From the NCBI RefSeq assembly GCF_000020785.1, contig NC_011126.1:1116001-1180000 (forward strand): a stretch of 64,000 bases of DNA, given 5' to 3'. A program made the translations under genes and the position numbers. This document shows positions 1-64,000 of the stretch, piece by piece (position 1 is the stretch's first letter; the number at the start of each line of letters is the position of its first letter). The notes under the pieces were generated by a model. That model did not search any database and was not told the origin of the DNA. It was given only the letters and a program-made list of their open reading frames with translations. Origin of the DNA: Hydrogenobaculum sp. Y04AAS1. Lineage in GTDB: Bacteria > Aquificota > Aquificia > Aquificales > Aquificaceae.

Positions 1-159
1 GTCTGTAAAAAAGAAAAATTCACCTTCCAAGCAAAGTACATAAGCGTTTGAAGATTTAAACTTAGATAGGTATAAAACATTTGGTTTGTAGGTTACTAAA
101 AAGCTATTTATATGTTTTTCTTTTAAAAGCCCATAAAACTTTTCTAAAATATCTTTCAT
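1..159 (-). CDS. M24-family Xaa-Pro peptidase, N-terminal part (cut by window edge)
   Basis: Only the first 53 codons lie in the window, read leftwards from an ATG at 159-157. The peptide resembles the creatinase/prolidase N-terminal domain of Xaa-Pro aminopeptidases: an amphipathic helix, then a strand with LVTYKPNVLYLSKF (compare the common pattern LVT-x-x-x-N-x-x-YLTGF), then a second strand ending in FTD. The metal-binding catalytic domain would lie outside the window. Its ATG overlaps the rpoN stop as ATGA, so translation is probably coupled to rpoN. Known role of the family: removal of N-terminal residues preceding proline in the cytoplasm. The family call rests on a short N-terminus only. 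Confidence 0.6.
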   Translation of the reverse strand, partial: MKDILEKFYGLLKEKHINSFLVTYKPNVLYLSKFKSSNAYVLCLEGEFFFFTD

Positions 160-1343
160 CTTTTTCTAGAACTCCCGATACCAAGCTTTGCCCTATACTT
201 TGCCACTGTGCGCCTTGATATATTTATGCCGTAATTTCTTAAAATCTCTTCTATATCTTTATCGGTGTATACAGTTTCTTCGTTTTGAATAAGTTTTTTT
301 ATCATGTTTAGTATCTCCTCTTGACTTTTTGAGGATACGCTCTCTCTTACAAAAAAAGACCTCAACTTAAACACTCCTTTTGGCGTTTTTACATACTTTG
401 AATTTACAAGCCTTGACACAGTGGATATAGAAATACCAAACTCACCTGCCACATCTTTTAGCATCAAGCTTTTAAGAGGTTTATCTTTTAAAAAAAAGTC
501 CTGCTGTCTTTCTACAACAATCTTTGTGAGCTCTTTCATAAACTTCCTTCTTAAGTTTATAGCCTCTACAAACCTTCTAGCCCTTTGTTTTAAATATCTT
601 TCAAGCTCCTTGTCCTCTAAGCTTTCTTCTATATTTTCTTGAGAAATCTCTACATAGTTATCAAATATATCGTATAAAATCTCCCCTTGATCTATTTCTA
701 TTACAATATCCACTTTAGAGGGTAAAAGGTTTGTTTTATCTATCTGAATGGGCGTTTTTTTGAGACTCGAGAAAAACTCCATAGCCTCTTTAGGTATTTT
801 TTTCCTTTCTTCTAAATCTTTTAAATATTTTATATACTCTTTTTTGTCTTTGTAATAAGTCCTTATCTGAAGTTCCATGTACTCAAAAGGATTCAAAGCC
901 CCGTGCCCTATGGGCTCTATCTCCATCACAAAAGCCCTGGCATCATCTACGATATCCCAATCTACGCCAAAATGATTTTTTATATCCTCTAACGTCTCAA
1001 GAGATATGAAACCGCTACTATCAAGAGAATAAACTATTTCTTTGGCTATCTCTTTCTCTATGCCCTCTAGCTCTTCATTTATAGCCTTTATGAGATGTTC
1101 CTTATAAGAGTAAGAGTAAGCTATATTTTGGGTGTAGTCTTCTTTGTTTATAAAAAACTTTTTCGGCGGTTTTAGTACTTTTAGTTTTAAGAAAGGATTT
1201 AGCTCCTCTTCTACTTTAAGCTCTTGCTCTAAATCTGTTGCAGTATCTTGTAGAAGTTCAACATTTTGACTTAGTACCAGAAATAGGTTTAAACCTATCT
1301 TATTTTCAAGCTTTTGATCTAGGTTTATACCTTCTGGACACAT
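156..1343 (-). CDS. rpoN: RNA polymerase sigma-54 factor
   Basis: Alternative sigma factor for enhancer-dependent promoters of the -24/-12 type. About 395 residues, a short form compared with the ~477 of E. coli. An N-terminal region I-like segment (LSQNVELLQ, DLEQELKVEEELNPFL) is followed by a core-binding region, a helix-turn-helix (LKDVAGEFGISISTVSRLVNSK) and, near the C-terminus, the RpoN box (SRRTVAKYRAKLGI). I chose the ATG at 1343; a TTG at 1370 in the same frame is possible. The start overlaps the end of gltB by 19 bases and the stop overlaps the next gene as ATGA, so gltB-rpoN-peptidase looks like one operon. No sigma-54 enhancer-binding activator is encoded in this window. Confidence 0.93.
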   Translation of the reverse strand: MCPEGINLDQKLENKIGLNLFLVLSQNVELLQDTATDLEQELKVEEELNPFLKLKVLKPPKKFFINKEDYTQNIAYSYSYKEHLIKAINEELEGIEKEIAKEIVYSLDSSGFISLETLEDIKNHFGVDWDIVDDARAFVMEIEPIGHGALNPFEYMELQIRTYYKDKKEYIKYLKDLEERKKIPKEAMEFFSSLKKTPIQIDKTNLLPSKVDIVIEIDQGEILYDIFDNYVEISQENIEESLEDKELERYLKQRARRFVEAINLRRKFMKELTKIVVERQQDFFLKDKPLKSLMLKDVAGEFGISISTVSRLVNSKYVKTPKGVFKLRSFFVRESVSSKSQEEILNMIKKLIQNEETVYTDKDIEEILRNYGINISRRTVAKYRAKLGIGSSRKR

Positions 1344-4300
1344 TCGTCTGAACTCTCTGACCTCACACAAAGCTCTATCGGCATAATCTTTTTAAAAGCA
1401 TCAAATCCACCTTCTAATATCTCTTTAGCTTTAGGGCTATCTGTATATTTTACATGGGATTCAAGCATAGACCTTATAAGCTCTATATCTTCTTCGGTTA
1501 TATCTTGCACCAGTACGTAAGATGTGTTTATATGCTTTTCCAAAACCCCTTCTTTGTCGTAGAAATAGGCCATGCCGCCAGTCATACCAGCACCTACGTT
1601 GTAGCCAAAATTCCCTATATTTACGACAACGCCGCCGGTCATATACTCAAGTGCATGATGACCCACTCCTTCTACCACCGCTTTTGCACCACTGTTTCTA
1701 ACGGCAAAACGTTCACCCACAGACCCAGCTATGTAAAGCTCACCACCGGTGGCTCCGTAAAGGATCGTGTTTCCAGCCAAAACAAAAGGTTTATCAGCAT
1801 AATAAAACGGCTTTATAGATATGATGCCCCCGTGCATTCCCTTTCCTACATAATCGTTTGCCATACCTTTTAAAAATAAGTTTATACCTTTGTGGTTAAA
1901 AGCTCCAAAACTTTGACCTGCAACACCTTCAAAATAAAGGTTCAATGTGGTCGGTGGCAAGCCCTTATCCCTATGATAAATAGCCGTATAATAACTTATG
2001 GTAGCCCCTACGCTTCTATCTATGTTTGTGATTTTGTAATACCTTTCAACTGGTGTTTGGCTTTTAATAAATTCTTCTAATTCTTCGGCTATAAAATCGT
2101 TTAAAGTTTTTTCAGGGTTGTCGTTTCTTTCAAAGGTCCTAAACCTTGGAGCATCTTTTGGATAGCCTTTTGTAAACACATCTAATTTTAAACGAGATTC
2201 TTTTGGTTGTAAAAGCTCAAGACGACCTATTATATCGTTTAGACTTCTATATCCCATAGATGAGAGTATCTCTCTTACTTCCTTAGCCAAAGCCCTAAAA
2301 TAAGCAGCCACTCCCTCTTTTGTTCCACTAAACTTAGCTCTTAACTTTGCATCTTGGGTAGTCACACCTGTAGGACATGTGTTTAGGTGGCATTGACGGG
2401 CCATCACGCAGCCTTCTGCTATCATGGCAGCGGTACCAAAACCAAACTCTTCTGCACCCAACAAAGCACCTATTATCACATCCTTACCAGTTCTAAAACC
2501 ACCATCTACCCTTACGCTAACCCTATCCCTTAAACCGTTTTCCATAAGGGTTTTTACGGTATCGTAAAGACCTATTTCCCAATAGTTACCAGCATTTTTT
2601 ATAGAGCTAAGAGGAGATGCTCCAGTACCTCCTTCGGTACCACTCACTTGTACGATATCAGCATAAGCTTTTGCAACACCAGAGGCAATGGTGCCAATGC
2701 CAGATTCACTAACAAGCTTTACAGATATACGAGCCTTTGGATTTGTTTTTTTAAGATCGTTTATAAGCTGTGCCAAATCCTCTATAGAGTATATATCGTG
2801 ATGAGGTGGTGGTGATATGAGGGTTATCCCTTCTTGGGCATATCTTATCTTAGCTATGTAGGGACTTACCTTTTTACCAGGAAGTTGACCACCTTCACCG
2901 GGTTTTGCCCCTTGTGCTATTTTTATCTCTATATCGGTGGCAGAAGCAAGATAAGTAGGTGTCACGCCAAACCTACCAGAAGCCACTTGTTTTATAGCGC
3001 TGTTTTTCTCGGTAAAATACCTTTCTGGGTCTTCTCCACCTTCACCGCTGTTTGATTTCATACCAAGCATATTGGTAGCCATTGCAAGTACTTCATGAGC
3101 TTCTGGAGAAAGCGCTCCCAAAGACATAGCACCTGTAACAAAACGCTTTAGTATCTCTTCTTCGGGTTCTACCTCTTCTATAGGTATTGGGCTTTTAGCT
3201 TTTTTATAATCCAAAAGATGATGTATAAACGTTGGATGCTCTTCGTTGGCGATCTTAGAAAATTCAAGATAATCTTTATAATCAAGGGTTTCCAAATACT
3301 TATGAAGAGCTCTTACCACATGAGGAGACCAAGCGTGGTAAACACCGCCTTTTCTAAACTTCAAATCACCCCCATAATCAAGGGTTGGTTTTTCGCTGTT
3401 AAAAGCAAAATCATGTCTTTTTATAATAGATTCTTCTATTTGCTCTATACCATCCGCTTCTAACGTAACGGGAGTGCCCGTAAAATACTCATCCACAAAA
3501 TCCTTGTTAAGACATACGGAGTCAAATATCTCAGCCCCTTGATAAGAGTTTAAAGTAGCTATACCCATCTTAGCCATTATCTTGAGAATACCATCTTCAA
3601 GGGCTTTTTTATAATTTTTCAACATCTGTTCGTAGTTTTCAGGATAAGTGTGATACAAGGTTTCGTAAAGAAGATATGGATAAACCGCAGATGCTCCGTA
3701 TCCTATAAGACATGCAAGAGAATGTGTATCTCTTACTTCAGCGGTTTCTACTATAAAGCTTACCTTTTGCGATAAACCGAGCTTAGCAAGATGTCTAACA
3801 GATGCGCTAACGCCCAAAAGACTTGGTATAGCTACATTTTTTTCATCAACACCTTTATCGGAAAGAATTATTATATCTGCACCTTCTTTTACAGCTTGCT
3901 CTACTAAATGAGCAAGAACCTCTAAACCTATTTTTAAGTCTACAATAGGTATACCTTCATAAACAGCGTCCATCAATATATCTGAAACCCTTTCGAAACC
4001 TTTTAAATCTTGAAGGGCCTGTATATTATCGCTTCTATGTTTTGGATAGCATAAGGATATGCGCTTTACTTTAAAATTTTTCTGGTTTTCTATGGCTTTT
4101 ATGTGATATGGCAAAAGCACCGGAGAGTCTATTTGAAATCTTCTGGCATGCTCCGGAGTTTCTATGAGAAAGTTTCTCTTATGCCCTAAATTCATCTTCA
4201 AGCTCATAACAAAGCGTTCTCTTATAGAATCTACAGGAGGGTTCGTAACTTGAGCAAACCTTTGCTTAAAGTATCTAAATATGAGCACCGGCTTTTCGTT

Positions 4301-5734
4301 TAAAGGAGGTAGCGGTGTATCGTCCCCCATTGAGAATGTATATTCTTTACCTTCCTTTGCCATGTAGTCTATTTGATTTTTAAGCTCTTCTGTAGTATAT
4401 CCAAAATAAGCTTGTAAGCGTGTAAGTATATCTTTGTCTACATGCTCATCTTCTAATGTTCTATCTTTTATGATATCCTCAAGCCTTACCAGATTTTCTT
4501 CTATCCATTTTTTGTATGGATTTTTCTTTGATATACCTTCTAGTATTTCTTGGGTGGTTTTTAGGCTTTTAGAATGAGTATCTATGAGGATGGTATCACC
4601 AGGAGAAAGTCTTGAGCTTTCTTTTATATCTTTGGGGTCTATATTTACCATGCCCACTTCAGAACCAAGTATTACTATGTTGTCTTTTGTGATTATGTAT
4701 CTTGAGGGTCTTAGTCCATTTCTATCTAAGTGAGCACCTACTTTCACACCGTCTGTAAATACGATAGCAGCTGGTCCATCCCAAGGTTTCATAAGTAAAG
4801 ATTTGTATTCAAAGAATGCCCTTATATCATCTTTTAGCGTATCATCGTTTTCCCAAGCAGGTGGTATTAGCATATTGATAGCGTGTTCTACTGGGTACTC
4901 TGTTAATACTAAAAGCTCAAAAACTTTATCCAAAGAAGCAGAATCACTTTCATCATACTCTACTATAGGTTTTATGAGTTTTATGTTGTCTTCCAAAAGC
5001 TTATGGTAAAGCTCAGATTGAATAGCCATCATCCAGTTTCTATTGCCGTTTATGGTGTTTATCTCGCCGTTGTGAGCTAAATATCTAAAAGGCTGTGCCA
5101 GATTCCAGTTTGGAAACGTGTTTGTAGAATACCTTTGATGAAATAGGCATATGGAAGATTCTATATCTTCATCTTCCAAATCTTTGTAAAAATGATCTAT
5201 CTGATAAGCCACAAACATACCTTTATAAACCATCGTTTTAGAAGACAAAGAAGGTATGTATATTTTAAGCTCTTTTTTTAGGCTTTTACGAAGAAAATAC
5301 AAAGCAAGCTCTTTGTGTTCTATGCCTTCCAAATCAAGAAGTATTTGTTTTATAACAGGCATCGTCTCAAGGGCACTTTTACCAAGGGCAGATTTATCTA
5401 TGGGCACATCTCTAAAACCTATCAGTTTAAAGCCCATTTTTTTGGCTATGTCTTCTACTTTTGATGTATCGTTGTTTTTCAAAAATAAAACACCTACTCC
5501 AAGGTTTTCTATAGAAGATATCTCAAAACCAAGCCTATCTATCTCTTTTTTGAAAAATTTATGAGGTATTTGTATTAGTATGCCAGCACCGTCTCCGGTT
5601 TTACCATCAGCACCAACCGCTCCTCTATGAGTTAGATTCTTGACAGCTTCAATACCATATTTTACAATCTTATTGGATTTTTTACCGTTTACATCGCAAA
5701 TAAAACCGACACCGCAAGAGTCTTTTTCTTGCAT
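1325..5734 (-). CDS. gltB: Glutamate synthase large subunit
   Basis: Makes glutamate from glutamine and 2-oxoglutarate in ammonia assimilation. About 1469 residues, full length for the large subunit. The start is the ATG at 5734, which has a GGAGGT ribosome-binding site 6-7 bases upstream; longer in-frame starts have none. The N-terminal glutaminase nucleophile is the Cys of CGVGFI at residue 7, implying removal of a short propeptide. A central FMN/synthase domain carries the 3Fe-4S motif C-x5-C-x4-C (CVMARQC...NTC) near residue 1105, followed by the GXGXG beta-helix domain. No gltD small subunit is adjacent, so electrons may come from ferredoxin or from a distant GltD; the sequence does not decide this. 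Confidence 0.95.
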   Translation of the reverse strand: MQEKDSCGVGFICDVNGKKSNKIVKYGIEAVKNLTHRGAVGADGKTGDGAGILIQIPHKFFKKEIDRLGFEISSIENLGVGVLFLKNNDTSKVEDIAKKMGFKLIGFRDVPIDKSALGKSALETMPVIKQILLDLEGIEHKELALYFLRKSLKKELKIYIPSLSSKTMVYKGMFVAYQIDHFYKDLEDEDIESSICLFHQRYSTNTFPNWNLAQPFRYLAHNGEINTINGNRNWMMAIQSELYHKLLEDNIKLIKPIVEYDESDSASLDKVFELLVLTEYPVEHAINMLIPPAWENDDTLKDDIRAFFEYKSLLMKPWDGPAAIVFTDGVKVGAHLDRNGLRPSRYIITKDNIVILGSEVGMVNIDPKDIKESSRLSPGDTILIDTHSKSLKTTQEILEGISKKNPYKKWIEENLVRLEDIIKDRTLEDEHVDKDILTRLQAYFGYTTEELKNQIDYMAKEGKEYTFSMGDDTPLPPLNEKPVLIFRYFKQRFAQVTNPPVDSIRERFVMSLKMNLGHKRNFLIETPEHARRFQIDSPVLLPYHIKAIENQKNFKVKRISLCYPKHRSDNIQALQDLKGFERVSDILMDAVYEGIPIVDLKIGLEVLAHLVEQAVKEGADIIILSDKGVDEKNVAIPSLLGVSASVRHLAKLGLSQKVSFIVETAEVRDTHSLACLIGYGASAVYPYLLYETLYHTYPENYEQMLKNYKKALEDGILKIMAKMGIATLNSYQGAEIFDSVCLNKDFVDEYFTGTPVTLEADGIEQIEESIIKRHDFAFNSEKPTLDYGGDLKFRKGGVYHAWSPHVVRALHKYLETLDYKDYLEFSKIANEEHPTFIHHLLDYKKAKSPIPIEEVEPEEEILKRFVTGAMSLGALSPEAHEVLAMATNMLGMKSNSGEGGEDPERYFTEKNSAIKQVASGRFGVTPTYLASATDIEIKIAQGAKPGEGGQLPGKKVSPYIAKIRYAQEGITLISPPPHHDIYSIEDLAQLINDLKKTNPKARISVKLVSESGIGTIASGVAKAYADIVQVSGTEGGTGASPLSSIKNAGNYWEIGLYDTVKTLMENGLRDRVSVRVDGGFRTGKDVIIGALLGAEEFGFGTAAMIAEGCVMARQCHLNTCPTGVTTQDAKLRAKFSGTKEGVAAYFRALAKEVREILSSMGYRSLNDIIGRLELLQPKESRLKLDVFTKGYPKDAPRFRTFERNDNPEKTLNDFIAEELEEFIKSQTPVERYYKITNIDRSVGATISYYTAIYHRDKGLPPTTLNLYFEGVAGQSFGAFNHKGINLFLKGMANDYVGKGMHGGIISIKPFYYADKPFVLAGNTILYGATGGELYIAGSVGERFAVRNSGAKAVVEGVGHHALEYMTGGVVVNIGNFGYNVGAGMTGGMAYFYDKEGVLEKHINTSYVLVQDITEEDIELIRSMLESHVKYTDSPKAKEILEGGFDAFKKIMPIELCVRSESSDECVQKV

Positions 5735-5850
5735 TAGCTTACCTCCAAACATTGTAGACAAATATTATAACTCTATTGAAAAAAAATGTACTAAACAAAA
5801 TCACAAAACTAAAACTATCTTTTATCATTGAAAAAGCCTAAAAAACTTTT

Positions 5851-5856
5851 TAGTAT
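5851..5856 (+). promoter_or_regulatory. Candidate -10 of a leaderless tsaC transcript
   Basis: TAGTAT ends six bases before the tsaC ATG (5863) and no ribosome-binding site is visible. The match to TATAAT is only 4 of 6; the position fits the pattern at many other genes here. Confidence 0.4.
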
Positions 5857-5862
5857 CTCTTC

Positions 5863-6441
5863 ATGGCTTTTGATGTTAAAAAAATAAACGAAGAAGGCGT
5901 TATAGATAGCGCTGTATATATACTAAACAAAAACATGCCCATATGCTCTCCCACAGATACTATTTATGGAGTACTGGCTTTAGACAACGAAGAAGCTCTT
6001 GAGCTTCTTTACAAAATAAGAAGACCCTCAAAAAAACCGTTTCTTAGGCTTTTACCAGATATAGCTTTTTTAGAAATGTATGGATTTAAACCAAACGATA
6101 AAGTTTTTGAGTTATCTAAGTTAGAAGGTGTTAGTATCATAATAAAAGCCCAAGACAAAAGCTTAGGTTTTAGAATACCGCAAAAGGGTTTTATAAAAGA
6201 GCTTTTAGACAAACTTCAAAAACCTATTTTAGCACCCTCTTGCAACAAAGAAGGAGAACCTCCTGCAAAATCCATAGAAGAGGCTATAAGCTATTTCAAA
6301 GATGAAATATCCTTATACATAGATAGCGGTTTTATAGAAAGCCCACCTTCAACAATAGTAGAAATAGAACAAAACACCATAAAAATAGTAAGAGAAGGCA
6401 TGTCTATAGATAAAGTAAAAGAGCTTATAGAGAAGTACTAG
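5863..6441 (+). CDS. tsaC: Threonylcarbamoyl-AMP synthase (Sua5/YrdC/YciO family)
   Basis: Forms threonylcarbamoyl-AMP from threonine, bicarbonate and ATP, the first step of t6A37 modification of ANN-decoding tRNAs. The 192-residue protein has the YrdC fold signature PTDTIYG near residue 30, the KIRRPSKKPFLRLL segment of the nucleotide-binding cleft, and the late SCNKEGEPPA and PSTIVEI strands. There is no C-terminal Sua5 domain, so it is the short YrdC type. It is a single gene, converging on the next gene with only six bases between. A YciO-type paralogue of uncertain function is the main alternative. Confidence 0.85.
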   Translation: MAFDVKKINEEGVIDSAVYILNKNMPICSPTDTIYGVLALDNEEALELLYKIRRPSKKPFLRLLPDIAFLEMYGFKPNDKVFELSKLEGVSIIIKAQDKSLGFRIPQKGFIKELLDKLQKPILAPSCNKEGEPPAKSIEEAISYFKDEISLYIDSGFIESPPSTIVEIEQNTIKIVREGMSIDKVKELIEKY

Positions 6442-6447
6442 AAAACG

Positions 6448-6825
6448 TTAATCTAAATATTTTTCTATTATAGCTGCTATTTCGTTTAATCTTTCATATA
6501 TGGAAAGTTTTAGATAGTTTAGATGTATACTATCAAGTTTATCCATGTTTTCTAAATCTTTCAACACATTTTCCACAATATTCATTATAACCATCTCGGC
6601 GTTGGTAAAATATCCGTTAAATGTGCTATTTTTTGTCTTCTTTTCCAACTCCTCAAGCTTTGCTGTATACCTTGCCACCCTTTCTATATGATCTATTGCC
6701 CTTGTAGCATCCTCATCAAGATCCTTATCTTTAAGTTCATTTACTTTCTCTTGAATCATCTTCCTCACGCTGCTTATAAGAACCTTATCAAGCTCCAAAG
6801 ACATATTTTCAGCCTCTTGCATCAT
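6448..6825 (-). CDS. Hypothetical all-helical cytosolic protein
   Basis: A 125-residue protein that I do not recognise. It is rich in Leu, Glu and Lys and predicted all-helical (for example VRKMIQEKVNELKDKDLDED, then IERVARYTAKLEELEKK), with no signal peptide, membrane segment or metal motif. Two adjacent ATG codons (6825 and 6822) are possible starts. A TATATT -10 lies six bases before 6825, predicting a leaderless message. The Crp/Fnr-type palindrome at 6859-6872 is centred 40.5 bases upstream of that predicted start. It is divergent from the mercury operon and may share its control. Confidence 0.7.
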   Translation of the reverse strand: MMQEAENMSLELDKVLISSVRKMIQEKVNELKDKDLDEDATRAIDHIERVARYTAKLEELEKKTKNSTFNGYFTNAEMVIMNIVENVLKDLENMDKLDSIHLNYLKLSIYERLNEIAAIIEKYLD

Positions 6826-6831
6826 ATATTT

Positions 6832-6837
6832 AATATA
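6832..6837 (-). promoter_or_regulatory. -10 element, leaderless start of the hypothetical gene
   Basis: Reads TATATT on the minus strand, exactly six bases before the ATG at 6825. No ribosome-binding site is seen. Confidence 0.5.
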
Positions 6838-6858
6838 ATTAATATCTACCTGTATAAT

Positions 6859-6872
6859 ATGATAGATATCAT
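6859..6872. promoter_or_regulatory. Crp/Fnr-type operator between the hypothetical gene and the mer operon
   Basis: ATGAT-AGAT-ATCAT, a 5+4+5 inverted repeat close to the Fnr consensus TTGAT-N4-ATCAA. Its centre (6865.5) is -40.5 from the predicted start of the minus-strand gene at 6825. Rightwards, -41.5 would put a mer start near 6907, just ahead of the ribosome-binding site. A TATAAT at 6853-6858 immediately to its left could instead be a mer -10, in which case the palindrome would cover the start site and repress. Confidence 0.5.
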
Positions 6873-6899
6873 GGCACTATTTATAAAAAGTTTCATTTT

Positions 6900-6916
6900 A
6901 TACCCATAGGAGGTAT
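6900..6916. promoter_or_regulatory. Candidate CsoR-family operator over the ribosome-binding site
   Basis: Inverted repeat ATACC-N7-GGTAT whose right half overlaps the AGGAGG ribosome-binding site (6908-6913) of the csoR-like gene. CsoR-family proteins bind inverted repeats with G/C tracts near their own promoters, so autoregulation here is plausible but unproven. Confidence 0.35.
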
Positions 6917-6920
6917 AGGT

Positions 6921-7214
6921 ATGGAAACCTGCAAAGTATATTTGTCTCAAGAGATAGGCCAAGAGTTGTTAAGTAGACTTTCAAAGATAGAGGGTCAAGT
7001 TAGAGGGCTTCAGAAAATGATAGAAGAAAAAAGGGATTGCAACGAAATACTTGTTCAATTATCTGCTGCAAAATCAGCGTTAAATAGCGTAGCCATTTTA
7101 CTTCTCGAAGGACATTTTAACTCTTGTGTAAAACCAAGCATAGAAGCTGGAGACATGCAAGCTGTCGAAAACTTTATAAAAGCAATAAAACACTTGGTAA
7201 AAGGAGGCTGTTAA
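6921..7214 (+). CDS. CsoR/FrmR-family metal-sensing repressor
   Basis: A 97-residue all-helical repressor. The conserved RLSKIEGQVRGLQKMI helix is present and the ligand set is Cys40, His65 and Cys69, the Cys-His-Cys pattern of Cu(I)-type CsoR; an extra Cys4 and a C-terminal GGC could add thiol ligands. It starts at ATG 6921 after AGGAGG with seven bases spacing. It is the first gene of a run with merT, an HMA protein and merA (1 to 13 base gaps, then an 8-base overlap). That makes it the likely regulator of mercury resistance in place of MerR. Whether it senses Hg(II), Cu(I) or sulfane sulfur cannot be read from sequence. Confidence 0.88.
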   Translation: METCKVYLSQEIGQELLSRLSKIEGQVRGLQKMIEEKRDCNEILVQLSAAKSALNSVAILLLEGHFNSCVKPSIEAGDMQAVENFIKAIKHLVKGGC

Positions 7215-7215
7215 A

Positions 7216-7551
7216 ATGAAAGAATTTGTCTCAAGCGCATTAAGTATGTTTGCTGCAATCACAGCGTCCCTTTGTTGTTTTATTCCAATACTTTTATCCA
7301 TCGGCGTTAGCACCTCTTCTTCGCTTATAAGCTCTATTCACGTTTTTGACCCCTATAGATGGTATTTACTCGTAATTGGTTATGTTGGAGCTGCCTATTC
7401 TATTTATAGACTTTATCTTAAGAAAAGAAAAATAGACTGTGCTTGTGAGAAGTCATGGGCTGATAAATTTAGCGTCTATGCAACGTGGGTATCTATTGTA
7501 TTTCTTGTGTTTGTCACATTCTATCCGCTGTTTAGGAAAATGCATTTTTAA
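7216..7551 (+). CDS. merT: Mercuric ion transporter
   Basis: Inner-membrane Hg(II) uptake protein of 111 residues. Three predicted membrane helices are seen (about residues 8-30, 48-66 and 84-104). The hallmark vicinal Cys pair lies in the first helix (ASLCCFIP), and a second pair, CAC, lies in the loop near residue 75; these hand Hg(II) inward in the family. The PYRW segment before helix 2 also matches MerT. It begins one base after the csoR-like stop, within the operon. Its product would deliver Hg(II) to the cytosolic HMA protein and MerA. Confidence 0.88.
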   Translation: MKEFVSSALSMFAAITASLCCFIPILLSIGVSTSSSLISSIHVFDPYRWYLLVIGYVGAAYSIYRLYLKKRKIDCACEKSWADKFSVYATWVSIVFLVFVTFYPLFRKMHF

Positions 7552-7564
7552 GGAGGTGTTGTTT

Positions 7565-7801
7565 ATGATTAGACTAAAGATAACCGGCATGACATGTGAG
7601 CACTGTGCTCAAACTGTAAAAAAAGCGCTAGAAAGCGTAGAAAATGTAAAGAAAGCAGAGGTATATTTCCCTCAAGGTTATGCAGAGATAGATGGTCGCG
7701 CCTCAATAACAAACCTTATAGAAGCAGTTAAAAAAGCAGGTTATGGAGCTGAAGAAGTTGCATCTTTTGAGGTTTTTATTCCAAAAAAAAGATATGCATG
7801 A
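7565..7801 (+). CDS. Cytosolic heavy-metal-associated (HMA) protein, MerP/NmerA-like
   Basis: A 78-residue ferredoxin-like HMA domain with the metal motif GMTCEHC near residue 8 and no signal peptide, unlike classical periplasmic MerP. The ATG at 7565 follows AGGAGGTG. Its end overlaps the merA start by eight bases in another frame. MerA here lacks the N-terminal HMA domain found in many mercuric reductases, so this protein probably does the job of a detached NmerA, passing Hg(II) from MerT to MerA. A CopZ-type copper chaperone is the alternative; the operon favours mercury. Confidence 0.85.
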   Translation: MIRLKITGMTCEHCAQTVKKALESVENVKKAEVYFPQGYAEIDGRASITNLIEAVKKAGYGAEEVASFEVFIPKKRYA

Positions 7802-9188
7802 TATATTTATATTGGGTGGTGGCTCTGCAGCATTTGCCGCTGCTATAAAAGCCTCTGATATAGGAGCTAGGGTTTTGGTCGCGGAAAACAATATAATAGG
7901 AGGCACGTGCTTAAATAGAGGCTGCATACCTTCTAAATATTTAATAGAAGTTGCCAATACATTTTATACTCCAAATAGAAATCCATTTCCTGGGGTTGAG
8001 TTAGCAACTGGTAATTTAAACATAAGAAATATTATAGAAAAGAAAGAAGAGCTTTTAAAAGAGTTAAGGAAAGAAAAATATTGGAATGTTTTGGAAGCCT
8101 ACCCACAAATAGAATATAGAAATCTTAGGGGAAAGTTTGTGGATGAAGGTACGGCTTTGGTGGGAGAAGATAAAGTAAGCTTCTATAAAGCTATAATAGC
8201 TACCGGTTCAAAACCGCTGATACCTTCTATAAAAGGAATTGAAAAAGTTAGATACTACACCAGCGATAACATATTTAACATAGACCATTTACCTAAACAC
8301 CTAATAATTATAGGTGGAGGGGCCATAGGGCTTGAACTAGGGCAAGCGTTTCTTAGATTTGGCAGCAAAGTAACCATTGTAGAATATTTTCAAGAAATAG
8401 CCATGGCGCAAGAGCCTGAGATAAGAACTAAACTTAAAGAGGTTTTGGAAAAAGAGGGTATTAGCATATTGACAAATGCAGAGATTACCAACATATGGGA
8501 AGAAGATGGACAAATAACGCTGGAGCTAAAACATGAAGAAAACAAAACAACAATTCATGGTACAGATTTGCTAATAGCAACGGGCAGAGAACCAAATACA
8601 AAAGATATAGGCTTAGAAGCAACAAGTGTAATGACAAGCACAAGAGGTTTTATACAAGCTAACGAATTTATGCAAACTACCAACGAAAATATCTATGCGG
8701 CAGGAGATTGTGTTGGAAAGATGATGCTTGTAACAGTAGCGGCTATGGAAGGAGGGATAGCAGCTGAAAACGCCTTATTAGGAAACAAGAAAAAAGCAGA
8801 TTATCTTTCAGTCCCAAATGCAATATTTACGTATCCAGAAGTCGCTAGAGTAGGTATGGGTGAGTTAGAAGCTAGAAAGCAAGGATTAGAGGTTGAGGTC
8901 AGAACACTTGATCTTTCTAAAGTACCCAGAGCAGCTCTTAGCTTACAAACAGAAGGTTTAATAAAGATGATAGTAGAGAAAAATACTAGAAAAATTATTG
9001 GGGTCCATATACTTGCCCCTCATGGAGCTGAGGTAATACATAAAGCTGTATTGTCAATAAAATATGGGTTTACTATAGAAGATATCATACAAAGCATTGA
9101 TGTATACCCTACTCTCTCAGAAGCGATAAAACTTTGCGCTCAATCCTTTAAAAAGGACATATCTAAGCTTTCATGTTGCGCTGAATAG
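7794..9188 (+). CDS. merA: Mercuric reductase
   Basis: FAD-dependent NAD(P)H enzyme reducing Hg(II) to Hg(0) in the cytoplasm. About 464 residues. An N-terminal FAD-binding GGGSAAFAAA motif is followed by the redox-active disulfide GTCLNRGCIPSK, then a second Rossmann GGGAIGLELG and the AAGDCVG FAD motif. The C-terminal tail ends SCCAE; this vicinal Cys pair is the mark that separates MerA from dihydrolipoamide dehydrogenase, though the active-site spacing CLNRGC looks lipoamide dehydrogenase-like. I chose the ATG at 7794 because it starts directly before the FAD motif and overlaps the upstream stop; the longer frame from 7743 has no support. Last gene of the mer operon. Confidence 0.9.
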   Translation: MHDIFILGGGSAAFAAAIKASDIGARVLVAENNIIGGTCLNRGCIPSKYLIEVANTFYTPNRNPFPGVELATGNLNIRNIIEKKEELLKELRKEKYWNVLEAYPQIEYRNLRGKFVDEGTALVGEDKVSFYKAIIATGSKPLIPSIKGIEKVRYYTSDNIFNIDHLPKHLIIIGGGAIGLELGQAFLRFGSKVTIVEYFQEIAMAQEPEIRTKLKEVLEKEGISILTNAEITNIWEEDGQITLELKHEENKTTIHGTDLLIATGREPNTKDIGLEATSVMTSTRGFIQANEFMQTTNENIYAAGDCVGKMMLVTVAAMEGGIAAENALLGNKKKADYLSVPNAIFTYPEVARVGMGELEARKQGLEVEVRTLDLSKVPRAALSLQTEGLIKMIVEKNTRKIIGVHILAPHGAEVIHKAVLSIKYGFTIEDIIQSIDVYPTLSEAIKLCAQSFKKDISKLSCCAE

Positions 9189-9196
9189 ATTTGCCT

Positions 9197-9210
9197 ATGA
9201 TATATATCAT
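9197..9210. promoter_or_regulatory. Crp/Fnr-type perfect palindrome downstream of merA
   Basis: ATGAT-ATAT-ATCAT, a perfect 14-bp palindrome of the same type as those at 6859 and 19704. It lies nine bases after the merA stop and about 80 bases before the Crp-type HTH remnant at 9290. No good -10 is seen at the class II distance. Confidence 0.4.
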
Positions 9211-9289
9211 ATATATTATGTAATTTTATCACTGAACTAAAGAGTTCTAAAGTTTATCTTAAAAGCATCAACCTATATGAGGTAGCTTT

Positions 9290-9414
9290 ATGAAAAAGCT
9301 TATCATGGCAGCGGAACTAAAAGCGTTTGCTAATCTAGGCTTTTAAAAGAATTAGAAAAACAAGGACTTTTAGAATTAAAAAGAGGGAAAATACACATAA
9401 GAGGCGATTTATAA
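9290..9414 (+). pseudogene. Remnant of a Crp/Fnr-family regulator C-terminal HTH
   Basis: A GAGG-preceded ATG at 9290 opens a short frame, MKKLIMAAELKAFANLGF, ending at a TAA. Shifting frame there gives SRLLKELEKQGLLELKRG followed by KIHIRGDL and a stop. Together they resemble the start and end of a Crp-type winged helix (an A-E-L-A-F-A-N-L helix, then S-R-L-L-K-E-L-E-x-x-G-L-x-x-x-x-x-G-K-I-x-I). The middle of the recognition helix and the whole sensor domain are missing, so it is a deletion and frameshift remnant. It sits next to a Crp/Fnr-type palindrome (9197-9210). Confidence 0.5.
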
Positions 9415-9433
9415 AAATAAAAAAGACAGTTTT

Positions 9434-9442
9434 TGGTAAAAT
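9434..9442 (+). promoter_or_regulatory. Extended -10, valS
   Basis: TGgTAAAAT, ending eight bases before the valS ATG; no ribosome-binding site, so a leaderless or near-leaderless message is predicted. Confidence 0.55.
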
Positions 9443-9450
9443 AGTAGTTT

Positions 9451-12423
9451 ATGAAGGATTATATACCAAAAGATATTGAACAAGAAGTTTTGGAAAACTG
9501 GATTAAGTCAAATATATATACTGTTAAAAGCCCGAAAAAGGCTTTTAGTATGGTGATACCACCACCAAACGTCACTGGTTCTCTTCACATAGGACACGCT
9601 TTAAACATCACCATCCAAGACATAATGGCAAGGTTTAAAAGAATGCAAGGCTACGATGTAGTATGGGTGCCAGGATTTGATCATGCTGGTATAGCCACTC
9701 AGTTTGTGGTGGAAAGAGAGCTTTCAAAAGAAAATAAATCAAGACTTGAAATAGGAAGAGAAGAATTTTTAAAAAGAGTATGGCAATGGGTTTATAAATC
9801 AAGAGACAACATCAAAAACCAAGTAAAAAGATTAGGGGCTTCTGTAGATTGGTCAAGAGAACGCTTTACGATGGACGAAGGCTTTTCAAGAGCCGTAAGA
9901 CATGCTTTTAAAAAACTCTACGAAGAAGGCCTTATAAAAAAAGACACATACATTATAAACTGGTGTCCAAAAGATCTGACGGCTCTTTCTGATTTGGAAG
10001 TAGAACATGAAGAAGAAAAAGGAAAACTTTATTACATAAAATACCCAGTATTAGATAGCACCGAATATATAATTGTAGCCACTACAAGACCAGAAACGAT
10101 GCTTGGAGACGTGGCGGTGGCTGTAAATCCAAACGACGAAAGATACAAACACCTTATAGGTAAAAAACTAAAACTTCCTTTGGTAGATTGGCAAAGAGAA
10201 GATATGTCTGGTAACCAAGTAAGCCCCGAAATACCAGTTATAGCAGATGAGTTTGTGGATATGGAGTTTGGTACAGGGGCCGTTAAGATCACACCAGCCC
10301 ACGATCCAAACGACTACGAAGCAGGTTTAAGACAAAACCTTCCCATAGTAAAAATAATGGATGAAAAGGCAAAACTTACAAAAAACGCCGGTAGATTTGA
10401 AAGTTTAGACAGATACGAAGCAAGGCAAAAAATAGTAGAAGAGCTTAAGAGTTTAGGGCTTTTAGAAAAAGAAGAAGAGCACATCCATGCTGTTGGAAAA
10501 TGCTATAGATGTAAAACCACTATAGAACCCATGGTATCCACCCAGTGGTTTTTAAAAGTCTCTGATAAAAAAGATGAGTTTTTAGAGGTTGCTAAAAGCC
10601 AAAAAACGAGGTTTATACCACCAAACTGGGAGAAAAACTACAACGAGTGGATGGAGAATATAAAAGATTGGTGCATATCGCGCCAAATATGGTGGGGACA
10701 TAGAATACCAGTATGGGAATGTGAGGATTGCAAAAACGAATCTATCTATACCGATGAAGATTTTAACTACGTCCAAGATAAACTTATTTTTAATCTTTTG
10801 GCAGATGGTAAGATAAAAAAGGTTTTTACACCAAAAGAAATAGACGATGTTTTAAACGGTAAGAATTTTGTACACCCTCATATGAGTAGCCTTGATTTTT
10901 ACAAACGTTTTGCTTACAAAAAATACTATTCTACGGGCATAAACGAGTTTTCTATATGGCAATACGTGGCCACCAGAAGAGACTTATATAAATATTACAA
11001 AGATATAAAAAGTTTTGAGATGATCTTAAAATGTAAACACTGTGGTTCTACAAACATAAAACAGATAGAAGATGTGCTTGATACATGGTTTTCATCCGCT
11101 TTATGGCCCTTTGGAGTCTTTGCTTGGCCAGAGCCAAATCACGATTTAGATGCTTGCTATCCAAATAGCCTTTTGGTAACGGCTTTTGACATACTCTTTT
11201 TCTGGGTGGCTCGCATGATCATGATGAGCAAGATGCTAAACGACAAAGAACCCTTCAAAGATGTCTACATACATGCTCTTATAAGAGATGAAAAAGGCCA
11301 AAAGATGTCAAAAACCAAAGGAAACGTCATAGACCCCATAGATGTAATAGAAAAATACGGAGCGGATAGCTTAAGGTTTACATTGGCTTCTTTAAGCTCT
11401 GCTGTAAGGGATATAAAACTTTCTGAACAAAAGTTTGAAGCAAGTAAGTTTTTTGCCAACAAGATATGGAACGCCGCCAAATTTGTAATATCAAACACCC
11501 CTGAGAATTTTCTCCAAGACATAATATACGGGGATATGTATGAAAAAGAAGATTATTGGATAATCACCGCCCTAAACCTTACCATAGGACAAGTGACCGA
11601 ATACCTTGAACATTATCAGTTTTCCCATGCTGCTCAAAGTATCTACAACTTTTTCTGGAATGAATTTTGCGATTGGTATATAGAGTTTTCAAAAATCCGC
11701 ATATACGAAAAGCCCATAGAAATAAAAGAAGATATGACAGACGAAAAAAAGTCACAGATAGAACAAATAAACAACCAAATCCAAAAGAAAAAACTTACCG
11801 CTTTGGCAGTGCTAAACACCGTCCTATCAAAAGCTCTAAGACTTTTACACCCTTTTATGCCATTTATTACAAGCTACATACACGACAAGACCATCTTTAA
11901 CGACAAAGATATATCTTTAAAAGAGTTTCCAGCTTTTGATAAAGAAGCTATAGATATTAAAAGCTATGAAACCATAGAAAGACTAAAAAGATTGATTTCT
12001 TTTATAAGAAAGATAAAATCAGATTTTAAGATAGAATCAAAGATAGATATGTATTTTGAAAGCCAAAACTCAAAAGAGTTTTTAGAAGAATTTAAACCCC
12101 ACATAACAAACCTTTGTAAATTAAGCTCCTTTGAAATACCCACGGATAAAACCAACATGCTATCGATACCTTTTGAAGATATAATGCTATATATACCAGA
12201 AAAAGACTTCGACAGAGATGCTCTTTTAAAAGATTACGAGAAAACGCTAAAGGATATAGAAAAGCAACTTTCTATATACAACTCAAAACTACAAAACAAA
12301 AACTTTATAGAAAAAGCTCCGCCCGAAGAAGTGGAAAAAGCAAAAACCACAAAAGAAAAATTAGATAAAGAAAAAGAAAACGTACAAAAGCTTATAGCTA
12401 TATTAAAATCTGGTAAAATATGA
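9451..12423 (+). CDS. valS: Valine-tRNA ligase with a large insertion
   Basis: Class I aminoacyl-tRNA synthetase charging tRNA-Val; 990 residues, longer than the ~880-950 usual. The HIGH motif (PPPNVTGSLHIGHA, ~residue 38), the CP1 editing domain (VATTRPETMLGDVAVAVNP, ~residue 210), KMSKTKGN (~residue 616) and a C-terminal coiled coil are all present. Between the two CxxC pairs of the zinc-binding segment (WECEDC ~422, KCKHCG ~527) there are about 100 residues where relatives have about 20. The insert contains NEFSIWQYVATRRDLYKYY and looks helical. The stop overlaps the next ATG, so the lipoprotein gene is coupled. Confidence 0.97.
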   Translation: MKDYIPKDIEQEVLENWIKSNIYTVKSPKKAFSMVIPPPNVTGSLHIGHALNITIQDIMARFKRMQGYDVVWVPGFDHAGIATQFVVERELSKENKSRLEIGREEFLKRVWQWVYKSRDNIKNQVKRLGASVDWSRERFTMDEGFSRAVRHAFKKLYEEGLIKKDTYIINWCPKDLTALSDLEVEHEEEKGKLYYIKYPVLDSTEYIIVATTRPETMLGDVAVAVNPNDERYKHLIGKKLKLPLVDWQREDMSGNQVSPEIPVIADEFVDMEFGTGAVKITPAHDPNDYEAGLRQNLPIVKIMDEKAKLTKNAGRFESLDRYEARQKIVEELKSLGLLEKEEEHIHAVGKCYRCKTTIEPMVSTQWFLKVSDKKDEFLEVAKSQKTRFIPPNWEKNYNEWMENIKDWCISRQIWWGHRIPVWECEDCKNESIYTDEDFNYVQDKLIFNLLADGKIKKVFTPKEIDDVLNGKNFVHPHMSSLDFYKRFAYKKYYSTGINEFSIWQYVATRRDLYKYYKDIKSFEMILKCKHCGSTNIKQIEDVLDTWFSSALWPFGVFAWPEPNHDLDACYPNSLLVTAFDILFFWVARMIMMSKMLNDKEPFKDVYIHALIRDEKGQKMSKTKGNVIDPIDVIEKYGADSLRFTLASLSSAVRDIKLSEQKFEASKFFANKIWNAAKFVISNTPENFLQDIIYGDMYEKEDYWIITALNLTIGQVTEYLEHYQFSHAAQSIYNFFWNEFCDWYIEFSKIRIYEKPIEIKEDMTDEKKSQIEQINNQIQKKKLTALAVLNTVLSKALRLLHPFMPFITSYIHDKTIFNDKDISLKEFPAFDKEAIDIKSYETIERLKRLISFIRKIKSDFKIESKIDMYFESQNSKEFLEEFKPHITNLCKLSSFEIPTDKTNMLSIPFEDIMLYIPEKDFDRDALLKDYEKTLKDIEKQLSIYNSKLQNKNFIEKAPPEEVEKAKTTKEKLDKEKENVQKLIAILKSGKI

Positions 12424-12926
12424 ATATGGTAAAAAGGCTTTTATTAGTTTTTGGTTTTGGGCTTTTAATAACCTCTTGCGCTCAAGTAGAGGTAAAAAGT
12501 ACAGGTCCCAACAGACTAGAGGAACTCACAAAACCAATTCAAAACATCATACCTAAGAAAAAGCCCCAAAAACCACCACAGCCAAAAGTAGAATCAATAT
12601 ATCCAGTGGATGCAAAACCCGTATACGTTGGTAACAAAGTATACTTTTACACAGAATGCGGATCTATGGTACAAGCAATATCACCAGGTCAGATTATATA
12701 CTCTGGCAAAAGCCTAAAAGCCTACAACTACATAGTCCTTATCAAAACCCCTCAAAACCTGGTGGATGTATATACATACCTTGGTAAAGTTTTTGTAGCA
12801 AAAGGAGATTACGTTAAAAAAGGCGCCATCATCGGAGAAGTGGGTGTAGACCCTATAGACAATGTATGTAAGCTTTTGTATGAGACCAGAAATACAAACG
12901 GTGATATAGTAAATCCGGTGTTTTAA
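12420..12926 (+). CDS. Lipoprotein with degenerate LytM (M23-like) domain
   Basis: A 168-residue predicted lipoprotein: basic N-terminus, hydrophobic core and lipobox LITSC. A Lys/Pro-rich linker (KKKPQKPPQPK) is followed by a LytM-type beta domain (AISPGQIIYSGKSLKAYNYIVLIKT, then VYTYLGKVFVAKGDYVKKG). The zinc-ligand histidines of active M23 peptidases are absent: where LHFE would stand there is LLYET. That suggests an NlpD/EnvC-type amidase activator or structural protein rather than an enzyme. It starts by ATG overlap with the valS stop; an ATG six bases further in is equally possible. Confidence 0.72.
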   Translation: MNMVKRLLLVFGFGLLITSCAQVEVKSTGPNRLEELTKPIQNIIPKKKPQKPPQPKVESIYPVDAKPVYVGNKVYFYTECGSMVQAISPGQIIYSGKSLKAYNYIVLIKTPQNLVDVYTYLGKVFVAKGDYVKKGAIIGEVGVDPIDNVCKLLYETRNTNGDIVNPVF

Positions 12927-12952
12927 GCTTTTAAAAGCTAAAAAATAAGCGG

Positions 12953-12961
12953 TGTTATAAT
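12953..12961 (+). promoter_or_regulatory. Extended -10 of the broken lipoprotein gene
   Basis: TGtTATAAT ending eight bases before the ATG at 12970, no ribosome-binding site. A palindrome AGCTTTTAAAAGCT lies just upstream in the valS-lipoprotein gap. Confidence 0.55.
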
Positions 12962-12969
12962 AAAAATGT

Positions 12970-14329
12970 ATGAAGATTATAAATGCTAAAAATTTATTGG
13001 GTCTGGGTGTTCTTACCGGTGCAAGCCTTGTTTTGTCCTGTGGCGGAGGAGGGTCATCAGGAAATGGCTTTACTCAAAATGGGTATTATACCCTAAGCGC
13101 AAATGCATATGCCAATCCACCGATATATTCTGTAATCACAAATCCAAGCATCGCTATACCACAAGATACTTGGAATATAAACGTATCCCTTGATTACAGT
13201 GGCAACACCTCCACACTTTCAACTACTTACGCTATCATCACATCCTCTTCCATATGTTTTGGCGACCCTACCATACCAGGTAGTCAATGTTCAAATGTGC
13301 CCCTTAACACAAATATATTACCTTTAAACGGCGGTATCCAATAATCTATTACATTTTCTCCCATCTACAAATATGGCATGCTTGGACTCATCGCAAATCC
13401 TTATCAAAACGCTCTTAACGGAAGCAACACGTTCCCTCTTATATCCACACAATCATCAACTATACCATACAGCAGTTATATAACCTTAACACCAAACATA
13501 TCTCCTAATTCAGTGCAGATAAGTTTTATAGCCACGTACCAAGTGCAAACAGCAAACAGCAAACATCACAACATTATCTGTAACGAATACATATAGCGGT
13601 ACCAATTTGGTTAGTTCTTCTAGTTTGGTTTCAAGCACAAGCAGCTCTTCCATGCCTTCTTCTTACACCATTTCTGGCCTTTGCATAGACAACGGAAATG
13701 GAAGTTTTTATCCCCAAGCCTATGGTTTATCAAGCTCTTTAAATATAACTTGTAGCGGTAGTATAAATTATACCAACGGCACTATTTCAGGCTTTTCAGT
13801 AAATTTACCTTCTACTCTCACAGTTTCAAGCACGTATTCATCTATTACAAACAGCTCTTTTACTGCATCTTCTACTACCATAATAGTATCTTCTACTACA
13901 AGCCTTGAAACACTAACAAATGGATATTTAAATCAAAACATCGGCATAAATTACACCGCTTCAAATGGCTCTACCACAGGAAATACCTTTTATACTTATT
14001 TACCACCACCAGCAACAGCAGTTTATTCTTTGTACTATGTACCCAGTAGTATAATAGTAGGAAGCACAACCATACCTTGCTCTCAATCTACTTGCCAAAT
14101 TACCAACACTCCAAATGGATACCTAATGCAAATTCAAAACATACCTTTATCTGGCACAAGCGTATCGGCTGTGGTATCAGAATATATGACCTTTAATCCA
14201 TCCATAACAGTACCAACGCATCAAACAGCTTCTACAATACCTTATACTTTTTATATAACTGTAACCCTACCAGACGGTGATACCATGAGCACATCTTTTA
14301 GCAGCGCTATAACTGTGCAATCGCCGTAA
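12970..14329 (+). pseudogene. Ser/Thr-rich surface lipoprotein gene, broken by a stop and a repeat-linked frameshift
   Basis: The first frame (12970-13344) encodes a lipoprotein signal (LVLSC followed by GGGGSSG) and a Ser/Thr/Asn-rich extracellular sequence. An in-frame TAA at 13342-13344 interrupts it; the same frame then continues to 13596. Around 13545-13565 a triple GCAAACA repeat shifts the frame; with two copies the reading would pass as VQTANITTLSVTNTYSGTN into the third segment (to 14329). The restored product would be about 450 residues. I do not recognise the family. Two independent lesions argue for a decaying gene, but the repeat also looks like a phase-variation switch. Sequencing error is the alternative. 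Confidence 0.7.
13545..13565 (+). repeat. Heptanucleotide tandem repeat (GCAAACA)x3
   Basis: Three perfect copies of GCAAACA inside the broken lipoprotein gene. Each copy changes the frame by one; loss of one copy restores the downstream frame. Confidence 0.85.
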
Positions 14330-14345
14330 GATATGATATAAAACA

Positions 14346-14374
14346 TTGAAATATGCAATATTTATGTTTAGAAT
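14346..14374 (+). promoter_or_regulatory. Promoter of the caspase-like operon
   Basis: TTGAAA (14346-14351), 17-base spacer, TAGAAT (14369-14374). The predicted start near 14381 falls at the AGGAGG ribosome-binding site, so the leader is very short. Confidence 0.6.
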
Positions 14375-14391
14375 ATTTCCAGGAGGTGGCT

Positions 14392-15225
14392 ATGAAAAAA
14401 ATTTATAAGAATAGTTTAGTAATTTCTGTATTGACAACAATAGCTCTGGGGATTGGTTCTCAAGCCTTTGCATCTCAAGCAAGAGCTCTTTTCTTAAGCA
14501 CGGCAGGCGCTCAGGTAACTTATAAAGAAACTAAGAAGACTGAAATTACGCAAAAGGTTTATGCTTATCAACCTAAAGAACACAAAGTATATTATCAAAA
14601 AGCGTCTGAAACAATACCGGCTGGTTTATCTGTGCAAGTAATGAAAGTAAGTAGAAACGGATCGGCTTTTCCTATTGATCCTTCAGTTTATAGATTTAGA
14701 AACGGCGATGAATTTGCAGTATCGTTTGAATCAAACACACCAGGATACGTTAGAGTATACAATATAAATCCATCTGGTGACGTTAGCTATTTAGGCACAT
14801 ATGCTGTACCTGCTTTCATGAGAGTTCAACTTCCTCACTCTGGATATTTTAAGTTTACTGGAGAAAGGGGAAACGAAAAGCTAGTATTTCAACTATATCC
14901 TTGCAAATACAGACAAACCTCTGACCAGAATTATGGAGATGAAGCTTCAAGAAACATAATTTTAACTTCAAATAGCAATAGCTATGGTAGAGTAAGCTAT
15001 ACTGTCTTAAACTCTTTGCCTTCCTGTGAACCCACCCAAAATGGACTCAAGGTAGGTTCTACCGTAGTAGCATACAACGATCCAAACATGTCTAGAAATA
15101 TAGTTTTATCAAACTCAAACGCCCAATACAGCTCTTATGATAGCGAGGCTACATACTACGTATCAAGGATAAATACTGCCAATATAAAACCAATAACGGC
15201 AGTTTTAAACTTCATACATAAATAA
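14392..15225 (+). CDS. Secreted DUF4384-like protein
   Basis: A 277-residue exported protein. The ATG at 14392 follows AGGAGGTGG; a longer frame from 14353 is unsupported. A signal peptide (KKIYKNSLVISVLT...AFA) ends near residue 26. The central segment (RNGDEFAVSFESNTPGYVRV, then NPSGDVSYLGTY) matches the DUF4384 pattern, a beta-rich domain often fused to caspase-like peptidases. Three Cys in the C-terminal half could form disulfides. It is first in an operon whose third gene encodes a caspase-like protease, so the usual fusion appears here as separate genes. The molecular function is unknown. Confidence 0.75.
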   Translation: MKKIYKNSLVISVLTTIALGIGSQAFASQARALFLSTAGAQVTYKETKKTEITQKVYAYQPKEHKVYYQKASETIPAGLSVQVMKVSRNGSAFPIDPSVYRFRNGDEFAVSFESNTPGYVRVYNINPSGDVSYLGTYAVPAFMRVQLPHSGYFKFTGERGNEKLVFQLYPCKYRQTSDQNYGDEASRNIILTSNSNSYGRVSYTVLNSLPSCEPTQNGLKVGSTVVAYNDPNMSRNIVLSNSNAQYSSYDSEATYYVSRINTANIKPITAVLNFIHK

Positions 15226-15245
15226 TTTATTAAGCAGCAAAAGGT

Positions 15246-15251
15246 TATGAT
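15246..15251 (+). promoter_or_regulatory. Possible internal -10 (leaderless start of 15258 gene)
   Basis: TATGAT six bases before the ATG at 15258, within a perfect 13-bp palindrome ATGATAATATCAT (15247-15259) that overlaps the start codon. It would add a second promoter inside the operon. Confidence 0.35.
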
Positions 15252-15257
15252 AATATC

Positions 15258-15947
15258 ATGAGAGCTAACGTTTTAAGATTTTGTTATTTTAGTTTGCTTT
15301 TATCCACTGTATTTAGCCAAATATCTTTTGCGATAAACAACGATAGCTGCAGTTACATGCTTGAACATAGCCCTAAAAATTCTGTGGTCGAAAGCACAGC
15401 TAAAGCTGTAATTGGCGGAGGGCTAATGGGCGCTCTGGCAGGTTTCTCATTATATAAAAAAAATAGAATCAAAGGAGCCCTCTTAGGAGCTTTAGCAGGT
15501 ATGGCAGCTGGAGGTGTTTACTCTTACTATAAAAACCAATATAAGCTTAGGATTTCCCCCGAAGATTTAGCTAAACAAATCAATTACGATTATAAAAGTC
15601 CTTACTTCAGATTTGAAAATATCATAATAGAAGGTAAAACCTTTAGACCAGGACAGTATATACCCACCTTTAGACCAGGGCAGTATATACCTTTGACATT
15701 TAGATTTGATATATTAAAACCTAAAAAACACGAGGTGGCCCTTGTAAGTTACTACGCTACTTTGTACAGAAATAACTTTCCTATATCAAGCTTTTACGAT
15801 ACAATAACATTACCTCAAGGAGGGGTAGCAGATGTATTTGCTATACCTGTGTGCAATGGTGTTATCCCAGGCCATTATATATTATATGTAAGGGCTGTAA
15901 GCTCTGGTATTGAAGATGTAAAAGAGGTGGGATGGACTGTGCAATGA
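15258..15947 (+). CDS. Exported glycine-zipper protein
   Basis: A 229-residue protein not assigned to a named family. A signal peptide ends near AFA at residue 25. Residues ~48-90 form a double glycine-zipper hairpin (IGGGLMGALAGFSLY, then GALLGALAGMAAGGVYSYY) typical of small outer-membrane or channel-forming segments. A beta-rich C-terminal domain begins near residue 118 and carries a nine-residue direct repeat TFRPGQYIP x2 encoded by a 27-bp tandem duplication. There is no ribosome-binding site. Its stop overlaps the start of the caspase-like gene. An envelope location is inferred. Confidence 0.68.
   Translation: MRANVLRFCYFSLLLSTVFSQISFAINNDSCSYMLEHSPKNSVVESTAKAVIGGGLMGALAGFSLYKKNRIKGALLGALAGMAAGGVYSYYKNQYKLRISPEDLAKQINYDYKSPYFRFENIIIEGKTFRPGQYIPTFRPGQYIPLTFRFDILKPKKHEVALVSYYATLYRNNFPISSFYDTITLPQGGVADVFAIPVCNGVIPGHYILYVRAVSSGIEDVKEVGWTVQ
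15639..15692 (+). repeat. 27-bp in-frame tandem duplication
   Basis: Units 15639-15665 and 15666-15692 differ at two positions only (25 of 27 identical) and duplicate the residues TFRPGQYIP. The low divergence suggests a recent event. Confidence 0.9.
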
Positions 15948-17266
15948 TTAACATAAAATCAAGGATTTTTAAAATATTGTCTTTGTTAATCCTTAGTGTA
16001 GGGCTTTCAAGAGCAGCTAGCATGAATGATTATGTAAATGAGATAAACTCAGTTTATCATGATATAGGACTTCAAAGCTTTGGAAAAGGCGCTTATGTAC
16101 AAGTAGGTTCCAACGGAAAAATAGACCTAAAAGGAGATTATAAAACCTACAAAGATTTTGAGGAAGCCTATTACATAGCAGAGTCTATAGCAGGCGTATC
16201 AAATGTGAATCCTGCTTTTAACGTAATAAATGCAAACATAATAGAAAGGCCATTAGAAAAATGCGTAGCTTATTCTATGAAAAATGAATACAGCAAATGT
16301 CCTAATATTATAAGCTATAAAAGAGCATTATATCCAACGTCTAAAAAATTTGCCATAGTAATAGCAGTGGGGAAATTTGAAGGACTACCACCCCAAAACA
16401 CATTGTATCCTGGCCCAGAAAATGATGCTAGATTAGTGGCTAAAGAGTTAAGAAAAAAAGGTTTTAGAGTAGAAGAGCTTATTGACAAAAACGCCACATA
16501 TGAAAACGTAAAGAATGCCATAAGAAGCGCGATAAACGCTTTGCCAAATAACTCCACTTTGGTGATATATACATCCACCCACGGTTCACCAAAAACACCT
16601 TCAGGAGAAACGGGCTCTGTTTTATACGACTCTGTAATAAGCACTTACGAAAGCAACAACTGTAACTATACAAATACACAGCAAATAAACAATGAAGGCT
16701 ATAGAGATATAACGGTAGTAAATGCACTAATATCTGCTCAAAAAATGTGTTATATAGTACATAAATCTCTTATCATAGCAACAGATGTCCTGCCATTGAT
16801 AGTAGAGTCTGGGAAAAATATAAATCTTGTAGCTATAGAAGACATATGTTACAGCGGTGCTTCTTTCAAAGGCGTTATACCAGATGCTAAAACTAACGAT
16901 GTATATGCTCCTACGAAATTAGTGGCTGAGAATTTGGTAGGCCGTGATCCTTATCCCATGATTTTACTAACATCGGCTTCTGGAGATCAACATGCTCAAC
17001 AAAGCCGAATAAACATTAAAACTGAAGAGCTTTGTAGCGACAAATCAAATCCAGATTGCGTAGAGCATGGAGTATTTACATACTACTATTTTACAGGACT
17101 TCCAAGAAACAACTATTATCTATACAAAACCTACTATGCCGAGTTCAACAAGATAGTAGACGTATCTAAAAATATAGTAAGTAGATCTATTGGAACTGGT
17201 GAAAGTGACAAACCACAGACGCCACTTTTTATATCAAATAAAAATCTTACAGATTTTGGACTTTAG
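15944..17266 (+). CDS. Secreted BON-domain caspase-like (C14/metacaspase) protease
   Basis: About 440 residues counted from the ATG at 15944, which overlaps the upstream stop as ATGA; an in-frame ATG at 15932 is the alternative. A signal peptide ends near SRAAS. A BON-like domain follows (KIDLKGDYKTYKDFEEAY, then IAGVSNVN), normally a phospholipid- or membrane-binding module. The caspase fold begins at KKFAIVIAVGKF. The catalytic dyad is visible: His of STHG (residue 213) and Cys of EDICYSGAS (residue 302). Six or more further Cys would suit an oxidising envelope. Substrate is unknown; metacaspases cut after Arg/Lys, but this specificity cannot be assumed. Third gene of the 14392-18965 operon. 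Confidence 0.8.
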   Translation: MINIKSRIFKILSLLILSVGLSRAASMNDYVNEINSVYHDIGLQSFGKGAYVQVGSNGKIDLKGDYKTYKDFEEAYYIAESIAGVSNVNPAFNVINANIIERPLEKCVAYSMKNEYSKCPNIISYKRALYPTSKKFAIVIAVGKFEGLPPQNTLYPGPENDARLVAKELRKKGFRVEELIDKNATYENVKNAIRSAINALPNNSTLVIYTSTHGSPKTPSGETGSVLYDSVISTYESNNCNYTNTQQINNEGYRDITVVNALISAQKMCYIVHKSLIIATDVLPLIVESGKNINLVAIEDICYSGASFKGVIPDAKTNDVYAPTKLVAENLVGRDPYPMILLTSASGDQHAQQSRINIKTEELCSDKSNPDCVEHGVFTYYYFTGLPRNNYYLYKTYYAEFNKIVDVSKNIVSRSIGTGESDKPQTPLFISNKNLTDFGL

Positions 17267-17274
17267 GAGGATAT

Positions 17275-18129
17275 ATGAGTCAAAAACCACAAGGAATAGA
17301 GTTAAAGTTTGGCAAAAGGGCAGACATAGAAAATATATCACCCGAGTATGACGTAGAATATATATTTGAAAATCCTAGAGTTCTTTATGATTTGGAAAAA
17401 GAAGCCATAGCAAAACATATAAGGACTAGAACAGATGAGCTTTGCAACAACGAGGAAGAAAAGAAAAAGCTTATTCAGACCATCAAAGATGATTATTGTA
17501 GTGGCTATGAAAAAGACGATATAACAATAATAAATGAAGCTATCAAAGATAATTTATTTAAGAGAAAATTCCATTCTAAAAGCGCTATTATAGGTGCCAG
17601 GGTAATGTTTTTTGGGATTATATTGTTAGAAATGGCCATATTAATATTTATAGGCTTTAGTGAGGGCGGAGGGTTTAACCCCATAATTGTTTTCTATGGA
17701 CTTTTAATACTTGTGGGTTCTTTTCTCATAGGTAACGTACTTGGAGATTATTTTTTTGAAGAAGAGTTGGGAAGACTAAACAAATTTGACAGATCTCGTG
17801 TTATGTCAACAAGAAAAAGAGTTATTGAGCTTTTAGGAGGTATAATCGTCGTACTTCTCGTTTCTGGAGTTAGGGCTATAGGTGCTTATTCTCTCGAAGA
17901 GATGATTATAGTTTTTGCAGTAACATTTGTTTTAGCCCTTGTAGCAGCTGCTTTTGAAGGCGTATATTATGAGTTTTCAGAGTTAAACAAATGGGCTATA
18001 GATCAACAAGTTAAAGCTTTGAGGAAGTACGCTAGCAAGCTCCATTGTGAATCTGCTAAAGAAGATGAACAAGGAGATTCTGAGTATAAGAGGCTCATAC
18101 AAAAAATCTGCAAAGAAACTTCAACTTAA
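17275..18129 (+). CDS. Four-TM membrane protein of the caspase-like operon
   Basis: A 284-residue protein I do not recognise. It has a charged soluble N-terminal region of ~100 residues, four predicted membrane helices (about 104-127, 135-156, 184-203, 208-228) and a charged C-terminal tail with Cys near residues 258 and 280. No signal peptide and no catalytic motif. The start follows GGAGG nine bases after the protease stop, so it is tightly linked. It may anchor or regulate the operon's envelope proteins; this is inference from position only. Confidence 0.65.
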   Translation: MSQKPQGIELKFGKRADIENISPEYDVEYIFENPRVLYDLEKEAIAKHIRTRTDELCNNEEEKKKLIQTIKDDYCSGYEKDDITIINEAIKDNLFKRKFHSKSAIIGARVMFFGIILLEMAILIFIGFSEGGGFNPIIVFYGLLILVGSFLIGNVLGDYFFEEELGRLNKFDRSRVMSTRKRVIELLGGIIVVLLVSGVRAIGAYSLEEMIIVFAVTFVLALVAAAFEGVYYEFSELNKWAIDQQVKALRKYASKLHCESAKEDEQGDSEYKRLIQKICKETST

Positions 18130-18143
18130 AAGGAGGAAGTTAT

Positions 18144-18965
18144 ATGAGAAAAAAATCCATAGCTATTTTGGCTTTGGCATCTGTGGCTTTGTTTTCATGT
18201 GGGGGCCCTAAAAAAACTGTTTTGTTAGAAGGCGGTAATGCTTATGATCTACTTCAGCAATATATAAGCACAAAGCATGCAAAGCCTGGAGATTTGCAAG
18301 TAGAAATATGGGATGGTAAAAACTTGAAAGCTTACAGCTTGTCATGGCAAAGTACTATTACAGGAGCTGATTATATGAGCCTGTGGAAAGAAAGACTTAG
18401 TAAAGTGAATGCGCTCTATAAGCCAGGTTTAGATAAAGAAGCAAAAGCAAACAATTGGGATGTATATATATCACCAACATTAACTTTGCAAAAAACCTCT
18501 TCACAAAAAACCCAAAACAAAAAACCAGGGACTTGCAACGTTCAAGCTAGCTCTGATATAAACCTTGGTTTACAGCTTGTCGCATCAGGAGATCTAAAAA
18601 ATGCTTCAAAGCAATTTAAACAAGCCATAAAAGATGACAATAGCTGTGCTTTAGCCTATATTGATCTAGCATCAGCTTACATAAATAGGAAAGATTACGA
18701 TAAGGCTATAGATGTAGCAAAAGAAGGGCTTAAAAACGCTGGAGAAAACAAGGATTTAGAGTATGTTTTAGCTTGTGCTTACTCAAGAGATAAAAAACTA
18801 GACTACTCGTTAGATGCTTTAAAGAAAGCTTTAAAGGATGGTTTTAACGATCCAAACAAGCTAGCACATGACCCGGATCTACAAAACCTAAGATTAGGTA
18901 AGAAAAAAGATTTCTGCGAGCTTCTCAACAAATACAAGATAACTATAAAATACTGCTTGGTTTAA
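18144..18965 (+). CDS. TPR lipoprotein of the caspase-like operon
   Basis: A 273-residue lipoprotein with lipobox ALFSC followed by GGPKK. The middle part (~25-110) is unassigned. From ~135 there are two to three tetratricopeptide repeats (LGLQLVASGDLKNASKQFKQ, ALAYIDLASAYINRKDYDKA, DLEYVLACAYSRDKKLDYSL), a protein-protein interaction scaffold. The start follows AAAGGAGG 14 bases after the previous stop. Probably in the outer membrane or periplasm, it could assemble the caspase-like protease with the DUF4384 and glycine-zipper proteins. Last gene of the operon. Confidence 0.75.
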   Translation: MRKKSIAILALASVALFSCGGPKKTVLLEGGNAYDLLQQYISTKHAKPGDLQVEIWDGKNLKAYSLSWQSTITGADYMSLWKERLSKVNALYKPGLDKEAKANNWDVYISPTLTLQKTSSQKTQNKKPGTCNVQASSDINLGLQLVASGDLKNASKQFKQAIKDDNSCALAYIDLASAYINRKDYDKAIDVAKEGLKNAGENKDLEYVLACAYSRDKKLDYSLDALKKALKDGFNDPNKLAHDPDLQNLRLGKKKDFCELLNKYKITIKYCLV

Positions 18966-18970
18966 TTTAA

Positions 18971-18990
18971 AGCCCCCTATGTCGGAGGCT
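18971..18990 (-). terminator. Rho-independent-type hairpin between convergent genes
   Basis: On the minus strand AGCCTCC-N6-GGGGGCT forms a seven-pair stem (one G-U) followed by TTTAAATTAAA. Read on the plus strand the stem has a C-A mismatch and no T run. It therefore best serves the BI-1 gene that ends at 19004. Confidence 0.5.
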
Positions 18991-19003
18991 CACACTAAAT
19001 ATA

Positions 19004-19669
19004 TCAATTTCTTCTATTGCCTGAAAACTCTAAGAATAAGAATAAGATATTTACAAAAAGATTAAGCACATCAAGATACAAAGCCAATGCCAAAGCCACT
19101 GCCGGGGCGTTTGGATCCATGCTTAAAATGCGAGCTGTGTCGTAGCTTACGTACAAGCTAAATAGCACTGTGGCGACTATAGATATGACAAGAGCTGCAA
19201 CACCAGAATGAAAAAATAGATTGAGCAAGCTTGCCACCACTATAGCTATAAGACCAGCAAACAAAAATCCACCCATGCCAAGCACGTTTACCCTAAAAAG
19301 TATAGGCACTAAGCTCATACCTACAAACGTAGCTGCTGTGGTAACCAAAGCATAGACTATTGCATTAGGGTTTACTGCCAAAGCAAAAGAAAGTATAGGA
19401 GCTAACGTAAAGCCTGTAATGAAGGTAAATACGTTTAGAAGTATAAAACCTGGCAAAGCCATATCTTTGTTTTGACCCACTATGGATGTGGCAAATACAA
19501 GCACAAACTCAAGTATAGCAAACAACCAAAAATGGCTTGCCACCATTACCACATGAGAAAGCCCTACCACACTTCCCACTACGGCCGAAGCTATAGAAAA
19601 AGCCAAAAGCCCATATACTTTACTAAGTAACCCGTAATCCCTCGTTGTAACACTATTAAACCTTTCCAT
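19004..19669 (-). CDS. Bax inhibitor-1/YccA-family membrane protein
   Basis: A 221-residue inner-membrane protein with seven predicted helices, of the BI-1/YccA/YbhL family (channel or FtsH-modulator roles are known for relatives). Family signs are the N-terminal ERFNSVTTRDYGLLSKVYGLLA, SLVPILFRVN in the middle, and the C-terminal SYDTARIL followed by ALALYLDVLNLFVNILFLFLE, which carries the conserved acidic residues. I chose the ATG at 19669: TATATT ends seven bases before it, giving a leaderless start. A Crp/Fnr palindrome is centred 41.5 bases upstream, predicting activation by a Crp/Fnr regulator. Confidence 0.88.
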   Translation of the reverse strand: MERFNSVTTRDYGLLSKVYGLLAFSIASAVVGSVVGLSHVVMVASHFWLFAILEFVLVFATSIVGQNKDMALPGFILLNVFTFITGFTLAPILSFALAVNPNAIVYALVTTAATFVGMSLVPILFRVNVLGMGGFLFAGLIAIVVASLLNLFFHSGVAALVISIVATVLFSLYVSYDTARILSMDPNAPAVALALALYLDVLNLFVNILFLFLEFSGNRRN

Positions 19670-19676
19670 AATTTTA

Positions 19677-19682
19677 AATATA
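19677..19682 (-). promoter_or_regulatory. -10 element of the BI-1 gene
   Basis: TATATT on the minus strand, ending seven bases before the ATG at 19669; no ribosome-binding site. Confidence 0.5.
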
Positions 19683-19703
19683 AAAAAAGTTAGCAAATAT
19701 TAT

Positions 19704-19717
19704 ATGATATATATCAA
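19704..19717 (-). promoter_or_regulatory. Crp/Fnr-type operator at -41.5 of the BI-1 gene
   Basis: TTGAT-ATAT-ATCAT on the minus strand, one base from the Fnr consensus. Its centre (19710.5) is exactly -41.5 if transcription starts at the A of the ATG (19669), the class II activator position. Confidence 0.6.
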
Positions 19718-19753
19718 ACCTTATAAAAACGCCAAGAGCTTATAGTTTTTTCT

Positions 19754-19759
19754 TATAAT
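19754..19759 (+). promoter_or_regulatory. -10 element, leaderless trm1
   Basis: TATAAT ending six bases before the ATG at 19766; no ribosome-binding site. Confidence 0.6.
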
Positions 19760-19765
19760 TGTAAT

Positions 19766-20866
19766 ATGCTTGTAAAAGAAGGGGCAGTAGAGTTTTTTAT
19801 ACCAGAGCTTCCGGAGGTTTTATCAAAAGAAGTAGAGGTTTTCTACAACCCTTTTATGGCTGTCAACAGAGATTTCACGGTGCTTATCTTAAAAGCTTAC
19901 TCTACACTAAAATCCAAAAAACTTTTCATAGCTGATCCAATGAGCGCTTCTGGGGTCAGGGTTTTAAGGCTTTTAAAAGAAACAAACGTAGTAGAAAAAG
20001 CTTTTTTAAACGATATTAAAAAAGAAGCCATAGAATTAGCTCAAAAAAATCTTGAAGGTTATCAAAACGTAGAATACTTCAATAAAGATGCGAGGATATT
20101 TTTGCTTGAAAACAAAGACTTTGATTATATAGACATAGACCCTTATGGAAGCCCTATAGGATTTTTAGAAAGCGCTATAAACGCTTTAAAAACCGGTGGT
20201 CTTATAGGTATAACTGCCACAGATACGGCATCTTTATCTGGATCTTACCCGTTTAAAGCTTTTAGAAGATACAGCGCTAAACCTCTTGATAGTGAGTTTT
20301 ATCACGAAAGTGCATTGAGGATACTTGTAAAATCTGTAATAGAAGCCTCTTTTAGGCTTGATGTGGTCTTAAAACCTGTTTTTGGTTTTAGTTATAGGCA
20401 CTTTTTAAGGGCTTTTTTTATAAAATTAAAAGGTGTATCAAAGGCCATAGACATATCCGCAAACATAGGATACATAGGATATTGTCATAGTTGTAAATTT
20501 AGAAATACTTACACATGCGTTCTTGATCTACCAAAATTTTGCCCTCTTTGTGATGATTTTTTTGATTACACTGGTCCTATCTATATAGGAGATATTTACG
20601 ACAAAGAGCTTTTAGATATTATGAAAGAACAAGACTTTACATATTTTACAAAGGATACCATAAAGATTTTTAAAACAATTTTAGAAGAATCTAAGATTAA
20701 AAACCCTTGGTTTTACAAAGCAAATATATTTGGAAAAGGCACGATGCCAAAGTTAAAACAAATATTAAAAGATTTAGATGCAAAACCCACACACTTTAGC
20801 CCAGAAGGGTTTAAAACAGATTTAGATTTTATGCATATAAAGGAGTATTTTGAGAAATGGGTGTAA
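19766..20866 (+). CDS. trm1: tRNA (guanine-N2)-dimethyltransferase, Trm1 family
   Basis: SAM-dependent enzyme methylating N2 of G26 (and G27 in the Aquifex enzyme) in tRNA. The 366-residue protein shows the Trm1 N-terminal segment VFYNPFMAVNRDFTV, the SAM site ADPMSASGVRVLR, the catalytic DIDPYGSP and a zinc-type cluster CHSCKFRNTYTC...CPLC near residues 247-274. Trm1 is mainly archaeal and eukaryotic; in bacteria it is known chiefly from Aquificae, which supports the host assignment and suggests old gene transfer. Its stop overlaps the next gene. Confidence 0.93.
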   Translation: MLVKEGAVEFFIPELPEVLSKEVEVFYNPFMAVNRDFTVLILKAYSTLKSKKLFIADPMSASGVRVLRLLKETNVVEKAFLNDIKKEAIELAQKNLEGYQNVEYFNKDARIFLLENKDFDYIDIDPYGSPIGFLESAINALKTGGLIGITATDTASLSGSYPFKAFRRYSAKPLDSEFYHESALRILVKSVIEASFRLDVVLKPVFGFSYRHFLRAFFIKLKGVSKAIDISANIGYIGYCHSCKFRNTYTCVLDLPKFCPLCDDFFDYTGPIYIGDIYDKELLDIMKEQDFTYFTKDTIKIFKTILEESKIKNPWFYKANIFGKGTMPKLKQILKDLDAKPTHFSPEGFKTDLDFMHIKEYFEKWV

Positions 20867-21870
20867 TGGTATTTTGCTATCACAAGATATTTCCAAAAAA
20901 ATCTTACGATGTTAATTTATCTTTATTTCAAAAGCATATAAACATTTTGGATAGATTTTACGAAGTCCTTAGTTTAGAAGAACTAAAAGCCTATATAGAC
21001 GGGCTTTATACACCTAAAAAACCAGCTGTGGTGCTAACTTTTGACGATGGTTATGTAGATAATTATATATACGCTTATCCTATACTTAAAAAATACAAAA
21101 AAAGAGCTATCATATTTCCCATATATTCAAGGCTCTTAAAAGAAGATATAAAAAGACCAACCCTTTTTGATTATTGGGAGGGAAAAGTCTCACTGAAAGA
21201 CCTTTATAAACCCTTAGGGGCTGGTGAGGCCAACAAAGAGTTTTTTGAAAAAGGTATATCTTACGATTTTTTGAGCTTTGAAGAACTAAGGTCTATGCTT
21301 GATGTGTTTGATGTGGGCTCTCACGGGATCACCCATACAAAAACCTTTATAGACCAAAAACCAATAGACATATACAATACTAAAAACTATCACTATTCAC
21401 TTTCTTCTATTTACAATCCACTAAAAGAAGGCCTTCCCATATGCCCTTCAAAAAGTGATTTATCTCATCCTAAAGCTTTTATACCAAACTCAGTTTATGA
21501 GCTTTTAGAAAAAAATAAAGATAAAAATCTATTTGATATTTATACTAAAAGCCTAAAACTTTCTTTTGAAACAACAGATGAGTACAGAGAAAGGGTGAGA
21601 TATGAACTAAAAACCTCAAAAGAAGGTTTAGAAAAAGCCCTTGGTATAAAAGTTATCTCTTTTGCCTACCCTTTTGGCGATATGTCAGACATTTTAAAAG
21701 AAGAGGCTTCAAAGTATTTTTATATGGCTTTTAGTACCAAGAAAAAACCCGTATATCCACATCAAGATAGATACGATATAGGCCGTATAACGGCGGTAAA
21801 AGATATATTTACATTTTTGAAAAACATAATATATTATCCTACAAACTTGTACAGATATTTTAACAAATAA
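20857..21870 (+). CDS. Polysaccharide deacetylase (NodB/CE4 family)
   Basis: A 337-residue protein of the carbohydrate esterase 4 family, which removes N- or O-acetyl groups from cell-wall or surface polysaccharides. The first motif VVLTFDDGY (near residue 61, with both metal-site Asp) and the second, SHGITHT (near residue 153), are present; DMSDILKEEA and AFSTKKK are near the C-terminal end of the barrel. There is no signal peptide, so action is cytoplasmic or membrane-peripheral. Two in-frame ATG codons (20857, 20866) sit at the trm1 stop, so the start is coupled. Confidence 0.85.
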   Translation: MGVMVFCYHKIFPKKSYDVNLSLFQKHINILDRFYEVLSLEELKAYIDGLYTPKKPAVVLTFDDGYVDNYIYAYPILKKYKKRAIIFPIYSRLLKEDIKRPTLFDYWEGKVSLKDLYKPLGAGEANKEFFEKGISYDFLSFEELRSMLDVFDVGSHGITHTKTFIDQKPIDIYNTKNYHYSLSSIYNPLKEGLPICPSKSDLSHPKAFIPNSVYELLEKNKDKNLFDIYTKSLKLSFETTDEYRERVRYELKTSKEGLEKALGIKVISFAYPFGDMSDILKEEASKYFYMAFSTKKKPVYPHQDRYDIGRITAVKDIFTFLKNIIYYPTNLYRYFNK

Positions 21871-21897
21871 AAGACGTTGTTTGGTCTCACAAAATCA

Positions 21898-21925
21898 TTG
21901 ACAAGCTTTTGTGATATACTATATT
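21898..21925 (+). promoter_or_regulatory. Sigma-70-type promoter of nrdB
   Basis: TTGACA (21898-21903), 16-base spacer, TATATT (21920-21925). It gives a leader of roughly 25 bases that contains the GGAGGT ribosome-binding site, unlike the leaderless genes nearby. Confidence 0.6.
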
Positions 21926-21955
21926 TATGGTATATGATTTTATTTGGAGGTATAT

Positions 21956-22915
21956 ATGAGCTATAATACAGCGGTAGATGAGGTAATAAAGAAAGACGGT
22001 AAGGTTTGTCAATCCTATACATATAAACTAGATTCCGTAGTGTATCCTGAGATTTTAAACCTTTATACAAAAGCCAAAAACAACTACTGGATACCAGAAG
22101 AATACGACCTTGCGAACGATAAACACGAATTTTATGAAAAGCTAAACGATATAGAACGTCATTACATGCTCCACACAGTTGGGTTTTTCTCTTCAGCAGA
22201 AGGCTGGGTTGGACAAAACATACTAGAGATTTCAAAACGCATAAGAAACACAGAAACAAGGATGTTTTTAGGATATCAGCTAATGGAAGAGATGAAACAC
22301 ATAGATACGTTTAGATACATAATGGATGGTCTTGATTTAAAACCTCACGAAGTATACGCAATGCATGAAAACGTCAAAGAAATAAAAAGAAAGGCTGATT
22401 TTGAAGTTAAACGTGCGATGGCTCTTTGCGAAGAACCTACCGAGGAAAACCTTATAGAGGATATATTTGTATATTATGCAATTTTAGAAGGGTTGTTTTT
22501 CTTTAGCGGTTTTGTGACACCTCTTGCCTTTGGAAGAAGAGGCGTGCTTAAAAATGTAGCTGCTTTAGTAAGATGGATATTAAAAGATGAGACAAGACAT
22601 TTGGCTTTTGGTATTTATCTTCTCAATGAGCTTTTAAAAGATAAAAACAAAAACGATTACAAGGACAAGTTTAGAGTTCTTATGGAAGAGGCTGTGGATA
22701 TAGAAACTGAGTACGCAAGAGTAGCTATGCCAGAAAAGATAATAGGACTTTCTTTTGAAACCTATACATCCTATGTAAAATATTTGGCGGATAGAAGGAT
22801 GCGCTCTCTTGGTTTTGATGCTATATACGGTCAGAAGAATCCCATGAAATGGCTAACTACTCAAACAGACTTGCCAGATCTTACAAACTTCTTTGAAGCA
22901 AAAGTGGATTACTAA
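21956..22915 (+). CDS. nrdB: Ribonucleotide reductase beta subunit, class Ic-like
   Basis: Radical-generating subunit for deoxyribonucleotide synthesis; 319 residues. Metal ligands by spacing: Glu82 (SAEGW), Glu112 and His115 (EEMKHIDTF), Glu178 (LEGLF), Glu212 and His215 (DETRH). The position of the E. coli radical Tyr122 (four after the first His) is Phe119. The first ligand is Glu rather than Asp. Both are marks of the class Ic Mn/Fe proteins first known from Chlamydia. The protein ends at NFFEAKVDY, without the longer tail that contacts the alpha subunit in other R2 proteins. The start ATG at 21956 has GGAGGT five bases upstream. No nrdA lies in the window. Confidence 0.85.
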   Translation: MSYNTAVDEVIKKDGKVCQSYTYKLDSVVYPEILNLYTKAKNNYWIPEEYDLANDKHEFYEKLNDIERHYMLHTVGFFSSAEGWVGQNILEISKRIRNTETRMFLGYQLMEEMKHIDTFRYIMDGLDLKPHEVYAMHENVKEIKRKADFEVKRAMALCEEPTEENLIEDIFVYYAILEGLFFFSGFVTPLAFGRRGVLKNVAALVRWILKDETRHLAFGIYLLNELLKDKNKNDYKDKFRVLMEEAVDIETEYARVAMPEKIIGLSFETYTSYVKYLADRRMRSLGFDAIYGQKNPMKWLTTQTDLPDLTNFFEAKVDY

Positions 22916-22918
22916 TAG

Positions 22919-23791
22919 ATGATAAGAAATCTTCTTACAAACATATATGTAACCTCTAGATTGCTTGTAAGTTTAGGTGCTGTAGCAGCGGCGTTTTTTA
23001 TACCATCTTTTCACGTAAGGGCAATCATCATAACGCTTACGTTCTTATACTTTAGTTTAGCCATACTATCTTACTATAAACTAAAGTTAGGACATTACAT
23101 AAACAAATACCTTGATGTTTTATACTTTGCAGGGTTTTTTACATTCTCCAGCATATACACATACCCTCTTTCCCTCATAAGCATAGGGCTTTTCTCTCCA
23201 AGACAGTCTAACGTTTCTTTTTTGATAACCGCTGAGTCTTTGGCTTTTGATATATATAAAGCTCATCAAAATATACCCTATATGCTGTTCCTTGCTAGTT
23301 TACAGCTTGGCATGTTGGTAGCTTCAATGTGCCCAGATATAATATCGGCTTTCAAGAAAGAGCATCACAAAATATCAAACCTTAGGATAGCTTACAAAGA
23401 TATGCTAAAACACCTTGATGCTTGGGAAAAAGATCAACTAAAGCATCAAGAATCTAAGTTTATCTTAGAAAAAGCCCTAGAGTCAAAAAACATGGATGAA
23501 TTTCTTGAGGCTTTGAAAAAACGATTTGATTTGGTAGATATAAGCATCAAAAGAATTGAAAGCATATTGCCTTACGAAACAAAAAAAGATTATAAAAACG
23601 ATGTTTTGCAAGTGAGTTTGCCAAAAGATGGTTATAGTATGGTTCTTAACGTTGAGTTTGCAAACCATATAGATCTCTACAACGAAAACCTGATATCAAT
23701 CCTTGAATATGTCGCTGGAATATTTAGCTTTTCTTATATGGAAAGAGTTTCTCACGAGACTTTGGTATGGGCAAATCACGAAGTAGCTTAG
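22919..23791 (+). CDS. Membrane protein with coiled coil and GAF-like C-terminal domain
   Basis: A 290-residue protein that I do not recognise. There are four to five hydrophobic segments in the first ~145 residues (TSRLLVSLGAVAAAFFIPSF, IITLTFLYFSLAILSYY, VLYFAGFFTFSSIY, LFLASLQLGMLVASM). A helical coiled-coil linker (HHKISNLRIAYKDMLKHL) leads to an alpha/beta domain of ~110 residues that could be GAF-like. No kinase, cyclase or GGDEF motif is present, so it looks like a truncated sensor. It begins three bases after the nrdB stop. Confidence 0.6.
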   Translation: MIRNLLTNIYVTSRLLVSLGAVAAAFFIPSFHVRAIIITLTFLYFSLAILSYYKLKLGHYINKYLDVLYFAGFFTFSSIYTYPLSLISIGLFSPRQSNVSFLITAESLAFDIYKAHQNIPYMLFLASLQLGMLVASMCPDIISAFKKEHHKISNLRIAYKDMLKHLDAWEKDQLKHQESKFILEKALESKNMDEFLEALKKRFDLVDISIKRIESILPYETKKDYKNDVLQVSLPKDGYSMVLNVEFANHIDLYNENLISILEYVAGIFSFSYMERVSHETLVWANHEVA

Positions 23792-23800
23792 AAAAATTTC

Positions 23801-24865
23801 ATGATAAAAAGACGTAAAACTAGAGAAATTACGTTAGGTACTCTAAAAATAGGGGGAAATAATCCCATCGTAGTCCAGTCCATGACATCTACGAAAACTC
23901 ACGATATCGAAGCTACTATTTCTCAAATAGATAGACTTATAAAAGCTGGGTGTGAAGCCATAAGAGTAGCGGTACCAGCCAAAGAAGATGCCGAGGCTCT
24001 CAAAGAGATAGTAAAATACTCTGAAGTGCCTATAATAGCAGATATTCATTTTGTGCCTTACATGGCATTTTTATCTATGGAAGCTGGAGCCCACGGCATC
24101 AGAATAAACCCAGGCAATATAAACAAAAAAGAAATAGTGAGAGATATAGTCCTAGAGGCAAAAAAAAGAAATATTTGCGTAAGACTTGGGGTTAACTCTG
24201 GTTCTTTAGAAAAACATCTTTTGGAAAAATATGGATATCCAAGCGCCGAAGCTCTTGCAGAAAGCGCCCTTAACTGGTCAGAATTTTTTGAGTCTTTAGG
24301 CTTTTACAACTTTAAAGTGTCTATAAAAGGTTCCGATGTAATTCAAAATGCTTTAGCCAACGAAATATTTGCAGAAAAAACCGATACACCTCTACATATA
24401 GGTATAACAGAGGCAGGAATGGGTACCCAAGGAATAGTAAAATCTTCCGTAGGGCTTGGTATATTACTTTACAAAGGTATAGGAGATACCATAAGAGTAT
24501 CCCTAACAGATGAGCCAGAAAAAGAAGTAGAAGTAGCTTACGAAATTTTAAAAAGTTTAGGGTTAAAGAAAAAGGGTATAGATATAGTCTCTTGTCCTAC
24601 GTGCGGTAGAATAGAAGTAAACTTACCCAATGTTGTAAAACAAGTACAAGAAGCTTTAAAAGACAAAGACTTATCTATAAAGGTTGCAATAATGGGTTGT
24701 GCGGTAAACGCCATAGGTGAGGCTTCCCACGCAGATGTGGGGTTAGCTTGTATGAAAGGGGGCGCTTTGTTGTTTAAAAATGGTAAAATCTTAAAAAAAG
24801 TTACCGAAGAAAATATGGTATCAGAGCTTTTAGAAACAATAGAAAAATACTATCAGGAGGTATAA
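23801..24865 (+). CDS. ispG: 4-hydroxy-3-methylbut-2-en-1-yl diphosphate synthase
   Basis: [4Fe-4S] enzyme of the MEP isoprenoid pathway; 354 residues, the short bacterial form. N-terminal TIM barrel (NPIVVQSMTSTKTHD, GIRINPGNI) and C-terminal cluster domain with SCPTCGR and MGCAVN, giving the three Cys ligands plus the conserved Glu (GEASHADVG). It starts nine bases after the preceding gene; the ribosome-binding site is weak. It is followed within three bases by hfq and then hflX. Its product would feed the IspA-like and UppS enzymes encoded further on. Confidence 0.95.
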   Translation: MIKRRKTREITLGTLKIGGNNPIVVQSMTSTKTHDIEATISQIDRLIKAGCEAIRVAVPAKEDAEALKEIVKYSEVPIIADIHFVPYMAFLSMEAGAHGIRINPGNINKKEIVRDIVLEAKKRNICVRLGVNSGSLEKHLLEKYGYPSAEALAESALNWSEFFESLGFYNFKVSIKGSDVIQNALANEIFAEKTDTPLHIGITEAGMGTQGIVKSSVGLGILLYKGIGDTIRVSLTDEPEKEVEVAYEILKSLGLKKKGIDIVSCPTCGRIEVNLPNVVKQVQEALKDKDLSIKVAIMGCAVNAIGEASHADVGLACMKGGALLFKNGKILKKVTEENMVSELLETIEKYYQEV

Positions 24866-24867
24866 AT

Positions 24868-25077
24868 ATGACAGAGAATTTACAGGACAAAATCTTGGAG
24901 GATGCCAAAGAAAAAGGCATCGAGGTAGTGATATACCTAACAAGGGGGAATAGAATGGTAGGTAAAGTGCTTGACCAGGACAAATACACTGTACTTTTAA
25001 AATCCGACAGTGGCACAAACTTGATTTACAAGCATGCAATAAGCACAATAGTTATAGAAGAGGCGTCTGAAAATTGA
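24868..25077 (+). CDS. hfq: Hfq-family RNA-binding protein (paralogue 1)
   Basis: A 69-residue Sm-fold protein. The Sm1 region (GIEVVIYLTRGNRMVGKVLDQDKYTVLL) and the Sm2 signature YKHAISTI are clear; the acidic C-terminal tail is very short. The N-terminal FLN-type segment of canonical Hfq is replaced by ENLQDKILEDAKEK. It has a strong AGGAGG site and lies directly before hflX, the same order as in many Proteobacteria. A second, more canonical Hfq is encoded at 43358, so the two probably differ in RNA specificity or form mixed hexamers. Confidence 0.88.
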   Translation: MTENLQDKILEDAKEKGIEVVIYLTRGNRMVGKVLDQDKYTVLLKSDSGTNLIYKHAISTIVIEEASEN

Positions 25078-26186
25078 TAAAAGCCATATCTGTAGCCTTA
25101 CAGTTAAGACATCAAACGAGAAGTCAAGTTTTAGAATCCTTAGAAGAGTTGGAAGGCTTGGTTGAGGCTATAGGTGGTAAAAGCGTAGGATACCTTGTAA
25201 AGAAAAGAGATTTTCCAGATGCTTCAACGCTTGTGGGAAGCTCATACTTAAACCTCATAAAAGAGCTTGTGGAGGGCACTGGTTCAAATACAGTGGTGTT
25301 CGACGAGTTTTTAAGCCCATCTCAGGTTAGAAATATAGAATCTTTTTTAGGAGTGAGTGTCCTTGACAGAGCAAACGTAGTTTTTGAGATTTTCATGGCA
25401 AGAGCCAAAACCCAACAAGCAAAACTTCAGATAGAACTAGCCAAACTCACCTACGAACTACCAAGACTTTACGGCGTTGGCACAAAACTATCAAGACAAA
25501 GCGGTAAGATGGGCACCAGAGGACCCGGTGAACAACTTATAGAAATAAAAAGAAGGGCCATACAAAAACGCATATACAAAATAAAAGAAGAGATAGAACA
25601 GATAAAAAAACATCATAAAGAGCAAAGAAAGAACAGACTTAAAACAAACTACTTAAAAGTAGCTTTGGTAGGCTACACAAACGCCGGGAAATCATCGTTG
25701 ATGAAAGCCCTTACCAAAAAAAACGTTTTTATAAGCGATATGCTTTTTGCCACTCTTGATACAAAAGTAGGAACAAGCTTTATAGACGGAGAAAAAATAT
25801 TTATAACAGATACCGTAGGCTTTATAGATAGATTACCACCAGAGTTGGTGGAATCTTTCAAAACTACTTTAGAAGAGGTAACGCTTGCAGATTTACTTGT
25901 TTTTGTAGTAGATATATCAGATCATAGATGGTTAAAGAAAATAGATGTAGTAAACAAAATTTTGGAAGATATAGGCGTTAAAGATAAACCTATTTTATAT
26001 GTATTTAATAAAATCGACAGATTGGTAAGCTCCAAAGAATATATCGTTGGTTTTGAAAAAGAGTTTTTCTTTGAAAAACCTTACGTTTTGGTATCCAGCG
26101 AAAAAGATTGGAACATAGATGTTCTATTGGAGCGTATCAAATCATACTATAAAGCTCATTTTGACTTAGGTTATATATATGCATAA
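25074..26186 (+). CDS. hflX: Ribosome-associated GTPase HflX
   Basis: GTPase that splits stalled ribosomes and responds to heat in other bacteria; 370 residues. N-terminal HflX domain (RANVVFEIFMARAKTQQAKL, then RGPGEQ) joined by a coiled coil to a G domain with G1 GYTNAGKSS (~residue 201), G3 DTVGF and G4 NKID. Translation seems to begin at the TTG at 25074, which overlaps the hfq stop (TTGA); no ATG is near. Its end overlaps the next gene by eight bases. Confidence 0.94.
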   Translation: MIKAISVALQLRHQTRSQVLESLEELEGLVEAIGGKSVGYLVKKRDFPDASTLVGSSYLNLIKELVEGTGSNTVVFDEFLSPSQVRNIESFLGVSVLDRANVVFEIFMARAKTQQAKLQIELAKLTYELPRLYGVGTKLSRQSGKMGTRGPGEQLIEIKRRAIQKRIYKIKEEIEQIKKHHKEQRKNRLKTNYLKVALVGYTNAGKSSLMKALTKKNVFISDMLFATLDTKVGTSFIDGEKIFITDTVGFIDRLPPELVESFKTTLEEVTLADLLVFVVDISDHRWLKKIDVVNKILEDIGVKDKPILYVFNKIDRLVSSKEYIVGFEKEFFFEKPYVLVSSEKDWNIDVLLERIKSYYKAHFDLGYIYA

Positions 26187-26994
26187 CTTAGAGTTTCAAC
26201 AGCGTTCTTTGGATAGCATATTCTTAGAAGTGCTTGATGATCTATCGAAAAAAGAAGTGCTTCTTATGGTGCTTTGCTATATCCAGCTTGTAAGAAGAGA
26301 AAATAGCTTTGAAGTTCCTCTCTTAGACCTTATAAGATGCTCTGAAAAGCCCCATAAACATATAAAAGGTGACTGGCGCGATATAATAATGGAGCTTGAC
26401 ATCTTCTACGTAAACGAGGATGATAAAATTTACGAGGGAAAAGATATATTTAAAGTCCAAGATATAGCACAAGCACAAGTTAGCATAGCACATATCTACA
26501 AACCAGATTTTAACAACATCTCAAACCTTATAGCAAAATATTGGAACATAGTAAGCAAACTATCCTCTTTTGGTGATGGATCTTTATCCGAAAAGAAAGT
26601 ATCCACCGTTGTACTTCTTTACAACGAACAGCTTTTTAAAGAATGTATACTCTATGCAAACATGTTAAGAGAAAGGAGCTTTTCCACCACCGAGAAAAAG
26701 TTTTTCGACGCTCTCATAGACGCTTGTTTTGCAATGGAGTTTTATCAAAAGGACATTCAAAATAGAGCAAAAGACTACGCCAAAAGCGCTTCTGATAAAC
26801 TATCCAGTATAGAAAATTTCTACGATTTAAATTTAAGAGACTTTATAAAACAGCTTGATTTATTCTTTAAAAAGCCGCAAAAACAAAAATTAAAAGAGAT
26901 TCCAAGAATACATACAAACAGATATAAAAAGAAAGACAGTATGTTTTCAAGGCTTTTAAACAAAATAAAAGGATTTTTCAATAAAATGGTATAA
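26179..26994 (+). CDS. Hypothetical helical protein downstream of hflX
   Basis: A 271-residue protein without a recognised family. The N-terminal half looks like a small alpha/beta or winged-helix region (KKEVLLMVLCYIQLVRREN). Residues ~145-210 are helical (YNEQLFKECILYANMLRERS, FFDALIDACFAMEFYQKD), faintly like DUF309 or TPR-type helical hairpins. The C-terminus is very basic (RYKKKDSMFSRLLNKIKGFF), which could bind RNA or membrane. The start overlaps hflX by eight bases. Confidence 0.6.
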   Translation: MHNLEFQQRSLDSIFLEVLDDLSKKEVLLMVLCYIQLVRRENSFEVPLLDLIRCSEKPHKHIKGDWRDIIMELDIFYVNEDDKIYEGKDIFKVQDIAQAQVSIAHIYKPDFNNISNLIAKYWNIVSKLSSFGDGSLSEKKVSTVVLLYNEQLFKECILYANMLRERSFSTTEKKFFDALIDACFAMEFYQKDIQNRAKDYAKSASDKLSSIENFYDLNLRDFIKQLDLFFKKPQKQKLKEIPRIHTNRYKKKDSMFSRLLNKIKGFFNKMV

Positions 26995-26995
26995 T
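26987..26995 (+). promoter_or_regulatory. Extended -10, leaderless aldo-keto reductase gene
   Basis: TGgTATAAT ending six bases before the ATG at 27002. It is embedded in the last codons and stop of the preceding gene. Confidence 0.6.
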
Positions 26996-27001
26996 AACCA
27001 A

Positions 27002-28027
27002 ATGGTATACAAAGAATTTTTAGAGTTTAAACTATCAGAAATAGGCATAGGCACTTATTTGGGAGAGCTTGACCAAGAAACCGACAAGGCTTACGAAGAA
27101 ACCATCAGATATGGCCATGAGCTAGGCATAAACGTAGTAGACAGCGCTATAAACTACAGATACATGAAAAGCGAAAGAGCTATAGGAAGGGTGCTAAAAG
27201 ATATAAAAAGAGAAAACCTTATAATATCTACAAAAGGAGGATACATACCTTACGATATAGAAAACGGCATAGACCCAAAGGACTACTTTTACGATATATT
27301 TGTTTATCCTGGTATCATAGACGAAAGGAAACTAACTCAAAACTGGCATTATCTTGATAGAAAATTTATAGATTGGTGTTTTAACAAAAGCCTACAAAAC
27401 CTAAACACAAACTATATAGATATATACTTTTTACACAACGTAGAAGAACAGCTTCTTTACAAAAACAAAGATGAGTTTTACAACACACTAAAATCTTGTT
27501 TTGAGCTTTTAGAAGAAAAAGTATCTCAAGGACAGCTAAAATACTACGGAGTAGCTACATGGAGTGGTTTTAGAATATCAAGAGCCTCCAAACAGCACCT
27601 TGATTTAAAAGAGATTTTAGATATAGCTTCTTCTATTTCAAAAGATCATCATTTTAGATTTATACAGCTTCCTTACAATATAGGTATGTCTGAAGCTTTT
27701 ACCGTCAAAAACCAAATAGTAGGAAGCGAATATAAAACAATATTAGAAGCTGCAAAAGAGCTTGGTGTTTATGTTTATACAAGCGCCTCTATCTATCAAG
27801 GACAAGTGATAGGAAGAATACCCAAAGAGCTTAAAGAATACTTTGAATTGGAAAAAGATATCCACGTAGCCTTGCAGTTTGTAAGAAGTGCTCCCGGTGT
27901 AGGCACGATGCTTGTAGGCACTAAAAACAAAGAGCATCTTAAGGAAAATTTAGAAATAGAAAACGTACCTCCTATGGAGTTTGAAAAGTATATAAACTTG
28001 TTCAGCATGTATAAAAAGAATGCCTGA
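27002..28027 (+). CDS. Aldo-keto reductase
   Basis: NAD(P)H-dependent oxidoreductase, (beta/alpha)8 barrel, 341 residues. Catalytic tetrad candidates: Asp and Tyr in VVDSAINYRYMKSERAIG (~residues 48-55), Lys in ISTKGGY (~80) and His in FLHNVEE (~147). The C-terminal cofactor segment MLVGTKNKEHLKENL is present. An insertion after the Lys strand (NGIDPKDYFYDIFVYPGIID) is longer than in typical family members. Substrate unknown. No ribosome-binding site, so the message is probably leaderless. The stop overlaps the next gene by eight bases. Confidence 0.88.
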   Translation: MVYKEFLEFKLSEIGIGTYLGELDQETDKAYEETIRYGHELGINVVDSAINYRYMKSERAIGRVLKDIKRENLIISTKGGYIPYDIENGIDPKDYFYDIFVYPGIIDERKLTQNWHYLDRKFIDWCFNKSLQNLNTNYIDIYFLHNVEEQLLYKNKDEFYNTLKSCFELLEEKVSQGQLKYYGVATWSGFRISRASKQHLDLKEILDIASSISKDHHFRFIQLPYNIGMSEAFTVKNQIVGSEYKTILEAAKELGVYVYTSASIYQGQVIGRIPKELKEYFELEKDIHVALQFVRSAPGVGTMLVGTKNKEHLKENLEIENVPPMEFEKYINLFSMYKKNA

Positions 28028-29099
28028 GGCACATTTAAGCCTAAAACTTGATATTGAGGCTTTTAAGAAAAATGTACAAACAAAGCTTATTTCAAGAAAA
28101 GATATAGCTTTTTCCCTTAAGCAAATTTACGAGCTTATAAACGCTGGGGCAAACCTATACACAGCCATTGATATAGCTATAGACCTTCAAGATAAACCCA
28201 TTTTGAAAGAGCTTTATCAAAATATAAAAAAAGATATAGAAATGGGGAAACCTCTTCATATAGCTTTTGCAAAAAAACCACTACCCCCCATACTATCAAA
28301 CATGCTATATGCTGCTGAGACCTCTGAAAACCTCGAAAACGTGTTTAAAACCGTTGGAGATTTTTTAGAAAATATGGATAGTTACAAATCAAAAGTTATA
28401 TCAAAAGCCGTATACCCAAGTATAGTAACTCTTTTTAGCATATTAGCGGTTTTTATATCGGTAAACTACGTCATTCCCCGTATAGAAGATGTATTGAAGA
28501 GCTTTAACGCCAAATTGCCTTTTATTACTATATTTCTTATGTATTTTGCAAAGATGGTGGTATTTTTGATCTATGCTAGCCCCCTTTTGTTTTTAATGTT
28601 TATCTTTAAAGAAAAGCTTTTTTCAAAAGAAAAAATAGATAGTTTTTATCTTAAAATCCCAATACTTGGAAGCCTTATAACATACCTTGAGCTTTCAAAG
28701 TTTTTATACGCTATGAGCCTTATGCTTGGCTCAAACTCTTCAATAGCTATTTCTATAAGAGTCTCTATCCAAACCGTTGAAAACAACTTTATAAAACAAA
28801 AGCTTTCTCTCATAGAACAAGATATAGGAAGTGGTGTAAGCTTTCATCAAGCCCTTTTAAAAACTGGTTTATTTAAAAAAAGCGTATTATCTGTTATAAA
28901 AAACGGCGAATACACAGGTGATTTAAAACAAGCTTTAAAAACCTCTTATAAAATATACGAACAGCTTTTAGATAAAACCATAAACATTTTTGTATCTAGC
29001 TTAGAGCCGATGGCAACCTTAATTGTAGGGATTTTGGTTAGCCTTGTGGTGCTTTCTATTATGCTTCCTATAGTAGATATAGCCTCTTCTGTGCATTAA
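28020..29099 (+). CDS. Type II secretion / type IV pilus inner-membrane protein (GspF/PilC family)
   Basis: Polytopic platform protein of type II secretion or type IV pili; 359 residues. Two T2SSF domains (QIYELINAGANLYTAIDIAI... and LELSKFLYAMSLMLGSNSSI...), each followed by hydrophobic helices (~128-150, ~170-195, C-terminal ~335-355). The family GxP motif appears as KIPILGSL. It overlaps the aldo-keto reductase gene, and no other secretion or pilus gene is nearby, so it is an isolated member whose partners lie elsewhere. GspF and PilC cannot be told apart here. Confidence 0.82.
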   Translation: MPEAHLSLKLDIEAFKKNVQTKLISRKDIAFSLKQIYELINAGANLYTAIDIAIDLQDKPILKELYQNIKKDIEMGKPLHIAFAKKPLPPILSNMLYAAETSENLENVFKTVGDFLENMDSYKSKVISKAVYPSIVTLFSILAVFISVNYVIPRIEDVLKSFNAKLPFITIFLMYFAKMVVFLIYASPLLFLMFIFKEKLFSKEKIDSFYLKIPILGSLITYLELSKFLYAMSLMLGSNSSIAISIRVSIQTVENNFIKQKLSLIEQDIGSGVSFHQALLKTGLFKKSVLSVIKNGEYTGDLKQALKTSYKIYEQLLDKTINIFVSSLEPMATLIVGILVSLVVLSIMLPIVDIASSVH

Positions 29100-29132
29100 A
29101 TTTTCTTTCATACAAAAATCATTTGTTAGGTT

Positions 29133-29138
29133 TATAAT
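29133..29138 (+). promoter_or_regulatory. -10 element, leaderless lgt
   Basis: TATAAT ending six bases before the ATG at 29145; no ribosome-binding site. Confidence 0.6.
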
Positions 29139-29144
29139 ATTTGT

Positions 29145-29954
29145 ATGCATCCTATATTGTTTGATTTATTTGGATTAAAAGTTTATACCTACGGTGTCAC
29201 GGCGTCACTTGCCATGATAGTGGGATACCTCTTGGCAATATTTTTTGCAAAAAAAGAAGGTATAGAATCCCATAAAATAGAAAATATATTTTTATTTGGC
29301 ATCATAGGAGCTATACTTGGGGCAAGGCTTGCTTATGTGATAGAGCATCACAATCAGATGACAAGTTTTTTTAGTCCCTTTGAAATATGGCAAGGGGGTC
29401 TTGATTGGTTTGGAGGTCTTATAGGTGGGCTTATCACGATACTTGCCATAATAAGATATTACAATTTAGAACCTTTTAAAGTAGCTGATATAGCTGCTAT
29501 AGCACTTCCCATAGGTCAAGCCATAGGAAGAATAGGTTGTACATCGGCAGGCTGTTGTTATGGTAAAGAAGTTTCTGGGGTTAGTGATTTAAGCGTTGGG
29601 GTTCATTTTATGTCAAAGTTTCCATATTTTTACATGGTGTTTCCAGAAGGGGCCATTGCACCTCCACATGTACCACTTTATCCCACAGAGCTTATGGATC
29701 TTGTATTTAACCTTTTCATATTTGCAGGTGCTATAATGCTTTTTTATAGGAAAAAGTTTGACGGCGAGGTGTTTGTATTTTATCTTTTCTTTGCTGGTCT
29801 TTTTAGATTTATAGAGGAGTTTTATAGAGGAGTCACACCACCAATACCTGGTATTGGACTTACCTGGAATCAAATCGTTTGCATAGGTATGATGATAGGC
29901 TCTGTTGTCCTTTGGCTTATATTACACAAAAAACCCCAAGAAAAACATGCTTAA
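29145..29954 (+). CDS. lgt: Prolipoprotein diacylglyceryl transferase
   Basis: Transfers diacylglycerol from phosphatidylglycerol to the lipobox Cys of prolipoproteins in the inner membrane, the first lipoprotein maturation step. 269 residues, about seven helices. The signature GQAIGRIGCTSAGCCYG (~residues 126-142), the catalytic-region GARLAYVIEH and the C-terminal PLYPTELMD and FRFIEEFYRG segments are present. Four or more lipoproteins are encoded in this window, and lspA is at 48518. The stop overlaps the JAMM gene by eight bases. Confidence 0.95.
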   Translation: MHPILFDLFGLKVYTYGVTASLAMIVGYLLAIFFAKKEGIESHKIENIFLFGIIGAILGARLAYVIEHHNQMTSFFSPFEIWQGGLDWFGGLIGGLITILAIIRYYNLEPFKVADIAAIALPIGQAIGRIGCTSAGCCYGKEVSGVSDLSVGVHFMSKFPYFYMVFPEGAIAPPHVPLYPTELMDLVFNLFIFAGAIMLFYRKKFDGEVFVFYLFFAGLFRFIEEFYRGVTPPIPGIGLTWNQIVCIGMMIGSVVLWLILHKKPQEKHA

Positions 29955-30363
29955 GATAAAAAAAGAGCTTTTAGAAAAGATAAAATCTCAAGCTGAAAAA
30001 GATTACCCTTACGAGACTTGCGGTATTATGATAGGAAAAGAAGAAGATGGTATAAGGGTTGTTTATGAGCTTTTAGTAGTAGAAAATGCCAACAAAGAAA
30101 GAAAAAACGACAGATACGAAATAAACCCAAAAGATTACATGAGGGCAGAAGCCTATGCCGACGAAAAAGGATTGCAGATAGTAGGTATATACCACTCTCA
30201 TCCAGATCATCCAGACATGGCTTCAAAAACCGATGAAGAAAGAGCTTTTGAATACTTATCTTATATAATAGTATCTGTGCAAAAAGGAAGAGCCGTTTCT
30301 TTTAGGTCTTTTGAGCTTTTAGATAAAAAAATGGTGGAGGAGAAAGTAATCGTTGAAGCTTAG
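29947..30363 (+). CDS. JAMM/Mov34-family metallopeptidase
   Basis: A 138-residue single-domain M67 peptidase. The zinc motif is complete: Glu near residue 23 (YETCG), then HSHPDHPDMASKTD (H-x-H-P-x7-S-x2-D). Bacterial stand-alone members cleave ubiquitin-like sulfur carriers (MoaD/ThiS/CysO type), and no such partner is encoded nearby. I took the ATG at 29947, which overlaps the lgt end, over a longer frame from 29905 lying inside lgt. Its end overlaps hemC. Confidence 0.85.
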   Translation: MLKIKKELLEKIKSQAEKDYPYETCGIMIGKEEDGIRVVYELLVVENANKERKNDRYEINPKDYMRAEAYADEKGLQIVGIYHSHPDHPDMASKTDEERAFEYLSYIIVSVQKGRAVSFRSFELLDKKMVEEKVIVEA

Positions 30364-31210
30364 GCTTGGTACAAGAAAAAGCAAACTGGCCCTTTGGCAG
30401 GCAAACTTTGTAAAATCAAAGCTTGAGGCTTTAGGCTTAGAAATAGAGCTTGTACTTATCACCACCACCGGGGATAAAATATTAGACACACCTCTATCAA
30501 AGATAGGGGGCAAAGGGCTTTTTGTAAAAGAGATAGAAAACGCCCTTATGGAAGATGAGATAGATTTTGCCGTTCATTCTTTAAAAGATGTACCAGCTTT
30601 TATACCACAAGGGCTTGTGGTGGATGTTTTTTTAGAGCGAGAAGATCCAAAAGATGCTTTTGTTAGTAAAAGCTATAAAACACTAAATGAGCTTCCACCA
30701 AACGCAAAAATAGGCACATCTTCTATAAGAAGAAAAGTCCAGCTTTTACAAAGAAGGAAAGATCTAACTATAGAAGATTTAAGAGGAAACGTAGACACAA
30801 GGCTAAAAAAATTAGAAGATGGGCTTTACGATGCTATTATCTTAGCAAGCGCTGGTCTTAAAAGACTTGGCTTTGAAGGTGTTATAAGCTCATACCTTGA
30901 TTTTATACCAGCGGTAGGTCAAGGGATAGTAGCTATTGAGTACAAAGCCTCAAACAAAGAACTATCAAACATTTTAAAACAAATAAACCACGAGCCTACA
31001 TACATATGCGCTTTGGCAGAAAGATCATTTTTAGAAACAGTGGAAGGAAGCTGTCAAATCCCAATGGGAGCGCATGCAACTCTTGCACAAGATCTTATAA
31101 AAATAAGAGGCTTTATAGCAAACGAAGACGGCACAAACTACCGAGAACTAACATTAGAAGGCAAAGACCCCATAGGCTTAGGAAAAGACTTAGCAAAAAA
31201 TCTTTTGTAG
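30353..31210 (+). CDS. hemC: Porphobilinogen deaminase (hydroxymethylbilane synthase)
   Basis: Polymerises four porphobilinogens to hydroxymethylbilane in haem and sirohaem synthesis; 285 residues, slightly short. Visible are LRLGTRKSKLALWQA at the start, the VHSLKDVP active-site strand with catalytic Asp, GTSSIRRKVQLL, DLRGNVDTRL and the dipyrromethane cofactor Cys in EGSCQIPMGAH (~residue 232). The start appears to be TTG at 30353, overlapping the JAMM gene by 11 bases; no nearby ATG gives the conserved N-terminus. Confidence 0.94.
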   Translation: MKLRLGTRKSKLALWQANFVKSKLEALGLEIELVLITTTGDKILDTPLSKIGGKGLFVKEIENALMEDEIDFAVHSLKDVPAFIPQGLVVDVFLEREDPKDAFVSKSYKTLNELPPNAKIGTSSIRRKVQLLQRRKDLTIEDLRGNVDTRLKKLEDGLYDAIILASAGLKRLGFEGVISSYLDFIPAVGQGIVAIEYKASNKELSNILKQINHEPTYICALAERSFLETVEGSCQIPMGAHATLAQDLIKIRGFIANEDGTNYRELTLEGKDPIGLGKDLAKNLL

Positions 31211-31212
31211 TG

Positions 31213-31218
31213 TATAAT
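31213..31218 (+). promoter_or_regulatory. -10 element upstream of the PHP-domain gene
   Basis: TATAAT ending seven bases before a GTG start at 31226; no ribosome-binding site. Confidence 0.5.
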
Positions 31219-31225
31219 TTTATAA

Positions 31226-32269
31226 GTGTGGATTATCTTTGTAATAATATGTATATACGCTTTTATAATAGCCTTTGGCATATTGGAACTTTTATTTTTT
31301 ATACTTCCTGTTAAAAGCCTAAAAAACCCTTCCAAAGGAAAGCCCATAGACCCACCGGAGTTTTACATAAAATCTTTTGTGTTTCATATACATACAGAGT
31401 TTTCTTACGATTCTTTGGGAAAACCAGAAGATATAGAAACTGCAAGAAAAGAAGAAGCCATAGATTATGCAATCATCACAGATCATGAAAACACACATTA
31501 CAAGTGCTTTGAAAACGATCACACCATAGTGGGTAAAGAACAAAAGATCACCACCGAAAAAGGTATAGTGGGAAGCCTTATAAGTGTAGAAGATCTAAAG
31601 GTAGTAGCACATCCTTTTAAGAAAAAATACATATGGAGACTTCCAAAGGAAGAAGATCTTGTGGTAGAGCTTATAGATCTTAGAGATGCCATCATAGCAT
31701 CAAAATACAAAATGCTTTGGAGATATGTTGCATCTTTGATACCAAAGATATTTTTAGAAAAGCGCATATACAGGTTTTTTGCACCTGCTTTAACACCGGA
31801 GGTTTATATAAAAAAATACTTTGAGCAAAGTTGGAAAAATCCTGTAATAGGTGGACTTGATCATCATGTAAAAATATATGTAAGAGAAGTGGGTATTAGG
31901 CTTTTAATACCATCTTACAAATGGTCTTTTGGCATGCTTAGAAACTTTGTTTTTTCTAAAAGTAAGTTAGAAACGAAAAAAGATATAATAGAAAATATAA
32001 AAAAAGGAAACACCGTTATATCTTTTGTAGATAGACCCTCTTTTTTCTTTGAAAAAGAAAACCACATCCTGGCTTATCTTCCTTATGAAAACAGTTTCTC
32101 CATACTCTACGAAGAAGGTATACCAAAAAGCGCATTTTTAGGAGGTTACGCTTCTTTTAAAAAGCCCAAAAAACCATCTTTTGTAATAGCTTACTCTTAT
32201 ATGTTTAATATAAAAAACCTATACTTTGGGGTAAAACCGATAGCAATATCAAATATTATCTTACCCTAA
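31226..32269 (+). CDS. Membrane-anchored PHP-domain phosphoesterase
   Basis: A 347-residue protein starting at GTG. One N-terminal membrane helix (IIFVIICIYAFIIAFGILEL, ~residues 3-24) is followed by a PHP domain: HIHTEFSYDS (~residue 54) and DYAIITDHENT (~80) carry the metal-binding His/Asp, and GGLDHH (~210) is a further metal site. PHP enzymes hydrolyse phosphate esters or phosphodiesters; the substrate here is unknown. The 3' end overlaps the convergent TatD gene by nine bases. Confidence 0.75.
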   Translation: MWIIFVIICIYAFIIAFGILELLFFILPVKSLKNPSKGKPIDPPEFYIKSFVFHIHTEFSYDSLGKPEDIETARKEEAIDYAIITDHENTHYKCFENDHTIVGKEQKITTEKGIVGSLISVEDLKVVAHPFKKKYIWRLPKEEDLVVELIDLRDAIIASKYKMLWRYVASLIPKIFLEKRIYRFFAPALTPEVYIKKYFEQSWKNPVIGGLDHHVKIYVREVGIRLLIPSYKWSFGMLRNFVFSKSKLETKKDIIENIKKGNTVISFVDRPSFFFEKENHILAYLPYENSFSILYEEGIPKSAFLGGYASFKKPKKPSFVIAYSYMFNIKNLYFGVKPIAISNIILP

Positions 32270-33625
32270 GACTTCCCACTCTCTTTTTCTAAACTTAGTA
32301 CCAAGCTCTAAAGCAAGTTTTTCTGTGGCATCTATATCAACGCCTGGGTATGTAACGGCGGTGGTTATCACTTCAAAACCAAGCTCTTTGACAGTTTTTA
32401 TAAACTCTATAAGCAAAGAAAATGCATTTTTATAAGGGGGTCTACAGACTTCGTTGTAGGTGTTTTCATCGGGGGCGTTTAGGCTTATAGAAAAAGTATC
32501 CACTAAACCTCTTAAATTTTCTAAATCTTCTTTTTTACCAAAAGCCAAATACAAACCGTTTGTATCTACTCTAACCTTTGTGTTTGGGGATTTTGATTTT
32601 ATATAAGAAGATACTTTTTTTACAACATCCATCCTAAGGGTTGGTTCTCCGTAGCCACAAAATACAATCTCATCATAAGCTTCTGGGTTTGGGATCTCTC
32701 TTATTATATCATCAGCCGAAGGATCTCTTCTTGTCCATACCCAATAGCCTTTTACCATAAAATTTCTATCTCTTTCCCTTTCACAAAATCTACAGTGAAG
32801 GTTACACTTGTTTGTGGGATTTATATAAAGCTTGTTGTTGATGACATATGTTATAGTATCTTTGTTTTTATCAAAACCTAAGTTAAAGCAAAGCTTAGCG
32901 TTGGCGCTGGTGGTTCTATCTATATCTTCAAGGCTAGAGTTTGGTATAAGTTCACTCATCACTTTGGCAGTATGCCATATAAAAGAAGGTTTATTTTTCT
33001 CACCTCTATGAGGCACCGGCGCTAACCAAGGACTATCTGTTTCTATAAGAAGCCTATAAGTAGGAGTTTTGGATATCACTTCCCTTAAGCTTTGGGCATT
33101 TTTAAAGGTTATGTTGCCTGAATAAGATATATAAAACCCAAGCTCTACACCTTTTCTCATAAACTCTAAAGAACCACTAAAACAATGAAGCACCCCACCT
33201 ATATTTTGATGAGATTCTAACACCTTTATAGTATCTTCCTCTGCATCCCTTGAGTGTATCACCACCGGAAGACCAAGTTTTTTAGCAAGCTCAAGCTGAA
33301 TATTAAAATACTCTATCTGCTTATTCTTTAGATCTTTTGATCTATAGTAATCTAAACCTATCTCCCCTATAGCTTTTACTTTTTTATTGGATTTGGCAAG
33401 ATCTTCAAGCCAAAGTATATCTTTTTCTGTGATATCAGCTACATCGTTTGGGTGAAAACCCACAGCACAATACACCTTATCGTATTTTGAAGCTATATTT
33501 ATAGCGTTTTCACAGGTTTTTTTATCAAAACCTATAGTTATAAGATACTCCAAAGACTCATCGTTTATAGCCTCTTCAAAATGCTCTTTCTCCAACAAAT
33601 CTAAATGACAATGCGTATCTATCAT
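32261..33625 (-). CDS. TatD-family nuclease fused to a radical SAM domain
   Basis: A 454-residue fusion. Residues 1-~255 are a TatD metal-dependent DNase: DTHCHLD, AVGFHPND, GEIGLDYY, VIHSRDAEEDT, HCFSG and ETDSPWLAP supply the metal ligands. From ~265 a radical SAM domain begins (YINPTNKCNLHCRFC with CxxxCxxC, then FCGYGEPTLR and DTNGL). Separate TatD and TatD-associated radical SAM genes exist in many bacteria, so the fusion supports a joint function. The substrate of the radical SAM half is unknown. The 3' end overlaps the PHP gene. Confidence 0.9.
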   Translation of the reverse strand: MIDTHCHLDLLEKEHFEEAINDESLEYLITIGFDKKTCENAINIASKYDKVYCAVGFHPNDVADITEKDILWLEDLAKSNKKVKAIGEIGLDYYRSKDLKNKQIEYFNIQLELAKKLGLPVVIHSRDAEEDTIKVLESHQNIGGVLHCFSGSLEFMRKGVELGFYISYSGNITFKNAQSLREVISKTPTYRLLIETDSPWLAPVPHRGEKNKPSFIWHTAKVMSELIPNSSLEDIDRTTSANAKLCFNLGFDKNKDTITYVINNKLYINPTNKCNLHCRFCERERDRNFMVKGYWVWTRRDPSADDIIREIPNPEAYDEIVFCGYGEPTLRMDVVKKVSSYIKSKSPNTKVRVDTNGLYLAFGKKEDLENLRGLVDTFSISLNAPDENTYNEVCRPPYKNAFSLLIEFIKTVKELGFEVITTAVTYPGVDIDATEKLALELGTKFRKREWEVLG

Positions 33626-33677
33626 ATACTAAAAGCTATATACAAAATAAAATTAGGGTATGAAGTTTGTAATATCT

Positions 33678-35036
33678 TCAAAATAGTTTTCTTGCAGCTT
33701 TTGATATACACTCTTGAGTCATAGGGTGCTGATCTTGATACTCTACCAAATCTCTTGCGGTGGCTCCAAGTTTTATAGCAAGCCCAAGATGGGATACCAA
33801 CTGCTCTGCATCTATGCCCACTATAGATGCACCTACAAGTTTTAAGCTTTTAGCATCGAAAAATAGCTTTAATTCACCTTCTTCAGAGTATATTTCGGCT
33901 CTTGAATCCTCTTTCAAATCAAAAGACGTTTCTACTATATCCATATTTAGACTTTCAGCCTTTTCTTTGGTAATACCTACAAAAGCCATAGCTGGTATGG
34001 TAAAAACGGTAAACGGAACGTTCTCAAAATCAGCGTAATCAATTGGTGTATTGTTTGCCATAATATTGTAAGCACAAACGATAGATTGTCTTGTAGCTGT
34101 ATGAAAAAGAGGAATTTTACCGTTCACATCACCAGAGGCATATATATGAGGTATATTTGTCTGGCAAGCTCTATTTACCTCTATAGCTTTTGAGATTTTC
34201 AAAAATTTATCCGCTCCCTCTGGTATAATGGGTTTTCTACCCACCGCCATAAGCACTTCATCCACTTCTATAGATTTTACAGTATCATCTTGTTTGTAAT
34301 AAACGACTTTTTTCTTATCTTTTAAACCTATCTCTTGGACCTCCACCGATGTAAATATCTTTATGTTTTTAGGAAGGTATTTTAAAAGGGTTTGAGTAGC
34401 GTATTTATCTATGCCAGCTAAAACTCTATCAAGCTTTTCAAATATATAAACGTTAGAACCCAAATTGGCAAAATAAAAGGCCGTTTCTAATCCTATGTAT
34501 CCACCACCCACTATAGCAAACTCTTTAGGCATATAAGTGAGGTTTGGATTTAGTTTATATATATCTGTGCTTGTTATAGCATACTCTTTTCCTTTTATAG
34601 GTGGAACAAACACATCAGCCCCAGAGGCTATTATGATGTATTTTGCTTTTATAGTTTCCTCTCCTTTGTCAGACTCTACCACAACGGTGTGTTCATCTTT
34701 AAAACGAGCTACACCTTTCATAAGTTTTAAGTTTTTAAAAGCCTTTAATTCTTCTTCGTGGAGTTTGTACCTTATATTTTGAACCTCATCTTTTTTAGCT
34801 ATTATATCTTTATAATCTATATCGATATCTTTTTTACTAAAAGCCTTAAACCTAAGGTAAGTATGTATTTGTTCCCTTATAGCCTTTGAAGGTACACAGC
34901 CTTCGGCCAGACAATTGCCACTCATCACCCCTTTTTTATCTACCATTAATACGCTAAAACCTGCTTTAGCAAGCCTAAAAGCTCCAGGATAAGCCCCTCC
35001 GCCAGCACCAATTGTTAGCACATCCACTTCTATCAT
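33678..35036 (-). CDS. Dihydrolipoamide dehydrogenase-like flavoprotein
   Basis: Pyridine nucleotide-disulfide oxidoreductase of 452 residues. FAD site GAGGGAYPGAFRLAKAG, redox disulfide in NCLAEGCVPSK (~residues 42-52), NAD site GGGYIGLETAF and the second FAD motif YASGDVNG are present. The C-terminal dimer segment has HPMTQECISKAARKL where lipoamide dehydrogenases have HPTLSE, placing the catalytic His-Glu correctly. An extra Cys lies beside that Glu. No 2-oxoacid dehydrogenase or glycine-cleavage genes are near. Predicted leaderless from a TATAAT six bases upstream. Confidence 0.87.
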   Translation of the reverse strand: MIEVDVLTIGAGGGAYPGAFRLAKAGFSVLMVDKKGVMSGNCLAEGCVPSKAIREQIHTYLRFKAFSKKDIDIDYKDIIAKKDEVQNIRYKLHEEELKAFKNLKLMKGVARFKDEHTVVVESDKGEETIKAKYIIIASGADVFVPPIKGKEYAITSTDIYKLNPNLTYMPKEFAIVGGGYIGLETAFYFANLGSNVYIFEKLDRVLAGIDKYATQTLLKYLPKNIKIFTSVEVQEIGLKDKKKVVYYKQDDTVKSIEVDEVLMAVGRKPIIPEGADKFLKISKAIEVNRACQTNIPHIYASGDVNGKIPLFHTATRQSIVCAYNIMANNTPIDYADFENVPFTVFTIPAMAFVGITKEKAESLNMDIVETSFDLKEDSRAEIYSEEGELKLFFDAKSLKLVGASIVGIDAEQLVSHLGLAIKLGATARDLVEYQDQHPMTQECISKAARKLF

Positions 35037-35042
35037 GATATT

Positions 35043-35048
35043 ATTATA
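35043..35048 (-). promoter_or_regulatory. -10 element, leaderless lipoamide dehydrogenase-like gene
   Basis: TATAAT on the minus strand ending six bases before the ATG at 35036. Confidence 0.6.
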
Positions 35049-35075
35049 TGCTTAAAATATAAATTTTTTGTTAAT

Positions 35076-35420
35076 TTATCTAATTATCTTTGCTTTTGTT
35101 ATAAGATTTCCTATCACGCCAAAAGTAGTGTATTCAAATGTCCCCTGGGGACAATCGTATTCCCATTTTGCCATCCTAAGGGGTACTCTAAGAAGAAGCT
35201 TCTTAGTACATGCATTTACATTTTGAATAAAGTAAGATGCTGGGGCTAAGTTTCTTTGGGCTTTTGCTATTACCTCTTGAACGTTGCCGTTGGGGTCTGT
35301 TTTTACATAATATGTAAATGTTTTACCTTGGATTTTCATATATGGAGTAGATATATTAGCTTTATTTACTATTTTAGTATTTGCTTCAGTTGGTAAAGGT
35401 TGACCTATAAATATATACAT
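35076..35420 (-). CDS. Hypothetical small protein paired with the pepsin-like lipoprotein
   Basis: A 114-residue beta-rich protein that I do not recognise. It has two Cys (NACTKK and EYDCPQG, ~residues 71 and 90) that could pair, and repeated Tyr/Phe strands. No clear signal peptide. The start is well supported by AAAGGAGGTGATGTATG. It lies 16 bases after the aspartic-protease-like lipoprotein gene, so the two are co-transcribed; it could be an inhibitor, partner or substrate, but nothing in the sequence decides. Confidence 0.6.
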   Translation of the reverse strand: MYIFIGQPLPTEANTKIVNKANISTPYMKIQGKTFTYYVKTDPNGNVQEVIAKAQRNLAPASYFIQNVNACTKKLLLRVPLRMAKWEYDCPQGTFEYTTFGVIGNLITKAKIIR

Positions 35421-35436
35421 ACATCACCTCCTTTAA

Positions 35437-36585
35437 TTATGGATTGATAGATATATCTTGTACAAAACCTTGATTGTTCAATATCCAAACGTATGTGTGT
35501 CTTAGCATCTCAGATAGTCCAAAATCTTCATAACCTACGGTTTGATAAGATCCACTATCTAACGTCAGACCTGTCATCAGATTAGGAGGGTTAAAATTAC
35601 AAAGATTTGAAGAAGAAGGCTCTGTCGTGAAAGCCGTATTGTAAAGATTCTTAGTGTTTTGATAGGGGATTTGGTAGCTTATATTATAACCGCCATTTAA
35701 AAGAGAAGATATAGAACAGTTGTTTTCATCAGATGATGAAAAACGGGGTATTTCTGTGGTAAAGACCTCTGTGGTTAAAAAGTTTAAGTTAGAACCTGTA
35801 TCAAAGAACGAAGCATCTGCTGTAAAAGAAGGGTTTGATGAAGTATAAGAAGGAAATATAGCTGTAGCGGAAGGCAAACCTGCTGAATAATCTATTGTAT
35901 AAGGTATAAGAGTGCTACTATTTCCATTGTACACACCAAAGCTTATCTGCCCTATCGGTGTATTTGGAGAAACGTTTGCATAAAAAGTGTTTGATAGAGG
36001 ATAGAAACTTATAGTATAAGAGTTTATGCCGTACTGTCTTTCAAGATAAGTAGGGTAAGAAAGTCCAGCAAGATAAGAACCAGAAGAGTTTGAGCCAAGA
36101 GCCATAATATTAAGCGAGGAGTCTAACCCAAAATCCCCTTGGGCTTCCCCAAAGCTAGGAAAGGCATTTCCTGAAAAACTAACACCTATTGGCATCACTA
36201 CACAAGTATTTGTTATATTTGGATTTAGACACACAGTAGCGCTTGCCATAGTCCCTGAGTAAGTAGAACCATCAGCAAACGTCCCAGAAAACGAATAAGA
36301 TGTAAGATCAGAACTTGGGATATTGATAGCAGAGATATTAACTATCAGACCAGAAGCTCCAGTATCAGCTAGTAGTTGAACAGGAGACCCATCTATATAA
36401 ACTGTGATAATAGGCTCGTTGTAATAATCTGTACCAGCGTAAATATATGTTGCCATTGAAGAGGGTAGAGGTGTTGATGAGCTACTACCTCCACCTCCTC
36501 CGCCACAAGAGGCTAAGCCAATAGAAAGTGCTCCAATAAGTATGCCGTTTAATAAAAGCTCTTTTGATAAATTAAACTTTTTCAC
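35437..36585 (-). CDS. Lipoprotein resembling a bilobed pepsin-like aspartic protease
   Basis: A 382-residue protein starting at GTG (36585). Lipobox GLASC is followed by six Gly and four Ser. Two aspartic-protease signatures occur about 190 residues apart: LLADTGASGLIVN (~residue 76) and FFDTGSNLNFLTT (~265), the arrangement of the two lobes of pepsin. Between them are beta strands, FADGSTYSGT (flap-like) and GQISFGVYNG. The C-terminus is rich in Ser/Asn. The nearest family I can name is the DUF3443-type bacterial proteins with similar motifs. Activity, if any, would be on the cell surface or in the periplasm. It follows ispA by 20 bases. Confidence 0.7.
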   Translation of the reverse strand: MKKFNLSKELLLNGILIGALSIGLASCGGGGGGSSSSTPLPSSMATYIYAGTDYYNEPIITVYIDGSPVQLLADTGASGLIVNISAINIPSSDLTSYSFSGTFADGSTYSGTMASATVCLNPNITNTCVVMPIGVSFSGNAFPSFGEAQGDFGLDSSLNIMALGSNSSGSYLAGLSYPTYLERQYGINSYTISFYPLSNTFYANVSPNTPIGQISFGVYNGNSSTLIPYTIDYSAGLPSATAIFPSYTSSNPSFTADASFFDTGSNLNFLTTEVFTTEIPRFSSSDENNCSISSLLNGGYNISYQIPYQNTKNLYNTAFTTEPSSSNLCNFNPPNLMTGLTLDSGSYQTVGYEDFGLSEMLRHTYVWILNNQGFVQDISINP

Positions 36586-36605
36586 GTTGCTAACCCTTCA
36601 TTTTT

Positions 36606-37382
36606 CTATATACCAAAGCTTATAAAGTCTACATACTCTTTAAGATGAGAAGATACGTTTGTTTGGTTTATGAGAGTGAAAATGGTATTTTTATAATCTT
36701 GTATAAGTTTTAAAAGAGGTTTTTCACCTAAAACAACGTATGCCCCGTCTTTATCGTAATAATCATCGGTTAGTTGAAATAATACGCCTATATTGTGTCC
36801 AAGCTTTTCGTATAAAGAAAAATCTACACCTTTTAATATCGATGGTATGACCAAAGAGGTTTTTATAAGGGCGGCGGTTTTTAAAGAGGCCACTTTGAGA
36901 AAATCCTTTTCACCTTTTATATCATACACTTGACCTGCTACCATACCCTCTATACCTGCATTTTTAGAGACATAGTTTACCACCTTAGCGAGGTTTTTGG
37001 GATTTTTATATAGGCTTTCGTTTGATAATATATCAAAAGCTAAGCTAAGAAGACCATCTCCTGCCAAAAGGGCGATATCTTGACCAAATATCTTATGGCA
37101 TGTGGGTTTGCCTCTTCTTTCATCGTCGTTGTCAAGCTCTGGCATATCATCGTGAATAAGGGAGTAGTTGTGGATAAACTCTACAGCGCACCCAAGGGTT
37201 ATAGCATCTTCTTCGTCTAAATCACAAGCATAACCCCCTATTACACACAAGACGGGTCTTATGCGTTTACCCTCTTGAAATACATAATAAGCCATCGCAT
37301 CGTACAAAACCTTTGGCTCAAAAGGCGTTAGAAGCTCTCTTAGTCTTTTTTCTATCTTTGGTCTTAAATCATCAAAAATCAT
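36606..37382 (-). CDS. Short-chain polyprenyl diphosphate synthase (FPP/GGPP type)
   Basis: Condenses isoprenyl diphosphates head-to-tail; 258 residues, somewhat short. Visible are GKRIRPVL (substrate Arg/Lys), the first Asp-rich motif [16 protein letters not shown] and the second Asp-rich motif DDYYD. The CLD-type residues before the first motif ([11 protein letters not shown]) fit an FPP or GGPP synthase; product length cannot be fixed. IspG-derived precursors would feed it and its product could feed UppS. It overlaps pyrD by ATGA. Confidence 0.88.
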
Positions 37383-38311
37383 TGCTTTATATCAAGCCTA
37401 TGGGCTCTTCCAATTAGTTCTTTGAAATGTTTTAGGTTTTTAGCATCCAAATGATTTTTTATACCTTCTATCACATCCAAAGGGCTCAAAGGCTTATAAA
37501 AGTTTGCAGTACCAATTTGCACAGCGCTAGCCCCTGCCAATATATGCTCTAAAGCGTCTACATATGTACTAATCCCACCAACGCCTATTATAGGTATAGC
37601 CTTGCCGTATTTTTCATAGGTTTGCCATATCATCCTAACGGCTATTGGAAGTATGGCAGGACCAGAAAGCCCACCGGTTTTTGTGGCAAGGAAAGGCCTT
37701 TCGTTGTATATATCTATTTTCATGCCTATAAGCGTATTTATAAGCACAATCCCGTCGGCTTTTGCCTCTATGCATATTTTTGCAAATTCTGTGATATCTG
37801 TCACGTTTGGAGAGAGCTTTACAAGAAGTGGTTTTTTGGCAAAAGATTTTATCTTTTCTATCAAAGATCTTAAAACTACTGGGTCTTGACCAAAGACCAC
37901 ACCACCCTTTTTTACGTTTGGGCAGGATACATTTAACTCGTAGGCAGAGATCTTTGGCACATCTTCCAAAATCCTTATTACCTCTATATACTCTTCTTCG
38001 GTTTCTCCAAATACGTTTGCTATAAAATGCGTATCTATATCTTTTATAACTGGATATATTTTTTTAATAAAAGCCTCAACACCAGGATTTTGAAGTCCTA
38101 TTGAGTTTAGCATACCGCAAGGGGTTTCTGCAATCCTTGGCATTGGGTTTCCTTCTCTTGGCCTTAAAGAAAGTCCTTTTGTTACCACTGCCCCCAGTTT
38201 TGATATATCGTATATATCGGCTCCTTCAACACCGTATCCAAAAGTCCCAGAAGCCACCCATACAGGGTTTTTAAACTTTATACCAAAAAGCTCTATCCCT
38301 AACTTATCCAT
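37379..38311 (-). CDS. pyrD: Dihydroorotate dehydrogenase, class 1B catalytic subunit
   Basis: FMN enzyme oxidising dihydroorotate to orotate in pyrimidine synthesis; 310 residues. FMN/orotate motifs are seen: [18 protein letters not shown], the catalytic Cys in [11 protein letters not shown] (~residue 130), [10 protein letters not shown] and the C-terminal GGISTY...[10 protein letters not shown]. Cys as base marks class 1; the 1B type uses a PyrK partner and NAD, which is not encoded here. An extended -10 (TGcTAAAAT) ends eight bases before the ATG. Confidence 0.93.
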
Positions 38312-38426
38312 TCTTATTTATTTTAGCACTTTTCTCTGCTGCTATTATTACGTCTAAAGTAGTTTTTGTGCTTTTATCTTCAAGCTCTAAAATATCTAAA
38401 CTTCTCAAAACTATATTTACAAACAT
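38304..38426 (-). CDS. Possible small protein upstream of pyrD
   Basis: A 40-codon frame from ATG 38426 ([19 protein letters not shown]..., ending NKNG) whose stop overlaps the pyrD start. It fills most of the 187-base gap between uvrC and pyrD. Composition looks coding-like (helical, amphipathic), but there is no clear ribosome-binding site and no known family. The pyrD -10 lies within it. Low confidence. Confidence 0.25.
38320..38328 (-). promoter_or_regulatory. Extended -10, leaderless pyrD
   Basis: TGcTAAAAT on the minus strand, eight bases before the pyrD ATG. Confidence 0.5.
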
Positions 38427-38498
38427 ATCAATATCAACGCTTTTAGAAAATAAATAAATATTTCACCTACTATAATAAATATATTAGCATCATCATTT

Positions 38499-40196
38499 CT
38501 ACATATCTCCCAGTATTTTCTTCACGCTTTCTTTTATGGATTTTGATATACCAAGTTTCTTAAGCTTTTCATCGTCAGATTTTATAAAATCGTAAAGGCT
38601 GTCAAAATGTCTATATATAATTTCTTTTTTTACCTTGCCAACGCCTTTTATCTTTGAAAGAGTATCTTTTATAAACTCTTTTGAACGGAGGTTTCTATTG
38701 TAGGTGATGGCAAAGCGGTGTGCTTCATCTCTTAAAAGCCCAAATACCCTATAAAGAGCTTGGTGGTTTTTAATTGGGATTTCAAGCCCGTCTTCTGTAT
38801 AAATGATTTCTTCTTTTTTGGCCAAAGAACAAATGTATATGTTTAATAAAAACTTTTCCTTTACCTCAATACCCATTGAAAGCTGACCCTTACCCCCATC
38901 TATAAGCCACATGTCAGGAGTTTGGTCCTCTTTTGATACTATCCTTTTTGCCCTTCTTGATAGGACTTCTTTTAACGATGCAAAATCATCTATGTAATCT
39001 ACGGTTTTTATCCTATACCTTCTATATTTTGATTTGTTTAGACTGCCATCTTCCCATACCACCATAGAGCCTACGGTATATTGACCTTGAAAGTGGCTTA
39101 TATCAAAGCATTCTATCAATTTTGGGGCCTTTCTTCCAAAAAGCTTGTAAAACTCACTTTCAAACTCTTTGGTGTCTGGTTTTAAAACTACGTTTTTCTC
39201 TATTATCTTTAAAAGCGGTTTTGGAATGTTGTTTGAAAACGCTACGTCTTTTCGTTTTGATTTTATAAAAAGCCTAAAATTTTCAGTTAGCTCAAAGTTT
39301 GCCACAATTTTTTTGGGTACTATATTTGACATATAATATGTACCAAGCATCTCTTCGTAATTTATAATAAGTTCTTTGTTTAAACGAAACTCCTTATGAG
39401 CTACAAGGCGTTTGTTTCTTATTATAAAAAGCCATAAACTATAACCCTCCAAATAAAACACATCAACCTCTTCTATATCGTATAAAAACACCCCTTGCCC
39501 ATCCACTATATTTTGAAGCACAAGCACCTGATCTCTTAAAAATGCCGCTTTTTCAAAAGCAAGATTTGAAGCGTATTGCTCTATCTTTTCATAAAGAGTA
39601 GGAAGCACGTCTTTTACGTTGCCAGACAAAAACGCTTTTGCAGATTTTACACTTATAGCGTAGTCTTCTTTGGATATTAGGTTGGCGCAAGGACCAGAAC
39701 AAAGCCCAAGATGATAATCCATACAAGGGGTAGGTCTTTTTGGCATTTCCTCACAAGTTCTTAATCTAAAAGTAGCATGTATAAGCTTTTTTATCTTTAA
39801 AGCTTTGTTTATATTTAAAAACGGTCCAAAAGCTTCTCCTTTCTCGGAAGTGTCTCTGGTGATTTTAACAGTGGGATATTCATCATCGGTAAGAAGTATA
39901 ACAGGGTAGCCACTGCCATGTTTTAAAAGCACGTTGTATTTTGGCTTGTGAGTCCTTATAAGATCCATCTCCAAAAGAAGAGCTTCGTATTCGTTTCTTG
40001 TTACTATCCATTCAAGCTCCTTAGAATGATTAAATATATTAGCTTCTTTTTTAGATTGCTCTCTTTCTTTTAGATGCTGAAGCAATCTCTTTTTTATATT
40101 TATAGCTTTACCTATATAAATATAATGTTTTTGGTTTTTAAAGATATAAACACCTGGTTCTTCCGGGGCTTTTTCTATAAGCGCTACGATATCCAT
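38499..40196 (-). CDS. uvrC: Excinuclease ABC subunit C
   Basis: Dual-incision nuclease of nucleotide excision repair; 565 residues. N-terminal GIY-YIG domain (PGVYIFKNQKHYIYIGKA), a Cys-rich segment CMDYHLGLCSGPC (~residue 157), UVR motif (KIEQYASNLAFEKAAFLRDQ), the RNase H-like C-terminal nuclease domain (ECFDISHFQGQ, LIDGGKGQL) and a terminal helix-hairpin-helix pair (ISKIKGVGKVKKE type). It lies 26 bases after the histidine kinase gene but also has its own -10 (TATTAT), six bases upstream of the ATG. Confidence 0.95.
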   Translation of the reverse strand: MDIVALIEKAPEEPGVYIFKNQKHYIYIGKAINIKKRLLQHLKEREQSKKEANIFNHSKELEWIVTRNEYEALLLEMDLIRTHKPKYNVLLKHGSGYPVILLTDDEYPTVKITRDTSEKGEAFGPFLNINKALKIKKLIHATFRLRTCEEMPKRPTPCMDYHLGLCSGPCANLISKEDYAISVKSAKAFLSGNVKDVLPTLYEKIEQYASNLAFEKAAFLRDQVLVLQNIVDGQGVFLYDIEEVDVFYLEGYSLWLFIIRNKRLVAHKEFRLNKELIINYEEMLGTYYMSNIVPKKIVANFELTENFRLFIKSKRKDVAFSNNIPKPLLKIIEKNVVLKPDTKEFESEFYKLFGRKAPKLIECFDISHFQGQYTVGSMVVWEDGSLNKSKYRRYRIKTVDYIDDFASLKEVLSRRAKRIVSKEDQTPDMWLIDGGKGQLSMGIEVKEKFLLNIYICSLAKKEEIIYTEDGLEIPIKNHQALYRVFGLLRDEAHRFAITYNRNLRSKEFIKDTLSKIKGVGKVKKEIIYRHFDSLYDFIKSDDEKLKKLGISKSIKESVKKILGDM

Positions 40197-40202
40197 AATC
40201 TT

Positions 40203-40208
40203 ATAATA
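40203..40208 (-). promoter_or_regulatory. -10 element, leaderless uvrC
   Basis: TATTAT on the minus strand ending six bases before the ATG at 40196, just after the kinase stop. Confidence 0.45.
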
Positions 40209-40222
40209 TAGTTATATAAACT

Positions 40223-41296
40223 TTACCATTCAAGCACTATCCTAAAAATGCCGTTTTCGTATTTGGCTTTTACAGATATACCATTTCTCTCACACAACGT
40301 TTTTACTATGTAAAGCCCAAGACCCAAACCTTCTTTTGACTCATCTTCTCTGTAAAAAAGCTCAAAGAGCCTTGAAGTATCTTTTATAGGCTCGCTTGGA
40401 TTTTCCACCACAAGCTTAGAAGAGGATATTTTTACGTTTATAAAACCATTTTCTTTGTTGTATTTTATAGCGTTGTCAAAGATGTTTTCTATTATCATGG
40501 AAATATCCACAGGGTCTCCATATACTTTAAGGGTTGTATTCTCTTCAAGATTTACAGCGATGTTTTTTGATTCTAAGGAATCTTCAAGGGCATCCAACGC
40601 ATCTTCTACAAAGGCGTTTATATTTAAAAGAGTTTCTTGGCTTGGTTTTGATATAAAAATAGACTTCACACGTCCTATGGTATCTTCAATGCGAGATATG
40701 GCCTCTTTAGCCCTTTTATCTTTTATATCAGAAAGCTTTAAAATACTAAGAGGTGTGTTTATGGCGTGCATGCTTCCTTTTAGGACTATATCGAGCTTCT
40801 GGGTGTAATCTTCTATAGGTTTTAAGAAAATCCCAGAAAACCAGTAAGAAATCCCAAAAACCACCATCGTAAGCCCAAAAAACACCAAACTTGCGTAAAA
40901 TATAATACGTTTTTCAGATTCAACGATGTCTTCCACTGATGCTTTTAAGAAAACGGTGTATATTTTGCCGTTGTATTCAAATCTATCCTTTAGCCTGATG
41001 GCTCTTTTGTCGTCTTTGTCAAGGTTATCTGCGCTGTAATAAACTTTGTTTTGGGATTTTATGAGTATACTAAATCCAGGTGGTAGGCTAAAACGCTTAT
41101 GCTCTACAGCTTTTAAAAGAGCTATCTTAGCAAGTTCTTCAGAACGGTTCTTTATAATTTCCTCGGCGTATCCAACGTATAAATTGTAAGTTATATAGTA
41201 AAAAAATCCCATCAAAAAGATAAATATGAAAGAATTTAAAAGTGCAAACTTTAATCTGGCGTTTATAAAAATATTTCTAAACAAGTCTGTAGCCAA
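40223..41296 (-). CDS. Sensor histidine kinase
   Basis: A 357-residue membrane kinase. Two helices (~residues 18-40 and ~131-152) bracket a periplasmic sensor of ~90 residues. The H-box reads SMHAINTPLSIL (~residue 177), keeping the phospho-accepting His and TPL but with AIN in place of the usual ELR. N-box DNAIKYN and G-box GLGLGLYIVK are intact. No HAMP-like segment longer than ~25 residues is seen. The start overlaps the response regulator gene by 20 bases, so the two are a cognate pair; signal unknown. Confidence 0.9.
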   Translation of the reverse strand: MATDLFRNIFINARLKFALLNSFIFIFLMGFFYYITYNLYVGYAEEIIKNRSEELAKIALLKAVEHKRFSLPPGFSILIKSQNKVYYSADNLDKDDKRAIRLKDRFEYNGKIYTVFLKASVEDIVESEKRIIFYASLVFFGLTMVVFGISYWFSGIFLKPIEDYTQKLDIVLKGSMHAINTPLSILKLSDIKDKRAKEAISRIEDTIGRVKSIFISKPSQETLLNINAFVEDALDALEDSLESKNIAVNLEENTTLKVYGDPVDISMIIENIFDNAIKYNKENGFINVKISSSKLVVENPSEPIKDTSRLFELFYREDESKEGLGLGLYIVKTLCERNGISVKAKYENGIFRIVLEW

Positions 41297-41945
41297 GTCC
41301 TGGCACGTTTCTTATAAGGTCCTTATTTTCTTCTTTTAAAAGTTTTCTTAAAAGCTTAAGATGGGTCCTAATAGAATCTTGACTGGGAGCTTCCGCCATA
41401 TCCCAACAGTTTTGCATAAGCATTTCATAAGATACCAGTTTTCCAGCTTTTAATATAAGAGTTTCCAATATGCAGGCAAGTTTTCTAGTAAGTTCTTTCT
41501 CTTCTCCATCTACTATAAGAACTTTTCTATCCATATCGTAAAGGACATTTTCTCTTAGCTTTACAACGCTTCCTTTTATGTTGTGCTTTCTTCTTATTAC
41601 AGCTTTAATACGAAGGATAAGCTCTTCTACACTAAAGGGCTTTGTGATATAATCGTCCGCTAAGCACTCCTCAAAACCTTTTGTTTTGGTGGATAAATCT
41701 GCTATGGCACTTATAAATATAATAGAAGCCTCTTTGTTTAACTCCCTTATTTCTTTACATAGATTTATACCGCTATCTTTTCCAAGCATGATATCAAGGC
41801 ATATCACATCAAACTCTTCGGCTTTTAGATACAAAAGAGCATCTTGAGCGTTATCAGCACCTTCACACAAAAAGCCGTTTTCTTTTAACTTTTTGCACAA
41901 AAGCTCTAAAAGCGTCTTATCGTCTTCTACCACAAGGACTTTCAT
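41277..41945 (-). CDS. OmpR/PhoB-family response regulator
   Basis: A 222-residue DNA-binding regulator. Receiver domain with acidic pair VEDD (~7-9), phosphoacceptor Asp in CLDIML (~51), and switch Lys in YITKPF (~103). The C-terminal winged helix runs from ~130 (LTRKLACILETLILKAGKLV to DLIRNVPGLGYRLV). Cognate to the kinase that overlaps its 3' end. Its start overlaps trpA (ATGA), so the pair is co-transcribed with frr and trpA; targets unknown. Confidence 0.93.
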   Translation of the reverse strand: MKVLVVEDDKTLLELLCKKLKENGFLCEGADNAQDALLYLKAEEFDVICLDIMLGKDSGINLCKEIRELNKEASIIFISAIADLSTKTKGFEECLADDYITKPFSVEELILRIKAVIRRKHNIKGSVVKLRENVLYDMDRKVLIVDGEEKELTRKLACILETLILKAGKLVSYEMLMQNCWDMAEAPSQDSIRTHLKLLRKLLKEENKDLIRNVPGLGYRLV

Positions 41946-42730
41946 AGATAAGTGGCTTCAGAAAGTTTTTTAGCTTCTTCTTTTAACCCTTCCAAGCCTT
42001 CTTTTTTTAGGCTTTTAACAAAATGACTACCCACCACCACACCATCCACATAAGGCTTTAAACTATCGATATGCTCCTTGCTTGATATACCAAAACCAAG
42101 AACTATGGGCTTATGACAATGTTTTCTATAGTTGGTGGTATATTCTTTTATGCTTTCTATGGGCAGTATATCCCTCGCCCCTGTAATACCTGTAACAGAT
42201 ACCATGTAAACAAAATCTGTGGACATCTTACAAACGCTTTGGATCCTGTTGTTTTTAAAAGAAGTGGGAGCCAAAAGCATCACAAGACTAAGAGATCTTT
42301 GCTCTAAGGCATCTTTTACACCTTGAGCTTCTTCTGCTGGTAAATCAGGTATTATAAAACCATCTATACCAGACTCTTTTGCCTCTTTAAAAAATTTATC
42401 AAGACCCATCTTATATATAGGGTTAAAGTATGTCATAAGTAAAAAAGGTTTATCTTGATGTTTTTGTTTTAAGCTTTTAGAAAGATCAAATATATCTTTA
42501 TGGGTTATACCGTTCCGAAGGGCTATAGTGTGAGCCTCTTGAATAGTGGGTCCATCTGCTACAGGATCTGAAAAAGGAAAACCTATCTCTATCATATCAG
42601 AGCCGTTTTCTAAGAGTATATCAAAGGCTTTGTAAGAAGTTTCCAAATCTGGGTATCCAGCCACCATGTAAGAAAGCAATGCTATTTTATTTTTTTGTTT
42701 TAAAAGCCCAAAAACCTCTGATATATTCAT
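41942..42730 (-). CDS. trpA: Tryptophan synthase alpha subunit
   Basis: Cleaves indole-3-glycerol phosphate to indole for the beta subunit; 262 residues. TIM barrel with the two catalytic acids in MIEIGFPFSDPVADGPTIQ (Glu48 and Asp59 by count), DGFIIPDLP, and the phosphate-binding VTGITGARD and GFGISS segments. There are no other trp genes here except trpF at 49002, so the pathway is dispersed, as is usual in Aquificae. It overlaps frr at the start and the response regulator at the end. Confidence 0.95.
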   Translation of the reverse strand: MNISEVFGLLKQKNKIALLSYMVAGYPDLETSYKAFDILLENGSDMIEIGFPFSDPVADGPTIQEAHTIALRNGITHKDIFDLSKSLKQKHQDKPFLLMTYFNPIYKMGLDKFFKEAKESGIDGFIIPDLPAEEAQGVKDALEQRSLSLVMLLAPTSFKNNRIQSVCKMSTDFVYMVSVTGITGARDILPIESIKEYTTNYRKHCHKPIVLGFGISSKEHIDSLKPYVDGVVVGSHFVKSLKKEGLEGLKEEAKKLSEATYL

Positions 42731-43275
42731 TTTAACTCCGTAATCTCCTTCTCCTTTGAAGAGGATAGGTTTGATATCTCATCTATATAATGGTCTGTGA
42801 TTTTCTGAAGCTTATCGAGGGCTCTTTTTATCTCATCTTCAGATATACCTTCTAAAGACTCTATCATCTCTTTTGCATCTCTTCTTATATTTCTTATAGC
42901 CACTTTTGCTTCTTCGGTGGTTTTGTGTAGAAGCTTCACAAGTTCTTTACGCCTTTCTTGAGTAAGGGGTGGAAGCGTAATGCGAAGGGTGTTTCCTTGT
43001 CTTGCCGGGTTTAAAGAAAGCTGTTCCATTATAGCCTTTTCGATGGGTGATATAGCGTTTTGGTCCCACACTTGAATGAGTATTTGGTTTGGCTCTGGCA
43101 CGCTTACATTACCCACTTGTTTAATAGGCACTCTAGAGCCGTAATACTCTATCTTGATGTCCTCCACCAGCGATGTAGAAGCTCTTCCTGTCCTAAAACC
43201 TGCCAACTCACTCTTAAAATGGTTTATACTCTTTTTCATGCTCTCTTCAGCTTCTTCTAAGATATCCTCTATCAT
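42727..43275 (-). CDS. frr: Ribosome recycling factor
   Basis: Splits post-termination ribosomes with EF-G; 182 residues, usual length. Canonical segments: HFKSELAGFRTGRAST, VEDIKIEYYGSRVPIKQVGN (domain II entry), SPIEKAIM, NPARQGNTLRI, PPLTQERRKELVK and AIRNIRRDA. It is the first gene of the minus-strand unit frr-trpA-regulator-kinase-uvrC. Predicted leaderless: TATAAT ends seven bases before the ATG. Confidence 0.97.
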   Translation of the reverse strand: MIEDILEEAEESMKKSINHFKSELAGFRTGRASTSLVEDIKIEYYGSRVPIKQVGNVSVPEPNQILIQVWDQNAISPIEKAIMEQLSLNPARQGNTLRITLPPLTQERRKELVKLLHKTTEEAKVAIRNIRRDAKEMIESLEGISEDEIKRALDKLQKITDHYIDEISNLSSSKEKEITELK

Positions 43276-43282
43276 ATTATCT

Positions 43283-43288
43283 ATTATA
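43283..43288 (-). promoter_or_regulatory. -10 element, leaderless frr
   Basis: TATAAT on the minus strand, seven bases before the ATG at 43275. Confidence 0.6.
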
Positions 43289-43318
43289 AATCAAAAGCCT
43301 ATAATTTTTATGAAATTT

Positions 43319-43327
43319 TGATATAAT
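43319..43327 (+). promoter_or_regulatory. Extended -10 of second hfq
   Basis: TGaTATAAT. The predicted start near 43334 lies inside AATAAT-AA-ATTATT (43326-43339), a small inverted repeat, and gives a ~25-base leader with GAGAGGT ribosome-binding site. Confidence 0.5.
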
Positions 43328-43357
43328 AATAAATTATTAACTTTGAGAGGTAAAGCT

Positions 43358-43621
43358 ATGGGTAGCAAAAACGCAGCAAGATTACAAGATTTGATGCTAA
43401 ACCAAATAAGAAAGTCTAAGGTAAAAGTGTCTATATATCTTCTTAACGGCGTAAGGTTACAAGGGAAAGTTAGATCTTTTGATCTTTATACAATTCTCAT
43501 AGAAGACGGCAAACAGCAAACCCTCGTGTACAAACACTCTATAACTACAATAATACCTGCCGAAAGGATAGACTTAAACTTCAACGAGATAGAAGAAGAA
43601 GAAGAAAACTACAACATATAG
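43358..43621 (+). CDS. hfq: RNA chaperone Hfq (paralogue 2, canonical type)
   Basis: An 87-residue Hfq. Sm1 (VSIYLLNGVRLQGKVRSFDLYTILI) and Sm2 (VYKHSITTIIP) match classical Hfq closely, with an N-terminal helix LQDLMLNQIRKSK and an acidic tail of ~20 residues (FNEIEEEEENYNI). The ATG at 43358 is chosen because GAGAGGT precedes it; the longer TTG frame has no site. It forms a ring hexamer that pairs small RNAs with mRNAs in other bacteria. With the paralogue at 24868, this genome carries at least two Hfq proteins. Confidence 0.95.
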   Translation: MGSKNAARLQDLMLNQIRKSKVKVSIYLLNGVRLQGKVRSFDLYTILIEDGKQQTLVYKHSITTIIPAERIDLNFNEIEEEEENYNI

Positions 43622-43649
43622 ATTTCATCTCGATTTCACTTTTTTAGTT

Positions 43650-43655
43650 TATACT
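43650..43655 (+). promoter_or_regulatory. -10 element, leaderless uppS
   Basis: TATACT ending six bases before the ATG at 43662; no ribosome-binding site. Confidence 0.5.
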
Positions 43656-43661
43656 AATTTA

Positions 43662-44363
43662 ATGGACTTAAATGTGCCAAAACATATAGCCATAATAATG
43701 GATGGCAACGGAAGATGGGCTCAAGAAAAAGGTAAAAATAGGTTTTATGGGCACTACGCTGGGGCTGATGCAGTAGAACCCGTTACATTAAAAGCCAAAG
43801 AGCTGGGAATTAGCTATATAACGCTCTTTGCTTTTTCAACAGAAAACTGGAAAAGACCAAAAGAGGAAATAGATGTTCTTTTTAAGCTTTTCAAAGAATA
43901 CCTCATAAGAAAAGAAGAAAGCATATTAAAAAACGGCATAAAGATGAAATTTATAGGAAGAAAAGACAGAATACCAGAAGAACTTCTTCAATACATGGAT
44001 AGCATAGAACAAAAAAGCGAAAAAAACGACGCTATAACCCTTACACTGGCTGTAGATTACGGTGGGTTAGACGATATCACAAGAGCGTTTAACAAACTGC
44101 TATCTCAAAAAAATCAAGTAACTCAAGAGGATATAAAAAAGGCTTTGGACACACATTTTCTACCGGCGGTGGATCTTCTAATAAGAACTGGCAACGAAAA
44201 AAGAATCTCCAACTTTTTGCTTTGGGATATAGCTTATGCTGAAATTTTCTTCTGCGAGAAATATTGGCCAGACTTTACACCAGAAGATCTTTGTATGATA
44301 GTGGAGGATTTTTCTAAAAGAAAAAGACGCTTTGGAGCAGTGCAACCAGTAGATATGATATAA
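43662..44363 (+). CDS. uppS: Undecaprenyl diphosphate synthase
   Basis: cis-Prenyltransferase making the C55 lipid carrier for cell-wall synthesis; 233 residues. IIMDGNGRWA with catalytic Asp (~residue 14), the GHYAGADA helix, FAFSTENWKRP, and the C-terminal DLLIRTGNEKRISNFLLWD and YAEIFFCEKYWPDF. In the family the Arg and Glu of these late motifs bind the diphosphate. The last codons contain the -10 of the downstream tRNA. Confidence 0.96.
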   Translation: MDLNVPKHIAIIMDGNGRWAQEKGKNRFYGHYAGADAVEPVTLKAKELGISYITLFAFSTENWKRPKEEIDVLFKLFKEYLIRKEESILKNGIKMKFIGRKDRIPEELLQYMDSIEQKSEKNDAITLTLAVDYGGLDDITRAFNKLLSQKNQVTQEDIKKALDTHFLPAVDLLIRTGNEKRISNFLLWDIAYAEIFFCEKYWPDFTPEDLCMIVEDFSKRKRRFGAVQPVDMI

Positions 44364-44364
44364 T
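44356..44364 (+). promoter_or_regulatory. Extended -10 of tRNA-Val / eno
   Basis: TGaTATAAT overlapping the uppS stop. The predicted start is at 44371, three bases before the tRNA 5' end. Confidence 0.55.
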
Positions 44365-44373
44365 AAGAAAATA

Positions 44374-44446
44374 AGGCGCGTAGCTCAGTTGGGAGAGCGC
44401 AGGCTCGACACGCCTGAGGTCAGGGGTTCGATCCCCCTCGTGCCTA
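44374..44446 (+). tRNA. tRNA-Val (anticodon GAC) with C33
   Basis: Full cloverleaf: acceptor AGGCGCG pairs CGTGCCT (one G-U), D stem GCTC/GAGC, anticodon stem CAGGC/GCCTG, T stem AGGGG/CCCCT with loop TTCGATC, discriminator A. CCA is not encoded. The seven-base anticodon loop is TCGACAC, giving anticodon GAC (Val) but C rather than the nearly universal U at position 33. The anticodon stem is five Watson-Crick pairs, so shifting the loop to restore U33 is not possible. It sits between uppS and eno. Confidence 0.9.
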
Positions 44447-44457
44447 TTGATAGATAA

Positions 44458-46052
<1,595 letters not shown>

Positions 46053-46069
<17 letters not shown>

Positions 46070-46334
46070 TTTATCCAATCAATTGTTGGAATTTTTGCCT
46101 TTTCATATAAATCTATCAGGTATTATGTACGCAATTATTTTAGACACAATAATCTACTTTGCTACCATATGGGCTATCATATATATCTCTCACAAATACG
46201 ACGCTATACACCTAAGAAAACCAGCTATTTTGAGCTATACTATGCTTAGTTTGTTCTTTATAAGCATTTTCAAGTTTGCGCTTTTATCTTTGGCTTTTAT
46301 AGGTATAACATATTTATTATCAAACCTAATTTAA
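46053..46334 (+). CDS. Small membrane protein
   Basis: A 93-residue protein with two or three hydrophobic helices (~residues 22-46 and ~58-92). No family recognised, no catalytic motif. Its start overlaps the ftsB/divIC-like end by 17 bases, so it belongs to the eno unit and may act in the envelope. Confidence 0.6.
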
Positions 46335-46339
46335 ACCTA

Positions 46340-46348
46340 TGCTAAAAT
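46340..46348 (+). promoter_or_regulatory. Extended -10, leaderless purL
   Basis: TGcTAAAAT ending seven bases before the ATG at 46356; no ribosome-binding site. Confidence 0.6.
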
Positions 46349-46355
46349 ATTTAAA

Positions 46356-48548
46356 ATGGATAATTTGCATGGACTTACACAACAAGAGTATGAAACTATA
46401 AAATCCCTCATAGGCAGAGAGCCAAATGATATAGAGCTCGGTATATTTGGGGTTTTATGGTCTGAACATTGTTCTTATAAAAGCTCAAAACCCCTTCTTA
46501 AGAAATTTCCAACAGAAGCTCCTTATGTGGTTCAAGGGCCTGGCGAAAACGCTGGTGTTATAGAATTAGAAGATGCTTGGCTTGCTTTTAAGATAGAAAG
46601 CCACAATCATCCATCTTTTATAGACCCCTTCAACGGGGCTGCTACAGGAGTAGGGGGAATAATAAGAGATATAATGTCTATGGGTGCAAGGCCTATAGCG
46701 ATACTTGACTCTCTTAGATTTGGAGAGAACTCCAAAAGGATCACCAAAGGGATAGTAAAGGGCATAAGCCACTATGGAAACTGTATAGGTATACCCACCG
46801 TTGGTGGTGAGACATTTTTTGATAACTGCTACGAAAAAAACCCTATTGTAAATGCTTTTTGCATAGGCGTAATGCCAAAAAATAGAATATACAAAGCAAG
46901 AGCCAATAAAGTAGGTCAAATACTTTTCCTCATAGGCTCATCCACCGGAAGAGACGGCATACATGGAGCTACGATGGCTAGTTCTCAGTTTGATGAAAAA
47001 GCTTTGAAAAAGCGTTCCAACGTCCAAATAGGCGATCCTTTTTACGGCAAAAAACTTTTAGAAGCTATAATGTATGTGGTAGAAAACCAATTGGTGGTGG
47101 GTATCCAAGATTTAGGAGCTGGGGGAATAGCTGGCGCTTGCTTTGAAGTAGCTTACAAATCAAATATGGGTGTTGATATAAACTTAGATGAAGTCCCGCT
47201 TAGGGAAAAAGATATGAACGCTTACGAAATACTCCTTTCAGAAAGCCAAGAAAGAATGCTTCTTATAGCCGAAAAAGAAAACTTACAAGAGCTAATAAAC
47301 GTAGCAAACAAATTTCACCTTTCTTGGTGTGTGTTGGGAGAAACCACCACATCAAACACGGTAAACGTATATTTTAAAAATGAGAAAGTAGCATCTTTGG
47401 ACTATAAAATAGTAACAGAAGGTGTGCCAAGTTGCTATATAGCACCTTCTAAGACATTTACACCATCCAAAGAAAAATTTTTGCCAGATAGAACAGATCT
47501 AAAAGAGTTATTTTTAAAGGTAATATCAAATCCAAACATAGCTTCAAAAGAGCATATATATACTCAATACGATTTTGAAGTGGGCACCAACACGGTCATA
47601 GGACCTTCAAGTGATGCGGCAGTTTTAAGGATAAAGTGGCCTTTAAGACCCGCCGTAAAATCAGATCAGGGAATAGCCATAAAAGCTGATGGAAACGCTT
47701 ACTACATGGAAGCAGACCCTTACGAAGGGGCAAGATGGACTATAGCAGAATGCGCTAGAAACTTATCTTGCGTAGGAGCCAAAGCCCTTGCTTTTAGCGA
47801 TTGTCTAAACTTTGGAAACCCAAAAAGAGAAGATGTGGCAATAAAGATGGAGTTTTGCGTAAGTGGTATGGCATCCGCTATGAAAGAGTTTGGCATCCCG
47901 GTAATAAGCGGTAACGTATCTTTATACAACGAAACCGTTGAAGGAAGCACCATCACAAACATTATGCCAACACCTGTGGTAGTGGGGGTTGGAGTTTTAG
48001 AAGATGTACATAAACACATGGATCACGGGTTTAAAAAACCCTCTAGTCTGTTCCTTATAGGAAATTTAAACCAAGAATACACTCTAAACGGTTCCCTTGT
48101 GCAGAAAATTTTAACTGGTGGCGTAAAAGGTGCTCTTACAAAAGTAGATATTGAAAAAGAAAAACTCTTATCTAAACTTCTTATAAGCCTAATACAAAAA
48201 GACCTAATACTATCAGCTCATGATGTATCGATGGGCGGTCTTATAGTAAATATATTCGAAAGTTTAGTAGATACAAGCTTGGGAGCCTACATAAGCCTTT
48301 ATGTAGACGAAGAACCAACGATGTTTTTATTTGCAGAAAATCCCACAAGGGTAGTAGTAAGCGTAGACCAAGATTTAGAAGAACAGTTTAAGAGTGTAGT
48401 GGAAGAAACCAATCTCGATTGGATGCTCATAGGAAGCGTCATATCAGAAAAATCTTTTACCATAGAATACAACGGCAGAGAACTTATAAGATGTGATTTA
48501 GAAACAGTAAAATATATATGGAAAAACAGCCTAAAGGATTTCTTTTAA
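46356..48548 (+). CDS. purL: Phosphoribosylformylglycinamidine synthase subunit II
   Basis: ATP-dependent conversion of FGAR to FGAM in purine synthesis; 730 residues, the small PurL type that works with PurS and PurQ (not encoded nearby). Features: WSEHCSYKSSKPLL with the catalytic His, FKIESHNHPSFIDPF, GAATGVGGIIRDI, QDLGAGGIAGACFE, and in the second half DPYEGARW and SAHDVSMGG. Probably leaderless. The stop overlaps lspA by 31 bases. Confidence 0.96.
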   Translation: MDNLHGLTQQEYETIKSLIGREPNDIELGIFGVLWSEHCSYKSSKPLLKKFPTEAPYVVQGPGENAGVIELEDAWLAFKIESHNHPSFIDPFNGAATGVGGIIRDIMSMGARPIAILDSLRFGENSKRITKGIVKGISHYGNCIGIPTVGGETFFDNCYEKNPIVNAFCIGVMPKNRIYKARANKVGQILFLIGSSTGRDGIHGATMASSQFDEKALKKRSNVQIGDPFYGKKLLEAIMYVVENQLVVGIQDLGAGGIAGACFEVAYKSNMGVDINLDEVPLREKDMNAYEILLSESQERMLLIAEKENLQELINVANKFHLSWCVLGETTTSNTVNVYFKNEKVASLDYKIVTEGVPSCYIAPSKTFTPSKEKFLPDRTDLKELFLKVISNPNIASKEHIYTQYDFEVGTNTVIGPSSDAAVLRIKWPLRPAVKSDQGIAIKADGNAYYMEADPYEGARWTIAECARNLSCVGAKALAFSDCLNFGNPKREDVAIKMEFCVSGMASAMKEFGIPVISGNVSLYNETVEGSTITNIMPTPVVVGVGVLEDVHKHMDHGFKKPSSLFLIGNLNQEYTLNGSLVQKILTGGVKGALTKVDIEKEKLLSKLLISLIQKDLILSAHDVSMGGLIVNIFESLVDTSLGAYISLYVDEEPTMFLFAENPTRVVVSVDQDLEEQFKSVVEETNLDWMLIGSVISEKSFTIEYNGRELIRCDLETVKYIWKNSLKDFF

Positions 48549-49000
48549 TATACTTTATCACATTTTTAACGGTATTTATCTTGGATGAGATAACAAAAAT
48601 AGAGATAAAAAGTATACTAAAACCAAACGAAAGCATAGATGTACTACCTATACTAAAAATAGTGCTTATATATAACACGGGCATTGCTTTTGGTATGCTA
48701 TCTAGTTTGGGTGGTATGCTTAGAGTGTTGCTTTTGGAAGTCCTTCCGGTGATAGCCATATTTGTAAGTGGTTTTTATGCTTTTAAAAGCAAAGATACAA
48801 AAATTAGTATACTAATGGGTATGCTCTCAGGTGGGGCTTTCGGAAACTTGTTTGAAAGGGTGTATTATGGGAAGGTGACAGATTTCTTGTATTTCCATAT
48901 AGGAAACCACTACTGGCCAGCTTTTAACGTGGCAGATAGCGCTGTGAGTTTATCCATAGCAGGGCTTATACTTCTTTCTTTAAAAGAGCGTGAGGGGTAA
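48518..49000 (+). CDS. lspA: Lipoprotein signal peptidase II
   Basis: Inner-membrane aspartic peptidase removing prolipoprotein signal peptides after Lgt action; 160 residues, four helices. The NTGIAFG motif (~residue 55) and the catalytic Asp pair in KVTDFLYF (~120) and FNVADSAVS (~139) are present; the early DQxxK motif appears as DEITK. It overlaps the purL end by 31 bases in another frame. Acts on the several lipoproteins encoded in this window. Confidence 0.94.
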   Translation: MEKQPKGFLLIYFITFLTVFILDEITKIEIKSILKPNESIDVLPILKIVLIYNTGIAFGMLSSLGGMLRVLLLEVLPVIAIFVSGFYAFKSKDTKISILMGMLSGGAFGNLFERVYYGKVTDFLYFHIGNHYWPAFNVADSAVSLSIAGLILLSLKEREG

Positions 49001-49001
49001 T

Positions 49002-49580
49002 ATGGCAAAGGTAAAAATATGCGGTATTACAAACTTAGAAGATGCCCTTTTAGCCCAAGAACTTGGAGCTGATTTTTTAGGTTTTATACTATATCCTAAA
49101 AGCCAAAGATACATAAATTTAGAAGAGGCTATTAAAATAAAAAAGCATTTAAAAATACCAGCAGTGGGAGTAATAGTGAATGAGCCTTTAAACACAGTAA
49201 AAGAGCTTCTTAATTATTTTGATTTTGCCCAGCTTCATGGAGATGAGGATTGCACTTACAGTATATCAAATAGGATTATAAAGGTGTTTAGAGTGAAAGA
49301 TAGACTACCAGATATAGAAAAATGCTGGGATGAAAATCTTATACTTTTTGATACGTTATCAGATAAATATGGAGGCACTGGTAAAAGCTTTGATTGGAAC
49401 ATATTAAAAACTTTGAAAAGGGATTTTTTTGTATCTGGGGGTCTAAACGAAGAAAACGTTCAACACTTAAAAGATATAAAACCCTATGCTGTTGATGTGG
49501 CCTCTGGGGTTGAAGAAAAACCAGGTAAAAAAAATCCTGATAAATTAGAAAAATTTATAAAAAGGGCTAAAGCTTTATGA
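49002..49580 (+). CDS. trpF: Phosphoribosylanthranilate isomerase
   Basis: Third step of tryptophan synthesis; 192 residues, TIM barrel. KICGITNLEDALLA with the catalytic Cys (residue 6), GADFLGFILYPKSQRY, FAQLHGDE, the catalytic Asp in ILFDTLSDKYGGTGKSFDW, and DVASGVEEKPGKKN phosphate loop. The ATG at 49002 follows GAGGGG; the GTG at 48990 lies inside lspA. Overlaps purN by four bases. Confidence 0.95.
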   Translation: MAKVKICGITNLEDALLAQELGADFLGFILYPKSQRYINLEEAIKIKKHLKIPAVGVIVNEPLNTVKELLNYFDFAQLHGDEDCTYSISNRIIKVFRVKDRLPDIEKCWDENLILFDTLSDKYGGTGKSFDWNILKTLKRDFFVSGGLNEENVQHLKDIKPYAVDVASGVEEKPGKKNPDKLEKFIKRAKAL

Positions 49581-50215
49581 AAATGGCAATTTTTGTATCT
49601 GGAAGAGGATCAAATTTAGAAGCTATACTAAAAGCCAAAAACAAAGGGTTTTTAAACTCAGAGTTTATCGTCATATCAAACAACAAAAACGCAAAAGCCA
49701 TAGATATAGCAAAGTCTTACAACACAGATGTATTTTATTTTGAGCCAAAGCCAAAATATGCGTTTGAAGAAAACGCTTTAAAGCTTTTAAAAGAAAAGAA
49801 CATAGACTTTATCGTACTAGCGGGGTTTATGGCTATTCTTTCTGAGGGCTTTATAAAAGCCTATCCACAAAAGATAATAAACATACACCCCTCTTTGCTA
49901 CCAGCTTTTAAAGGAATAGATGTGCACAAAAGAGTTATAGAATCTGGTGTTAAGTTTAGCGGTACCACCGTGCATTTTGTAACAGAGGATATAGACGCTG
50001 GTTGCATAATTGCCCAAGCGGTTACGCCCATAGACCAAGAAGACACTGAATATATATTAGAACAAAAAGTCCTAAGCTTAGAACATAAGCTATTACCCCA
50101 AGTAATAAAATGGATAGAACAAGGTAGGGTGTTTATAAAAGATAAAAAAGCCTACGTAAAAAACGCAAAATACAACTGCTATCCTTTTAATCCTTGTTTA
50201 GAGATAGAAATTTAG
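49577..50215 (+). CDS. purN: Phosphoribosylglycinamide formyltransferase
   Basis: Transfers formyl from 10-formyl-THF to GAR in purine synthesis; 212 residues. GRGSNLEAIL (phosphate), VLAGFMAILS, the catalytic NIHPSLLPAFKG with Asn-x-His, and the GTTVHFVTEDIDAGCIIAQ loop with catalytic Asp. Start overlaps trpF by ATGA. A short Cys-containing tail (YNCYPFNPC) extends past the usual end. Confidence 0.95.
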   Translation: MKMAIFVSGRGSNLEAILKAKNKGFLNSEFIVISNNKNAKAIDIAKSYNTDVFYFEPKPKYAFEENALKLLKEKNIDFIVLAGFMAILSEGFIKAYPQKIINIHPSLLPAFKGIDVHKRVIESGVKFSGTTVHFVTEDIDAGCIIAQAVTPIDQEDTEYILEQKVLSLEHKLLPQVIKWIEQGRVFIKDKKAYVKNAKYNCYPFNPCLEIEI

Positions 50216-50255
50216 CCACTATAAAAATAATATATTAAAGCTGTGCTTAGAAATA

Positions 50256-50264
50256 TGCTAAAAT
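50256..50264 (+). promoter_or_regulatory. Extended -10, leaderless leuB
   Basis: TGcTAAAAT ending six bases before the ATG at 50271; same sequence as at purL. Confidence 0.6.
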
Positions 50265-50270
50265 AAAAAC

Positions 50271-51344
50271 ATGAAGACATTAAAAATAGCTGTTTTAAAA
50301 GGTGATGGTATAGGTCCTGAGATTGTGGATAGTGCTTTAGAAGTACTAGATAGCTTAGCTTCAAAATATAACTTCCAATATGAAACAAAAGAAGGCCTAA
50401 TAGGTGGTATAGCTATAGATAAAACAGGCAATCCTCTTCCAGAAGAAACTGTGCAAACATGCAAAGAATCGGATGCAGTGCTGCTTGGGGCTGTAGGTGG
50501 GCCAAAGTGGGACGATCTGCCAACAGACAAAAAACCAGAAAAAGGACTTCTTGGCATAAGAAAAGCCTTAGACCTTTATGCAAACTTAAGACCCGCCAAA
50601 GTTTTTGACGCTCTCATAGAAAGCTCACCTTTAAAAGAATCCGTGGTAAAAGGCACAGATTTGATGGTGGTAAGAGAACTTTCTTCCGATGTGTATTACG
50701 GAGAGCCAAGAGGTATAACAACACTTGAAAACGGCGAAAGATACGGCTTTAACACAATGGGTTATAAAGAATCAGAAATAAGAAGGGTGGTAAAAAAAGC
50801 TTTTGAGATAGCAAGACAAAGAAGAAAAAAACTCACCAGCGTTGATAAAGCAAATGTTTTGGAAGTCTCTGGGCTTTGGAGAGATATAGTAAACGAAGAA
50901 CACGGAAATTATCAGGATGTAGAATTAGAGCATCTTTATGTGGATAACTGCGCTATGCAACTTGTAAATAGACCTTATTCTTTTGATACCATAGTAACTG
51001 GCAACATCTTTGGAGATATACTATCTGATGAAGCTGGTGTTATACAAGGAAGTCTTGGTATGCTTCCTTCAGCATCGTTAGGAGATAAATATGCTCTTTA
51101 CGAACCAATACACGGTTCTGCTCCTGATATAGCAGGTAAAGGCATAGCAAATCCTATAGCCACTATACTTTCTGTGGCAATGATGTTTAAATATTCTTTT
51201 AAGATGGACGATGTGGCAAAAGCTATAGAAGATGCAGTTGACAAAGCATTGGCTCAAGGGTATAGAACCCAAGATATATATAGAGGAGAGGGTATTAAGG
51301 TAAACACAAAAGAAATGACCAAGAAAGTTATAGAAAACCTTTAG
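50271..51344 (+). CDS. leuB: 3-isopropylmalate dehydrogenase
   Basis: NAD-dependent oxidative decarboxylation in leucine synthesis; 357 residues. GDGIGPEIVD, LLGAVGGPKWDDLP (LeuB-type loop), LDLYANLRPAK, VVRELSSDVYYGEPRG, the catalytic Tyr/Lys region and the metal-binding GNIFGDILSDEAG followed by EPIHGSAPDIAGKG. The GPKWDDLP loop favours LeuB over isocitrate dehydrogenase. It is followed within nine bases by a secreted protein gene with its own AGGAGG. Confidence 0.96.
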   Translation: MKTLKIAVLKGDGIGPEIVDSALEVLDSLASKYNFQYETKEGLIGGIAIDKTGNPLPEETVQTCKESDAVLLGAVGGPKWDDLPTDKKPEKGLLGIRKALDLYANLRPAKVFDALIESSPLKESVVKGTDLMVVRELSSDVYYGEPRGITTLENGERYGFNTMGYKESEIRRVVKKAFEIARQRRKKLTSVDKANVLEVSGLWRDIVNEEHGNYQDVELEHLYVDNCAMQLVNRPYSFDTIVTGNIFGDILSDEAGVIQGSLGMLPSASLGDKYALYEPIHGSAPDIAGKGIANPIATILSVAMMFKYSFKMDDVAKAIEDAVDKALAQGYRTQDIYRGEGIKVNTKEMTKKVIENL

Positions 51345-51352
51345 GAGGGTTT

Positions 51353-52873
51353 ATGAAAAAGTTTTTGCTAAGTTTAGCTGTTTTATGTAGCATTTCATAC
51401 GGGGGTAATTTAGATCCTTTCTTGCAAAAGCTTAACAAAGAAACCTATCAAGTGATAAATGTAAAAAATAACGAAGTATATATAGCAGGAAAAGACCTAC
51501 ACGTAGGTGAGGTGCTTGATATAAAAGAGCAAACTGGACGTATTATAAATCCACTTAGCCATCAGTTTTTAGGTTATTCCTATAAAGAAGTTGCAAAAGT
51601 AAAAGTAGAAAAAGCCTATGATAATTTTGCAGTAGGTAAGATTATTTCTGGTAAAAAACCAAGCGTAGGCGATATAGCCAAAATAGACACATCAGATATA
51701 TGTTTTAAAGGTTCCGATGAAAAACTCTACGATATAGCTGCCATATTTCCAAACGTAAAATCTGGTGAAAACTGTGCTCTTACCATAAGAGAGTTTCCAA
51801 AAGGTTATGGTATTGCCTTTTCCGGAGTCCCAGGTGGTTTTATCAAAAAATCTATATATGAAGCATCATCTCAGGGTGTGATCATAAAAAAAGCATCCAT
51901 TAGAGACTTGCATCTTCTTGTAACATCAAAATTTATAAAGTCTGTGGGTTCTTTGGTGCTAAGTGCGGACGTTGGGGATTTGTACGGTAACGGCAAAGAG
52001 TATCTGGTGCTTTTAACAAGGGATAACCTTTTAATCTATCAGCTTTTAAGAGATGATATAGTAAAAATAGCAGATATGAGTCTACCGGCAGGACATCCTA
52101 TCTCTGTGAGCGTAGGAAGGATAGGTCAGGGCAAAGAAGATTATATACTTGTAAATATGTTTACTGGATCAAATATGTCTTCTTTTATAGTAAAGATGGT
52201 AGGAGACAGTCCTGTAGTAGTTGCAAAACACATTCATTACTTTATGTCTATTTTAGATAAGAAACATCCACATAAAACCTTCTGGGGTCAGACTTTCACA
52301 GCCGATAGCAAGTTTGGAGCTGTAAAACAGCTTGCTTTTGAAAATGGTGAAGTAAAAGCTGTTCAGAATGTAGATGTGCCAGCTGGTTTTAGAATAGACG
52401 GGGCTTCTTTATACAAAGGCGATACCATATTCATAGACAGCTCCCATAGGCTTAGGGTATTTAAAAACGATACAGAACTATACTCATCGTCAGCGGTATT
52501 TGGTGGAAGTTACGCTTATGTAAATATACCTTTTATAAATGATACTACGATGAAGTATATTTTTTATGAAAAGGGCGCTCCTTCTAAGTTAGAAGGTTTA
52601 CCGGTATTTTTAATCGGTGCCAACAAAGAAAGCTCCATAGAAAAGTTTTTTGGCATTACAAAGTACGCTTATGGCAATCTTTACGCTCTTGATATAGGTG
52701 GCAAAAACAACGAGCTTGTGTATATGAAAAAATTAAGAGGTGCTTCTTTTGAAGAAGCTATAGAAGGCATAATATCTACAAAAGATGGTATATTTGTTAT
52801 TACCGGAAAAGTAGGTACAATACCTATCCAAAACAACTCTGACATTTACAAAATAAGTTTTAAGGTGCTCTGA
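51353..52873 (+). CDS. Secreted beta-propeller-like protein
   Basis: A 506-residue exported protein with signal peptide (KKFLLSLAVLCSISYGG). An N-terminal domain of ~140 residues (IAGKDLHVGEVLDIKEQTGR) resembles FlgT/flagella-assembly-like or SH3-type beta barrels. From ~190 there are repeated strands of FG-GAP/VCBS type (VGDLYGNGKEYLVLLT, VGRIGQGKEDYILVNMF), suggesting a propeller. Two Cys near residues 121 and 142 could pair. Function unknown; the start has AGGAGG. It overlaps the thioredoxin gene by one base. Confidence 0.7.
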   Translation: MKKFLLSLAVLCSISYGGNLDPFLQKLNKETYQVINVKNNEVYIAGKDLHVGEVLDIKEQTGRIINPLSHQFLGYSYKEVAKVKVEKAYDNFAVGKIISGKKPSVGDIAKIDTSDICFKGSDEKLYDIAAIFPNVKSGENCALTIREFPKGYGIAFSGVPGGFIKKSIYEASSQGVIIKKASIRDLHLLVTSKFIKSVGSLVLSADVGDLYGNGKEYLVLLTRDNLLIYQLLRDDIVKIADMSLPAGHPISVSVGRIGQGKEDYILVNMFTGSNMSSFIVKMVGDSPVVVAKHIHYFMSILDKKHPHKTFWGQTFTADSKFGAVKQLAFENGEVKAVQNVDVPAGFRIDGASLYKGDTIFIDSSHRLRVFKNDTELYSSSAVFGGSYAYVNIPFINDTTMKYIFYEKGAPSKLEGLPVFLIGANKESSIEKFFGITKYAYGNLYALDIGGKNNELVYMKKLRGASFEEAIEGIISTKDGIFVITGKVGTIPIQNNSDIYKISFKVL

Positions 52874-53259
52874 TGAACGCTATTATTACACTTATTGCCA
52901 TATTTTTAATTTTGTTTTTGGCTTTTATTATAAGCTTAAGACTTTTGGCCACATACAAGATGAAAAAGTTAAAAGGGACCACACTAAACGAGTTTAAAAA
53001 CGAGAGAAAATTGATACTTTACTTTTATTCTGAGAACTGTGGCGCTTGCAAGGTGATGGCTCCTATAATAGACTCTATAAAAGAGATAAAAGTTAAGAAG
53101 ATAGACGTATATAGCAAAGAAGGGGCAAAACTTGTTCAAGAGTTAGGTATAATGGGTACTCCGGCTACGGTTTTAATAGAAAAAGGCAATGTGGTGAGCG
53201 CTTTTATAAGCGTTAAGAAAAAAGAAGATATACTAAACATGTTTTCTAAGCCACAATAA
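52873..53259 (+). CDS. Membrane-anchored thioredoxin-like protein
   Basis: A 128-residue protein with one N-terminal membrane helix (IITLIAIFLILFLAFIISLRLL) and a compact thioredoxin fold: YFYSENCGACKVMAPII with active site CGAC (~residues 56-59) and the cis-Pro segment GTPATVLI. Positive residues follow the helix, so by the positive-inside rule the domain may face the cytosol; topology is uncertain. Its co-translated neighbour has a possible disulfide. The 3' end overlaps recG, which converges, by 14 bases. Confidence 0.83.
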   Translation: MNAIITLIAIFLILFLAFIISLRLLATYKMKKLKGTTLNEFKNERKLILYFYSENCGACKVMAPIIDSIKEIKVKKIDVYSKEGAKLVQELGIMGTPATVLIEKGNVVSAFISVKKKEDILNMFSKPQ

Positions 53260-55642
53260 CCTTCTCATCCATATACTTTTTATTTACAAACCACATAAGA
53301 TCTTCGCTTATACCCTTTTTGTACTTTGGAATAGCCTCTCTTATGGTGCTCATCAATCTTAAATGTTCTTCGTTTTTTAAATTTGCAAAATTAAAACCAA
53401 AATAACCAGATTGTGAAAGACCAAGCACATCACCAGGCCCCCTTAGTTTCAAATCTTCTAAGGATATTTCAAAACCGTTTCTTGTTTTTACCATAATACG
53501 TAATCTTTGCAATGTGGCATTTTGTTCTGTGAGTTTTTGGCTTTTGACAAAAGAGCTGTTTACCAATAAAAAACAATAGCCTTCTTTATCACCTCTACCT
53601 ACTCTTCCTCTTAACTGATGAAGCTGAGACAAACCAAACCTATAAGCATCCTCTATAACGATGGTGCTAGCCTCTTTTACATCTATACCTACTTCTATAA
53701 CGGTGGTGGATACCAATATATGCCCACTTTCTTTAAACTCTTCCATAACCTTTGATTTTTCCTTGTCGCTCATGCGACCGTGCAAAAGAAGCACTTTGTA
53801 ATCTTTAAATATGTTTTTCCATTTTTCGTATTCGGTTTGGGCAGCTTTTAAATCTAGTTTTTCAGATTCTTCTATAAGAGGATAAACTATGTATACTTTA
53901 TTGCCGTTTGATAGCTCCTTTTTAATATGCTCTATCAAAAACGCCATATCCTTTTGATTGTCTGAATATAAAACAGAGGTTTTTACTGGCTTTCTCATGG
54001 CTGGCATTTCATCCAAAACAGAGATATCTAAATCTCCAAAAATTCCCATAGCTATAGTCCTAGGAATGGGAGTAGCACTCATATAAAGCATATGGGGCAT
54101 GAGGTTGTTGTTTTTTTCTAACAATATTTGTCTTTGAGCTACGCCAAAGCGATGCTGCTCATCTACTATGGCAAAACCAAGATTTTTAAACTTTACTTTT
54201 TCTTGGACCAAAGCATGGGTACCTATTACTATATTTATCTCCCCTATGGATATAAGTTTGTGAATGTCTGTTTTTGATGTTGAAGATGTTAAAAGCCCAA
54301 CCCTATAACCTAACTTTGAGAAAAAATCATGAAAGTTTTTATAATGCTGGTTTGCCAATATCTCAGTAGGCACCATCACCGCCGCTTGAAAACCATCTTT
54401 TAGTACCGCCAAAGCACTGGAAATACCTACAAGGGTTTTACCACTTCCCACATCCCCTTGAAGTAGTCTACTCATTGGTTTTGTAGATCTCATATCGTTT
54501 ATTATTTCTGTGATAGCTCTTTTTTGTGCGTTTGTAAGAGGAAAGCTTATATGAGATTGTACCTCTTTTATTATACTCTCTGGATCAGCGTTTATAGAAG
54601 GGGCGTTTAGAGATTTTACCAAAGAGCGCCTTTTTAACATAGCAAGTTCAAATATAAATATCTCTTCATACAAAAACCGTTTTTTGGCTTTTGATAGCAT
54701 GGACTCAAAACTTCTGAAGTCTTTAAAGTAATCTTCAGCATGTATTATCTTAAAAGCTGTAGAAAGAGGTATCAAATCGTTGTCTTTTAAAAATTCCTCT
54801 GGTAATATATCTTGTAAGTTTTGCCAGTAATCTTTGTAGTAGTTTAATATTGATTTTATAGAAGATTCTAAAAGCTTTCTTCTTTTTTGAGAAGAGGAAG
54901 CCAATATGCTTTGAGGATCTTCAAATCTTTCCAACGGATAAACAGGTTTTATGATATCTATTTCTTTTGAGGATTCACTAAATATCTTTGGATGTATCAT
55001 GTATTTTTGGCCCCTAAACTCTTTCAGCATACCATAGACTACTATATTTTGTCCCTTCTGGTACCAGCCCATCACAGACTTATCTTTTGCTCTAAACTTT
55101 AAAACCAGCTTAGATTTACCATCTGCTGCGATTATACTAAAAGGAAATTTCTCTTTCTCGTCGTATATGAGATTTTCTATCTTCACCAAAACAGTGCCAT
55201 AACTATCTAAAGCTAATGAGGAAATTGATTTTAATACAAGCCTGTTTTCGTAGGTGTATGGAAAATACCAAAGCACATCTATTAGGGTATTTAGACCACT
55301 TGCATGGAGTATCTTCTTTTGGTTTTTGTTTAAAAAATCCATATCCTCTATTTTTATGTTTAAATCCCTTATTCTTCTAAGGTTTTGCTTTTGGGTTGTG
55401 GTAGTTTGATAGTTTGGCCTTACAAAAGCTTCTAACTCTTGAAGTATTTGTTCTAAAAGGGCTCTTTTCTTTTCTTTTGAAAGCTCATCTATGATATTTA
55501 GACTTTCATAAAGGCTTTCTGATATGTATGGTTTTAATGCGTTGCTAATATAAGCTCCAAAACCTTTTACCCTTTCTAATTTAATATCGCTTGAAAGTAA
55601 ATCTTTTATAAGGGATATGGGCTTTTCTAAATCTTCCATCAT
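53246..55642 (-). CDS. recG: ATP-dependent DNA helicase RecG
   Basis: Branch-migrating helicase acting on stalled forks and Holliday junctions; 798 residues. A ~100-residue N-terminal extension precedes the wedge OB domain (~150-260). Helicase motifs: LLQGDVGSGKTLVG (I), TEILANQHY (Ia), VDEQHRFGVAQR (II, DEQH), MSATPIPRT (III), STTVIEVGIDV (V) and QLRGRVGRG (VI). Two ATG codons start it at the tamB stop (TGATG overlap). Last gene of the minus-strand unit from ccsA. Confidence 0.96.
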   Translation of the reverse strand: MMEDLEKPISLIKDLLSSDIKLERVKGFGAYISNALKPYISESLYESLNIIDELSKEKKRALLEQILQELEAFVRPNYQTTTTQKQNLRRIRDLNIKIEDMDFLNKNQKKILHASGLNTLIDVLWYFPYTYENRLVLKSISSLALDSYGTVLVKIENLIYDEKEKFPFSIIAADGKSKLVLKFRAKDKSVMGWYQKGQNIVVYGMLKEFRGQKYMIHPKIFSESSKEIDIIKPVYPLERFEDPQSILASSSQKRRKLLESSIKSILNYYKDYWQNLQDILPEEFLKDNDLIPLSTAFKIIHAEDYFKDFRSFESMLSKAKKRFLYEEIFIFELAMLKRRSLVKSLNAPSINADPESIIKEVQSHISFPLTNAQKRAITEIINDMRSTKPMSRLLQGDVGSGKTLVGISSALAVLKDGFQAAVMVPTEILANQHYKNFHDFFSKLGYRVGLLTSSTSKTDIHKLISIGEINIVIGTHALVQEKVKFKNLGFAIVDEQHRFGVAQRQILLEKNNNLMPHMLYMSATPIPRTIAMGIFGDLDISVLDEMPAMRKPVKTSVLYSDNQKDMAFLIEHIKKELSNGNKVYIVYPLIEESEKLDLKAAQTEYEKWKNIFKDYKVLLLHGRMSDKEKSKVMEEFKESGHILVSTTVIEVGIDVKEASTIVIEDAYRFGLSQLHQLRGRVGRGDKEGYCFLLVNSSFVKSQKLTEQNATLQRLRIMVKTRNGFEISLEDLKLRGPGDVLGLSQSGYFGFNFANLKNEEHLRLMSTIREAIPKYKKGISEDLMWFVNKKYMDEKVIVA

Positions 55643-58600
55643 CTACCAAAATCAAAATGTTTTTCAAAACTTATATTACTTTCCGAAGAGCCGTTTCCAT
55701 ACATCTGTAACTCTATTGAGGTGTTTGGAGTTAGTTTTATAGAACCCCCATAATAAGTATCAAGAGGGTTTTGACTTGTGCTAATATGAGCTTTTAGCTT
55801 TATATTCTTTGATATGTCTTTGTTTACTTCTACATTTGTATTTAAACTACCGTTTGCACTTTGACTTGGATACACGTTTAAGTTTACGTTTGTTCCAAAT
55901 ATACTGCTCGCCAAACCAGAAGGTGAATATTTTGCTAGTTTGCTAGCCATAGCATTGATAGGAAGTGCTGCTATACCGGATTTGTTTAATATGAAAGAAG
56001 ATAAAAGCTCGCTTTTTGGCATAGGAGGATTTGAGTATATATCAAAAGCAGGGTCTTCTAAATTTCCTACCAACGATATGTATGTGTTGTAAGAGTCTCC
56101 GGGCGACATCAAAAGTACGTTTATATACTTGTTGGTATCTTTTAGTTTTAACACACCATGCATCACATAAAATATTTTATCTGAATAAGTAAGCTCTCCA
56201 CCAGAAGCCTTCAAATTTAGATTATAACCAAGATTTCCATTTCTTGCAAAGATTTTTCCTTCTATATTAGAATATATGTTCCCTTCTGGCAACATTACAG
56301 TAATTGGTGTCAAACTCTGAATATCCATATCCATATAAAGATTTTTAGGAAGTTTAGGAGAGCTTCCATAAGAAGGGCTAGTGGAAAAGCTTTTGATATA
56401 AATAAGTCCATTTGGGTAAAGATGTCCTTTTATATTTATAAAAGAAGAAAGATTTTTAAAAATATAACTTGTATCCACAAATCCATCTACAAATCCTTGA
56501 TAATAGCCATTTTTTGAGTATAAATAAACTGGTAATCTCTTTAAAGAAGAACCTATATAAATGTTATGGTTAGAGGTTGTTATATTAAAAGCTATAGAAT
56601 GTTTACCATCAGAAGATGAAAACACAAAATTAACAGGTGTAAAATAACCATCTTTAGAAGTTTTTATATCAAGGTTTATATCGCTGTACAAAGGTAAAGA
56701 TAGATATTTTGAAAGAAGTAAAACAGGTTTTTGGCTTTTAAGATATAAGTTTATATCTTTATCATCTATATTAAGAGCGTAGTTTATATTACCAACTAAT
56801 AAGAAAGGAAGCTTTGATTTGATGAAGGCCAAAGTATCATCTATATCTATAACACCGTTTGAGCTTGTATAAAACTTCTTATCGTAGCCAAAGTAAAAAC
56901 TTCCCTTAAGAAGACCATTTATATGTGCTTGGTTTGATTTTAAATAAAAAGGTTTTAAACCAAGTATACCACTTATGGCTGAGGTTTCCAAAATAGGTTG
57001 GTTGTAAAGATAGACCTTAAATCCCTTTGTTTTCCATGCTATATTACCGTCTTTTTGAGAACTTCCACTTACGCTTGCCACATTTATATAAAGGTTTTTA
57101 TACTTAATATTAAAACCGTTTCCATACATAGTATATACACCGTTGGTGTTTTTTATGTAAAAGTTTATTGGTAATTTTATGCCTTTATAAACCGCAAAAC
57201 CAACGGCGTTTATGTTCTCTTTACTATCAATGCTACCGTTAAAAGCCAAATCCACATGCAAAATCTTATTTTTACCTATTAGCTTAGCATTGAAGTTTAT
57301 TGACTTTGATATATTTAGATCTGAAGTAAGTAGAAAGTTTTGCTCTTTTAGTGTAGGTTTTAAATTGAGCATATTGTTTTTATAAGAAAAATATACATTT
57401 CCTTTTATATTTTTCAAAAATCTATAGTTTGCATTTGATATCTCAACGTTTCCAGAGATATTTCTAAGAGTTCCAGCACCGTTTATATTGCCAAAAGCGT
57501 AAAGATTTTTTGAATTAGAAGCGCTAAACCCTACGTTGTTTATATATATGTTCTTATTTGATACCACGATAATACCATTTGTTAAATCGATAGTATAAAT
57601 TGCACCGTTTATATACTTGTAAATCATAAGGTGCTTTGGTTTTATATAGCCATTTATAATATTTTTCTGATAAGTAAATAAAGCACTCATATAAGATGAA
57701 TTACTAGAAAGTGTAAAAATATTATCTTTATAAGAAAGCATTATAGGTAAAGAGCTAACATTTACATAAGGGACTTTTATAGAAGATGCGTTTAAATATC
57801 CTTCTACAAAAAACTTAGGATAAAGATTTGCTTGTAAAATGCCACTTATAGAAGCGTTTACATTGTTGTAAGAGATATAAAAATTATCCAAGTTTGCTTT
57901 TGTAAAAATGTTTTTGTTATTAAAAGCTATATAACCTTTTACACTTTGATTTCCATACAAAGAGTAGTATAGACTACCAGCATCTTTTTTCTTAAAATCA
58001 AGTTTTCCCTTTAAAAGCCCAATACCAAAGGTATATTTATAAAGTCTTACGTTTGAAAGCTTTAAATCTAAGTTTAGGATTTTGTTGTCTATGCTGTAAA
58101 ATAGCTTTCCACCAGCGTATAAATCTATAGAATATTTTATGTTTGAAGCTATATCTTTGTTGGTTAAATGAAGATTTTTTATGTTTATATTAAAATCGTT
58201 GCGTGTATCCGTATAATTTATATAAAGCTCTGCCAAAGGGCTTTTTAAGATACCATCAAAAGACACATCGCCTTGATCTAAAACAGATCCCTTTATATCA
58301 AAAGAAGCTGGTTTTATAGGTTTTAACGAAGGTATATTTATATAGCTAAGTTTTAACTGTGAGTTAAAATATATATCTTTGTTTTTTATAATAGCTTTTA
58401 AAATGCCGTTTAAAGTGGAAGTATCAAAAACAGGTGTTTTTATAGGCATTACAAAACCAGAAGCTATTGCTTTACCTATTCTATGAGCCCACCAAAAGTT
58501 TATGTTAAAATCGTATAAATAAGATACGGCGTTTACATTCTTTGCCACAAAATAACCGTCTTTTAAGTATGCTTTTGGCACATATACAAAAAGCTCATGT

Positions 58601-59136
58601 CTTGAGCTTTTGCTAAGATAAACATAACGAGCATAATCTTCTGTATGAAGAATGCCGTCTTCAAGGCTAACTCGGGGTATGAAAAGTGCAAAAGCGTTGT
58701 TGTAAAATCTATCCGCTCCAGCTATATAAAGATTTTTAACATTTACATGGAGTATTTTATAAAATCTTTCGTAAAGCCTTAGATTAAAATTTGGAACGTT
58801 AGAAGGTTTATTGTTCTGAGCCACAAGAATGATGTTTAACTGGTTGGCGTCGGCATATACATGCTTACGATAAAGATATAAATCTCCATCTTTTAAATAA
58901 AAAAACAAAGGCTTTGAACTGTAAGAAAGCCCTTTTATACCTAAGCCCAGCCTGTAAAATATAATTTTATTTATTTTTATATCTTTTCCATCTATTTTAA
59001 AAGCCAAATTTTTAATATAAAAACTTCTATTTTTATAACCAAAGCTTATATGATGTTTATATATAAAATAAATCGGGTTTAAAACAAGAAAATAAAGCGC
59101 TAAAACAAACACTAAAACCCTTAAAAATTTCTTCAT
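55639..59136 (-). CDS. TamB-like (DUF490) translocation and assembly protein
   Basis: A 1165-residue protein with one N-terminal membrane helix (VLVFVLALYFLVLNPIYF) and a very long Asn/Ser/Lys/Tyr-rich beta-repeat region typical of the AsmA/TamB bridge proteins. The C-terminal ~200 residues match the TamB domain: LKLKDTNKYINVLLMSPGDS, NLEDPAFDIYSNPPMPKSEL, LLSSFILNKSG and the final beta-barrel-like strands ending HFDFGR. Such proteins span the periplasm and move phospholipids or assist outer-membrane protein assembly. No tamA/bamA gene is adjacent. It starts 10 bases after the SMR-like stop and overlaps recG. Confidence 0.85.
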   Translation of the reverse strand: MKKFLRVLVFVLALYFLVLNPIYFIYKHHISFGYKNRSFYIKNLAFKIDGKDIKINKIIFYRLGLGIKGLSYSSKPLFFYLKDGDLYLYRKHVYADANQLNIILVAQNNKPSNVPNFNLRLYERFYKILHVNVKNLYIAGADRFYNNAFALFIPRVSLEDGILHTEDYARYVYLSKSSRHELFVYVPKAYLKDGYFVAKNVNAVSYLYDFNINFWWAHRIGKAIASGFVMPIKTPVFDTSTLNGILKAIIKNKDIYFNSQLKLSYINIPSLKPIKPASFDIKGSVLDQGDVSFDGILKSPLAELYINYTDTRNDFNINIKNLHLTNKDIASNIKYSIDLYAGGKLFYSIDNKILNLDLKLSNVRLYKYTFGIGLLKGKLDFKKKDAGSLYYSLYGNQSVKGYIAFNNKNIFTKANLDNFYISYNNVNASISGILQANLYPKFFVEGYLNASSIKVPYVNVSSLPIMLSYKDNIFTLSSNSSYMSALFTYQKNIINGYIKPKHLMIYKYINGAIYTIDLTNGIIVVSNKNIYINNVGFSASNSKNLYAFGNINGAGTLRNISGNVEISNANYRFLKNIKGNVYFSYKNNMLNLKPTLKEQNFLLTSDLNISKSINFNAKLIGKNKILHVDLAFNGSIDSKENINAVGFAVYKGIKLPINFYIKNTNGVYTMYGNGFNIKYKNLYINVASVSGSSQKDGNIAWKTKGFKVYLYNQPILETSAISGILGLKPFYLKSNQAHINGLLKGSFYFGYDKKFYTSSNGVIDIDDTLAFIKSKLPFLLVGNINYALNIDDKDINLYLKSQKPVLLLSKYLSLPLYSDINLDIKTSKDGYFTPVNFVFSSSDGKHSIAFNITTSNHNIYIGSSLKRLPVYLYSKNGYYQGFVDGFVDTSYIFKNLSSFINIKGHLYPNGLIYIKSFSTSPSYGSSPKLPKNLYMDMDIQSLTPITVMLPEGNIYSNIEGKIFARNGNLGYNLNLKASGGELTYSDKIFYVMHGVLKLKDTNKYINVLLMSPGDSYNTYISLVGNLEDPAFDIYSNPPMPKSELLSSFILNKSGIAALPINAMASKLAKYSPSGLASSIFGTNVNLNVYPSQSANGSLNTNVEVNKDISKNIKLKAHISTSQNPLDTYYGGSIKLTPNTSIELQMYGNGSSESNISFEKHFDFGR

Positions 59137-59146
59137 TACAAATATT

Positions 59147-59461
59147 TTATCTTACACTTATAAGCAAAACACCAACAAATATAAGAACCATACCAACAAA
59201 ATCGTATATATTCATATGCTCTTTTAGATAGAAATAAGAAAATAAACTTATAATCACAAATCCACTTCCCACCATGATAGGATAGGCAATACTTAGATTT
59301 ATCTTTTTTAGAGCAAAAGCGTAAAACAAAAATTGAATACCAAAACCCAAGAGACCAGCCAGTATAAAAAGTTTTGAGCTTTTAATAGCACCTATTTTTA
59401 CAGCTATATTTGAAAAAGCATTAAGAAAAAGAGCTAAAAAAAGAGCTAACCAGTATATCAT
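59147..59461 (-). CDS. SMR/EamA-like small four-helix membrane protein lacking the key Glu
   Basis: A 104-residue protein with four predicted helices. It aligns with EmrE-type small multidrug resistance proteins without gaps at the start: position 22 is Lys as in EmrE, but position 14, the essential proton/substrate Glu, is Asn. The glycine-rich packing helix (IMVGSGFVIISLFSYFYLKE) is kept. It is therefore probably not a proton-coupled drug exporter; ArnE/ArnF-type lipid or sugar-lipid flippases lack that Glu as well. ATG 59461 has GGAGGGGG eight bases upstream, inside a hairpin. Confidence 0.75.
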   Translation of the reverse strand: MIYWLALFLALFLNAFSNIAVKIGAIKSSKLFILAGLLGFGIQFLFYAFALKKINLSIAYPIMVGSGFVIISLFSYFYLKEHMNIYDFVGMVLIFVGVLLISVR

Positions 59462-59467
59462 AAAAGC

Positions 59468-59485
59468 CCCCTCCAAAAGAAGGGG
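59468..59485 (-). terminator. GC-rich hairpin between ccsB and the SMR-like gene; hides the ribosome-binding site
   Basis: Minus-strand RNA: CCCCTTC-TTTT-GGAGGGG, seven pairs (one G-U), followed by GCTTTTATG. The 3' arm is the ribosome-binding site of the gene at 59461. It may act as a partial terminator or a translation block reducing expression downstream of ccsAB. On the plus strand the stem has a C-A mismatch. Confidence 0.55.
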
Positions 59486-59494
59486 ATATATTTT

Positions 59495-60484
59495 TTATAT
59501 GGTAGAGTAAAGGGGTTTCACAGAAGCACCGGTGGTATCTTCAAAGTCTCTTGGAACACCAAGCTCTTCCAAACAAGTAGGTAAATCGTGATAAAATTCA
59601 GCCACTTTAACAAGACCCGTTTCTTTACCCACTTCGTTAAAAAGTTTTATCTTGGTGCTAGCTTTGCCTTTACCCCTTTCCACTATAGCACCGGCATGAC
59701 CAAAGGATACGCCTTCCAAATTTTCTTGAAATCTTCCTGCCACAAAAGCAGCCACTGGCTTTTTCCACTTACCCTGTTTATAAAGTTCCAATATAGCCAT
59801 AGCTGCGTTTTCTTCGTAAGTACCACCAACTTCGCCTTGGATAACGATGGCTTTTACATTCGGATCGTTATGTATATTTCTTATAACATCTTCAAATGTA
59901 GTACAAGATATTACGTCTCCTCCAAGAGCGATAGCGGTATAAACACCCCAACCTCTTCTCATCATCATCTCAGCGGTGGTGGTAGTAAGACCACCAGATT
60001 TTGACAATATCACAAGACCACCAGGTTTATAGGCAATGGAAGGATCCTTACCGCCAATAGCACCAACCCTCATAGGCACAGAAGGTACTATGGCACCAAG
60101 AGAAGTAGGACCTACTATGATAACACCTCTTTCTTTGGCATAGTTATAGAAGTAAGCTGTATCTCTTATTGGTACATGCTCAGTGATAATATATATAAGT
60201 TTTATACCGTTGTTTACAAGCTCAATGACAGCGTCTTTTACAGATACAGGTGGCACATATATAAGACCTGCGTTTATCTCAGGATGATGAGTTTTGGCTT
60301 CTTTGACAGTATTATAAACTGGTACGTTGGCAACACTAGCGCCGCCTTTTCCAGGCGTAACACCAGCTTTTATAAATCCAGGATAAAGAGCTTCTGTCTC
60401 TGTAACCACCTGGGAAGCTTCTCTTCCTGTAATACCTATCACCACAAACCTTGTATTTTCATTTAAGTAAACAGTACCTTTCAT
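59495..60484 (-). CDS. ccsB: Citryl-CoA synthetase small subunit
   Basis: Alpha-type subunit of an ATP-dependent CoA ligase; 329 residues (~35 kDa), longer than the ~290 of succinyl-CoA synthetase alpha. CoA-binding Rossmann domain (VVIGITGREASQ, KAGVTPGKGG), then VGPTSLGAI and ILSKSGGLTTTTAE, with the phospho-His in SFGHAGAIVE (~residue 258). The size and partner match the citryl-CoA synthetase of Hydrogenobacter, which with citryl-CoA lyase replaces ATP-citrate lyase in the reductive TCA cycle. Plain succinyl-CoA synthetase is the alternative. GGAGCGTGTT precedes the ATG. Confidence 0.78.
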   Translation of the reverse strand: MKGTVYLNENTRFVVIGITGREASQVVTETEALYPGFIKAGVTPGKGGASVANVPVYNTVKEAKTHHPEINAGLIYVPPVSVKDAVIELVNNGIKLIYIITEHVPIRDTAYFYNYAKERGVIIVGPTSLGAIVPSVPMRVGAIGGKDPSIAYKPGGLVILSKSGGLTTTTAEMMMRRGWGVYTAIALGGDVISCTTFEDVIRNIHNDPNVKAIVIQGEVGGTYEENAAMAILELYKQGKWKKPVAAFVAGRFQENLEGVSFGHAGAIVERGKGKASTKIKLFNEVGKETGLVKVAEFYHDLPTCLEELGVPRDFEDTTGASVKPLYSTI

Positions 60485-60494
60485 AACACGCTCC

Positions 60495-61766
60495 TTATAC
60501 TCCTAAATCTTCAGCAACGTTATCATTTATAGATTTTACTTGATGCTCCAAGAGATACTTCAATCTAACAGGTGCTTCAGTAAGAGGTAAAGACGAATTG
60601 TAAATCTCACCTTTCACACCACACTCTTTAAAAGCCTCATAAAGCATCCTCAAACCTTTTTCAGCTTCAGGACCGTTTCTTCTTACTACCCATACCCAAT
60701 TTGGATCAAGTTTACCTTCTTTTTTCAGATCTCTTATAGCGTTTGCCACGCCTTCACCAAGCGTCACATCTATACGAGTGTTGTTTGAGGTACCACCGCA
60801 TACCAAAACACCTTTTATACCTGGTTTTGAAAGAATGATATGTGTTATTTTGTACATCTTCTCAGCCGGTGGATTTCCGCCTATATCTGTAAAGTTTGCA
60901 GGCTTTAGGCCTATGTTGTAGCAAGTTTCTATGGTAACCGTAGAACCACCACCACCAAAGGTCATGAGGGCTATATCACCATCCATTTCCACATAAGAAC
61001 CGGCTTTGCCTCTATGATCGTCTCTATCTATCAAAGAGGCTTCTATCTCTCTTTGGGTAGGTGGGCGTTTCATAGCACTTCTAACACCGTATATCTTAGT
61101 AGGTGGTATAGATGCATCATCATCTATAGTTACTACAGCATCAAGGGCATACACCTTTTGCTTTCCATTTACATCGCATATGGCAAGGGGGTTTATCTCT
61201 ATTAGTTTTGCTTCTGTTTCCCAAAAAGCCTTATAAAGGTTTGCTATAACTTCTGATAACTCCCTTAAGACTCCAATATACTCCTTAGGAAATCCCATAT
61301 CCATAAGGTATTCTCTTACCATGTAAGGATATAAACCTACCAATGGATCTATCTTAAAGGTTCTTACCTTTTCTGGTGGGACTTCTTCTATATCCATACC
61401 ACCTTCTAAGCTAAGCACTAACACCGGAGTCCTTGTCTCTGTAGAATATGTGATAGAGGCATACAACTCTTTTAGTATTTTGGCTTTTTCGGCAATTATA
61501 ATACCCACTGGCATCTCGCCGTAAACTGGATACTGTAAAAGAGCTTTAGCAGTTTCTATAGCCTCTTCCGGTGTTTTGCAAAGTTTTACAGCCCCTGCCT
61601 TGCCACGTTTCCCTACAAGCACTTGAGACTTAACCACAGACTCACCAAGTTTATTGGCAAAGTCCTTTAAATCATCGTTGATATGATCGGCATACATATA
61701 ATTTAAAACAGGTACGCCGTACTTCTTAAAAATCTTATCGTAAGCTTCAAACTCATAGAGGTTCAT
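60495..61766 (-). CDS. ccsA: Citryl-CoA synthetase large subunit
   Basis: Beta-type, ATP-grasp subunit; 423 residues (~47 kDa) against ~385-390 for succinyl-CoA synthetase beta. N-terminal LYEFEAYDKIFKKYGVPV, KSQVLVGKRGKAGAVK, the metal/ATP-grasp residues KLIEINPLAI and LDAVVTIDDDA, then TFGGGGSTVTIETCYNI and FTDIGGNPPAEKMYKI. The pair with ccsB (10-base gap) would activate citrate with CoA and ATP in carbon fixation. AAAGGAGG lies 11 bases before the ATG at 61766. First gene of the unit ccsA-ccsB-SMR-tamB-recG. Confidence 0.78.
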   Translation of the reverse strand: MNLYEFEAYDKIFKKYGVPVLNYMYADHINDDLKDFANKLGESVVKSQVLVGKRGKAGAVKLCKTPEEAIETAKALLQYPVYGEMPVGIIIAEKAKILKELYASITYSTETRTPVLVLSLEGGMDIEEVPPEKVRTFKIDPLVGLYPYMVREYLMDMGFPKEYIGVLRELSEVIANLYKAFWETEAKLIEINPLAICDVNGKQKVYALDAVVTIDDDASIPPTKIYGVRSAMKRPPTQREIEASLIDRDDHRGKAGSYVEMDGDIALMTFGGGGSTVTIETCYNIGLKPANFTDIGGNPPAEKMYKITHIILSKPGIKGVLVCGGTSNNTRIDVTLGEGVANAIRDLKKEGKLDPNWVWVVRRNGPEAEKGLRMLYEAFKECGVKGEIYNSSLPLTEAPVRLKYLLEHQVKSINDNVAEDLGV

Positions 61767-61844
61767 AAGACTTTTGCCTCCTTTAGAAATTGACTAATAT
61801 TATATCACATTTGATGATTGGAAAAACAATTAAGGCTTTTAAGT

Positions 61845-61850
61845 TATAAT
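61845..61850 (+). promoter_or_regulatory. -10 element, leaderless response regulator gene
   Basis: TATAAT ending seven bases before the ATG at 61858; no ribosome-binding site. Confidence 0.6.
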
Positions 61851-61857
61851 AACTTAT

Positions 61858-62547
61858 ATGGATAAAGATGTTGTATACGTAGTAGAAGATGATATTGATT
61901 TAGCTGAGATACTTACCTTCAACTTAGAAAACGAGGGGTTTGAGGTAAAACACTTTACAAACGGCAACGAATTTTTCAAAACAATGGAACAAACAATTCC
62001 AAATATAATAATACTTGATATAATGCTTCCTGGTTACGACGGAGTAAGGATAGCAAAAATACTAAGACAAAACATCCTCTACAAAGATATACCTATTATA
62101 TTTCTTACCGCAAAATCAGAAGAAGAAGACAAGATAGAAGGTTTTAATGCAGGGGCCGATGATTACATCACAAAACCATTCTCTTCAAAAGAATTAATAG
62201 CAAGGATAAGGGCTGTATTAAACAGATACAAAAAAACAATTACCACAAACAAGTTAAAAGTAGAAAATCTTGAACTAGATGAAGATAAGATGGAAGTAAC
62301 TTTGGATGGAAAACCTATAAATCTTACAAAAACAGAATTTAGAATATTAAAATATCTACTTGAAAATATAGACAAAATAATGACAAGGGATAAAATAATA
62401 AATATGCTATGGTCATATGGCACAGACATAAACGATAGAACAGTGGATGTTCATATAAAACATTTAAGGGATAAACTTGGGGATTTTGGTAAATATATAA
62501 GAACGATAAGAGGTGTAGGTTACAAGTTTAGTCTAAAAGATGAGTGA
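61858..62547 (+). CDS. OmpR/PhoB-family response regulator without adjacent kinase
   Basis: A 229-residue two-domain regulator. Receiver with VEDDID (~9-14), phosphoacceptor Asp in ILDIMLPGYDG (~55) and YITKPF Lys (~105); PhoB-like winged helix (LTKTEFRILKYLLEN, DRTVDVHIKHLRDKLG, IRTIRGVGYKF). Its end overlaps rimM by eight bases, and no histidine kinase gene is in the neighbourhood, so the partner lies elsewhere. Closest in sequence style to PhoB/PhoP; its targets are unknown. Confidence 0.92.
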   Translation: MDKDVVYVVEDDIDLAEILTFNLENEGFEVKHFTNGNEFFKTMEQTIPNIIILDIMLPGYDGVRIAKILRQNILYKDIPIIFLTAKSEEEDKIEGFNAGADDYITKPFSSKELIARIRAVLNRYKKTITTNKLKVENLELDEDKMEVTLDGKPINLTKTEFRILKYLLENIDKIMTRDKIINMLWSYGTDINDRTVDVHIKHLRDKLGDFGKYIRTIRGVGYKFSLKDE

Positions 62548-63049
62548 AGATAAGGTAACAATAGGAAGATTTTTATCAACGTTTGGATTAAAAGGTGATT
62601 TGGAAGTGGTTTTTGAGTTTGAGGAAGATATAGATTTTTATATTAAAAACCTAAAACAGATATATTTACAAAACAAACAAACTAAAGAGTTTAAAGCTTT
62701 TAACGTAACATTTAAAAAGCACCAAAACAAGATACTATGCCACATAAAAGGAATAGACACAGTGGAGATGGCAAAAAGCTTCTGCAACGCCACAGTCTTT
62801 GCAAGTGCAAAAGATTTACCAAGAAAAGAAGACACGGTATTTCTTTTCGAGCTTTTTGGAAAAAAAGTAAAGTTAGATAGCGGCGAAGAGCTTGGAAGAC
62901 TGACAAACGTATTTAAATATGCAAACAAAGACTATCTTGAAATAGACTTTGGTAAATATATAATACCAGCGGAAGAACCGTTTTTGGTAAAACTAGACAA
63001 AGACCAAATAATACTTTCCAAAGATTATATCTTAGATTTGAAAAGCTAA
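62540..63049 (+). CDS. rimM: Ribosome maturation factor RimM
   Basis: Assists 16S rRNA processing of the 30S head; 169 residues. N-terminal RimM barrel (VTIGRFLSTFGLKGDLEVV, then GIDTVEMAKSFCNATVFA) and C-terminal PRC-barrel (FLFELFGKKVKLDSGEELG, YLEIDFGKYIIPAEEPFL) are complete. Usually next to trmD, rplS or rpsP; here it is coupled to a response regulator gene and followed by a ubiD-family gene. Confidence 0.93.
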   Translation: MSEDKVTIGRFLSTFGLKGDLEVVFEFEEDIDFYIKNLKQIYLQNKQTKEFKAFNVTFKKHQNKILCHIKGIDTVEMAKSFCNATVFASAKDLPRKEDTVFLFELFGKKVKLDSGEELGRLTNVFKYANKDYLEIDFGKYIIPAEEPFLVKLDKDQIILSKDYILDLKS

Positions 63050-63059
63050 CAAAACTAAA

Positions 63060-63065
63060 TATATT
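63060..63065 (+). promoter_or_regulatory. -10 element, leaderless ubiD-family gene
   Basis: TATATT ending six bases before the ATG at 63072. Confidence 0.45.
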
Positions 63066-63071
63066 TTACTT

Positions 63072-64000
63072 ATGCGAAGCATTAAAACCACAGAAGAGTT
63101 GGTAAATATCTTAGAAAAAGAAGGCGAGCTTATAAAGGTAAAAGACCCCATTGACATTCATTATGAGATAACAGAGATAACAGATAGAATGTGTAAGACA
63201 AAAGACCCAAAAGCTCTACTTTTTACAAACGTAAAAGGCTACAATGTACCTGTTCTCACAAATGCCTTTGGTTCTTATAAAAGGTTAAAAATCATCTTTG
63301 GTTATGAAAACCTTGAAGATATAGGCTGGAAGCTTTATAAAGTATTAAGACCAGAGATACCAAATACATTTTTAGAAAAGCTTAAAAAACTCCCAGAATT
63401 AAAAAAACTAAACGACGCACTACCAAAGGTAGAATCTAAAAACCCATATAAAACCTTTAGTGAAAGTGTATTTGATATACCGGTTTTAAAGTGCTGGCCC
63501 AAAGATGGGGGAAGGTATATAACACTTCCTCAGGTTATCACAAAAGACCCAGAATCAGGTATCAGAAACGTAGGGATGTACCGTATACAGCTTTTAGAAG
63601 AAAAAAAAGTAGCTCTTCATTGGCAAATACACAAAGACGGAAACTCACACTTTCATAAGGCAAAAAGACTTGGTAAAAAATTACCAGTAGCTATAGCAAT
63701 AGGTGCAGATCCAGTTTGTACTTACAGCGCATCGGCACCTCTTCCACCAGAAGTGGATGAGTATTTGTTTGTAGGTATGGTAAGAGAAAACCCTGCAGAG
63801 CTTGTAAAAGGTAAAACCGTTGATATAGAATATCCAAAATACGCAGATTTTGTAATAGAAGGTTATGTAGACCCAGAAGAACCACTGATAGATGAAGGGC
63901 CTTTTGGAGATCATACTGGCTTTTACACACCGGTAGATAAATACCCAGCGATGCACATCACAGCCATTTTATCTAAAGATAATCCAATATATATATCCAC
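63072..64000 (+). CDS. UbiD-family prenylated-FMN decarboxylase (3' end outside window)
   Basis: About 309 codons are visible from the ATG at 63072. The N-terminus (SIKTTEELVNILEKEGELIK) and the core RNVGMYRIQLLEEKKVALHW, HFHKAKRLGKKLPVAIAIGADP and LIDEGPFGDHTGFYTP match UbiD decarboxylases, with the catalytic Arg and Glu residues of the E-R-E network in these segments. Family members decarboxylate aromatic acids, including ubiquinone or menaquinone/futalosine-route precursors; a quinone role is likely but not proven. No UbiX flavin prenyltransferase is in the window. Confidence 0.88.
   Translation, partial: MRSIKTTEELVNILEKEGELIKVKDPIDIHYEITEITDRMCKTKDPKALLFTNVKGYNVPVLTNAFGSYKRLKIIFGYENLEDIGWKLYKVLRPEIPNTFLEKLKKLPELKKLNDALPKVESKNPYKTFSESVFDIPVLKCWPKDGGRYITLPQVITKDPESGIRNVGMYRIQLLEEKKVALHWQIHKDGNSHFHKAKRLGKKLPVAIAIGADPVCTYSASAPLPPEVDEYLFVGMVRENPAELVKGKTVDIEYPKYADFVIEGYVDPEEPLIDEGPFGDHTGFYTPVDKYPAMHITAILSKDNPIYIS

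Follow-up and report, generated by a model that had tools for sequence, protein, structure and literature searches.

The window, the 64,000-nucleotide stretch of the hot-spring bacterium Hydrogenobaculum sp. Y04AAS1 analysed here, is part of one single 1,559,514-base contig. Five ORFs on the + strand occupy window positions 14392–18965 and encode a DUF4384 protein, a Gly-zipper protein, a BON-caspase, a protein with four transmembrane segments (4-TM) and a TPR lipoprotein (Table 1). The dense packing described in the original prediction was confirmed, with intergenic gaps of 32, −4 (ATGA overlap), 8 and 14 bp. The good promoter that had been proposed is indeed represented by a TTGAAA-17-TAGAAT site, but such sites are not clearly above shuffle expectation: the region contains 25 promoter-type matches versus 18 ± 4 in shuffled sequence, and thus the match alone is not evidence. 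AGGAGG lies just 5' of the DUF4384 gene start, whereas the ATG at 14353 falls within the putative promoter and was rejected as a start. No RNA elements were found.

Table 1. Features of the operon region, in window coordinates
Feature	Position	Strand	Basis
Putative sigma-70-like promoter TTGAAA-17-TAGAAT	14346..14374	+	10/12 match
Exported DUF4384 protein (predicted), 277 aa; signal peptide ...SQAFA|SQ; beta-sandwich core ~79-170	14392..15225	+	sequence, Pfam, model
ARAL(F) site near the N-terminus of DUF4384, which has three sites of the R/K-[SATE]-[LV]-F type, this being the first	14479..14490	+	
SRNI motif 1 (S186-I189), low-confidence linker of DUF4384; candidate cleavage after R187	14947..14958	+	
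SRNI motif 2 (S234-I237) of DUF4384, position kept across phyla; candidate cleavage after R235	15091..15102	+	
Exported Gly-zipper protein (predicted), beta-rich C-terminal domain	15258..15947	+	
27-bp in-frame tandem duplication (TFRPGQYIP x2) in Gly-zipper gene	15639..15691	+	
Exported BON-like + orthocaspase-type protease (predicted); BON-like ~27-95, caspase ~134-431; H213/C302, acidic D161/D300	15944..17266	+	
SRSI motif (S413-I416), caspase C-terminal loop; candidate self-processing site	17180..17191	+	
Inner-membrane protein with 4 TM after a cytosolic N-terminus of ~100 aa; optional member	17275..18129	+	
TPR lipoprotein, lipobox LFSC|G	18144..18965	+	

Pfam bears out the DUF4384 and TPR assignments (E-values of 2e-6 and 1e-7, respectively) and identifies the protease as Peptidase_C14 (4e-8 for the window protein, with relatives reaching 1e-17). 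The DUF4384 protein belongs to PF14326 with a score of 28 bits against a gathering score of 27, and the Gly-zipper match (9.5e-5) is below the Pfam cut-off. Export, as claimed previously, is predicted from the N-termini of the window proteins and their relatives, which were read by eye; the 4-TM protein of the window has no signal peptide. The duplication in the Gly-zipper gene is not seen in aligned relatives and is therefore probably recent. Directly upstream of the operon (window 12970–14329) lies a gene for a Ser/Thr-rich lipoprotein with a CGGGG lipobox, whose reading frame is disrupted by a frameshift and an early stop codon; an intact 454-aa homologue is found in genome G001 (L145, 1–1363).

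The lack of a caspase fold at residues ~135–440 in a structure prediction had been set beforehand as a refutation of the proposal; the protease model does show this fold. The AlphaFold2 model is based on six sequences and has a mean pLDDT of 54, with the core alone being reliable. In a Foldseek search, yeast metacaspase Yca1 (5e-5), MALT1 and Geobacter GSU0716 came first, with a probability of 1.0. In the model, the strand order is that of caspases, and H213 and C302 each lie at the end of a core strand. Both residues are found where the original prediction had put the catalytic dyad and, together with D161 and D300, are invariant across the members from Aquificota and Proteobacteria. D161 and D300 were equated with D95 and D211 of TbMCA2 by motif position and by alignment to GSU0716. 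The corresponding Asp residues of TbMCA2 bind the basic P1 residue (PMC6426788; PMC8283722), and the correspondence of this acidic S1 pair predicts Arg/Lys specificity at P1. Judged by its sequence, the protease is an orthocaspase that is exported, has an acidic S1 pocket of the metacaspase type and is predicted to prefer Arg or Lys at P1. The N-terminal region had been described as a membrane-binding BON module. The Pfam match is below cut-off (0.01), profile comparison with hhalign gives E=2.4e-5 (probability 76%), and residues 27–83 form an alpha-beta-beta-alpha unit in the same shallow model (pLDDT 54). The central G-x-I/V-x-L-x-G and GV..V motif of BON is matched in two out of six members. 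The BON assignment is likely, although the domain is divergent and its membrane binding putative.

Single-sequence searches returned no relatives; separate profile searches for DUF4384 and the caspase covered 136 Aquificota genomes. DUF4384 was found in seven of these genomes and the caspase in nine, two of the latter matches being very weak. All seven DUF4384-bearing genomes have the caspase adjacent (hypergeometric 2.5e-10, with relatedness ignored), and the relatives are Aquificaceae. Genome G070 contains all five genes in an order identical to that of the window, although its DUF4384 homologue scores below the PF14326 gathering score. G067 has the first four genes and then the contig ends. 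In G002, the DUF4384, Gly-zipper, caspase (interrupted in the draft assembly) and TPR genes are followed by an unrelated 4-TM protein, which BLAST did not link to that of the window. In G018 the TPR gene is convergent and the 4-TM gene is missing from the locus, whereas in G008 and G044 the contigs end within the caspase gene, so that the downstream genes are not assessable there. Homologues of the window 4-TM protein are present in G067 and G070, bringing the 4-TM gene to three loci; its identification as SLATT or KwaA was rejected, the matches being below cut-off. From these locus contents, the core of the operon consists of the DUF4384, Gly-zipper and caspase genes, which always occur together; the TPR gene is usual and the 4-TM gene optional. 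The five-gene unit originally proposed thus consists of genuine genes that are conserved together, but the 4-TM gene falls outside the core. Co-occurrence of the genes in relatives, set beforehand as a test, is seen within Aquificota and in another phylum. Directly upstream of the operon in G002 (L008, 10926–11453) there is an exported C39-type peptidase, which is absent beside the window operon.

The operon is accessory and horizontally moving. In the sister genome G003, the flanking M23 and YccA genes adjoin without the ~6 kb in between, leaving a clean gap, and in G002 the operon is at a different genomic site. In the Gly-zipper tree, the window groups with genus g4 and not with G002 of its own genus (100/99). 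A phage origin is not supported by the phage search, which gave no match; one viral contig carries the caspase only. This contig, IMG/VR 3300033148_005579 (L151), is predicted to be viral and encodes a relative with a caspase domain.

Outside Aquificota, the operon is found in two proteobacterial loci. The MAG OTTO1 (L033) has the order DUF4384, Gly-zipper lipoprotein, BON-caspase, Tubulin_2 (E=1.7e-61) and TPR, and a Paraburkholderia replicon (L148) the order Gly-zipper, BON-caspase, DUF4384, Tubulin_2 and TPR. The proteobacterial DUF4384 homologues have Pfam scores of 65 and 55 bits, and the Gly-zipper protein of L148 matches the Aquificota profile with E=1.5e-13. In both loci, the gene for Tubulin_2 (FtsZl1) occupies the slot of the 4-TM gene. 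The Y04AAS1 genome contains no Tubulin_2, and membership in the FtsZl1 system applies only to L033 and L148. For FtsZl1 operons, a role in membrane remodelling has been predicted (Makarova and Koonin 2010, PMC2875224); as partners, the main text of that paper names vWA, kinase, GTPase and OmpA proteins but no caspase, and it records no FtsZl1 in Aquificales. The DUF4384 profile retrieved no further proteobacterial loci beyond G136, and a match on a Sinorhizobium plasmid (H7, L149) turned out not to be the operon. In L148 (9268–14176), the FtsZl1 and TPR genes are followed by a second lipoprotein with a TPR end and a TM2-like protein.

The caspase and the linkers of DUF4384 share a short motif, [S/A][R/K][S/D/N/G][I/L]. 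Aquificota DUF4384 proteins carry one or two [STAN]R[SDNAG][IL] sites each, C-terminal to the core, amounting to 15 matches versus 0.8 expected (0/2000 shuffles reach 15), a count that includes non-independent homologues and a pattern picked after viewing the sequences. Aquificota caspases have seven matches against a background of 0.39 per 1000 residues, and the Aquificota Gly-zipper, 4-TM and TPR families have none. As a less biased test, every caspase–DUF4384 pair of 10-mers was scanned with 300 shuffles. The best pair coincides with the motif in L033 (ATSKDLFVEE/AISKDLFVED, z 4.9, 0/300 shuffles) and in L148 (YTSKGIRFSD/YAAKGIAFSD, z 4.5, 0/300 shuffles), the proteobacterial core shared over 8–10-mers being SKDLFVE and SKGIRFSD/AKGIAFSD, respectively. 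The scan picked the motif weakly in G002 (z 1.6, 19/300 shuffles) and was not significant in the remaining Aquificota loci, including the window, where the match comprises four residues, SR[SN]I, and is not significant alone. Control comparisons of the caspase with the Gly-zipper or TPR proteins gave nothing above z 1.4. In five out of ten DUF4384 proteins the motif pair is also the leading internal 8-mer repeat, strongly so in L148 only. A pairing permutation over eight loci, with hand-chosen sites, yielded P=0.0026; the proteobacterial loci drive this result, and Aquificota alone are not significant (P=0.31).

The basic residue of the motif changes concordantly in the two partners. It is Arg in Aquificota, except for one site in G044, and Lys in both the caspase and the conserved DUF4384 sites of L033 and L148. 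The N-terminal ARAL(F) site likewise has R in 7/7 Aquificota and K in both proteobacterial relatives. Proteobacterial caspases have the motif in the loop that follows the catalytic Cys, which is where caspases are processed, whereas those of Aquificota have it in the C-terminal loop. In DUF4384, the motif position before the last strand is conserved, and both motifs of the window protein are placed in low-confidence linkers of a shallow structure model (pLDDT 49), which gave only weak Ig-like matches in the PDB.

Our preferred reading, to which we would give an even chance, is that the operon encodes an accessory envelope system in which the exported orthocaspase processes itself and cuts its DUF4384 partner at the shared motif. 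The protease would be self-processed at its own motif copy, in the C-terminal loop in Aquificota and in the post-Cys loop in Proteobacteria. DUF4384 would be cut after the motif Arg or Lys, splitting off the segments around the beta-sandwich. The complex may be anchored at the membrane by the BON-like domain together with the Gly-zipper protein, with the TPR lipoprotein as a possible scaffold; coupling to the cytoplasmic side might run through the 4-TM protein or, in Proteobacteria, through FtsZl1. By analogy with the processing of pilins by Arg-gingipain, cleavage could be a one-way switch through which DUF4384 is matured or set free. As for the output, envelope remodelling, surface assembly and defence are all conceivable, and we slightly favour envelope maturation or a stress response. 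Points against this reading are the failure of the 10-mer scan to pick the motif in the window, the differing location of the caspase copy in Aquificota and Proteobacteria, the shallowness of both structure models, and the scarcity of the motif in other gammaproteobacterial DUF4384 proteins.

An unlikely but live alternative is that DUF4384 is a regulator rather than a substrate, with its copies of the caspase loop docking in or beside the active site and inhibiting or activating the enzyme while remaining uncut. The close mimicry of the caspase loop (SKDLFVE, SKGIRFSD), the several motif copies per DUF4384 protein and the existence of caspase–DUF4384 fusions are all consistent with regulation. 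However, Arg or Lys at P1 opposite an acidic S1 pocket would be expected of a substrate, and the motifs are predicted to lie in flexible linkers and not on a rigid inhibitor surface. It is quite unlikely that the motif is instead a structural or docking strand, which would add to a beta-sheet in some shared partner, for example in the beta domain of the Gly-zipper protein, the real caspase substrates being elsewhere. The hydrophobic alternation after the basic residue (I-x-V; SRDIAVV, KGIAF) is strand-like and the position before the last DUF4384 strand is conserved, but model confidence at the motif is low and the motif in the post-Cys loop of the proteobacterial caspases would be left unexplained. 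We also regard it as improbable that the sharing is a coincidence in Ser/Arg-rich linkers and that nothing beyond the conserved operon with its exported caspase is genuine. The motif is short, was selected post hoc and does not stand out alone in most Aquificota loci; coincidence nevertheless fits poorly with two independent 0/300 matches in the caspase–DUF4384 pair and none in the control pairs, and with an R/K switch that is concordant between the partners. Little credence can be given to an envelope cell-death or anti-phage device in which the activated caspase frees a membrane-disrupting Gly-zipper or 4-TM protein, as in caspase–gasdermin systems, since, despite the patchy distribution, horizontal movement, caspase core and Gly-zipper and 4-TM partners, these membrane-active partners lack the motif in Aquificota, the neighbours are housekeeping genes and not a defence island, and PADLOC gave no convincing match to known defence systems (best 0.0013–0.0016, partial).

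The operon protease has the p20 core, His/Cys dyad, two acidic S1 residues and predicted basic P1 of prokaryotic orthocaspases and type I metacaspases (Peptidase C14). Orthocaspases described so far have for the most part been treated as intracellular proteins of death or signalling; the protease of the operon differs from them in being exported, in its N-terminal BON-like domain and in its fixed set of partners. Fusions of caspase and DUF4384, which the original prediction had mentioned, are indeed known in cyanobacteria and alphaproteobacteria (PMC8283722, PMC6426788). Here the same two domains are separate exported proteins with a common motif. Through Tubulin_2, the proteobacterial versions touch the predicted membrane-remodelling system of FtsZl1 operons; they differ from it in their caspase, a partner missing from the main text of PMC2875224, and the Y04AAS1 version differs also in its genome being devoid of Tubulin_2. 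Caspase–gasdermin systems are operon-encoded pairs of protease and substrate in cytosolic immunity. In Csx29–Csx30, protease and substrate are likewise encoded side by side in a cytosolic immune system (cf. PMC10028731). The operon resembles both in its adjacent coding and has no gasdermin-like or CRISPR part. Gingipain is an exported clan CD protease with a caspase-like fold. Arg-gingipain cuts the beta-rich envelope proteins of Mfa1/FimA fimbriae after Arg, which triggers assembly (PMC5954841). It is the nearest working analogy for DUF4384 maturation, although protease family and substrate are different and the operon shows no evidence of fimbriae.

We found no description of an exported BON-caspase operon or of the shared motif in the open-licence literature, and within that searchable literature the system is undescribed, as had been suggested. 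The motif shared by caspase and DUF4384 is new here, whereas caspase–DUF4384 fusions and FtsZl1 operons were already known. To our knowledge, few natural substrates have been identified for the bacterial relatives of caspases; an operon that encodes a predicted exported caspase and a partner with a cleavage-site-like motif could give one. If DUF4384 is cleaved, caspase-type proteolysis would be placed in the bacterial envelope and linked to FtsZl1 tubulin-like systems. More tentatively, and as something possible rather than probable, we propose that the exported caspase and DUF4384 co-evolve their cleavage site (Arg in Aquificota, Lys in the two proteobacteria) as a periplasmic one-way switch connected through the inner membrane with either the 4-TM protein or FtsZl1, which would be a previously undescribed class of machine. 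FtsZl1 systems would then gain a proteolytic output, and caspase-type switching would be placed outside the cytosol.

The motif as a general trait of DUF4384 was rejected, being mostly absent in 30 gammaproteobacterial loci. Next to gammaproteobacterial caspases in general, the motif shows a weak enrichment (P~0.1) that is suggestive only. Several other loci carry similar motifs. In L120 (4708–13700, genome G662), a run of exported lipoproteins surrounds an exported caspase–DUF4384 protein, and several of the lipoproteins have TRG[IL], which is also present in the caspase loop (KTRGIG, KTRGLG, RTRGIG); this is possibly the same logic in another lineage. In L049 (5389–10046, genome G221), an operon encodes a Gly-zipper-like/SH3 lipoprotein, a BON-caspase, an OmpA-domain protein and an exported HExxH-type protein, all four of which carry a [ST]R[SAG][IL] motif. 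Finally, L050 (5997–8924), as well as L051 and L052, combines a membrane-anchored DUF4384 protein, in which SRDI/ARDI flanks the domain, and a 4-TM protein with a cytosolic caspase that has ARDI in its post-Cys loop, a TPR gene being nearby in L051 and L052.
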